Of a stretch of DNA of 34,961 nucleotides, positions 1 to 34,961 are shown piece after piece. A program made the position numbers and the translations under genes. Source of the stretch: Gammaproteobacteria bacterium (GTDB lineage: Bacteria; Pseudomonadota; Gammaproteobacteria; JABABF01; JAHRAO01); the NCBI GenBank assembly GCA_020027215.1, contig JAHRAO010000045.1, positions 1-34,961 of the forward strand, given 5' to 3'. Below the pieces are notes generated by a model that saw only the letters and a list, made by a program, of their open reading frames with translations, made no database searches and was not told the DNA's origin. Position 1 is the first letter of the stretch. Each line of letters begins with the position of its first letter.

Positions 1-381
1 AGCGGCAATATGTCATCAGGAGCAACGCGCACGGCTACACCGATTGCTCCCGACACCACCGCTCCCGCCGAAGTCAGTGGATTACAATCTATCCCCAGCA
101 ATGGACAAGTGACCCTCAACTGGACAAATCCCGCCGACGCAGACCTCAATCAAGTCGTCATCACTTGGACACCTACAGGGGGATCGCCCGCCCAACCGCT
201 CAATGTGAATGCCAGTGCTGAACAAGCGGGGAGTGCTATGATTACTGGGCTTACCAACGGCACGCAATACACCTTTACCCTACGCACACGCGATAATAGC
301 AGTAATATGTCCTCAGGAGCAACGCGCACGGCTACACCGATTGCTCCCGACACCATAGCTCCCGCCGAAGTCAGTGGATAA
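1..381 (+). CDS. Fibronectin type III repeat surface protein, N-terminal side fragment (5' truncated by window, ends at premature TAA)
   Basis: The reading frame is open from the first base, so the real start lies outside the window. It encodes the end of one FN3 domain (…SSGATRTATPIAP), one complete FN3 domain (about residues 24-120) and stops at TAA 379-381. The domain shows the usual FN3 landmarks: the core Trp in LNWTNP, the GLTNGTQYTF turn-strand and a Pro-rich linker. The stop is in the same frame as the next 4.4 kb of FN3 coding sequence, and the equivalent codon one repeat earlier (82-84) is TTA (Leu). The two pieces were therefore almost certainly one gene. FN3 arrays of this size in bacteria are usually secreted or surface-exposed adhesive or spacer regions. 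That role is inference here because the N-terminal signal is not visible. Confidence 0.75.
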   Translation, partial: SGNMSSGATRTATPIAPDTTAPAEVSGLQSIPSNGQVTLNWTNPADADLNQVVITWTPTGGSPAQPLNVNASAEQAGSAMITGLTNGTQYTFTLRTRDNSSNMSSGATRTATPIAPDTIAPAEVSG

Positions 382-641
382 CAAGCTATCACCGGCAATG
401 GGCAGGTGACCCTCAACTGGACAAACCCCACCGACGCAGACCTCAATCAAGTCGTCATCACTTGGACACCTACAGGCGGATCGCCCGCCCAGCCACTCAA
501 TGTGAATGCCAGTGCTGGACAAGCAGGGAGTGCAGTGATTACTGGGCTTACCAACGGCACGCAATACACCTTTACCCTACGCACACGCGATAATAGCAGT
601 AATATGTCCTCAGGAGCAACGCGCACGGCTACACCGATTGC
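1..641 (+). repeat. Tandem 297-bp FN3-encoding repeats
   Basis: Unit 1 spans 1-297, unit 2 spans 298-594 and a partial third unit runs 595-641. The 297-bp period equals 99 codons, so copy-number change keeps frame. The start of each unit is nearly identical (AATATGTC.TCAGGAGCAACG at 7, 304 and 601). Unit 2 differs from unit 1 by scattered substitutions, including the TTA to TAA change at 379-381. Confidence 0.9.
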
Positions 642-3600
642 CCCAGTCAAGCCATCACTGCAAAGTGTCAGTGATTTCAAAGTTTTTGAAGGCGATATGC
701 GGGTACTCCTCTCTTGGCGAAACCCGCCCGATACACAAGTGACTTCTATATCCATTAGTGTTCAGAACATGGCAAGCCAAGTCGTCACCACTATCACCAA
801 AACCGCCCGTCCTCACCAGCCTGATGCCGCATTGATTGAAGCGCTCAGTAATGATACTCACTATTTAATCACACTACAAGGCATCGGTGAGGGAAACAAA
901 GTATCTGGAGAGATTTACCGTATCGCAACGCCGAGGATAGACGCACGAAATGATAGTACCCCCCCCAACGATATTAACAACTATGCAGTATCCGGACGAG
1001 ATAATGAACTCATCTTATCATGGACGAATAGTACAGAGACCGATTTGGCAATGGCGATTGTGAGCCAATTACCCTCCGAAACATCAACAACGCCTGTGTT
1101 ACAAATTCCTATCGCCATCCGCCAAGGAGAACAATCAACTGCCACTATATCCAACTTGCCGGCAGGGAATAGTTATTGGTTTAGGATACAGATAGCGGAT
1201 GTATTTGCGAATATTTCTACCGGCGTCGTATTACCCGCCCTGACGCCCCCAAATTTAGCGCCGCGGAGGCTCTATCCAGTAGACACCCGTCCCTATAATC
1301 ATTTAGGCGTTATGATCTTTAATTGGACTGCTCCTCCAGAATTAGATATTTCCACTACCCGCATCACTTGGAAGCCTTTTGCCAGTAGCGAGCCATTACA
1401 AAGCACCGAAGTGGCGACCACTCCATCCGCTCAAGGGCGAACGACAATAACGGGGTTGAAGCCCAACACATATTATGAGTTTAGATTTATTGCTGTAGAT
1501 CAATCTCGCAACCAATCTGAACATGTTATTCGGCGGGTGTGGACCCATAGAACACAAGCCTACAACATTCATTTCAATCCAGTGGTGAACAATGCCGCAC
1601 GAGTGCTTTTTTCTACGCCATTTGACCCCTTATTTAATAGAGCGATGATTGAGTGGCGAGAGGGAACATCACTCGTCGGCAGTACAGAAATTAACACAAA
1701 CCGTCACTCCCTCAATAGCTTGAATATCACCGGACTCAGCGCCGAAACTACTTATACCGTCAGCATTGCCCTCAAAGACACTGATGGGGTTGACGCACCG
1801 GCGAGCACTGCATCTCTTACGACTACTAGCATGGGGTTACCGCGGGTGAGTGGTGCAGAAGCTACAGTACTAGGCAATTCAATAACCCTCCGTTGGGATC
1901 CGGTTACGCGCTCGCCGCTCATAGCTGGGTATCGTATCATTTGGGATGATGGTGGACAAGCAAGCACTCAGACAGATCTACCGTTTGAATTAAACAGTAA
2001 CGGAGTTATTTTTGACAATCTACAAATGAATGCACTACACTTTTTTGCCATTCATGTACGTGGCATATTGGGCAACATAGGCCCTGCACTTACTAGAAGC
2101 GCTAGCACGACTGGGAATGTTCTGAGGCTTTCCGATGTCACTAATCTCACTGCCACACCATTAGATGGTGCAGTGCGGTTCAATTGGGCTACCCCAAACG
2201 ACGCCAATATATGCTGTATCCAAATCAACAACACAATCATCAGCAACATTCCACTCGGACAGCCCTTCTCGCATACAATTAGCGGATTAACCAATGGGCG
2301 CGCCATTCCCTTTACGATTCATACTGTAACCAGCAACCACGTGCGTTCAAGAGGTATTCACATAACCCGCACCCCCCGAGACAATATTCCGCCTGCAGAA
2401 GTCACATCGTTGAGCACTACTCCCGGAGAAGGTGAATTCACATTAAGTTGGATAAATCCCCCGCAGAATGATTTGCACGCAGTAGAGGTCTCTTGGACCC
2501 CCCCTAACGAATCTTTAATGACTCAAAGGAGCATACAGGTGACACACTCGTCAACCAGAAATATCACCATCCCCAATATCTCCAACGGAGTGAATTACGC
2601 CGTCACGGTAAAAACTCGCGATCGGGCGGGTAATCTATCCACTGGGGTCAATATCACGAGCCGCTCAACGACACCCGTAGAACAAATTGCGCCACCCAAT
2701 GTAACCAACTTAACTGCTTCCATTAGTAACGGCAATGTCACTCTGAAATGGAATAATCCCACTGTAGCAGATTTATCTACGGCGGCAATTTCATGGACGC
2801 CTGCGGGTGGCACAATACAACAACCATTCTATGTCCGGGCAATGTCCAATACATCTGGACAGGCTTCTATTACTGGCTTAACCAACGGGACAATCTATAC
2901 CTTTACCGTGCGATCCCGTGATGTCAACCGTAACCAAGCAAGTGGCGCCTCGGTCATGGCAACTCCTCGTGCTATCCCCAAAGATATCACTCAACTGGCT
3001 ATCATTTATAGGGGTTCCCACATTGCTCTGAATTGGATGACTCCTTCCGATGCAACGACTATCTCACAAATCTTAGTCAATTGGACCCCCTCAGAGGGAA
3101 TGCCCGCGCCGCCTATCACACTTGCCGCCACTCCTGGTGAACTACAGTCAACATTCATTAGCAATATGACGGCATCGTCATATACTTTCACCATCAAAAC
3201 GGTTAGTACACAGGGCTTGCTATCTCCAGGAGTTACCGCTAAAGTTATTTCTTCTAACGTAGATAATGTCCCTCCAGGATTGGTGCGCAATATAAGCGTG
3301 GGGGTTGAAGGAAATATTCCATTCCTACAATGGACCAACCCCCGTTCAGTTGATCTGCGCTGGGTCATTGTCTCTGAAGCATCTAACCACATAGATTTTG
3401 AGATGGTGACCCCAACAAGAGTCATTGGAATATTAAATGCAATACCGAACGGTTTGTTACGAATGTCATTACATGATGCACCACGTGATGTGACTCTCAC
3501 TTATAGTATTCAACCTCAAGATTGGAACGGGAATCTTTCTGAAAAGACATTGGTGCGTTTTATTGTCAGGGATGCAAGTCCGCCACGCGCTCCCCACCCA

Positions 3601-4800
3601 GTATCTGTAGCATACAACCATCTCGGAACAATGCGTTTTAACTGGACCGCTCCACCAGAAGTCGCAGTATCCGCTATCCGCGCTACTTGGAAGCCTTTTG
3701 CCAGTAGCGAGCCATTACAAAGCACCGAAGTGGCGACCACTCCATCCGCCCAAGGACAAACGACAATAACGGGGTTGAAGCCCAACACCTATTATGAGTT
3801 TAGATTTATTACTGTAGATCAATCTGGCAACCAATCTGAACATATTATTCGGCGGGTGTGGACCCATAGAACACAAGCCTACAACATTCATTTCAATCCA
3901 GTGGTGAACAATGCCGCACGAATGCTTTTTTCTACGCCATTTGACCCCTTATTTAATAGAGCGGTGATTGAGTGGCGAGTGGGAACATCAACATCACTCG
4001 TCGGCAGTACGGAAATTAACACAAACCGTCACTCCCTCAATAGCTTGAATATCACCGGACTCAGCGACGAAACTACTTATACCGTCAGCATTGCCCTCAA
4101 AGACACTGATGGGGTTGTCGCACCGGCAACAAGTGCTCATTTCACCACCACCGCGGACACATTGCTTGCCCCAACAGGTGTTACAATCACCTCGCGCAGT
4201 CCCGACTTATTTATCATAACGTGGAATACAGTGAGCACCGGACGAGTAAAAGATCATATTGTTACTTGGTCGCCAAGCACCAGTTATGCCCAACCTTTTA
4301 CCGTGCCATTTGCACAACGGGATATTCAGATCGCTATAATACCTCCACTGGCAAGCAATACAGAATACACATTCACTATTGTCGCTCGCGACATATTTAA
4401 CAATATGAGCCCTGGCACCACTACAACAGGGCGCACCCTTGTGCAACCGAGCGGCACAGTTCCATTGGTGCCTGAAATTGCTCCTTTTGATATCCTCCCA
4501 CCCTCTGATACGCGCATTAGAGACTTTATCGGTTTACACGATGGCAAAGAAATTGCTCTACGCTGGGTTGCTCCCGATCTGAGCAATGATCATTTGAAAT
4601 ATATGATCATCTATTGGGAACCCATCAGCCAAGATATGGCGCCCCCTGTTACATTACCTATTTCTCGTCCGATGACTTTTAATATTACCGGAGTGACCGC
4701 CACCACACACACGATTACTATCTTTTCAGCTGACGATTACGAAATCCACTCCTCGCCACAAGTTTTCTATGTCGCCCCAAGCGAAGATGCCATTCCCTAA
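406..4800 (+). CDS. Fibronectin type III repeat protein, C-terminal part (downstream of premature stop; possible pseudogene fragment)
   Basis: The protein continues the frame of the upstream fragment after the TAA at 379-381. The first possible start is GTG 406, inside an FN3 strand, with no credible ribosome site and no signal peptide, so it is unlikely to be an independent gene. About fifteen FN3-like domains of roughly 90-100 residues follow one another. They share motifs such as LxWTxP near each start and ITGLxxxTxYTFxI before each end. Domains 4-5 and 12-13 are near-identical copies (see the repeat entries). No LPXTG, autotransporter barrel or other C-terminal anchor is seen, and the protein simply ends after the last FN3 domain (…SEDAIP). 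A giant extracellular adhesin-like or filamentous spacer protein is the likely role of the intact product. The function is not determinable from the domains alone. No further frame disruption occurs over 4.4 kb. Confidence 0.75.
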   Translation: MTLNWTNPTDADLNQVVITWTPTGGSPAQPLNVNASAGQAGSAVITGLTNGTQYTFTLRTRDNSSNMSSGATRTATPIAPVKPSLQSVSDFKVFEGDMRVLLSWRNPPDTQVTSISISVQNMASQVVTTITKTARPHQPDAALIEALSNDTHYLITLQGIGEGNKVSGEIYRIATPRIDARNDSTPPNDINNYAVSGRDNELILSWTNSTETDLAMAIVSQLPSETSTTPVLQIPIAIRQGEQSTATISNLPAGNSYWFRIQIADVFANISTGVVLPALTPPNLAPRRLYPVDTRPYNHLGVMIFNWTAPPELDISTTRITWKPFASSEPLQSTEVATTPSAQGRTTITGLKPNTYYEFRFIAVDQSRNQSEHVIRRVWTHRTQAYNIHFNPVVNNAARVLFSTPFDPLFNRAMIEWREGTSLVGSTEINTNRHSLNSLNITGLSAETTYTVSIALKDTDGVDAPASTASLTTTSMGLPRVSGAEATVLGNSITLRWDPVTRSPLIAGYRIIWDDGGQASTQTDLPFELNSNGVIFDNLQMNALHFFAIHVRGILGNIGPALTRSASTTGNVLRLSDVTNLTATPLDGAVRFNWATPNDANICCIQINNTIISNIPLGQPFSHTISGLTNGRAIPFTIHTVTSNHVRSRGIHITRTPRDNIPPAEVTSLSTTPGEGEFTLSWINPPQNDLHAVEVSWTPPNESLMTQRSIQVTHSSTRNITIPNISNGVNYAVTVKTRDRAGNLSTGVNITSRSTTPVEQIAPPNVTNLTASISNGNVTLKWNNPTVADLSTAAISWTPAGGTIQQPFYVRAMSNTSGQASITGLTNGTIYTFTVRSRDVNRNQASGASVMATPRAIPKDITQLAIIYRGSHIALNWMTPSDATTISQILVNWTPSEGMPAPPITLAATPGELQSTFISNMTASSYTFTIKTVSTQGLLSPGVTAKVISSNVDNVPPGLVRNISVGVEGNIPFLQWTNPRSVDLRWVIVSEASNHIDFEMVTPTRVIGILNAIPNGLLRMSLHDAPRDVTLTYSIQPQDWNGNLSEKTLVRFIVRDASPPRAPHPVSVAYNHLGTMRFNWTAPPEVAVSAIRATWKPFASSEPLQSTEVATTPSAQGQTTITGLKPNTYYEFRFITVDQSGNQSEHIIRRVWTHRTQAYNIHFNPVVNNAARMLFSTPFDPLFNRAVIEWRVGTSTSLVGSTEINTNRHSLNSLNITGLSDETTYTVSIALKDTDGVVAPATSAHFTTTADTLLAPTGVTITSRSPDLFIITWNTVSTGRVKDHIVTWSPSTSYAQPFTVPFAQRDIQIAIIPPLASNTEYTFTIVARDIFNNMSPGTTTTGRTLVQPSGTVPLVPEIAPFDILPPSDTRIRDFIGLHDGKEIALRWVAPDLSNDHLKYMIIYWEPISQDMAPPVTLPISRPMTFNITGVTATTHTITIFSADDYEIHSSPQVFYVAPSEDAIP
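1366..1802 (+). repeat. Two-domain FN3 cassette, copy A of a dispersed duplication
   Basis: About 440 bp starting at ACTTGGAAGCC are almost identical to 3685-4127. The homology fades upstream to about 1294. It encodes the C-terminal two thirds of one FN3 domain and all of the next. Copy A lacks one ACATCA hexamer that is present in copy B. Confidence 0.9.
3685..4127 (+). repeat. Two-domain FN3 cassette, copy B of a dispersed duplication
   Basis: This matches 1366-1802 with an offset of 2319 bp at the left end and 2325 bp at the right end. The 6-bp change comes from a duplicated ACATCA hexamer (GGAACATCAACATCACTC against GGAACATCACTC). Synonymous and nonsynonymous differences are few compared with other FN3 domains in the same gene, which points to recent duplication or gene conversion. 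Confidence 0.9.
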
Positions 4801-4851
4801 TGCCGTTGGGGAATAATGGACAACATATTTGTACGGTTGATTTAGCATTGA

Positions 4852-7125
4852 GTGGTTAAGAAAAATACCACCACTCGCCGCCGGCGGCGTACTGCAAAAA
4901 AAAGAGTACCCCCAAAAATAAACCCGCTCTTGCGCAAATTACTCTGGGCAGTTGCCATAATTGGGGTGATTGGATTGGTTTACTTGGATAGTTTAGTCCG
5001 CTCTTCGTTTTACATTAAAAACTGGCAACAACCGATACAAGTTTACGCACGTCCATTAGAAATATATCCCAGAGCGGCAACGACCATTGATAATGTGGCA
5101 CACAAATTACAGTTAATGGGTTATCAAAAATCTACCTCTGCCGATATTGGGACATTCTATACCAGCGGTAATACCCTGCATGTGCACACCCGAGGATTTC
5201 AATTTGTGGATGGCCAAGATCACACTAAACAAGTTGCCATACGCTTCCGCCAAAAAAAGATTAGTGCTATTTACGATAAAGCAAATAAATCCTTGTCATT
5301 GTTACGTATCGATGCGCCACGCATCGGCGGAGTATTGCCGCATGAACAAAAGGATCGCATATTAATGCAGCTGAATGATGTTCCACCATTACTCATTGAT
5401 GCCCTCCTTTCCGTTGAAGACAAAAATTTTTTCCACCATTACGGTATATCGTGGCGGGGAATTGCCCGCGCTTTGTATGTCAATATTACTTCTGCCGCAA
5501 TCGTGCAAGGTGGGAGTACCCTCACTCAGCAATTGGTGAAAAATTTTTGGTTTACTCATCAACGGCAATGGTATCGCAAAGTAATAGAGACGGTTACGGC
5601 ATTATTACTGGAACTCCATTTTGATAAAGAGCAAATATTGACCGCCTATATTAACCAAGTTTATTTAGGACAAGATGGTGGTCGCGCCATTCACGGCTTT
5701 GCCCTTGCCAGTCAATTTTATTTTAATCTGCCGATCGCCCAACTATCACTGCCACAATCCGCACTTCTCATTGGTTTAATCAAAGGGCCCTCTTTATACA
5801 ATCCATGGCGCAATCCCCACAAAGCTATACATAGACGCAATATCGTTTTACATGCACTGTGGCGAGATCAGGTGATTACCAAAGAACAAATGGATGCCTC
5901 ATTAAGCGCGGGTCTCGGTCTACCGCCTCGCGATCAACAAATCCAACAGCCTTCCCTGTATTTAGATTTAATCCGCCGTCAAATTGTGCACGATTATCCA
6001 CAACGCAGTTTGGATGAAAAAGAATTGCGGGTCATGAGTAATTATGACCCGCTTGAACAGCACCGCGTACAACTAGCAATTCGGCGCACTTTAGCGCAAT
6101 TAGAAGTTGATTTTCCCCACGACTCAATAGATAAAATACAAGTTGCCGCGGTCGTTGCCTCAATCAGTAATGGGGAAATTCTCGCCTTGGTTGGCGGACG
6201 CAATCCACATTATGCTGGCTTTAATCGCGCACTAGATGCCCGCCGTCCTATCGGCTCGTTAATCAAACCCGCAGTTTATTTGACGGCACTCAACAAAGGT
6301 TACCACCTTGCATCGCCATTAGAGGATAGTTCTTTTACGGTCACTCTCAATAATCAACGCTCATGGCAACCCCAAAATATTCATGGGGAAAACTATGGGG
6401 TAGTGCTTATGTACGAATCCTTAATGCGCTCGCTCAACCTCAGCACGGTGCGGTTAGGACTCACACTCACTCTTCCTGCCATCATCGAGACCTTGCATCA
6501 ATTTGACATACACGATGTTCCATTTGTCCCATCGTTACTCCTCGGAGCAATAGATATGACGCCTGTAGAAGTGGCATCTTTTTATCACATTATCGCCAAT
6601 AACGGATTTCGTATCCCGTTGCGATCTATTCGCACGCTGAGTGACAGTAGCGGTCACACACTATTGCACTATCCCTTGCAAGGCAAACGAGTTGCGTCAG
6701 TGCAGGCTATCTATATCCTACGCTATGCGTTATGGTATGTAATGAAATACGGCACTGGACGGTCACTTTACTGGAAATTGCCCCCCTCAATCAAAATGGC
6801 AGGCAAAACAGGCACCAGTGATGGACAACGCGATAGCTGGGCAGTCGGCTTTTCGGGTGATAAATTGGCAGTATTTTGGTTAGGGTTCGATGATAATCGG
6901 GAAACACCGCTCACTGGTAGCCGAGGCGCCATGCGTATATTGGCTGAATGGGCAGCCAATACCGAACTTGCATCCATTGATTTTTCTCCACCACCGGGGA
7001 TCACACTCATCCATATTGATAAAAGAAATGGGCTGCGCACACAGCCTCATTGCCCACGCGCTTTATTGTTGCCCTTTCAAGATAACAAAATCCCAACCCG
7101 CATTTCGCCATGTCAAAGCAATTGA
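4852..7125 (+). CDS. mrcB: Bifunctional class A penicillin-binding protein 1b (transglycosylase/transpeptidase)
   Basis: It polymerises and cross-links peptidoglycan at the periplasmic face of the inner membrane. The N-terminus is short, cytoplasmic and very basic (TRRRRRTAKKR), followed by one membrane segment (about residues 29-50). A UB2H-like region follows (about 60-150; QVYARPLEIYP…), typical of gammaproteobacterial PBP1b. The GT51 glycosyltransferase domain has catalytic Glu189 in SVEDKNFFHHYG, then GGSTLTQQLVKN and the INQVYLGQ motif. The transpeptidase domain carries all three penicillin-binding motifs: S469-LIK, S527-L-N and K652-TGT. Its 757 residues are close to the family norm (about 750-850). 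The GTG at 4852 is chosen because in-frame stops lie directly before it (TAG 4843, TGA 4849) and it gives the full basic N-terminus. The ribosome site is weak. It lies 51 bp after the FN3 gene and may be cotranscribed with it. Confidence 0.96.
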   Translation: MVKKNTTTRRRRRTAKKRVPPKINPLLRKLLWAVAIIGVIGLVYLDSLVRSSFYIKNWQQPIQVYARPLEIYPRAATTIDNVAHKLQLMGYQKSTSADIGTFYTSGNTLHVHTRGFQFVDGQDHTKQVAIRFRQKKISAIYDKANKSLSLLRIDAPRIGGVLPHEQKDRILMQLNDVPPLLIDALLSVEDKNFFHHYGISWRGIARALYVNITSAAIVQGGSTLTQQLVKNFWFTHQRQWYRKVIETVTALLLELHFDKEQILTAYINQVYLGQDGGRAIHGFALASQFYFNLPIAQLSLPQSALLIGLIKGPSLYNPWRNPHKAIHRRNIVLHALWRDQVITKEQMDASLSAGLGLPPRDQQIQQPSLYLDLIRRQIVHDYPQRSLDEKELRVMSNYDPLEQHRVQLAIRRTLAQLEVDFPHDSIDKIQVAAVVASISNGEILALVGGRNPHYAGFNRALDARRPIGSLIKPAVYLTALNKGYHLASPLEDSSFTVTLNNQRSWQPQNIHGENYGVVLMYESLMRSLNLSTVRLGLTLTLPAIIETLHQFDIHDVPFVPSLLLGAIDMTPVEVASFYHIIANNGFRIPLRSIRTLSDSSGHTLLHYPLQGKRVASVQAIYILRYALWYVMKYGTGRSLYWKLPPSIKMAGKTGTSDGQRDSWAVGFSGDKLAVFWLGFDDNRETPLTGSRGAMRILAEWAANTELASIDFSPPPGITLIHIDKRNGLRTQPHCPRALLLPFQDNKIPTRISPCQSN

Positions 7126-7155
7126 TCGCTCGGTGGCTATCAAAGCACACAAGCG

Positions 7156-10100
7156 TTACAAGGGAGGTAAACAGGAAATGTGTGGGAGATCATTGGAACT
7201 ACCAAAATTCCACACACGGTTTGTGCTATTTTCCTCGCTCATATCTATCTGTCCATTGCCGTTCGCATCGCAGTAAAGAGAATATAAGTCATCGCCGCCG
7301 CTACTGGTCTCCAGCACTCCATCACCATCAAAGTCAAACCCGCTCTCCCAGCCGCTGAGCAGGGGCATAGACATTTGTGGTGATTCCCCAGTCACCTGCT
7401 GCAGTTCATCGAAAGTGAGCCCATATACCGCCTGAGTCACCGATGTTGAAGGCGTAAACATGCCACCAATTCCATCATCGGTTGTTGAGGTACTATTGCG
7501 AAAATAATTGATGCCGGAGAGAGTGGCATGGGTTACCGTTGTCCCGACATTACCGATCAGCCCTTCCGAATACCCTGTTTGGTGTTCAAAAACAAAAATA
7601 TCGCCACCGAAGTAAACTTGGGTCATGTATGCTTCAGCGGATGCTGCGTGGGCAATGAGCCCAGATATGGGGTTCGCGCTCACATAAGGTGTACTACTAA
7701 AATGTCCATTGATATCACCAGTTGCATAAGCCTGATAAATGCGTTGATCTTGAGTGCCCAATAAACCAATTAAGCCGGCAAGATTATCGTCAGGGGCGTA
7801 TGCTGGAATGTCGCCAAATAAAACGGGGTTTCTTTTTCCATGCACCGTACCCGCAGCATGCACTTGCCATACCAATCCTTTCTCGTGTACGCCAATTAAC
7901 CCACCTATATCGGATAAGCGATGGTTGCCGATTGAACGCACATCTCCTGCGGCGCGTGAGCGCAACACAATTCCGCCTCCGGTTAACTTACCGATTAACC
8001 CACCATAACCGCGTGCCAATACCACTGTCGAAGTGGATCCATTATTACCAATCACATCTCCTGTGGCAACAGATTTTTCTAGTGCGCCGCCATTTTGTTG
8101 ACCAATTAATCCCCCCACATTATGTGCCGTGCGCGATTGCGTGCCCCCAGAGATATCATTGATTCCGCTACGCACTTGCCCAATATTACGCACATTGCGC
8201 ACATATGTGTTGGCCACTGTGCCGCCGATATCTCTCCATATTTGGATAAAAGTATCGCCAGTACTATCACTCGGATAGGCATTTCCTTCCATCAAACCGA
8301 TCGCACCACCAATATTATCGCCCAATGCAGTATGATTGCCCAGTACGCTCAACTCGGTACTCACATCTTGCACGATTGCATTATCAGCCAGACGCCCTGC
8401 AATACCCCCCACATAGCCTGCTCCCAACACTTCGTAGGTCTGTAAATTATCGTGGGGGATGAAAACAATATCGTTCACTGTACTCGCGATAATTTCACCC
8501 GCTAATGCGCCCGTGTAATTTCTTCCCACAACTTGTTTGACGGAAAAAGTAACACTGGAAATAACCGATCCTGTGCTGACTCTGGCAAAAAAACCGACAT
8601 AATCAGTGGATGAACTGCGAATAGTTAAATTGCTAATGGTGTGTCCACCGCCATGAAAGTGAGCGCTGAATGGGGTTGTTTGACTACCAATGGGTCGCCA
8701 TATCTCATCTAAATGAATACTTTTTTTCAACTCGTAGCCGACACACAAATCATTCGGACAACCATGTGTGGCACCAGCAATGCTATCGTTTTGTCGGTAA
8801 CTTGCCCCTGTTAAATCATGGCGCATATAATGGATCTCGTTATCGTCAATCAAATCAATCAGTCCATTACTATCCATATCAATACTTTTGAGTACAACGG
8901 GGACGCGATAAACAATCGTATTGGCCGCATCGCTCAACCGCACAGTGATCGTTGCCGTAACAGAAGGGGTTGAAGCGATAGTCAGCGGAGCAGTGTAATG
9001 CACTTCGGTACGATCCCCATTAATATGGCTCAACGCAACAGTACCCATAGATGCTTCTACCGTCCATGTCAAAGAAGAGTTATTTTCATCCACATCGTTC
9101 GCAGTAAAAGTGAGTGCGGTGGTCGTATTAACACGCAATTCTTGGTCAACCCCTGTGCCACCGGTACTTGTGAGAAACAATATCGTGGAGGGTGAAATGA
9201 TACTTTTGAATAGCGGAGGCTGATTCCCATGACTGATAAAACGAATCATAATATCGTCATCATTATTGCGATCACGAATGACAACATGGATGCTACTCTC
9301 ACCGGCTTTTTTAATGCGGTAGGTCAAATTCGTAGTGGTTCCACTAATGGGGTTGAGTGAAAAATATTCATTCGCGGTATCAATCATTGTCGTATCTGTC
9401 GATTGTCCTCCTATTTGGCGAATAATGCGCCATCTCAGGTCATGCGAGGGTGTATCCGTATCGGTAGCCTCTATGAATATATGTCCAGTGACATTTTGTA
9501 CGATCGCGGTCGGACTCACTATTGAAGTAATAATTGGTGATCTATCAATTTCGGGAGGGTCGTCAGTATCTAAAAAAAAGTCAAAATAATTACGAGATAC
9601 AGCGGCACCAGCAACACTGACCGATATGCGCCCTGAAGTCAAACCACTCACTGGGGCGGAAAGATATTCTACGATCACACTGTCCGCTAATGGGTTGGTT
9701 TGAAAATTCAATTTTGCAGGAATCGGTGAACGATCAATTTGCCATAAAAGTAAAGCTTCTGGAAATGGGCGGTCGGCGCTCAATTGAAAAGTGCCCGATT
9801 CATTAGGTAGGTTCGTAAACATGATACTGTTCGTACTAATACGATTACTCCCTAAAAAAATCGGAATAGGTGGCGCAGCAGTGACTTTAATCTGCAATAG
9901 AATGCTATCTTGTGAAAAGCCATCGGCCACTGCGATACGCACAATATATTCGCCGGGCATACTAAAATCAGGATGATATACCGCAGTCACCGTGCTACCG
10001 ATGGTGTTTAATAATTCCATGCGCCCCGCTGAAGGATCCAGTGATATTATCCACATTAAAGTATTACCTTCACTATCCCCAGCAGTTAATACCGTTGACA

Positions 10101-10305
10101 CGCTGCGCGAGGCAACGGTCTCTAGGCGCATCATCGCTCCCTGAGTAATGGTCGGCGAGGTATTGGTCACCGATTGGGTCGGATCATCGGCTCGGCTGAG
10201 TGGGTTGGATGGGTTTGACGACGAATTATCTACACTACACGCCAACAAAACCAATAAGAATGCTCCGAGAAGCAACCGAAAACAGTGCCCTAAAAAGATC
10301 GTCAC
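7156..10305 (-). CDS. Large GLUG-motif surface lipoprotein
   Basis: This is a 1049-residue exported protein. The signal peptide ends in a lipobox LLAC with Cys23 followed by Ser, which favours outer-membrane sorting. Residues about 40-470 are β-rich, with repeated Ig/cadherin-like segments (for example DSILLQIKV, ATITVRLSDAANT). A calcium-loop-like segment DMDSNGLIDLIDDNE lies near residue 475. From about 580 to 900 there are roughly six GLUG-type repeats of the form GGLIGxxxxGxxxxxxATGDV (VGGLIGQQNGG, GYGGLIGKLTGG, DIGGLIGVHEKG and others). The C-terminus holds two more Asp/Asn-rich loops (DFDGDGVLE, CDANGNGQIDMSEE). GLUG repeats occur in bacterial surface proteins, often adhesins or proteases. 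No catalytic domain is visible here, so an adhesive or structural role is inferred. The gene starts 15 bp downstream of ilvD on the same strand and converges on mrcB. Confidence 0.85.
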   Translation of the reverse strand: MTIFLGHCFRLLLGAFLLVLLACSVDNSSSNPSNPLSRADDPTQSVTNTSPTITQGAMMRLETVASRSVSTVLTAGDSEGNTLMWIISLDPSAGRMELLNTIGSTVTAVYHPDFSMPGEYIVRIAVADGFSQDSILLQIKVTAAPPIPIFLGSNRISTNSIMFTNLPNESGTFQLSADRPFPEALLLWQIDRSPIPAKLNFQTNPLADSVIVEYLSAPVSGLTSGRISVSVAGAAVSRNYFDFFLDTDDPPEIDRSPIITSIVSPTAIVQNVTGHIFIEATDTDTPSHDLRWRIIRQIGGQSTDTTMIDTANEYFSLNPISGTTTNLTYRIKKAGESSIHVVIRDRNNDDDIMIRFISHGNQPPLFKSIISPSTILFLTSTGGTGVDQELRVNTTTALTFTANDVDENNSSLTWTVEASMGTVALSHINGDRTEVHYTAPLTIASTPSVTATITVRLSDAANTIVYRVPVVLKSIDMDSNGLIDLIDDNEIHYMRHDLTGASYRQNDSIAGATHGCPNDLCVGYELKKSIHLDEIWRPIGSQTTPFSAHFHGGGHTISNLTIRSSSTDYVGFFARVSTGSVISSVTFSVKQVVGRNYTGALAGEIIASTVNDIVFIPHDNLQTYEVLGAGYVGGIAGRLADNAIVQDVSTELSVLGNHTALGDNIGGAIGLMEGNAYPSDSTGDTFIQIWRDIGGTVANTYVRNVRNIGQVRSGINDISGGTQSRTAHNVGGLIGQQNGGALEKSVATGDVIGNNGSTSTVVLARGYGGLIGKLTGGGIVLRSRAAGDVRSIGNHRLSDIGGLIGVHEKGLVWQVHAAGTVHGKRNPVLFGDIPAYAPDDNLAGLIGLLGTQDQRIYQAYATGDINGHFSSTPYVSANPISGLIAHAASAEAYMTQVYFGGDIFVFEHQTGYSEGLIGNVGTTVTHATLSGINYFRNSTSTTDDGIGGMFTPSTSVTQAVYGLTFDELQQVTGESPQMSMPLLSGWESGFDFDGDGVLETSSGGDDLYSLYCDANGNGQIDMSEENSTNRVWNFGSSNDLPHISCLPPL

Positions 10306-10320
10306 CTTGGCTATGCCCTC

Positions 10321-12147
10321 TCACAAATCAACCAGCAAATTACGCACAGCACCAGTATCCGCACTGGTCACAAAATGGGCATAATATTGGAGGGCTGGAG
10401 ATATTTTTCGCGGGCGTTCTTGTTGTGGTTTCCATAATTGCATTGCTTCTCGGCGCCTTTTCAATTCTCCATCACTCACCCGTAAGGTCATTGTACGTTT
10501 CGGTATATCAATATCAATTTGATCGCCCGATTCAATGAGCGCAATAGTGCCGCCCGCCGCTGCTTCCGGTGAAATATGGCCTATAGATAATCCCGAAGTG
10601 CCACCAGAAAAACGACCATCAGTGATTAAAGCGCATGCTTCACCTAAACCCGTTGACTTTAGGTAACTCGTGGGGTAAAGCATTTCTTGCATGCCCGGTC
10701 CGCCGCGCGGACCCTCATAGCGAATGACCACTACCATCCCCGGTTTAATCTTTTTGTGTAAGATGTCATCAACGGCTTGCTCTTGGCTTTCGCAAATATA
10801 TGCACTACCACTAAATACCCACAACGATTCTTTGACCCCCGCTGTTTTGACAACACAACCATTTTCAGCAACATTACCATACAAAATAGCCAACCCGCCT
10901 TCATTGCTATAAGCATGTTCAAGATCGCGAATGCATCCATTGGCACGATCTAAATCGACACTCCACCGTTTATTTTGACTAAATGCCTGTTGGGTCGGTA
11001 CACCACCCGGCGCCGCCGCATACCATTCCAGCACTTTTTGATCGGTCGTCTCCACAATATCCCAATGCGCCAGTGCAGCCGATAAAGAGTTATCGTGTAC
11101 CATATTGACATCGTCATGCAAGAGTCCTGCGCGATGCAATTCTCCTAAAATAGCCATTACGCCGCCGGCGCGATGAACATCCTCCATATGATAACGCGGA
11201 GAACTTGGTGCGACTTTACAGAGGTGAGGCACTTTGCGGGATAGGCGGTCAATATCGTGCAAAGTAAAATTGACTCGTGCTTCCTTCGCTGCGGCGAGTA
11301 AGTGCAGAATGGTATTCGTCGATCCGCCCATAGCGATGTCTAAAGACATTGCATTTTCAAAAGCGGCACGATTGGCAATAGAACGCGGCAACACCGATTC
11401 ATCGTTTTTTTCATAATAAAGATGTGCTAATTCAACAATGCGGCGGGCAGCGTTGAGAAAGAGCTTTTTGCGATCACTATGAGTCGCCAACATGCTCCCA
11501 TTACCCGGTAAAGCCAATCCTAATGCCTCGGTGAGACAATTCATGGAATTGGCGGTGAACATTCCCGAGCACGAGCCACAAGTAGGGCAAGCAGCGTGTT
11601 CGTAAGCAGTGACGACTTCATCGCTGGCTTGATTATCGGCAGCAATAACCATAGCATCCACTAAATCCAATTTTTCTTCCGCCAAATCAGTTTTACCGGC
11701 TTCCATAGGACCGCCCGAAACAAATATGGCGGGAATGTTAAGCCGTAATGCGGCTAAAAGCATCCCCGGCGTGATTTTATCGCAATTAGAAATACAGACC
11801 AGCGCATCGGCGCAATGGGCATTCACCATGTATTCTACCGAATCGGCAATGAGGTCTCGCGAGGGAAGGCTGTATAACATGCCGTCATGCCCCATAGCAA
11901 TACCATCATCTATCGCAATCGTGTTAAATTCTTTTGCTACTCCGCCTGCTTTATAAACCTCATTGCACACCAGTTGCCCGAGTGGGTGAAGGTGAACATG
12001 ACCTGGCACGAATTGGGTGAACGAATTGGCAACAGCGATAATCGGTTTATGAAAATCTTCGTCACGCATCCCTGTCGCTCTCCATAAAGCGCGCGCTCCT
12101 GCCATATTTCTCCCTTGAGTTGTTGTGTGGGAACGATATTGGGGCAT
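10321..12147 (-). CDS. ilvD: Dihydroxy-acid dehydratase
   Basis: It dehydrates 2,3-dihydroxy-isovalerate and 2,3-dihydroxy-3-methylvalerate to the 2-keto acids in valine and isoleucine synthesis, using an Fe-S cluster and Mg2+ in the cytoplasm. The 608 residues match the E. coli enzyme in length and can be aligned from the first residues ([20 protein letters not shown]). Expected signatures are present: [11 protein letters not shown] with a cluster-ligand Cys, [14 protein letters not shown], and near the C-terminus [14 protein letters not shown] and [10 protein letters not shown]. The start is ATG 12147. The gene has its own promoter region just downstream of radC (12166-12217). No leader peptide or attenuator typical of enteric ilv operons is seen in the short upstream interval. 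No other ilv gene is adjacent. Confidence 0.97.
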
Positions 12148-12165
12148 TATCTTAAACCTGACTGC

Positions 12166-12217
12166 ATTATATCAAATTCTATCAGCGAGTATGCGATAGG
12201 GCGCAGGATGGTGTCAA
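12166..12217 (-). promoter_or_regulatory. Probable ilvD promoter region
   Basis: Reading on the minus strand, a consensus -35 TTGACA (12217-12212) is followed after 18 bp by CATACT (12193-12188, 4 of 6). Closer to the gene lies an extended -10, TGATATAAT (TATAAT at 12171-12166), which would start RNA about 12 nt before ilvD. Either or both could be used. These are visual matches only. Confidence 0.5.
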
Positions 12218-12892
12218 TTAAATTAACCCTTCTTCAACAAAAGAAGTGACCTTATCGTGTCCAACGATAATGTGGTCTAACACTCTAATGTCTAATATCG
12301 CTAGAGCCTCTATTAAATGGCGGGTTATTTTGCGGTCGGCAATACTCGGTTCTGTGTGTCCCGAAGGATGATTATGGGCAAAAATCACCGCTGCTGCATT
12401 ATGCTCAATACAGCGGCGCACTACTTCACGCGGATAAACAGCCGCACTGTCTATGGTGCCATGGAACAATGTCTCGCTCGTAATTAATTGATTGCGTGTA
12501 TCTAAGAAAAAACAAACAAAAATTTCGCGATCCTCGCCAATAAAGTGAGCACTGATGTATTCCCGTGACATGCGCGAGTGTTTCAATAATTTTTTTTCGG
12601 GACAATGGTATGCCAAGTAACGTCGCCCCAATTCCAATGACGCCTGCAAACGCGCATATTTAATCTTTCCCACACCGGGAACTTCACATAGTTTTTGACA
12701 CGATGCGCCGCATAGCTGCTGTATGCCCGCAAAACGGCACAATAAATACTCCGACATCTCTAGTACACTGCGTTGCGGAGTACCTGTGCCCATGATAATA
12801 GCGATAATTTCGGCTTCGGAAAGGCTACGCGCTCCGTGGGTAATCAATTTTTCACAAGGGAGTTCGTAAGAAGGGCGATCCTTGATATTCAT
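12218..12892 (-). CDS. radC: RadC family JAMM-domain protein
   Basis: This is a UPF0758/RadC protein of 224 residues, the usual length. The N-terminal helix-hairpin-helix region contains LCEVPGVGKIKYARLQASLELGRR. The C-terminal JAB/MPN+ metal-binding domain has the HNHPSG…D motif (HNHPSGHTEPSIAD) plus an upstream Glu in ETLFHG. The family is widespread. The old DNA-repair assignment from E. coli radC102 has been withdrawn, and the true role is uncertain. ATG 12892 is preferred over the in-frame TTG at 12919 because conserved RadC homology begins directly after it (IKDRPSYELPCEKL). It lies downstream of dinG on the same strand with a separate putative promoter between them. Confidence 0.93.
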   Translation of the reverse strand: MNIKDRPSYELPCEKLITHGARSLSEAEIIAIIMGTGTPQRSVLEMSEYLLCRFAGIQQLCGASCQKLCEVPGVGKIKYARLQASLELGRRYLAYHCPEKKLLKHSRMSREYISAHFIGEDREIFVCFFLDTRNQLITSETLFHGTIDSAAVYPREVVRRCIEHNAAAVIFAHNHPSGHTEPSIADRKITRHLIEALAILDIRVLDHIIVGHDKVTSFVEEGLI

Positions 12893-12926
12893 CCTGAATC
12901 CATATGTCCATAAAAGCAATGAATTT

Positions 12927-12955
12927 ATTCTACCATAGAGTATTGCGATTTACAA
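12927..12955 (-). promoter_or_regulatory. Probable radC promoter
   Basis: On the minus strand TTGTAA (12955-12950) and TAGAAT (12932-12927) are separated by 17 bp. They lie 34 bp upstream of the radC ATG in the 80-bp dinG-radC gap. The -10 is 5/6 and the -35 is 4/6 to the sigma70 consensus. Confidence 0.5.
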
Positions 12956-12972
12956 GATAAAATTTCCACCCA

Positions 12973-15033
12973 TTAAATTTTCATACTATATTGGGGGAGT
13001 ACTGATAGAATTTGGCGTCCGTAAGATTGTGTCTTTATGCGAATATCTAACAAAGATATCATACCGCTATCATCTGCCGTGCGCAATAAGCGTCCGCAGG
13101 CTTGCTTCAGCCGCAACGCCGCTTTGGGGACCTGTATGGCATCAAATGATGAAATGCCCTGTGCGTTCAGCCATTCCGTATAAGCTTGTTCAAGGGGGTC
13201 AGTGGGATTGGCAAAGGGTAGTTTTGCAATGACAATATGTGTGCATAAATTGCCCGGTAAATCTATCCCTTCGGCAAAACTAGCTAAGCCAAAAATAATA
13301 GAAGGCAATTTCCGCTGGATACGGGCGCTGTGTCGCTCCACCATTTTGATTTTACTCACATTGCCTTGACATATGGCTATTTTTTTTACCGTCGGCGGCA
13401 GTTGATCAAATGTCGCCGACATTTGTTTGCGTGAAGCAAATAAAACCAACATACCTTCCCCATACTGAACCGACTGAGCAATGAAACGCACAATTGCTTG
13501 GGTATGCTCGTCAAACTGGTTTGGATTGCAGGCTAAAGGCGGCACTTGAAAAACTGCATTTTCTTGTACAAAATCGCTCATCACCGATAAATAAGTGGTA
13601 TGTGCGGGCAACCCAATTTCTTGTTGCAGTAACTCAAATCCATGAATAGTACTCAAGGTAGCAGATGTCAGCACAACACCAGCACAATGCGGCCACAAAA
13701 ATTGGTTAAGTTGTTCGGCGGCTAAAATAGGGCTCACCGCCAATTTGCAGTCTTCACCAATCCATTCACACCATTTCACCAAGGGTGGATTTTGCGCGGG
13801 AATGTCTTCTTGTAAATCCGGCTCATCATCGACATAGTGCTGCCATAATTGATGTGATTTCTCCACACGTGCATTGATGGTTGATATCAAAATGTAGAGT
13901 GCCTGTTCGTCATCGCTATGCGTTCCTTTGGTAATTTTGTGCTGCAAATAAGATAATATATCTTTACTCTGGGCGAGACATTGCGTTTCGAGCCCCATAA
14001 TCTCTTGACAGTGGTGGCGTAATGCCACTGGAGTCGTATGGAACAATTGTGGAGATACCTCTTGGGGAGCGGATGGTGCATGCGGAAGCGATTTTAAGAT
14101 TGCTATCACTTTTTTTTGTTGGTGCCGCACACTTTTGAGTAACGCAGTAAATTCTGTCCACAGCTGGTAAAGTTTATCGGTACGGGGCAGTTTTTTCAGG
14201 GTGGACTCTAATTTTTTTTGATTTTGCCCCAGCCAATCACAGTTAGAGCGCACTTGAATATTTCGTGCGAAAGAACGGCAGGCAATTTCATTGAAACGGT
14301 GGGCTTCGTCAAATACATATATACTGTCTGCTAGGGGAGGTAAAATTGCCCCACCCCCGCGCACAATATCGGCTAAAACAATATCGTAATTAACAATGAC
14401 GCAATCCACTTCCATTGCCTTGCGCCGCGCCCGATAAAAAAAACATTTTTGATAATGACGGCAATCTTTTTTAGTGCACGAATGAAAATCAATAGAAACA
14501 CTATCCCAGTGCTGATCATCAATATTATTTGGAAAAGTAGCCCGTTCGCCATCCCATTTACCGTGGGCAATGGTTTTTTCAAATTGTCGGTAGAAGGCAC
14601 CATCGTCATTCTCAATCAGCGAATGCTGACTAAGCCCACGCAACCCATCTTCTAAACGCATTTGACATAAATAATGATTGTGTCCTTTGAGGAGTGTATA
14701 ACTGAACGATAGCTGTGCATGGCGAATAAAATCAGGCATAATACTCGCCAACTGTTCCTGTAGTGCACTGGTTGGGGTCACTAAAATCAGTTTCTTTTTT
14801 GTATGGCGCGCTATGGGGAGCAATGCCAATAAATAGGCAGCTGTTTTCCCTGTACCGGTCGGCGACTCTACCACTAAACAGGGATGCGTTGGATCACCAT
14901 CCATCTGTAAATCACCGAGAGTGTGCGCAATAGCATCAATCATTTCCACCTGTCCTTGGCGGTGGCGATAGTGCCCTCGGCGTAGCCAACGCTGATAAGC
15001 CTGGTCTACTTCATTTTTTATACGCGCTTTCAT
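12973..15033 (-). CDS. dinG: DinG-type Fe-S cluster superfamily 2 DNA helicase
   Basis: It is an XPD/DinG-family 5'-3' helicase predicted to unwind forked or R-loop structures in DNA repair and at replication conflicts. It has 686 residues (E. coli DinG has 716). Walker A is ESPTGTGKT (about 56-64) and the DEAH box is VFDEAHRFNE (about 240-249). Four cysteines are placed as in DinG: Cys123 in HYLCQM and then C186-x4-C191-x5-C197 in SCTKKDCRHYQKC. They should ligate a 4Fe-4S cluster. C-terminal helicase motifs include LTSATLS, FGLASFAEGIDLPG and the motif VI-like QACGRLLRT. YoaA is the closest alternative, but the cysteine spacing fits DinG well. The start is ATG 15033; a TTG directly before it (15036) is less likely. 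It is divergent from the DUF349 gene. Confidence 0.88.
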   Translation of the reverse strand: MKARIKNEVDQAYQRWLRRGHYRHRQGQVEMIDAIAHTLGDLQMDGDPTHPCLVVESPTGTGKTAAYLLALLPIARHTKKKLILVTPTSALQEQLASIMPDFIRHAQLSFSYTLLKGHNHYLCQMRLEDGLRGLSQHSLIENDDGAFYRQFEKTIAHGKWDGERATFPNNIDDQHWDSVSIDFHSCTKKDCRHYQKCFFYRARRKAMEVDCVIVNYDIVLADIVRGGGAILPPLADSIYVFDEAHRFNEIACRSFARNIQVRSNCDWLGQNQKKLESTLKKLPRTDKLYQLWTEFTALLKSVRHQQKKVIAILKSLPHAPSAPQEVSPQLFHTTPVALRHHCQEIMGLETQCLAQSKDILSYLQHKITKGTHSDDEQALYILISTINARVEKSHQLWQHYVDDEPDLQEDIPAQNPPLVKWCEWIGEDCKLAVSPILAAEQLNQFLWPHCAGVVLTSATLSTIHGFELLQQEIGLPAHTTYLSVMSDFVQENAVFQVPPLACNPNQFDEHTQAIVRFIAQSVQYGEGMLVLFASRKQMSATFDQLPPTVKKIAICQGNVSKIKMVERHSARIQRKLPSIIFGLASFAEGIDLPGNLCTHIVIAKLPFANPTDPLEQAYTEWLNAQGISSFDAIQVPKAALRLKQACGRLLRTADDSGMISLLDIRIKTQSYGRQILSVLPQYSMKI

Positions 15034-15043
15034 CAATACGATA

Positions 15044-15051
15044 ATTATATC
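15044..15051 (-). promoter_or_regulatory. Putative -10 element for dinG
   Basis: GATATAAT on the minus strand (TATAAT at 15049-15044) lies 11 bp before the dinG ATG. No good -35 is seen 16-18 bp upstream. A start here would give a very short or no leader. Confidence 0.35.
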
Positions 15052-15195
15052 TTTTTAATTGAGCGATTACCCTATACGGTTCCCTTGTTCAGCAAACACG
15101 CACAGCGATGCCGTTCGGGCGCTCCATGAGTACATTCATGCTCTCGCCGTGCAGGTTTTTGAGATAAAGAAATAGTCATCGCTCTGCGCGGATTG
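15052..15195. other. Intergenic stretch between divergent dinG and DUF349 genes
   Basis: These 144 bases hold no supportable gene. The only structure I see is an inverted repeat CATGA-GTACAT-TCATG (15125-15140) and a 16-codon minus-strand frame (15088-15138). Neither has enough support to call. Confidence 0.4.
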
Positions 15196-15203
15196 GATAT
15201 AAT
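15196..15203 (+). promoter_or_regulatory. Putative -10 element for the DUF349 gene
   Basis: GATATAAT (TATAAT 15198-15203) lies 40 bp upstream of ATG 15244, with no convincing -35 at 16-18 bp. A purine-rich AGGAGA at 15211-15216 is too far from the start (about 28 nt) to be a normal ribosome site for that ATG. Confidence 0.4.
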
Positions 15204-15243
15204 TGAGTAGAGGAGAATAGAGACCAGCACAACTGAACCATAA

Positions 15244-17712
15244 ATGTCTGAACAATCTTCTTTAGACGGTTTAAGCCAAGAAGAATTGGCACGTATTGTG
15301 CTATCCAGCGAATTCCATCAGCAACGCAAAAACGCAGCTTTATTGCTGCACGATATCCAGCTGATTGTACAGACCTTAAAGCACATCAAAACACACGATA
15401 AAGGTATCGCTAAAATTTTGCAAGCCAAGTGCACTGCAGATAAAAAGCGGCGCGAAAAAAACGAAGCGACCAATCAGCGCTTACACGAATTGACCACCGC
15501 TGCGCAAAAATTATCCAATCAACCATGGAGCAAACACTACCCGAATCAATATCAGCATTTACTGCGTACATGGAAGCAATTCCAACAAGACAATGCACTC
15601 AATAGCGATGAATTTGATCGGCATATAGAAAAATGTCATCTTATGATGGAAACCCACCAAACCGTTATAGATGCAGAGCAACAACTCACTGCCTTCTGTA
15701 ATGAATGGGAAGCGGATTTACTCGGCTTAGCCAATGCTGAGAGTAATACCGTTATGGCGCACGCGATAACGGTCATCAAAAATCAACGCAACCGAGTCAC
15801 GCAATACACTCCTTACCTCACATATCTTTCTTCATTTCATTCATTACAGCAACAATACAAACAACTTAACCAAAAACACGCTCGACTCGCCCACAGCGTG
15901 GAATATTGGTTAAAAAATGAACAAAATTGTACAACTCAGTGCCCAAATAATATTCAAAATGCCACACAAGCCGAGCAACTGTATGCCCTTGCGGCACAAA
16001 ATGAAAAGATAATCCATGAATTAAAGTGGCCAGATTTTGCACCAATACCACGCACTGTAGCGGAAGTACAAAATGCACAATGCACAATTGCCGCCAAAGT
16101 GACCGCAACACGTAAAATGATTGATCAACACCATAACAAAATCAAAACAAATTTACCCGCGTTACAACACAAATTGCGCACACAACAGTTAAAAGCCGCT
16201 TTTGCCATTTACATGCGGGTTGAAGCACTACTCCCTTACTTAAAGAAAAGCGATTCTCTGAGCAAAAAATGTGTAGCATTAATGCCCCAATTAGACGAAT
16301 TGATTGATTGGCAAGATTATACGACAAAAGAAAAGCGCAGGCAGCTCTGCACGAGTATGCAACAATTGATTGCAACGAAGGAACATCCTGCCGAATTGAG
16401 CAAAAAAATCACCGCTTTGCAAAAAGAGTGGGCTCAGCTCGGGCACACCAAGCACCAAGATTTATGGGATGAATTCCACCAATCTGCCGAACGCGCATAC
16501 CATCCAATAAAAGTATTTCGCCAGCAACGCGCCGAACAACGCAAAACAAATATGCAGAAACGGCAACAATTATGTGAAGAATTGGCAACGCATATCGCTC
16601 AATTTGATCGCCAACAATTATCTTCGGATACCTTATTGCACCACTGGCGCACTATGCAAAAAGAATGGGATCGGCATGCTTATATTGATAAAAAAGCAAC
16701 ACATTCCCTTATGCACAGATACGAAGAACTCAATCAACACATCAAAGAAAGATTAGCCCCCACTTTTGCACACAATAGTGAAAAAAAACGGGCTCTTTTA
16801 GAACGGCTGACTCAATTGTGTGCCGGTGAAAACCCTACAGATCACGACACACATCAAGTTAAATTATTACAAACCGCTTGGAAACAAATCGGTCCCTCGC
16901 AACAAGAAGATGAACGGGAGTTAAACCAGCAATTCAAAGAACAAGCAGATAGTTTTTTTGGCAAAAAACTCGCCTTACACAACGAACGCAAAAATAAAAG
17001 TAAAAATCAAATTCGCCAAGCGAAAGAAATTATTGCCGCGATAAAAAAACTGTGCACCCGCAAATCCCCTCCTCCGCCCCACACATATCAAAATGAGCGT
17101 GAACGTTTTCATACGCTGGAATTATCAAGGGATAGGCACGCCGCTCTGTATAAGCAATTCCAACAAGTGTGCGATCAATACGAAAATATGTCCAAAAAAT
17201 GGGAAAAAATAGCCGAGGAAAATGCCTATGCTGAATGTCAGCGGCTAGCTGAAATATGCCAACAATTAGAAATAGCCAGCTTAGATTCCAAAGGTGATCA
17301 TGGAGCATTGATTGACCGCTCTCACCAAGTATGGGAAGAAAGTCGCATTGCATTAGCACAAAATCAATTACGCACTATGCTCCATCAAAGATACGAGTAC
17401 GCTATTGACGCTTTACGCACCACTCAAATCATTGATTTTACTGAAGCCATTTCCACTCGGCGTTTATTATGTGTGAGGGCAGAAATTCTTGCCGATATTG
17501 ATTCACCGTCGCAAGATAAGACATTACGTATGGATTACCAAATCAACCGATTAAAAAATAACTTTAACGCCCAGAAAAATGAAGATACAGTAGCAACATT
17601 ACAACATGAGTGGCTCATAATCCCCGTTGCGGGCACACAGCACGCACGACTGCAAAAGCGGTTTGATGCCGCTTTAGCGCAACTCAAAGATAAGCCCGAG
17701 CGCGGCAATTAA
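15244..17712 (+). CDS. DUF349 repeat coiled-coil protein
   Basis: This is an 822-residue soluble, highly helical, Gln/Lys-rich protein without signal peptide or membrane segment. At least three or four DUF349-type units are recognisable by the spaced W…W/F…F pattern: ALQKEWAQLG…LWDEFHQSAERAY (about 390-420), MQKEWDRHAY…RYEELNQHI (about 470-505), LLQTAWKQIGPSQQ…LNQQFKEQADSFF (about 540-575), plus weaker ones. Large DUF349 proteins of this size are found in many gammaproteobacteria; their molecular function is unknown. ATG 15244 is the only reasonable start because an in-frame TAA lies immediately before it. The gene is divergent from dinG and converges on ctpA with only 3 bp between the stops and no obvious terminator. 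Confidence 0.85.
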   Translation: MSEQSSLDGLSQEELARIVLSSEFHQQRKNAALLLHDIQLIVQTLKHIKTHDKGIAKILQAKCTADKKRREKNEATNQRLHELTTAAQKLSNQPWSKHYPNQYQHLLRTWKQFQQDNALNSDEFDRHIEKCHLMMETHQTVIDAEQQLTAFCNEWEADLLGLANAESNTVMAHAITVIKNQRNRVTQYTPYLTYLSSFHSLQQQYKQLNQKHARLAHSVEYWLKNEQNCTTQCPNNIQNATQAEQLYALAAQNEKIIHELKWPDFAPIPRTVAEVQNAQCTIAAKVTATRKMIDQHHNKIKTNLPALQHKLRTQQLKAAFAIYMRVEALLPYLKKSDSLSKKCVALMPQLDELIDWQDYTTKEKRRQLCTSMQQLIATKEHPAELSKKITALQKEWAQLGHTKHQDLWDEFHQSAERAYHPIKVFRQQRAEQRKTNMQKRQQLCEELATHIAQFDRQQLSSDTLLHHWRTMQKEWDRHAYIDKKATHSLMHRYEELNQHIKERLAPTFAHNSEKKRALLERLTQLCAGENPTDHDTHQVKLLQTAWKQIGPSQQEDERELNQQFKEQADSFFGKKLALHNERKNKSKNQIRQAKEIIAAIKKLCTRKSPPPPHTYQNERERFHTLELSRDRHAALYKQFQQVCDQYENMSKKWEKIAEENAYAECQRLAEICQQLEIASLDSKGDHGALIDRSHQVWEESRIALAQNQLRTMLHQRYEYAIDALRTTQIIDFTEAISTRRLLCVRAEILADIDSPSQDKTLRMDYQINRLKNNFNAQKNEDTVATLQHEWLIIPVAGTQHARLQKRFDAALAQLKDKPERGN

Positions 17713-17715
17713 AAT

Positions 17716-19032
17716 TTAGGGAAAAGTCGCAACGCCGGTGTCTGTCGTCGACTCCGGCGGATGAATTAAATGTAGTCCTTTGAGCACATTGAAGGCGTGA
17801 AATAATTGATAGTCTTCAACTTTTTCTTGAGTCAGTGTTGCCACTATATTTTCTTCGCCTGATGGTGGAGCATCTAAATTATGCAAATATCTACTTAAAT
17901 CCTTTTCCTTTACGCTGATCGAATTTGTTTTGACCCGCGCACCTTCAACTTGCGGAATCACCACTGACGGTTGGATACCAAATCCTTGAATTGATTTGCC
18001 TTTAGGGGTGTAGTAGCGTGCAGTGGTAAGTTTAATTCCCGTCTCTTCATTTAAGATGATCACTTTTTGTACCGATCCTTTACCAAAGGTTTTTTCGCCT
18101 GCTAATATCGCTCGGCGGTGATCGTGTAGAGCACCCGCCATCACTTCTGACGCCGATGCGGTACCTCCATTGATCAAAATAATAATCGGTGTTCCATCCA
18201 ACCGATCACCTTGGGTCGCATAAAAATATGTTTTAGACTCTTTAACCCGCCCATTGGTGGATACAATTAAACCCTTGTTAAGAAAAATATCGCTTGTATG
18301 CACTGCCTCCTGCAAAATACCCCCAGGATTATTGCGTAAATCTATCACTGTCCCTTTGATCGGGTGTATGGCTTTGAGCTTATTGATGTGCGCCTTCATT
18401 TCATCGGCGGTTCCATTCTGAAAACGAGATATACGCAAATAAGCGTAACCGGGGGCGGCAAAATATGAACGAACACTGTCTAATTGAATCTTGGAAATAG
18501 TGAGGGTAAAATCCACCGACCGATCATTACGCATAATGGTGAGTGTGATGGTGCTTCCCAATGGATGGCTCAATTTATCCAGCACCTCATCAAAATCAAT
18601 TCCATGAATCAGCTGTCCATTCATTTTAATAATGAGATCACCACTTTGAATCCCTGCTTTTTGTGCGGGAGTATTATCGATCGGGGCAATCACTTTCAGC
18701 CCATTTTTTTCTTTGACGACTTCTATACCGATGCCATTCGTTTGTCCTGTCGTATTTTTTTCAATATCGGTCAATGCTTCTTTATCTAAATACGAAGAAT
18801 GCGGATCCAAATAATGCAACATACCGCGTATCGCGTTTTCAAACAATACGGAATCATCTATTTTTTCTACATAAGACGACCGAATTCTATGAAACGCTTC
18901 GGTAAAAGATTGCACCCAGTGCAGCGGGAAGACTTGTTGGACACTGTGCGTCTCAGTAGTTGCGTCAGCTGCCATTACCGGAGATATAGACAGACACAAC
19001 ACTAATAAACACAAACGTATATATCTCTTCAT
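17716..19032 (-). CDS. S41 family C-terminal processing protease (Ctp)
   Basis: It is a periplasmic serine endopeptidase that trims or degrades envelope proteins from their C-termini. The signal peptide is MKRYIRLCLLVLCLSISPVMAAD (cleavage after about residue 22). An N-terminal helical region follows (DPHSSYLD). A PDZ domain lies at about 95-180, with NGIGIEV as its GLGF-like loop. The protease core contains NGGTASASEVMAGAL with the catalytic Ser and EKTFGKGSVQ with the catalytic Lys, so it appears active. Its 438 residues fit the CtpA group rather than the longer Prc/Tsp. It is the last gene of a minus-strand set behind the pseudo-amidase and the propeptide-like protein, 33 bp downstream of the latter. 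The context suggests it may process one of them, which is inference. Confidence 0.93.
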   Translation of the reverse strand: MKRYIRLCLLVLCLSISPVMAADATTETHSVQQVFPLHWVQSFTEAFHRIRSSYVEKIDDSVLFENAIRGMLHYLDPHSSYLDKEALTDIEKNTTGQTNGIGIEVVKEKNGLKVIAPIDNTPAQKAGIQSGDLIIKMNGQLIHGIDFDEVLDKLSHPLGSTITLTIMRNDRSVDFTLTISKIQLDSVRSYFAAPGYAYLRISRFQNGTADEMKAHINKLKAIHPIKGTVIDLRNNPGGILQEAVHTSDIFLNKGLIVSTNGRVKESKTYFYATQGDRLDGTPIIILINGGTASASEVMAGALHDHRRAILAGEKTFGKGSVQKVIILNEETGIKLTTARYYTPKGKSIQGFGIQPSVVIPQVEGARVKTNSISVKEKDLSRYLHNLDAPPSGEENIVATLTQEKVEDYQLFHAFNVLKGLHLIHPPESTTDTGVATFP

Positions 19033-19065
19033 AATTATATAATAAATGAAAATAACCGCTTTTTA

Positions 19066-19818
19066 TCAAAAACGCAACACAGATTGGCGCTTCACTATAT
19101 CGCCATTGCGACCATCAATAGTGTAAATAAACCGCTCAACACTATTGGGGGATTGAACCTCCACAATCCATACCAGATGGGGTTTCTCTACACTGATGTA
19201 ATGTTGCGTGCGCAAAGATTTTAATGACAGGGGTGACACATCTAAATCTTCAGCGATGATCCCGCGCATTTTAGTTTCATTGAGCGGATTTTGGGGGGAT
19301 AACGCGACTTGCTGTTGCGTGAGTAATGAGACAAATTTTTTTGATACGGGAAGCATTTTTCCTCCCACACGCATAATCGTTCCGTTGGGAGCAATACGCA
19401 CATGAACAACGATATCTTTGACTTGTAGACTCCCGATATAACACTGAAAGCGAATATGGGCATAATTTTTATTGAGGCGGCGGCCGCGATTACGCCATTG
19501 ACAGCCTTCGCCGTCAAGTAAATTCGCTTCGCTGTTGATCCAGTTCAAGGCGAGGTGCATGAGGGGTGCGCGTCGTGATGAAGCAATCCCGATCCATTGT
19601 GCAAAACGATCCCACCAATGTAATTGAGGGGTTAAATTGCCACGAATATAAAAAGTTCCGCTTAGATTGCCTTGGTCATCTTCTGGAAGATGAACCTGTT
19701 CAATGCGATAGCGTTGACGCAATTGCTCCTCTTTACTCGCCGCGGCACTCTCTGCGGCGAATGCAAACAAAAGGCAGTAGCATAATAAAAAATTGCCACA
19801 GCGAGAGAAATATTTCAT
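19066..19818 (-). CDS. Exported FTP/PepSY protein resembling an orphan M4 (thermolysin-type) protease propeptide
   Basis: The 250 residues begin with a signal peptide (FLLCYCLLFAFAAESAAA, cleavage around residue 27). The rest follows the layout of M4 metalloprotease propeptides. It starts with a GTFYIRGNLTP lead-in and an ALNWINSEANLL helix. An FTP-like core follows at 119-155 (YAHIRFQCYIGSLQ…VVHVRIAPNGTIMRVGGKML), equivalent to the HxRxQQxxxGxPV…G.V..VNG pattern. A PepSY-like end closes it at about 210-248 (HLVWIVEVQSPNSVERF…IDGRNGDIV). It ends there: no HExxH or peptidase domain follows. Propeptides of this kind act as chaperones and inhibitors of their protease, so a free-standing inhibitor or chaperone is a reasonable hypothesis. 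The ATG overlaps the stop of the upstream amidase-like gene (ATGA), which indicates translational coupling. Family assignment is by motif reading only. Confidence 0.65.
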   Translation of the reverse strand: MKYFSRCGNFLLCYCLLFAFAAESAAASKEEQLRQRYRIEQVHLPEDDQGNLSGTFYIRGNLTPQLHWWDRFAQWIGIASSRRAPLMHLALNWINSEANLLDGEGCQWRNRGRRLNKNYAHIRFQCYIGSLQVKDIVVHVRIAPNGTIMRVGGKMLPVSKKFVSLLTQQQVALSPQNPLNETKMRGIIAEDLDVSPLSLKSLRTQHYISVEKPHLVWIVEVQSPNSVERFIYTIDGRNGDIVKRQSVLRF

Positions 19819-21350
19819 TTATCGGCAAGGCGCATAAACCACGGACGCGCTTTTTCTAACTGACCTGCCAAGCGCAACAAGGTCGCTTCATCGCCGAAAC
19901 GGGCAGCAAATTGAACTCCGATCGGTAAATTGTCATCATTCCAGTATAAAGGCACCGACATTGCGGGTTGACCAGTAATATTATACGGCACTGTAAAAGC
20001 AATTGCACTATCTAAGTGGGTGCGAAAAATGGATACTTCTTGATCTAAAGCCCAATACCCAATTAAAGGGGGGGGGACAGGGAGGGTCGGGGTGAGGATA
20101 ACATCATAATTTTTTTGCAATAATGAAAAGGCATGGGTCAAATCGGCAAAGATCCGCCGTGCATTCATTAAATCTTCGCCGCTAATCCGCCGCGCATTTT
20201 GAATTCGCCCCCAAGTTGCGACTTCTAATTTATCTTCCAATGACACTCCTGGTTGTCCTATGAGCATCTCTTGTGCCGCCGATAATAACTCCATATCGTA
20301 AATGGTATGAATAGCAGTGCGGACCTGTGCAGTCGGCACTATCGGAAAGGCAGCTGTCTCTACGCTATGCCCTAATTGTTTGCATAATTGCACAGCATCT
20401 TTCAACGCCAACAGGCAGTCATCGTGCACAAATGTAGGAATAATAGGCGTGTCCATTACCGCAATGCGCAGCTGGCCTGGTTTTTGATTGACTTCCTGTA
20501 AATATGGGCGAGAAGGTGGTGGCGGCGCAATGGATTGGCGCGTCCTGTGATAGGTATCCAATAATGCCGCACTATCACGCACCGAACGCGTAATGGCATG
20601 ATGAGTGCGTAAAGCGCATACCGCATTGACAGGGTAGGCAGAACGAGCTCGAGTGGGTTTCAAACCAAAGAGTCCGCAACAAGATGCGGGAATGCGCAAC
20701 CCACCGTGATGGTCAGATGCATGCGCAAAAGGCACGATACCTGCCGCAACTGCTACGCCAGCGCCGCCAGATTCTCCCCCCGGACTCCGTTCTAAAGCCC
20801 ATGGATTACGCGTTGCACCAAAGAAAATAGACTCCGTCGTCGCACCTGCCCCCAATTCTGGGACAGTCGTTTTGGCAAAAATAACCAACCCCATTCGACG
20901 ATAATGAAGGACTAAAGCGTCACTATATTCTGCGGCCTCTTGCACGGACAATTGCGACCCATTATGCGTTGCCACACCCTGCATCGCAATATGTAAATCG
21001 GTGAGCACAAAAGGCACTCCATAAAATGGTGGTTTATGCGCGTGCGGTAAATCGGTTTGGGCTTGTTGGAGTGCTAAAGAAGCGACCGCATTGATTTGTC
21101 TATTGACCACATTCAGCCGCCAAATCGCTACGCGCAACAAAGTTTCAGCATCGGTGCGCCCACGGCGCACGCGCTCTGCCAATTCTACAGCATCGTGGGT
21201 AATGTAATTTTTGTACTGTGCACTCGCCGATAACTGGCTCGGGGAAGACTTGCCGCGCAATAAATTATGACCCGTGCAAGCAGACAGCCACGGTAACCCA
21301 GCGAGCACCCAGCCACTGCGTGTGATAAATCTACGCCTATTGACCATCAT
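19815..21350 (-). CDS. Amidase-signature fold lipoprotein lacking the Ser-cisSer-Lys triad (predicted pseudoenzyme)
   Basis: Overall sequence is that of the amidase-signature family: GVPFV…DL, RNPWALERSPGG, AGIVPFAHASD, RIPASCCGLFGLKP and the C-terminal PIGVQFAARFGDE. It is closest in style to NylA-like amidases. All three catalytic positions are changed: Lys to Thr117 (GVPFVLTDL), cis-Ser to Glu193 (GGESGG) and nucleophile Ser to Gly217 (DHHGGLR for DGGGSIR). It should not hydrolyse amides by the family mechanism. The N-terminus MMVNRRRFITRSGW…LSAC has a twin-arginine-like motif and a lipobox (Cys25), so it is probably an exported lipoprotein. ATG 21350 (or 21347) is chosen because the open frame upstream to 21422 has no signal-like features. 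It is the first gene of the set with the propeptide-like gene (4-bp overlap) and ctpA. Confidence 0.85.
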   Translation of the reverse strand: MMVNRRRFITRSGWVLAGLPWLSACTGHNLLRGKSSPSQLSASAQYKNYITHDAVELAERVRRGRTDAETLLRVAIWRLNVVNRQINAVASLALQQAQTDLPHAHKPPFYGVPFVLTDLHIAMQGVATHNGSQLSVQEAAEYSDALVLHYRRMGLVIFAKTTVPELGAGATTESIFFGATRNPWALERSPGGESGGAGVAVAAGIVPFAHASDHHGGLRIPASCCGLFGLKPTRARSAYPVNAVCALRTHHAITRSVRDSAALLDTYHRTRQSIAPPPPSRPYLQEVNQKPGQLRIAVMDTPIIPTFVHDDCLLALKDAVQLCKQLGHSVETAAFPIVPTAQVRTAIHTIYDMELLSAAQEMLIGQPGVSLEDKLEVATWGRIQNARRISGEDLMNARRIFADLTHAFSLLQKNYDVILTPTLPVPPPLIGYWALDQEVSIFRTHLDSAIAFTVPYNITGQPAMSVPLYWNDDNLPIGVQFAARFGDEATLLRLAGQLEKARPWFMRLADK

Positions 21351-21357
21351 TGTATGT

Positions 21358-21365
21358 GATATAAT
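21358..21365 (+). promoter_or_regulatory. Putative extended -10 promoter element of the DUF885 gene
   Basis: TGTGATATAAT reads as an extended -10 (TGn before TATAAT 21360-21365). A TTGACC lies at 21340-21345, but the 14-bp spacing is short. RNA started here would carry a leader of about 100 nt before GTG 21474. The same A/T-rich block could contain the minus-strand promoter of the amidase-like gene. Confidence 0.45.
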
Positions 21366-21369
21366 ACAC

Positions 21370-21440
21370 CAATAGTGCCGTATATCTCTTGGGCTTCTTC
21401 CCAAGTACGCGGGGCGAAACAAAGGGGTATACCACTATTG
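21370..21440 (+). ncRNA. Predicted structured 5' leader of the DUF885 gene
   Basis: CAATAGTG (21370-21377) is complementary to CACTATTG (21433-21440). Just inside, GTATA (21380-21384) pairs with TATAC (21428-21432), with only a two-base CC bulge between the stems. Within this closing helix is a perfect hairpin, CTTGGG-CTTCTT-CCCAAG (21388-21405). The unpaired purine-rich strand GCGGGGCGAAACAAAGGGG (21409-21427) closes the design. It matches no riboswitch class I recognise. It ends 21 nt before the ribosome site, so it could regulate translation or stability. Confidence 0.4.
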
Positions 21441-21461
21441 ATTGTATTGCAACCTTATATC

Positions 21462-21467
21462 AGGAGG
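21462..21467 (+). promoter_or_regulatory. Ribosome binding site that fixes the DUF885 gene start
   Basis: A perfect AGGAGG is followed after 6 nt by GTG 21474. It overrides the longer frame that begins at 21375, and the resulting N-terminus is a proper signal peptide. Confidence 0.8.
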
Positions 21468-21473
21468 CTAAAA

Positions 21474-23213
21474 GTGGTTCGGTTTTTTACTCTTTTACTC
21501 ATCGCAGTATGCGGCATCACTCACGCCAACACACAGGATAGACAGCTTGAAAAGCTGATGGGTGCCTACTGGCAAGACTATCTCCGCGCTTCGCCAATTA
21601 GTGCAAGCTATTACGGTGATCAACGCTATCAAGATCGTTTAGATGATGTCAGCGAGCGATCTTTTAAGAAACAGAAAAGAAAGCTCAGTGCATTGCTCAA
21701 AAAAATCCAACGCATTGATCCGCAACGCCTATCGCGCGAAAACCAAGTGAACTACGATTTATTTCAATCCATGTTAACCAAAGATCGCACACTCATGGAT
21801 TACAATTGGCATACCATTGCGTTTAATACTATAGGTGGCTGGCAAACCGTTTTTGCCGATTTAGTACGCATCAATCCATTTCAGAAAGAAAAGGATTATG
21901 AAGATTATCTTAAACGTTTGTCGGCAGTAAAAGTTTATGCGCGCCAGACTATGACATTGATGCGCAAAGGCATTCAATTAGGATATGTACAGCCATGTGC
22001 CATATTAAAAAATTATGAGCACAGCATTGATGGTTTTGTATCCCCTTCTCCAAAAAAAAGCGTATTTTATGAGCCTTTTACCCGCATACCGGCGGTGCAT
22101 GGTAAAAAACGCATTGAAAACTTGCAGAAAAAAGGCTTGCGCACTATCCAGAGCGTCGTCTATCCCACTTATAAGGAATACTCAAAATTCTTTACACAAG
22201 AATACCGCCAGCATTGTCGCAAATCGGTCGGGGTATCTTCTATACCGGAAGGCCGACAACTCTACGATTTTTTTATTTCTTATTACACAACAACCAATAT
22301 GAATGCTGACCAAGTGCATAAATTGGGGTTAAAAGAAGTACGGCGCATTCGCAAACGGATGGAGGGTGTCATGCGCGAAGTTGCATTTCAGGGTTCATTC
22401 AAAAAATTTTTGCACATGCTTAAAACGGATGAACAATTTTACGCCAAAAGCGAAGACGAACTCATCGCTAAAGCCTCAGCAGTTGCTAAAGTTGCTGATG
22501 GAAAAATGCCCAAATTTTTCGCTCATTTATCGCGAATTCCCTACGGCATTCAGCCCATTCCAGCACCCACTGCACCCAAATCTCCCGCTGGATACTATCA
22601 ATCCGGAACACCTGACGGTACGCGCGCAGGATTTTATTTCCTTAACACATGGGATCTCAAAAGCCGTCCGCTCTATACACTGCCCGCACTCACCTTACAC
22701 GAGGCTGTTCCGGGGCACCACCATCAAATCGCCATTCAGCGCGAACTCGGTCACTTACCAGATTTTCGCCGTTTTCGCGGCATCACCGCTTATAGCGAAG
22801 GGTGGGGGTTATATTCTGAGCACTTAGGCGAAGAAATGGGAATTTACAAAACGCCCTACGAACAATTTGGTCGTTTGACTTATGAAATGTGGCGGGCGGC
22901 GCGTTTAGTTGTAGACAGCGGGATCCATAGTAAAGGTTGGAGCCGGAAAAAAGCAATTGAGTTCATTTCCAATATTAGCGGGTTGAGCCACAAAAATATT
23001 ACTTCAGAAGTTGACCGATATATTAGCTGGCCGGGACAAGCCTTAGCATACAAGATTGGCGAATTAAAAATTCTCGCTTTACGCAAAAAAGCCGAGACAG
23101 TATTAGGGGGAAAATTTGACCTGCGGCAATTCCACAGCGAGATTTTACGTCATGGTCCAGTCCCTCTCAAAACGCTTGATAGAATAGTCCACCAGTGGAT
23201 AGATCGTCAATAA
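21474..23213 (+). CDS. DUF885 family exported zinc-hydrolase-like protein
   Basis: The 579 residues begin with a signal peptide (VRFFTLLLIAVCGITHANTQ). The body matches the DUF885 family (about 550-620 residues), including LEKLMGAYWQDYLRASPISAS near the N-terminus. A zinc-binding-like HEAVPGHHHQ lies at about residues 406-415 and is followed by ITAYSEGWGLYSE. The HExxxGHH…EGW arrangement resembles gluzincin metallopeptidases, so a periplasmic peptidase or hydrolase is likely, but substrates are not known for the family in general. GTG 21474 is set by the AGGAGG six bases upstream. It is divergent from the pseudo-amidase operon. Expression may be modulated by the structured leader, and the transcript probably ends at the inverted repeat at 23214-23246. 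Confidence 0.88.
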   Translation: MVRFFTLLLIAVCGITHANTQDRQLEKLMGAYWQDYLRASPISASYYGDQRYQDRLDDVSERSFKKQKRKLSALLKKIQRIDPQRLSRENQVNYDLFQSMLTKDRTLMDYNWHTIAFNTIGGWQTVFADLVRINPFQKEKDYEDYLKRLSAVKVYARQTMTLMRKGIQLGYVQPCAILKNYEHSIDGFVSPSPKKSVFYEPFTRIPAVHGKKRIENLQKKGLRTIQSVVYPTYKEYSKFFTQEYRQHCRKSVGVSSIPEGRQLYDFFISYYTTTNMNADQVHKLGLKEVRRIRKRMEGVMREVAFQGSFKKFLHMLKTDEQFYAKSEDELIAKASAVAKVADGKMPKFFAHLSRIPYGIQPIPAPTAPKSPAGYYQSGTPDGTRAGFYFLNTWDLKSRPLYTLPALTLHEAVPGHHHQIAIQRELGHLPDFRRFRGITAYSEGWGLYSEHLGEEMGIYKTPYEQFGRLTYEMWRAARLVVDSGIHSKGWSRKKAIEFISNISGLSHKNITSEVDRYISWPGQALAYKIGELKILALRKKAETVLGGKFDLRQFHSEILRHGPVPLKTLDRIVHQWIDRQ

Positions 23214-23246
23214 AAAGACGCACTCGCTTATTTATATGGCGTCTTT
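23214..23246. terminator. Bidirectional terminator between DUF885 gene and cmoB
   Basis: AAAGACGC (23214-23221) and GCGTCTTT (23239-23246) form an 8-bp stem with a 17-nt loop. The arms supply an A/T end on both strands. It begins just after the DUF885 stop and touches the cmoB stop, as expected for convergent genes. Confidence 0.6.
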
Positions 23247-24201
23247 AATCGCCGCGCACTGCATTCAATATTGCGCGCATGGGATGCAGCGACCCCGCTG
23301 GTGCGGGCGCCATGAATTCCTGTAAAGAATGCCCCGTCATCCATTTTGTGCCTCGTTGCTCCATAGAGGTGGTCTCGCTCATATCTATGAGACGGATGTC
23401 GCGATAACCGCAATAGTTTAGCCATGCTTTTAACGCATTTGTGCTCGGTAAGCAATGCACATTCGCCATGCCCGCCACTCGTTGTGTATGAGGCCAATAT
23501 ATCTCTTGTGCTTCACTCCGCAAAACGATAGTCTCCAATATTAAAGTGCCGCCTGGGCGCAACAAATCGCGCAATTGCATCAGGTGTGTCAATGGATCGC
23601 GGCGATGGTAAATCACTCCCATAGAAAAAATAGTGTCAAATTCAGTTATTCCAGAAGGAAATTCCTCCAAACGCAATGGTAAAACCATACAATCCGGTGG
23701 ATGTGCGAAAAAAGCACTCAATGCTTGGTATTGCATCCAGTAAAGCCATGACGGTTCAATGCCGAGTACCGATTGTGCTCCCGCCTCTATCATACGCCAC
23801 ATATAATAACCATTGCCGCAACCGACATCTAATATACGTTTATCCCGTAGTGATAATGCCGATTTTATGCGCTGCCACTTCATGTGCGATCGCCATTCGG
23901 CATCAACATCGAGACCAAAGATACGAAATGGTCCTTTACGCCACGGGGACAATCGCAATAGGTTTTCCTCAATTTTGTGGCGCACTATAGGCGAACATTC
24001 ATCGTCACTTCCAATGCGAATAGTATCTGAAAATTGTACTGCAGCGGTCTTCACATGCGGTAAAGCCTGCACCGCACCATGCCACAATAGTAAATCACCA
24101 TGGTGCACCGTATTGATACAATGGGTGACCTGCGCCGTGATATCACAAAGCGCAGGTGGCGTCATTTGTAAGTAACGGCTTAAAATTTCTGTGCTGGACA
24201 A
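23245..24201 (-). CDS. cmoB: tRNA U34 carboxymethyltransferase
   Basis: It transfers the carboxymethyl group of carboxy-S-adenosylmethionine to 5-hydroxyuridine-34 to give cmo5U in tRNA. The 318 residues match the family (323 in E. coli). Conserved blocks are SPWRKGPFRIFGLDVDAEWRS, the SAM-binding loop ILDVGCGNGYYMWRM, FSMGVIYHRRDPLTHL, and near the C-terminus RDIRLIDMSETTSMEQR. The start is taken as TTG 24201. The first ATG would remove family N-terminal sequence, and the interval to the cmoA stop is only 7 bp, so it is coupled to cmoA. The ribosome site is poor. It is the last gene of the PfkB kinase-xthA-cmoA-cmoB operon. Confidence 0.95.
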   Translation of the reverse strand: MSSTEILSRYLQMTPPALCDITAQVTHCINTVHHGDLLLWHGAVQALPHVKTAAVQFSDTIRIGSDDECSPIVRHKIEENLLRLSPWRKGPFRIFGLDVDAEWRSHMKWQRIKSALSLRDKRILDVGCGNGYYMWRMIEAGAQSVLGIEPSWLYWMQYQALSAFFAHPPDCMVLPLRLEEFPSGITEFDTIFSMGVIYHRRDPLTHLMQLRDLLRPGGTLILETIVLRSEAQEIYWPHTQRVAGMANVHCLPSTNALKAWLNYCGYRDIRLIDMSETTSMEQRGTKWMTGHSLQEFMAPAPAGSLHPMRAILNAVRGD

Positions 24202-24208
24202 ATGTTAG

Positions 24209-24934
24209 TTATTTGATGGCAGCGAAAGAAACAAAGCCGAAGCACTGGAACCACCGAGTAATATCGGAAAATCCAACTTGGCTTAACTGGGCACGATAGT
24301 AATTTTCACTTTGAGGAATTAATACTTTTTCTATCGCTGCACGTTTTTGCCTAATCGCTAAAGCAGAGTAACCTTGATTTTTTTTGAACGATTGATGCCA
24401 TTCATCAAAATGCGCATCCGTGGTAGAAGTTTTCTCTGACAACAGCAGTACTCCCCCCGCATTGAGTCCGCGATAACAGCGATGGATTATTTCCTGCCTT
24501 TCGGCAACGGGAATGAATTGCAGCGTCAAATTGAGCACTATGACCGAAGCATTTTCAATAGGGATCTGGCGAATATCGGCACATTGTAAGGTAATCGGGT
24601 GCGGTGTATCGGCTATCAATGGACGGCTATACTCTATCATTGACGGTGCATTATCCACAGCAATGATTTTGCAACTCGGTTGATGCAGTGTGTGTGCAAT
24701 GGCGAGGGCACACCCTGCAAGCGATGACCCTAAATCATAAATATGGCTATGGCGAGTGGCATAATAAGATGCAATTGCCGCAATGCCATCCACCATTCCT
24801 GCATAGCCCGGGACCGATCGGGTAATCATATCTGTAAAAGCTTGCGCCACTTTTTGATCAAAAGCAAAAGGGCGCACCGTATGGTGCGTATTATCGTAAA
24901 TACGATCTGGTACGCCCTGCGTCAACGTGCTCAA
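24209..24934 (-). CDS. cmoA: Carboxy-S-adenosyl-L-methionine synthase
   Basis: It makes carboxy-SAM from SAM and prephenate, supplying CmoB. Family blocks are FAFDQKVAQAFTDMITRSVPGY, YDLGSSLAGCALA (SAM loop), IAVDNAPSMIEYSRP, IENASVIVLNLTLQF and WFQCFGF. There is no ATG at the 5' end. TTG 24934 is preferred: it overlaps the xthA stop as TTGA, has GGCGGA 9 nt upstream and gives a length of 241 residues, near the 247 of E. coli. Longer choices would be TTG 24961 or GTG 24952. An odd detail is that the SAM loop reads DLGSSLAG, where E. coli CmoA has DLGCSLGA. Confidence 0.93.
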   Translation of the reverse strand: MSTLTQGVPDRIYDNTHHTVRPFAFDQKVAQAFTDMITRSVPGYAGMVDGIAAIASYYATRHSHIYDLGSSLAGCALAIAHTLHQPSCKIIAVDNAPSMIEYSRPLIADTPHPITLQCADIRQIPIENASVIVLNLTLQFIPVAERQEIIHRCYRGLNAGGVLLLSEKTSTTDAHFDEWHQSFKKNQGYSALAIRQKRAAIEKVLIPQSENYYRAQLSQVGFSDITRWFQCFGFVSFAAIK

Positions 24935-25743
24935 TAATTGAAATCCGCCCACACTGGACAATGATCCGAGGGCGTCTCCATCGCTCGGTTGTCGTAGTCA
25001 ATCCCTGTGCCGGTTAAATGCTCTAATAATGGGGGGCTCACCATAATATGATCAATGCGTAAACCGCGGCGGGGATCATCGTCAAACCCGCGCGAGCGGT
25101 AATCAAACCACGAAAATACATCGTTACGCTCGCCATTGATATGACGCCAAGTATCGGTTAATCCCCATTCCATAAAGCGAGATAACCATTGCCTCTCTTC
25201 GGGAAGAAAACAACATTTTCCATCACGTAGCCAGCGCTGAGCATTATTCTCACCAATACCCACATCATTATCGTGGGGGGCAACATTAAAATCACCTAAA
25301 ATAATAACATTTTGTTGGGGGGTGTAACGATCATGGAGTAACGCAGTAATTCGGCGGTAAAAGGCCTCTTTATAGGGGAATTTTTTTGGATGGCTCCTAT
25401 TTTCTCCTCGAGGAAAGTAGCCATTGATCACCCATACTTTCTGACCGGCGATATCAAAGCACGTATTCAACAATCGCCTCTGTTCATCAGGTTCATCGCC
25501 CGGAAACCCTTTTTGTACTTCAATCAGCGAGTGGCGATATAAAGTTGCCACCCCATAATGCCCTTTTTGTCCGTGAACCGCCACTTGATAACCGAGCTGG
25601 TTAATATCATCGTATGGAAATTCACTGTCTTCTACTTTAGTTTCCTGCACAGCAATGATATCTGGGTTGTGCCGGCGCATGACATCATCCAATTGATGAA
25701 TACGCTTTCTGATACTATTGACATTAAATGATACTATTTTCAT
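24931..25743 (-). CDS. xthA: Exodeoxyribonuclease III
   Basis: It is the AP endonuclease and 3'-5' exonuclease of base excision repair. The 270 residues align with E. coli XthA (268) from MKIVSFNVNSIRKRIHQL. Active-site motifs are present: VQETK (metal-binding Glu), HGQKGHYGVA, ILGDFNVAPHDNDVG (Asp/Asn pair) and the terminal SDHCPVWADF (catalytic His). Its ATG overlaps the stop of the upstream kinase gene by 4 bp, and its own stop overlaps the cmoA TTG, so translation of the three is probably coupled. Confidence 0.96.
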   Translation of the reverse strand: MKIVSFNVNSIRKRIHQLDDVMRRHNPDIIAVQETKVEDSEFPYDDINQLGYQVAVHGQKGHYGVATLYRHSLIEVQKGFPGDEPDEQRRLLNTCFDIAGQKVWVINGYFPRGENRSHPKKFPYKEAFYRRITALLHDRYTPQQNVIILGDFNVAPHDNDVGIGENNAQRWLRDGKCCFLPEERQWLSRFMEWGLTDTWRHINGERNDVFSWFDYRSRGFDDDPRRGLRIDHIMVSPPLLEHLTGTGIDYDNRAMETPSDHCPVWADFNY

Positions 25744-26768
25744 AATGGGGGTATACCGTTGTGTTCTTTTAGGGTTTGATATTCATTATGGGGTAAGCGC
25801 GGTCCGTAATGGGTGACCAAGCGCGCAGCGCAAGCCGCCGCAAAATTCCCAGATTCAACCGATGTTTTCCCAGCAATAATACTATATAAGAATGCACCGG
25901 CAAACATATCACCTGCGCCATTGACATCAACAGCATTCACCTTTACCGCATCAATAAAATGATGATCACCACAATCGTTAATATAGACCCCGTCTGCACC
26001 ACAAGTAATTATACCAAGATCTGTATATTGCTGCAATTTCTCCGCAGCAGCGGAGAGCGAATCGGTTTGTGTCCAAGCAAAGGCTTCATCTTTATTACAA
26101 AATATGATATCCACGCGGGGTTCTATTAAATGTGCAATGTAATCGCGACAGGTGTCTACAATATGGGGGTCCGAGAAACTCACCACAATTTTCGCTGGTG
26201 AGTGAGTGGCGACCTGGTGCGCATACAGAGCACTCTCTCTCCCTGCAGGAGAGGCAAGCAAATAGCTTTCCATATAAAGGTATGTTGAATGCGCTAGCTG
26301 GGTGGTATCAATTTGTTGGGGCGATAAAGCCGCATTAATGCCGAGATAGGTATTCATTGTGCGCTCAGCATCGGGAGTAATAAAAACCAAACAGGTGCCG
26401 GTCACGCCTTGGGTTATAAATTTATCGCGATTATAATGCACGCGTGCACGACTTAAATCATCCAAGTATCGTTCACCATTTTTATCGCGGGCAACGATGC
26501 CGCTAAAGAAAGAATTACCACCAAATAAACTATGCGCAACAATAGTGTTGGCTGCAGAGCCACCGCTGGCGTGTTTAATAATTTGTTCGTCCGTGATGAT
26601 ATCCAGTAAGTATTGCCGCCGTTCACCGTCAATTAAGGTCATCACTCCTTTAGCGATACCCATATCTGTTAATTGTTGCTCAGAGATGACAATTTCCGTA
26701 TCGGTCAAAGCAGCGCCGATACCAAATACATCGCAATCAGATATAGGTGTGGGGCGGGGATTATTCAT
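25740..26768 (-). CDS. PfkB family kinase, adenosine-kinase-like
   Basis: It is a ribokinase-fold sugar or nucleoside kinase of 342 residues. The N-terminal part contains ASGGSAANTIVAHSLFGG, matching the PfkB signature 1 GG-x-x-N pattern. The C-terminal part contains VNAVDVNGAGDMFAGAFLYS, the PfkB signature 2 with the catalytic Asp in NGAGD. The MNTYLGINAALSP stretch is typical of the bacterial adenosine-kinase-like subgroup. Adenosine, inosine-guanosine or another ribosyl substrate cannot be separated from sequence alone. It is the first gene of the operon with xthA (ATGA overlap), cmoA and cmoB. The 100-bp upstream gap could hold the operon promoter, but no strong -35/-10 pair is seen. Confidence 0.85.
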   Translation of the reverse strand: MNNPRPTPISDCDVFGIGAALTDTEIVISEQQLTDMGIAKGVMTLIDGERRQYLLDIITDEQIIKHASGGSAANTIVAHSLFGGNSFFSGIVARDKNGERYLDDLSRARVHYNRDKFITQGVTGTCLVFITPDAERTMNTYLGINAALSPQQIDTTQLAHSTYLYMESYLLASPAGRESALYAHQVATHSPAKIVVSFSDPHIVDTCRDYIAHLIEPRVDIIFCNKDEAFAWTQTDSLSAAAEKLQQYTDLGIITCGADGVYINDCGDHHFIDAVKVNAVDVNGAGDMFAGAFLYSIIAGKTSVESGNFAAACAARLVTHYGPRLPHNEYQTLKEHNGIPPL

Positions 26769-26869
26769 AGGATATCATCACTCACACTATTGTGCCACAG
26801 ACTCTCTGCATACTCATCCAATAATATCGCGCAGTATAAGGGTGATAATTGTATTAAAGGATTTACCCA

Positions 26870-27193
26870 TTATTGGGACATATTTTTGCGTGCCGCTTCG
26901 GCGCGTAAACGGCGTATTTCTTTGGGATCGATGGTGAGAGGGCGATAAACTTCCACGCGCTCACCTTTTTGCAATACATGTTGACGCGGGTCTTTGATCC
27001 GTTGACCAAAAATACCCATCGGTGCCGTGTCTATATCAATTTCATTGTATTGATCGCGAAGTCCAGATAATTTCACCGCGTCGTATGCAGTGCATCCCAG
27101 CGGGACATTGAAGGCAATAATACTTTGCCGATCAGGCAAGGCATAAGCAACTTCTACCAGAATACGATCTGTATTATTTGCTGTAGTATGCAT
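26870..27193 (-). CDS. rnfH: RnfH family (RatB) ubiquitin-like fold protein
   Basis: This is a 107-residue protein of the RnfH/UPF0125 family. Characteristic blocks are ILVEVAYALPDRQ near the N-terminus, the VPLGCTAYDAVKLSGL helix, IFGQRIKDPRQHVLQKGERVEVYRPL and a basic tail DPKEIRRLRAEAARK. The family has a β-grasp fold. The name comes from rnf operons but the function is not known, and it is usually encoded next to ratA and smpB as here. ATG 27193 is preferred to the GTG at 27199. It overlaps the 3' end of ratA by 20 bp. Confidence 0.93.
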   Translation of the reverse strand: MHTTANNTDRILVEVAYALPDRQSIIAFNVPLGCTAYDAVKLSGLRDQYNEIDIDTAPMGIFGQRIKDPRQHVLQKGERVEVYRPLTIDPKEIRRLRAEAARKNMSQ

Positions 27194-27608
27194 GAGCACG
27201 CTGGCTAAAAACGGTGATTAATTCTTTACCGAGAGCAGGTAACAGTTTTCTACCGATAATATTCGCCAAGAGAGATGGGGTAAAATGGAGCACTAGGCTG
27301 ACACGGCATGCGTTGTTCCCTATAGCGGTAAATTTCCATTGCCCCTGCAAGGTATGAACAAAAGAACTTTCAACGAGTTGGATATCAATAGCCGTATGAT
27401 CATGCCATTGATTGCGGGTCACTAAGCTATGAGACATATTAAGATAAGTTAAATGTAGATGCGCGATCATGTGGTGGTGTGTTTGCTGGAGAATGTGTGC
27501 ACCAGAACAATGTTGAATAAATTCTGGATATTGCCCAATATCATTGACTAACTGGAACATTTCTGACGGAGCACAAGAAACAATAGCGCTATGATTAACA
27601 GTTTGCAT
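27174..27608 (-). CDS. ratA: RatA/COQ10 family START-domain protein
   Basis: This is a 144-residue SRPBCC/START fold protein. Recognisable parts are APSEMFQLVNDIGQYPEFIQHCSGA at the N-terminus, HLTYLNMSHSLVTRN in the middle, and FTPSLLANIIGRKLLPALGKELITVFSQRA at the C-terminus. E. coli RatA was reported to bind 50S subunits and block 70S formation. COQ10 relatives bind ubiquinone, and the family may do so here; sequence cannot decide between them. ATG 27608 is preferred. A GTG at 27617 would bring the start to within 1 bp of the divergent smpB ATG. It is translationally overlapped by rnfH. Confidence 0.93.
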   Translation of the reverse strand: MQTVNHSAIVSCAPSEMFQLVNDIGQYPEFIQHCSGAHILQQTHHHMIAHLHLTYLNMSHSLVTRNQWHDHTAIDIQLVESSFVHTLQGQWKFTAIGNNACRVSLVLHFTPSLLANIIGRKLLPALGKELITVFSQRAHAYYSK

Positions 27609-27618
27609 TGCTGACACT

Positions 27619-28086
27619 ATGAATCAAAACACGAGAAAAAATATCGTCTTAAACAAAAAAATGCGGTTTGATTACCATCTTTTTGATCGGGCGCAAGCGG
27701 GGATATCATTATTAGGCTGGGAAGTAAAAAGTCTAAGAGAAGGTCGGGTGCAATTGGGTAACAGCTATATTCATTTCAGTAATGGTGAAGCATTTTTAGA
27801 AAAGGCGATCATCACGCCATTAATAACTGCGGGGCATAATAAAAATGTCATTCCCGAACGCCGGAGGAAACTATTGTTAACGCGTAAAGAATTGGAGAAA
27901 TTATCTATCGCGACCCAACAAAAAGGTTACAGCTGCGTGTGTATTGGGCTATACTGGAAAAAGCATCTCATTAAGTGTGAAATTGCCCTCGCCCGCGGCA
28001 AAAAATTAGCGGATAAAAGAGACGCATCCAAAAAAAGAGATTGGGAACGCCAGCAACAACACCTACTCAAAAATCAATCGCGCTAA
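27619..28086 (+). CDS. smpB: SsrA (tmRNA)-binding protein SmpB
   Basis: It is a partner of tmRNA in rescue of stalled ribosomes. It has 155 residues, normal for the family. Diagnostic segments are AGISLLGWEVKSLREGRVQL, SNGEAFLEKAIITPL and the basic tail ADKRDASKKRDWERQQ that enters the ribosomal mRNA channel. ATG 27619 is only 10 bp from the ratA ATG on the other strand, so its promoter must lie inside ratA. No tmRNA gene is seen in the window. It converges on the FGE-domain gene with 5 bp between the stops. Confidence 0.97.
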   Translation: MNQNTRKNIVLNKKMRFDYHLFDRAQAGISLLGWEVKSLREGRVQLGNSYIHFSNGEAFLEKAIITPLITAGHNKNVIPERRRKLLLTRKELEKLSIATQQKGYSCVCIGLYWKKHLIKCEIALARGKKLADKRDASKKRDWERQQQHLLKNQSR

Positions 28087-28091
28087 TTGTT

Positions 28092-29012
28092 CTATTGGTG
28101 CGTAATATCACGCACTACGCGAAACCCAACATAATTAGAGCGCAAACCGGGCAATGAAGGACGGCGTGCTGCTGAGCGAGCATCCGTCTGCGTGGATTTC
28201 CAGCTCCCACCCCGTACAACGCGATAGGCGCCCGATTGGGGACCGAGTGGATCAACCGTTTGAGTAGCGTCTTGGTATTGTTGATACCAATCCCTTACCC
28301 ATTCCCAAACATTACCGTGCATATCGTACAGTGCCCATGCATTAGGTATTTTTTTACCGACGACAAAAGGACCTTCCACATTGGAATTGGCATGATACCA
28401 TGCATAACGATGGAGATTAACCGGATTATCATCAAAGTAATAATGAGTGACTGATTCTGCGCGTGCACTATACTCCCATTCCGCCTCACTCGGCAAACGG
28501 TAATTTCCTTTATCATCACTGGGTTTATTTGCGTTCAACCATTGAATAAAATCCATTACATCTCGCCACGAAACATAAGTGACGGCTTGATCGGCTATTT
28601 TATTGGTCGCATTAAACGCGGGGGTCAGCAAATCATTTCTATTCATCGCACTAATAAATGAGCGAAACTGGTTGACGGTAGTCTCGTACTGCCCCATTTG
28701 AATATGGCGTGTAATACGCACTTTATGTTGTGGATATTCATTTGTATTGGCTTGTGGATCTGGGGAACTGTTGCACGGGCACAACATGGATGAAGTGCGC
28801 GGCAGTTGTAAATCGGAAGCCTTACTGGGTAAAGTGTATAAAAAGGCACCACCATTACAGCTCCCCATATGAAATTCACCCTGTTTTATATCAACAAAGC
28901 GCATTCCGATATAATTAGTGAAATCAGCATACGCAAAAGAGCACCATGCTACGACAATAAATGATAAGATTATTTTCATATTCATATTCATTGGGTTATT
29001 ATACATGCTCAT
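28092..29012 (-). CDS. Exported FGE/sulfatase-modifying-factor domain protein
   Basis: It has 306 residues with a signal peptide (MKIILSFIVVAWCSFAYA, preceded by a Met/Asn-rich 11-residue extension). The rest is one FGE-sulfatase (SUMF1-like) domain. It opens with GMRFVDIKQGEFHMGSC, continues with HIQMGQYETTVNQFRSFI, VTYVSWRDVMDFIQWLN, YRLPSEAEWEYSARAES and NVWEWVRDWYQQY, and ends with YRVVRGGSWKSTQTDARSAARR and VGFRVVRD. The domain is a C-lectin-like fold used by formylglycine generators, EgtB-like enzymes and many non-catalytic or unknown proteins. No sulfatase is adjacent, so a formylglycine role is not supported. ATG 29012 has a GGAGAGG ribosome site a few bases upstream. Met codons at 28991, 28985 and 28979 are alternatives. 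Confidence 0.88.
   Translation of the reverse strand: MSMYNNPMNMNMKIILSFIVVAWCSFAYADFTNYIGMRFVDIKQGEFHMGSCNGGAFLYTLPSKASDLQLPRTSSMLCPCNSSPDPQANTNEYPQHKVRITRHIQMGQYETTVNQFRSFISAMNRNDLLTPAFNATNKIADQAVTYVSWRDVMDFIQWLNANKPSDDKGNYRLPSEAEWEYSARAESVTHYYFDDNPVNLHRYAWYHANSNVEGPFVVGKKIPNAWALYDMHGNVWEWVRDWYQQYQDATQTVDPLGPQSGAYRVVRGGSWKSTQTDARSAARRPSLPGLRSNYVGFRVVRDITHQ
28908..28915 (+). promoter_or_regulatory. Possible -10 element for the pseudopilin-like lipoprotein gene
   Basis: GATATAAT (TATAAT 28910-28915) lies inside the 5' coding part of the opposite FGE gene, 90 bp before ATG 29005. There is no clear -35. The octamer is the same as at other putative promoters of this window. Confidence 0.25.
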
Positions 29013-29493
29013 GAACCTCTCCGATTATATTTCTTATAAAAGTCAATTCGTTTTATACACATTATTTATTGTCTGCATATGCTCCTGCAAGTCTTCTGAC
29101 GATCAAAACGCCCGCCAAGTCGCCCGCGATATTATCCATATCCAGCGCGCTAGTCTATTGTACTATAATGATAACAATACATGGCCGACTACTCTCAATA
29201 CCTTACTCAATACAGGCTACTTAAACCATAATTGGCAACCACTCAATCCCTGGGGGATTCCTTATGCTTTACAATTTGGCAAGCGCTTTTTAATTATTTC
29301 TTCTACAGTACCCGCAGAAAACCATTTTCACCATATTAAACGCTATATCAATGGCGCACAACTAAAAGAAAACAACCAATTTTGGGTGCCCGTCAATGTC
29401 CCGCAAGCACCACAAGCGCCTATAAAAGAGGCGGCAAAGAAAACCCTTGACATTAAATCTAACATCCGTCATTTAATCACCCCGCCACCATAA
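29005..29493 (+). CDS. Small lipoprotein with pseudopilin (GspG/PilE)-like head region
   Basis: The product is 162 residues from ATG 29005 (160 if ATG 29011 is used). The N-terminus has one hydrophobic segment ending in a lipobox-like ICSC (Cys28). Downstream, RDIIHIQRASLLYYNDNNTWPTTLNTLLNTGYL and NPWGIPYAL follow the pattern of the α-C-terminus and β-region of type II/IV pseudopilins (x-Y-x-x-D-N-x-x-W/Y-P-T, DPWGxPY). The class III prepilin leader and the Glu5 helix of true pilins are absent. The C-terminus is Pro/Ala-rich. It may be a lipidated accessory of the pilus-like locus that begins on the other side of the terminator, which is inference. Its start overlaps the divergent FGE start by 8 bp. 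Confidence 0.6.
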   Translation: MLMNLSDYISYKSQFVLYTLFIVCICSCKSSDDQNARQVARDIIHIQRASLLYYNDNNTWPTTLNTLLNTGYLNHNWQPLNPWGIPYALQFGKRFLIISSTVPAENHFHHIKRYINGAQLKENNQFWVPVNVPQAPQAPIKEAAKKTLDIKSNIRHLITPPP

Positions 29494-29495
29494 AA

Positions 29496-29529
29496 AAATG
29501 CCTCAATCGGGTTGTGAATTGAGGCATTT
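29496..29529. terminator. Strong bidirectional terminator
   Basis: AAATGCCTCAAT (29496-29507) and ATTGAGGCATTT (29518-29529) form a perfect 12-bp stem with a 10-nt loop. A run of A on the left gives a U tail for minus-strand RNA. It lies between the convergent lipoprotein gene and the pilus-like operon. Confidence 0.85.
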
Positions 29530-29553
29530 ATGATGAAAGCAGAGGAAGGACAA

Positions 29554-30126
29554 TCAGAAGTTGAGATCGTCCTCTTCATTAGAAATTTGTTGTGCTGGTG
29601 CAGTTTGTTCTTGCGGAAACTGCTGCTGTGGGAATTGTTGTTCTTGCGGAAATTGTTGCTGCTGTGGGAATTGTTGTTCTTGCGGAAATTGTTGCTGTTG
29701 TGGGAACTGCTGCTGTTGTGGGAACTGCTGCTGTTGCGGGAACTGCTGCTGTTGCGATGGGAATTGTTGCGGTGCGGAGCAACTCGCGCGCAATTGTGCG
29801 AGTTCTTGTTGTTGTGCCTGCAACTGCACATTTTTCTCTTCCAATGATTGACTCACCACTCCCGGAAAGCTTTCTACATCTGACACCAGATCGCCAGCCC
29901 TACCACTACAATCTAAACGACCAGAAGAGAGGACAGAACAGCCACCAATCACATCGCCAACCGAAGCGACCACAAAAATGCCTTTGACTTTATAGACATA
30001 ACGGCTACCAGATTTACCAACTGCAACTATTTCAGCTTCGGCAAATACACTTTGCGTACACAAAATGACACCTAATCCACAAAAAAATCCGACTGCTATT
30101 TTGATATAATTATTAATAGATTTCAT
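29554..30126 (-). CDS. Exported protein with small β domain, coiled coil and QFPQQQ repeat tail (pilus-locus protein)
   Basis: It has 190 residues. The signal peptide is MKSINNYIKIAVGFFCGLGVILCTQSVFA. A compact Gly/Val-rich domain follows (EIVAVGKSGSRYVYKVKGIF…GDVIGGCSVL…LDC) with two Cys that could pair. It is vaguely like the C-terminal HR/PilP-type domains that dock on secretins. A short coiled coil (SLEEKNVQLQAQQQELAQLR) leads into about nine QFPQQQ hexapeptides and an acidic end (NEEDDLNF). ATG 30126 is chosen over the upstream frame because AGAAGG lies 4 nt before it and the signal peptide begins there. It is the last gene of the minus-strand secretin operon. The function is unknown; a periplasmic assembly or spacer role is inferred from the neighbours. 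Confidence 0.65.
   Translation of the reverse strand: MKSINNYIKIAVGFFCGLGVILCTQSVFAEAEIVAVGKSGSRYVYKVKGIFVVASVGDVIGGCSVLSSGRLDCSGRAGDLVSDVESFPGVVSQSLEEKNVQLQAQQQELAQLRASCSAPQQFPSQQQQFPQQQQFPQQQQFPQQQQFPQEQQFPQQQQFPQEQQFPQQQFPQEQTAPAQQISNEEDDLNF
29602..29769 (-). repeat. 18-bp minisatellite encoding QFPQQQ
   Basis: About nine head-to-tail 18-bp units encode Q-F-P-Q-[QE]-Q with small variations (one unit is shortened to QFPQQ, and some have Glu in place of Gln). The unit is a multiple of three, so copy-number change alters protein length without frameshift. Confidence 0.9.
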
Positions 30127-30219
30127 CAACCCTTCTCTTTCTGTCAAACCAATGCTCCACAAATTAATTAGAAAATTCCTTTGTAGAAGCCATCACACTA
30201 TCGTTTTATAAGCGTCTCA

Positions 30220-30849
30220 TTATGAGCCGGGTGCAGTTCCCGAGCCCTCACTGTCATCGCCTGTTGTTACTTTTTTCACTTCTGCATTGTACACTAGGCG
30301 CAATACTCGCTTAGAATCATTGTCAATATCCCTCAACACCACTCTATCCGTTTCAATAGAATCAACCACATATTCATTAAACTCATCTCCTTTTTCTACC
30401 ACTTGTACTTGCCCTTGTATTTTAAGCAATGCCGCTCCAGCAGAATAGTTAATGGCAAAGACGCTATAGTTCATTGCATTTGTCAAAGCGGCTTCCACAT
30501 TATTAGTTGGAGAAAATGCATTAGAATCGGTGTTTTCTAACTGAGCAATATCTCGGCGCAATTCGGCACGCAATTTTCTTTTTTTGAGGGATACCATGTC
30601 CTCCAAAAATTTATCATCGTCACCAAACTGTTTCACCAATTCGGGGTTTAAGCGGTCACTAGTCGAGACATCACGTTTACCGCTGAAAGCATCGACGCGT
30701 TGATGTAGCCGATCAACGCTTTCTTGCATCGTCGCTATATTATGCAATAATATATCCATATCACCACCCCGTCCACCTACAACGAGGTAAGAAACCAATA
30801 TGGCAACTATTACAGCTACCAGTGAATATAATGCCATTTGTAAATTCAT
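30220..30849 (-). CDS. Inner-membrane pilus-locus protein with PilP/GspC-like end
   Basis: The 209 residues have one N-terminal membrane segment (MALYSLVAVIVAILVSYLVVG). A long helical, charged region follows (about 30-125; MQESVDRLHQRVDAF, LKKRKLRAELRRDIAQLE). The C-terminal β part is ALLKIQGQVQVVEKGDEFNEYVVDSIETDRVVLRD. The order 'G-D-x-x-x-x-Y-V-V-x-S-I-x-x-D-x-V-V-L' is like the homology region of GspC/PilP proteins that contact the secretin N-domains. That resemblance is weak and unverified. Position downstream of the secretin in one operon supports an assembly role. The tail is Gly/Ser/Asp-rich. Confidence 0.6.
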   Translation of the reverse strand: MNLQMALYSLVAVIVAILVSYLVVGGRGGDMDILLHNIATMQESVDRLHQRVDAFSGKRDVSTSDRLNPELVKQFGDDDKFLEDMVSLKKRKLRAELRRDIAQLENTDSNAFSPTNNVEAALTNAMNYSVFAINYSAGAALLKIQGQVQVVEKGDEFNEYVVDSIETDRVVLRDIDNDSKRVLRLVYNAEVKKVTTGDDSEGSGTAPGS

Positions 30850-30894
30850 TAAATTACTCTACTTTTCTTAATTTTAAAAAAAATTCGCATCGGT

Positions 30895-31425
30895 TTAATT
30901 GAGTTCTACCCCAGCAACTGATTCAATTTTTGATCCGTATAATCTCACCATTATGATCATTTTATTTTCATCCGCCTCTATTTTATTAATAGCAAGAAAT
31001 CTATTATACTCACTGGATACATGTTTCAATATATATATCTGTTGGTATATATCGCCAGTCACAGTCACAATGGCATCCTGATACAACCCGATACGATCCA
31101 TATGCCAATTCTGCCCTGCAATGGGTTGTAACATTCCTACTGTATTCTCTTCGGCACCTTCTTCGGTCTCTCCCCATTCAATTTCCACATCAGCAGCATC
31201 TAAATTTTTAACGACCGAAAAATATATTTTATTATGTTCCAGTGCAAGTAATGGTGAAATAGGCAAATCTTGCAATTCGCTATAAAGTAAGCGATCAGAA
31301 GCGTAAATGCGTTCCGATTGATCCATATTAAATCCTCTATTGATCTGATACACCGCACCCACTAATAACAAGATCGCGCCGGCAATATAAACTATGCTGA
31401 GGACTGGCTGGTATTTTGTATTCAT
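30895..31425 (-). CDS. Single-pass membrane protein of the secretin operon, unrecognised
   Basis: The 176 residues start with a membrane segment at about 8-28 (VLSIVYIAGAILLLVGAVYQI). The presumably periplasmic region contains an acidic stretch EIEWGETEEGAEENT and two β-rich parts (YFSVVKNL, DAIVTVTGDIYQQIYIL) and ends MIIMVRLYGSKIES. I do not recognise the family. ATG 31425 has GAGG 8 nt upstream. Its membrane topology and position between the secretin and the PilP/GspC-like gene suggest an inner-membrane assembly subunit. Confidence 0.6.
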   Translation of the reverse strand: MNTKYQPVLSIVYIAGAILLLVGAVYQINRGFNMDQSERIYASDRLLYSELQDLPISPLLALEHNKIYFSVVKNLDAADVEIEWGETEEGAEENTVGMLQPIAGQNWHMDRIGLYQDAIVTVTGDIYQQIYILKHVSSEYNRFLAINKIEADENKMIIMVRLYGSKIESVAGVELN

Positions 31426-31472
31426 TACTTGATCCTCAAACGGCTACTGCACTGGCTATATAATAACGCATT

Positions 31473-31871
31473 TTAATTAAACGCGACATTCATCCAACCA
31501 TCTTTCGCATATACATCTGCATAATTAATAATATCCCGCACATGCACTAATGGATCGGAGCCAGCATTACTAATCTTTAATTGCAAAATATTATCTTGAT
31601 AACGATATCCCGTAATATTTCCGTCGGGAAGACGATTGGACACTCTCAGCAAAGTTGACGCAACTAATGGGTGAATGCCATTATTTTTAATAATTTCACC
31701 CGCTTTGAGTTGCAAATGGCGATTGAGCTCCATTGTAAATTGCCGTGCTGTTTCTTGTTCGGACGTTATTTTACTAACTTGGTAATAATGAAAAATCCAG
31801 AGTAAAGCGTAGATAATCAACAACGCAATTAAGAAGCGCTTAGACAAATCATATATCGCGACCCAATTCAT
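31473..31871 (-). CDS. Small single-pass membrane protein of the secretin operon (PilM-of-type-IVb size class)
   Basis: It has 132 residues with one membrane helix at about 9-27 (KRFLIALLIIYALLWIFHY). The soluble region has a helix (TARQFTMELNRHLQLKAGEII) and a β-like end (ITGYRYQDNILQLKISN…DGWMNVAFN). Size and topology resemble the small PilM protein encoded beside the PilN secretin in R64-type pilus loci, but I see no decisive motif. ATG 31871 is chosen because AAAGG lies about 8 nt upstream, while the longer frame would need a TTG at 31892. It lies 37 bp after the secretin gene. Confidence 0.6.
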   Translation of the reverse strand: MNWVAIYDLSKRFLIALLIIYALLWIFHYYQVSKITSEQETARQFTMELNRHLQLKAGEIIKNNGIHPLVASTLLRVSNRLPDGNITGYRYQDNILQLKISNAGSDPLVHVRDIINYADVYAKDGWMNVAFN

Positions 31872-31908
31872 TATGAATACCTTTCTTCTCAATCCTTCCT
31901 ACGATTTA

Positions 31909-33714
31909 TTACCAAGCAACTTCCAACAGCAATGCAAATTCAGTAATACGGCGCTCTTTTTTGATATTCCTAAATAGAGATCCTAAAATTGGAATATCGC
32001 CGATAATTGGAACAACTGCGCGTTCATCTGATTCTCTTTCGGACATCAATCCACCTAAAATCAAGCTTTCGCCATTTTTAATGGACACAACTGTCTGTGT
32101 TTGCTTCATGCTGATATGTGGCGCTTCCACGGTATTGTTCCCATTTTGAATATTGCGCAAGGTTTGCAAAGTGGTCAACTCCGGAGAAACATATAAAATA
32201 GCTTCTTCTTCCGAAACAATATGTGGCAAGACATAAAAGCCCAATCCAGTTTGGAGCGGTTGCACAATAATAGAGTTCGTAATACTCGCCGAAGATGTTG
32301 TGGAGGTATACGCCTGCGCTACATAGGACACTGTTTCGCCGACTAACAAAGAACCGACTGCGCCATTATTCACTACTAAAGAGGGGCGGCTGACCACTCG
32401 AACATCGCCATAGCTACGCAGTGCTCTAATAAAGAGATTAAACACTTCACTCCCCGAAGTGCTGCGAGTATTTAAGGTTAAAATGTTGCTCTGAGTGCTG
32501 ACATTGGTGAAAGCATTGTCACGGTTAAGCACGCCCTCGGCCACACCGAGTGAATTCAGAGTAACACCTTGTCCAAGATTTTGACCAATCGTCATAGCAC
32601 CGGCAACATTTTGAGCGACATTACGCCAATCTACACCAAATTGTTTACCGTCATCTAAGTCAATTTCAGTAATGACGCCGCGAATACGCACCGAACGGCG
32701 CAATTTACGGTTAATGCGATCCAAAAATTCTCCGATACGGTCAACGACATCCGCACGATCACGCACCCATATTGAGCCAACTTCTGGATGAATCACCAAT
32801 TTTCCATTATCGGTCAAAAAGCCTTCCAATGTATCGGATATATTTTTCATGCTGGCGCTTTCGCCGTAAGCCATCGCCAAACTCGTTGAAGCAGATACAC
32901 CACCTTCTACATCGAATCGCGTCCCTTCGCGAGACAATCCCGCTGAAGTCGTGGTCGTTTGACTCTTGGGCGCACGCGCTTCTCGTGTAGAGCGAATTTC
33001 AAAAGCCTGTTCTAATAGAGGGAAGTTAATGTCAAACATCCTTTCTTGATCGCGATATATCACATAGGTACGATTATCACGTTTCCAAAACAGACCTATA
33101 GGCGCCAATAAACGATCTAAAGCCGATTCCAGCGGTACACGCTCAAACTGAGCATTGAGTAAATCTTCCAAATGCTCGCCTGCACCATCACGAATGATAT
33201 AGGGTATATCAATTGAACCCAGCATAGTGCTCAAGACAATATGCAACGGCTGTTTGAATGCCCTAAATGTAATCTGCTTTTGCTTCTCAACACGAATGCC
33301 ATGCGTTTTCTTAAGATACAACAGCCCTACTGGACGCAAGACCATAGTCAGTGCTTCTTCTACGGAAGCATTTTCGACATTAATTGACACTTTAGCACGG
33401 GTATCTACTCCATTACCCCATTCAATATCGCTGATAATCAACGGCAATACATCGGATAAAGGTTCATTAAAAAGAGTCAATGAAACGCCTTTCTTCAACT
33501 CTGCTGCGGAATCCACTACTGCACCAGCGCGAATTTGCCCCGCAGGAGTATCCCCCGCGTGACGCGCATCGGTCCGCACTTGTGTAAAAGCATCATCTAC
33601 TTCCGATGCCAACACGGCAGGTCTCACCACTTCGGCACATCCACTAAGAAGAATGAGTAATGGAAAGACCACACTCACAACACATTTACTCAATTTACAC
33701 AGAATATCATTCAT
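31909..33714 (-). CDS. Outer-membrane lipoprotein secretin, type IVb pilus (PilN/MshL-like)
   Basis: It forms the outer-membrane ring channel of a type IV pilus or type II-like system. The signal peptide ends in lipobox LLSGC (Cys about 26). Two N-terminal secretin/STN-like modules follow, each with an 'EALxxxLxPxGLxxxxxxxxxxV' pattern (EEALTMVLRPVGLLYLKK and ESALDRLLAPIGLFWKRD). An N-domain has IWVRDRADVVDRIGEFLDRINRKL. The C-terminal secretin domain contains VDWRNVAQN, VVSRPSLVVNNG and the signature GESLILGGL…VPIIGDIPILGSLFR. The 602-residue length and the lipidation fit the PilN/BfpB/MshL group rather than type IVa PilQ. ATG 33714 is used; ATG 33726 is equally possible. A separate extended -10 promoter lies just upstream. 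The operon's ATPase and platform protein are not in the window. Confidence 0.9.
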   Translation of the reverse strand: MNDILCKLSKCVVSVVFPLLILLSGCAEVVRPAVLASEVDDAFTQVRTDARHAGDTPAGQIRAGAVVDSAAELKKGVSLTLFNEPLSDVLPLIISDIEWGNGVDTRAKVSINVENASVEEALTMVLRPVGLLYLKKTHGIRVEKQKQITFRAFKQPLHIVLSTMLGSIDIPYIIRDGAGEHLEDLLNAQFERVPLESALDRLLAPIGLFWKRDNRTYVIYRDQERMFDINFPLLEQAFEIRSTREARAPKSQTTTTSAGLSREGTRFDVEGGVSASTSLAMAYGESASMKNISDTLEGFLTDNGKLVIHPEVGSIWVRDRADVVDRIGEFLDRINRKLRRSVRIRGVITEIDLDDGKQFGVDWRNVAQNVAGAMTIGQNLGQGVTLNSLGVAEGVLNRDNAFTNVSTQSNILTLNTRSTSGSEVFNLFIRALRSYGDVRVVSRPSLVVNNGAVGSLLVGETVSYVAQAYTSTTSSASITNSIIVQPLQTGLGFYVLPHIVSEEEAILYVSPELTTLQTLRNIQNGNNTVEAPHISMKQTQTVVSIKNGESLILGGLMSERESDERAVVPIIGDIPILGSLFRNIKKERRITEFALLLEVAW

Positions 33715-33777
33715 AATACTGCCCATTAACGTTAATAATTAAAACATCCGAGTTTTTGCCTTCGCAAATATTCGGTC

Positions 33778-33785
33778 ATTATATC
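33778..33785 (-). promoter_or_regulatory. Putative extended -10 promoter of the secretin gene
   Basis: On the minus strand TGTGATATAAT (TATAAT 33783-33778) lies 64 bp before ATG 33714, in the gap after the upstream gene. The TGn extension can compensate for the lack of a good -35. The same octamer precedes four other genes here. Confidence 0.45.
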
Positions 33786-33805
33786 ACAAAATAAAAGAAT
33801 CACTG

Positions 33806-34654
33806 TTAGAATATCCCCCCATTTCGTTCTAATAAATCTTGCTTATTATACAAGGATAACAAGCCAAATTGTACTGAAAAGTTTGTTATCGTATTCGCAA
33901 CAAAATCGCGATACGATTGTTTGCGGACACCAAAGCCCTCAACAATAATTGCGTCTTTCTCTACCCGTTTAGGCCGCATGACGAGATATATTTGGTCCAC
34001 TTCAACCAATCTATGGTAGATCGCGGCTTTACCACGCTTTTTCTTCTTCAACATATCTTTCAATTCATCTGCCAATTGGGTAAAACGACCACTCGGCGGT
34101 ATCTTAAATTCCTCTATATTGATTGCCCGCTCTTTTGATGTTGCTTCCAACCCCTTGCTCCTTGCCAATTGATGTAACCCGTTTGCCAAATTTCGTCCTT
34201 GTTCGCTTTGGCGATACACGTTTTTATAGATGCGATCAATTTCCATCGGCTCAACAAACAACGCATAATACTTGTTGCCTAAATACCCTTTAATTTTTTT
34301 GAGCAATCCTTTGAGGCGCACGCTCTTTTCAACCGACTGAATCGCATTGCTACGGTTAAGGGTTATATTGTTTTGGCGCAACCACTCTTTCTGCAATGCG
34401 GCAACCGTAAAATTATACACAATATCTTGATGAGTTATTTCTTCGGGATCGCCGTATACCTCACCAATCCATCCTTCGACTACATATTGCTTATGGATAT
34501 CATCGTGAGTATATGTATAACGATCGGCAATAGTCACCGCTGGCACCCAGTACAAATACGCTTTATACGCTGCGTATAGCAAAAGACATACAACAAAAAA
34601 AACAATGCCCCACCACCATATTTTTTTAGATTGTACGGGATGATCATTATCCAT
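33806..34654 (-). CDS. Single-pass membrane protein upstream of the secretin, unrecognised
   Basis: The 282 residues have a short cytoplasmic start (MDNDHPVQSKK) and a membrane segment at about 12-34 (WWGIVFFVVCLLLYAAYKAYL). A mostly helical, basic domain follows, with EEITHQDIVYNFTVAALQKEWLRQN, then LKKIKGYLGNKYYALFVEP and RFTQLADELKDMLKKKKRG. The C-terminal region (VDQIYLVMRPKRVEKDAIIVEGFGV) is β-like. The helical part faintly recalls SurA-N-type chaperone segments, but no parvulin signature is seen, so I do not name it. ATG 34654 has AGGAG three bases upstream. It starts 6 bp after the stop of the preceding gene, so the two are cotranscribed. Confidence 0.65.
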   Translation of the reverse strand: MDNDHPVQSKKIWWWGIVFFVVCLLLYAAYKAYLYWVPAVTIADRYTYTHDDIHKQYVVEGWIGEVYGDPEEITHQDIVYNFTVAALQKEWLRQNNITLNRSNAIQSVEKSVRLKGLLKKIKGYLGNKYYALFVEPMEIDRIYKNVYRQSEQGRNLANGLHQLARSKGLEATSKERAINIEEFKIPPSGRFTQLADELKDMLKKKKRGKAAIYHRLVEVDQIYLVMRPKRVEKDAIIVEGFGVRKQSYRDFVANTITNFSVQFGLLSLYNKQDLLERNGGIF

Positions 34655-34660
34655 AATCTC

Positions 34661-34961
34661 CTAACGCCCAGCAAATGACATTGAACGTTTTAACCATCCT
34701 TGCTCGCCATTGCAAATATAAAGCATTTGGCTCGCTGAAACAAATTGCATTGTGCCGTTATTTTTATCCGCATTACATTCCCATGAAAAAGGAGTGCTTT
34801 CACCGACCTTCACTTGCGAATGCAATTCTGACCACCATTTATCTATTTCAGCAATATAAACATCTTTTGCCGATAAGTAACCCGATGCGTCTTTATCTCC
34901 CTTACGATTCGCACTCACACTCATTAAATTCGTTAACGCTTTAGAACGTTTCACTGCAAAA
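34661..34961 (-). CDS. C-terminal end of an unrecognised pilus-locus protein (cut by window edge)
   Basis: The frame is open to the right edge, so the true start may lie outside (an internal GTG is at 34954). The visible part of about 100 residues contains KDVYIAEIDKWWSELH, then WECNADKNNGTMQF and MLYICNGEQGWLKRSMSF. The Cys…Gly…L-x-x-C-x-x-G-x-x-W pattern recalls the C-terminal ends of type IVb pilus-tip (PilV/shufflon-like) proteins, but this is a weak visual resemblance. It precedes the membrane-protein gene by 6 bp. Confidence 0.5.
   Translation of the reverse strand, partial: FAVKRSKALTNLMSVSANRKGDKDASGYLSAKDVYIAEIDKWWSELHSQVKVGESTPFSWECNADKNNGTMQFVSASQMLYICNGEQGWLKRSMSFAGR

Follow-up and report, generated by a model that had tools for sequence, protein, structure and literature searches.

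A deep-branching lipoprotein secretin and its partner genes: the probable 3' half of an operon for a divergent type IVb-like pilus

The window analysed here, an entire contig (C12) of 34,961 bp, belongs to a 1.53 Mb genome assembled into 46 contigs and 97% complete. Its minus strand carries, from position 34961 to 29554, a single operon of seven ORFs, all intact and separated by intergenic gaps of 6-91 bases. The first, gene P, is represented by the 3' part of one variant (variant A; 34661-34961), of which 99 aa are visible; the 5' end lies beyond the contig, and the C-terminus bears a Cys pair (..WECNADKNNGTMQFVSASQMLYICNGEQGW..). The next ORF encodes X282 (33806-34654; 282 aa), predicted from hydropathy to cross the membrane once, N-in, and to have a periplasmic domain. 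It is followed by a lipoprotein secretin of 605 aa (31909-33726), which profile searches and a tree place between the PilN and MshL types, and by two small single-pass proteins with the topology of alignment subunits, m139 (31473-31892; 139 aa, likely ATG at 31871) and m176 (30895-31425; 176 aa). The last two ORFs are those for p209 (30220-30849; 209 aa), a single-pass protein assigned by profile matches to the PilP/GspC family and comprising a coiled-coil region and an HR-like domain, and for q202 (29554-30162; 202 aa, likely ATG at 30126), an exported periplasmic protein with a Q/P-rich tandem-repeat tail. Hydropathy predicts one N-terminal hydrophobic segment, oriented N-in, for each of X282, m139, m176 and p209, and a signal peptide for q202. 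The first-pass annotation had described small exported or single-pass proteins of alignment-subunit topology around the secretin as well as a repeat-tail protein, and both descriptions hold: the tail of q202 is a true tandem array of a 36-bp unit in 4.3 copies (29605-29756). A stem search revealed a terminator-like hairpin of 13 pairs with a T tail, bidirectional in form, on the same strand (29496-29529). As this hairpin closes the operon, its downstream end is in view, and no motor gene is found there.

The secretin carries the lipoprotein motif LLSGC after a hydrophobic stretch and matches the Pfam domains Secretin (2.3e-32), STN (7.1e-12) and Secretin_N (8e-4). Among NCBIfam models, MshL gave the best score (186.1 bits, 6.7e-55; below the equivalog cut-off of 250.2), followed by PilN (137.8 bits, 4.1e-40; cut-off 287.65), GspD (126.8 bits, 9e-37; below the cut-off of 351.35) and PilQ (112 bits; below the curated cut-off). 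The original secretin call holds up. The best-covering plasmid matches are PilN proteins, which align with 90% of the query at approximately 22% identity, and the N-terminal half of the secretin matches PilN-type loci within the class. In a phylogeny of 29 sequences, a check that had been proposed, the secretin leans to PilN, with which it is grouped by a 98/95 split, and forms a lone, deep and long branch (2.2). Its union with MshL was weakly rejected by the AU test (p 0.045); its union with GspD/PilQ was not (p 0.124). Judged by its sequence, the secretin is a deep branch near PilN, outside every named equivalog. Scanning with the secretin recovered one distant secretin in the genome collection and nothing among viruses. 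The reading as a filamentous-phage pIV protein (phrog_1012) was rejected, given the length of 605 aa, the doubled STN domain and the PilP-family partner. SmpB occurs near the secretin locus both here and on contig C22 of another genome, G001, which we judge to be a coincidence.

No operon member other than the secretin had a significant match in Pfam, NCBIfam or PHROGs. For p209, three weak NCBIfam matches to GspC and PilP models fall in the same region, and a direct search of a library of 911 proteins matched it to the PilP of locus L130 (8.8e-6). With the PilP profile p209 scored 19.9 bits; the higher ranks were taken by PilP members and a single MshK-type protein, and of 300 shuffled controls none entered the list. 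On these similarities p209 is a PilP/GspC-family protein, and the locus thus possesses the PilP-type accessory of a type IVb pilus. The earlier PilP/GspC-like call is accordingly retained, while the claim that the partners belong to no nameable family survives for X282, m139, m176 and q202 and fails for p209. X282 occupies the position of TcpQ/PilL-type proteins in other loci; it found no match in plasmids, in 369 genomes of the class or in the PDB, and its AlphaFold2 model, built without relatives, had a pLDDT of 40 and was unusable. Profile-profile comparisons of m139, m176, q202 and X282 with PilO, GspM/MshJ, PilN-type and TcpQ/PilL-type alignments yielded nothing significant.

The upstream side of the operon is cut by the contig end. 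The final 127 bp of the window (34835-34961) are an exact repeat, identical to the final 127 bp of contig C8, and we take 127 to be the word length of the assembler (k = 127) because the overlaps of C3 with C5 and of C13 with C38 are also exactly 127 bp. The break at 34961, inside gene P, is thus due to a 127-bp assembler repeat. Contig C17 and the opposite end of C8 also have exactly 127 bp in common, and the sequences joining C8, C12 and C17 are absent from the assembly. C8 carries a P gene with a different C-terminus, its product being 65% identical overall to the P of the window; P had no significant match in plasmids or phages. After the P of C8 comes a protein of 1,553 aa whose reading frame is still open where the contig stops. 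It combines a Sec signal and a pilin-like head (NNATWPTRLDQLVSGGYLPPNF) with tail-fibre-like repeats and a Peptidase_S74 domain, and C17 contains part of a second giant S74 protein. The S74 ends of the two giants (L069:1-429 and L070:1-429) are 89% identical at the DNA level, whereas the aligned proteins are only 39% identical overall; the giants are mosaic in structure. The simplest reading of the assembly-graph overlaps, rather than of continuous sequence, would be the linear order giant, P, giant, P, X282, secretin. At its right end (L070:3420-3668), C17 folds back on itself in an inverted copy of 64 bp, which probably arose as an artefact of assembly.

Convergent to the operon, on the plus strand (28918-29493, likely start at 29011), lies a gene for an exported, lipoprotein-like protein with a type IVb pilin-like domain and no prepilin motif. 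In the library of 911, this protein matched the pilin-like head of the giant at 1.7e-5 and, more weakly, a type IVb prepilin of G001 (0.0024). The domain contains the motif NN-WP-T...GYL...NPWG, which is also found in type IVb prepilins of G001 and of a further genome, G230. A partial AlphaFold2 model (core pLDDT about 65-88, mean 52) had type IV pilins as its best Foldseek matches (probability 0.99, E 0.08), an outcome favoured by the presence of prepilins in the input alignment. No prepilin cleavage motif was seen by eye in either this protein or the giant of C8.

The first-pass annotation had noted that the gene order differs from those of the R64 pil and msh loci, the only two it compared, and had suggested an undescribed system. 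The former observation stands; the latter is too strong, since chromosomal type IVb loci of G001, the only genome of the same order, and of G230 have such an order: the genes for motor, pilins and tip proteins come first, and those for secretin and alignment proteins lie near the 3' end. On contig C88 of G001 (L059 and L134), a complete type IVb operon encodes a PilP-like protein (by eye), ATPase, platform, two prepilins, prepilin peptidase, a further prepilin, three prepilins of 665-797 aa, two lipoproteins, PilN and a terminal 689-aa protein. Its very large prepilins measure 665, 698 and 797 aa, and the C-termini of both lipoproteins are SPOR-like by eye. The G230 locus encodes ATPase, platform, prepilins, large prepilins, a 203-aa protein, PilN, a PilO-like protein and a PilP whose linker is rich in Q and P. 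As the window corresponds to the right half of this layout, its own arrangement has a precedent. The locus is not a new class of system. Like the G001 operon, it has a type IVb layout in which the secretin gene sits close to the 3' end and is preceded by genes for large pilin-like proteins (in our case via C8). In G001, however, the large proteins are true prepilins, lipoproteins replace X282, a single 689-aa protein stands in place of m139 to q202, and the motor is present.

The thin pilus of the IncI-complex plasmids R64 and TP114 (PilL-PilV) shares with the locus a PilN-type lipoprotein secretin, a PilP-family partner and cargo with variable C-terminal segments. The differences are that the secretin of the window is only ~22% identical to plasmid PilN and scores below the PilN cut-off, that two small single-pass proteins are present and no PilO-type protein of 420 aa, that the motor is not downstream, and that sfx-like sites were not found in the window, C8 or C17. 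TCP and CFA-III (TcpQ-TcpC-TcpR-TcpD-TcpS, with TcpF/CofJ) likewise have a gene before the secretin and small membrane proteins after it, and their Sec-exported cargo, taken out by the pilus tip, offers the nearest mechanism. In contrast to these systems, X282 has no TcpQ match, the giants are ~1,200-1,550 aa long with an S74 tail, and no ATPase gene follows the small membrane genes. The GspC/PilP-like partner, the secretin and the single-pass subunits also recall a type II secretion system (T2SS); this genome, however, has a separate complete set on C43 with its own GspC, GspD and GspM, and a GspD-type secretin accompanied by a gspC-gspM set was not found at the locus of the window.

From these comparisons we consider it probable that the locus represents the 3' half of a chromosomal operon for a divergent type IVb-like pilus, one that exports tip adhesins. 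The published model of the type IVb pilus makes pilQ, pilB, pilC, pilA and pilD mandatory and allows pilD to lie elsewhere (PMC6668835). Because pilB, pilC and pilA were not found in the assembly, in which the locus is cut by a contig end, membership by that model cannot be granted. That the locus belongs to a pilus is unproven, since neither motor nor pilin is present and it is at this very point that the assembly breaks off. If the pilus reading is correct, the secretin would be the outer-membrane gate, and X282, m139, m176 and p209, together with periplasmic q202, may form an alignment complex connecting the gate to the inner membrane, as suggested by their topology and the similarity of p209 to PilP. 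The upstream genes would then encode the cargo, namely the P proteins with their differing C-termini and the giant Sec-exported proteins, in which a phage-tail-like shaft and an S74 chaperone domain appear to be joined to a pilin-like head. In known systems, the soluble secreted factor TcpF binds the trimeric minor pilin TcpB, and the pilus carries it through the secretin (PMC9565799); in TP114 the N-terminus of PilV is constant, and its C-termini vary and act as adhesins (PMC9045228). By analogy with TCP and TcpF, and with the pili of I-complex plasmids and PilV, a filament or pseudopilus could pass through the gate with P and the giants as its tip adhesins. Genes for the motor, platform and major pilin would lie further upstream, on contigs missing from the assembly. 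The locus contributes a secretin that branches deeply between the PilN and MshL types, together with alignment proteins missed by current profile libraries. It also suggests that giant fibres that are Sec-exported, S74-tailed and headed by a pilin-like domain can be cargo of type IVb-like machines.

The assembly contains one secretion ATPase above the cut-off (T2SSE; GspE, C43:141636), one platform protein (T2SSF; GspF, C43:43911-44885) and four N_methyl prepilins (C43:45-46.5k, all T2SS genes), which sit in a complete but split T2SS (gspCDE and gspF-N; gene names by eye). There is one prepilin peptidase (C32:17501), which could serve as the pilD of the model, though the T2SS needs one anyway. 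A second ATPase, platform or canonical prepilin beyond the T2SS was not found in the 97%-complete assembly; as the assembly breaks at the secretin locus, this negative result argues only weakly for true absence. Directly before gspF, a trypsin-like protease with a GlyGly-CTERM-like tail (G000:C43, 42.7-43.7 kb; L044:6683-7672) is a likely T2SS substrate.

These findings raise the alternative that the secretin and alignment proteins have no motor of their own and constitute a second outlet, specialised for giant S74 adhesins and driven by GspE and GspF of the T2SS. The single set of secretion ATPase, platform and prepilin peptidase, accompanied by a complete T2SS, is consistent with this, as is the complete, motor-free downstream side of the operon. 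We nevertheless regard it as unlikely: the assembly demonstrably lacks sequence at the locus, at the C8/C12/C17 joins, and in related layouts the motor lies upstream, i.e., on the side that is cut off. The more specific version, in which such a motorless gate borrows the T2SS ATPase and platform and the pilin-like head of the giants, lacking a prepilin signal, acts as an export handle, seems quite unlikely. If the motor is truly absent, the locus would provide a test of one T2SS engine serving two outer-membrane gates. The same missing motor, platform and pilin genes, in a genome as small as 1.5 Mb, could also mark a decaying type IVb pilus locus that has lost its motor and pilin. A remnant of this kind is quite improbable, as the six complete ORFs are all open, regularly spaced and equipped with export signals, and the duplicated, mosaic cargo genes suggest use.

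A further possibility concerns P alone and is compatible with the type IVb-like pilus favoured here: P may be a DNA-inversion shufflon like pilV of R64 and TP114, with the contig break recording live switching of the C-terminus. Two contigs do share an identical 127 bp followed by abruptly divergent yet homologous C-termini. We find this very unlikely, however, since different complete genes follow each P variant, the assembly contains only two P copies, no R64 sfx core-like site occurs in C8 or C17 (the window has only a gapped chance match at 9155), and two paralogues with a homogenised 5' part account for the pattern equally well. That the locus belongs to an MSH-type pilus is barely credible even though MshL is the best NCBIfam match and gives the secretin core its highest family score (186 bits), because this score is under the 250-bit cut-off, the neighbours and their order differ, the operon ends without the mshM, mshN, mshE and mshG that come after mshL in the msh loci examined, and the AU test speaks weakly against the MshL clade; neither an MshL equivalog nor mshM, mshE and mshG were found in the locus.

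Elsewhere in the window, an exported formylglycine-generating-enzyme-like protein (28092-29012, minus strand; FGE-sulfatase, 4.1e-42) is encoded divergently from the pilin-like gene, and a 1,049-aa lipoprotein (7156-10305, minus strand) contains GLUG-like repeats by eye. The left contig end (10-4800) is occupied by a giant with Fibronectin-III-like repeats; such repeats are also present at the left end of contig C32, where they probably broke the assembly.
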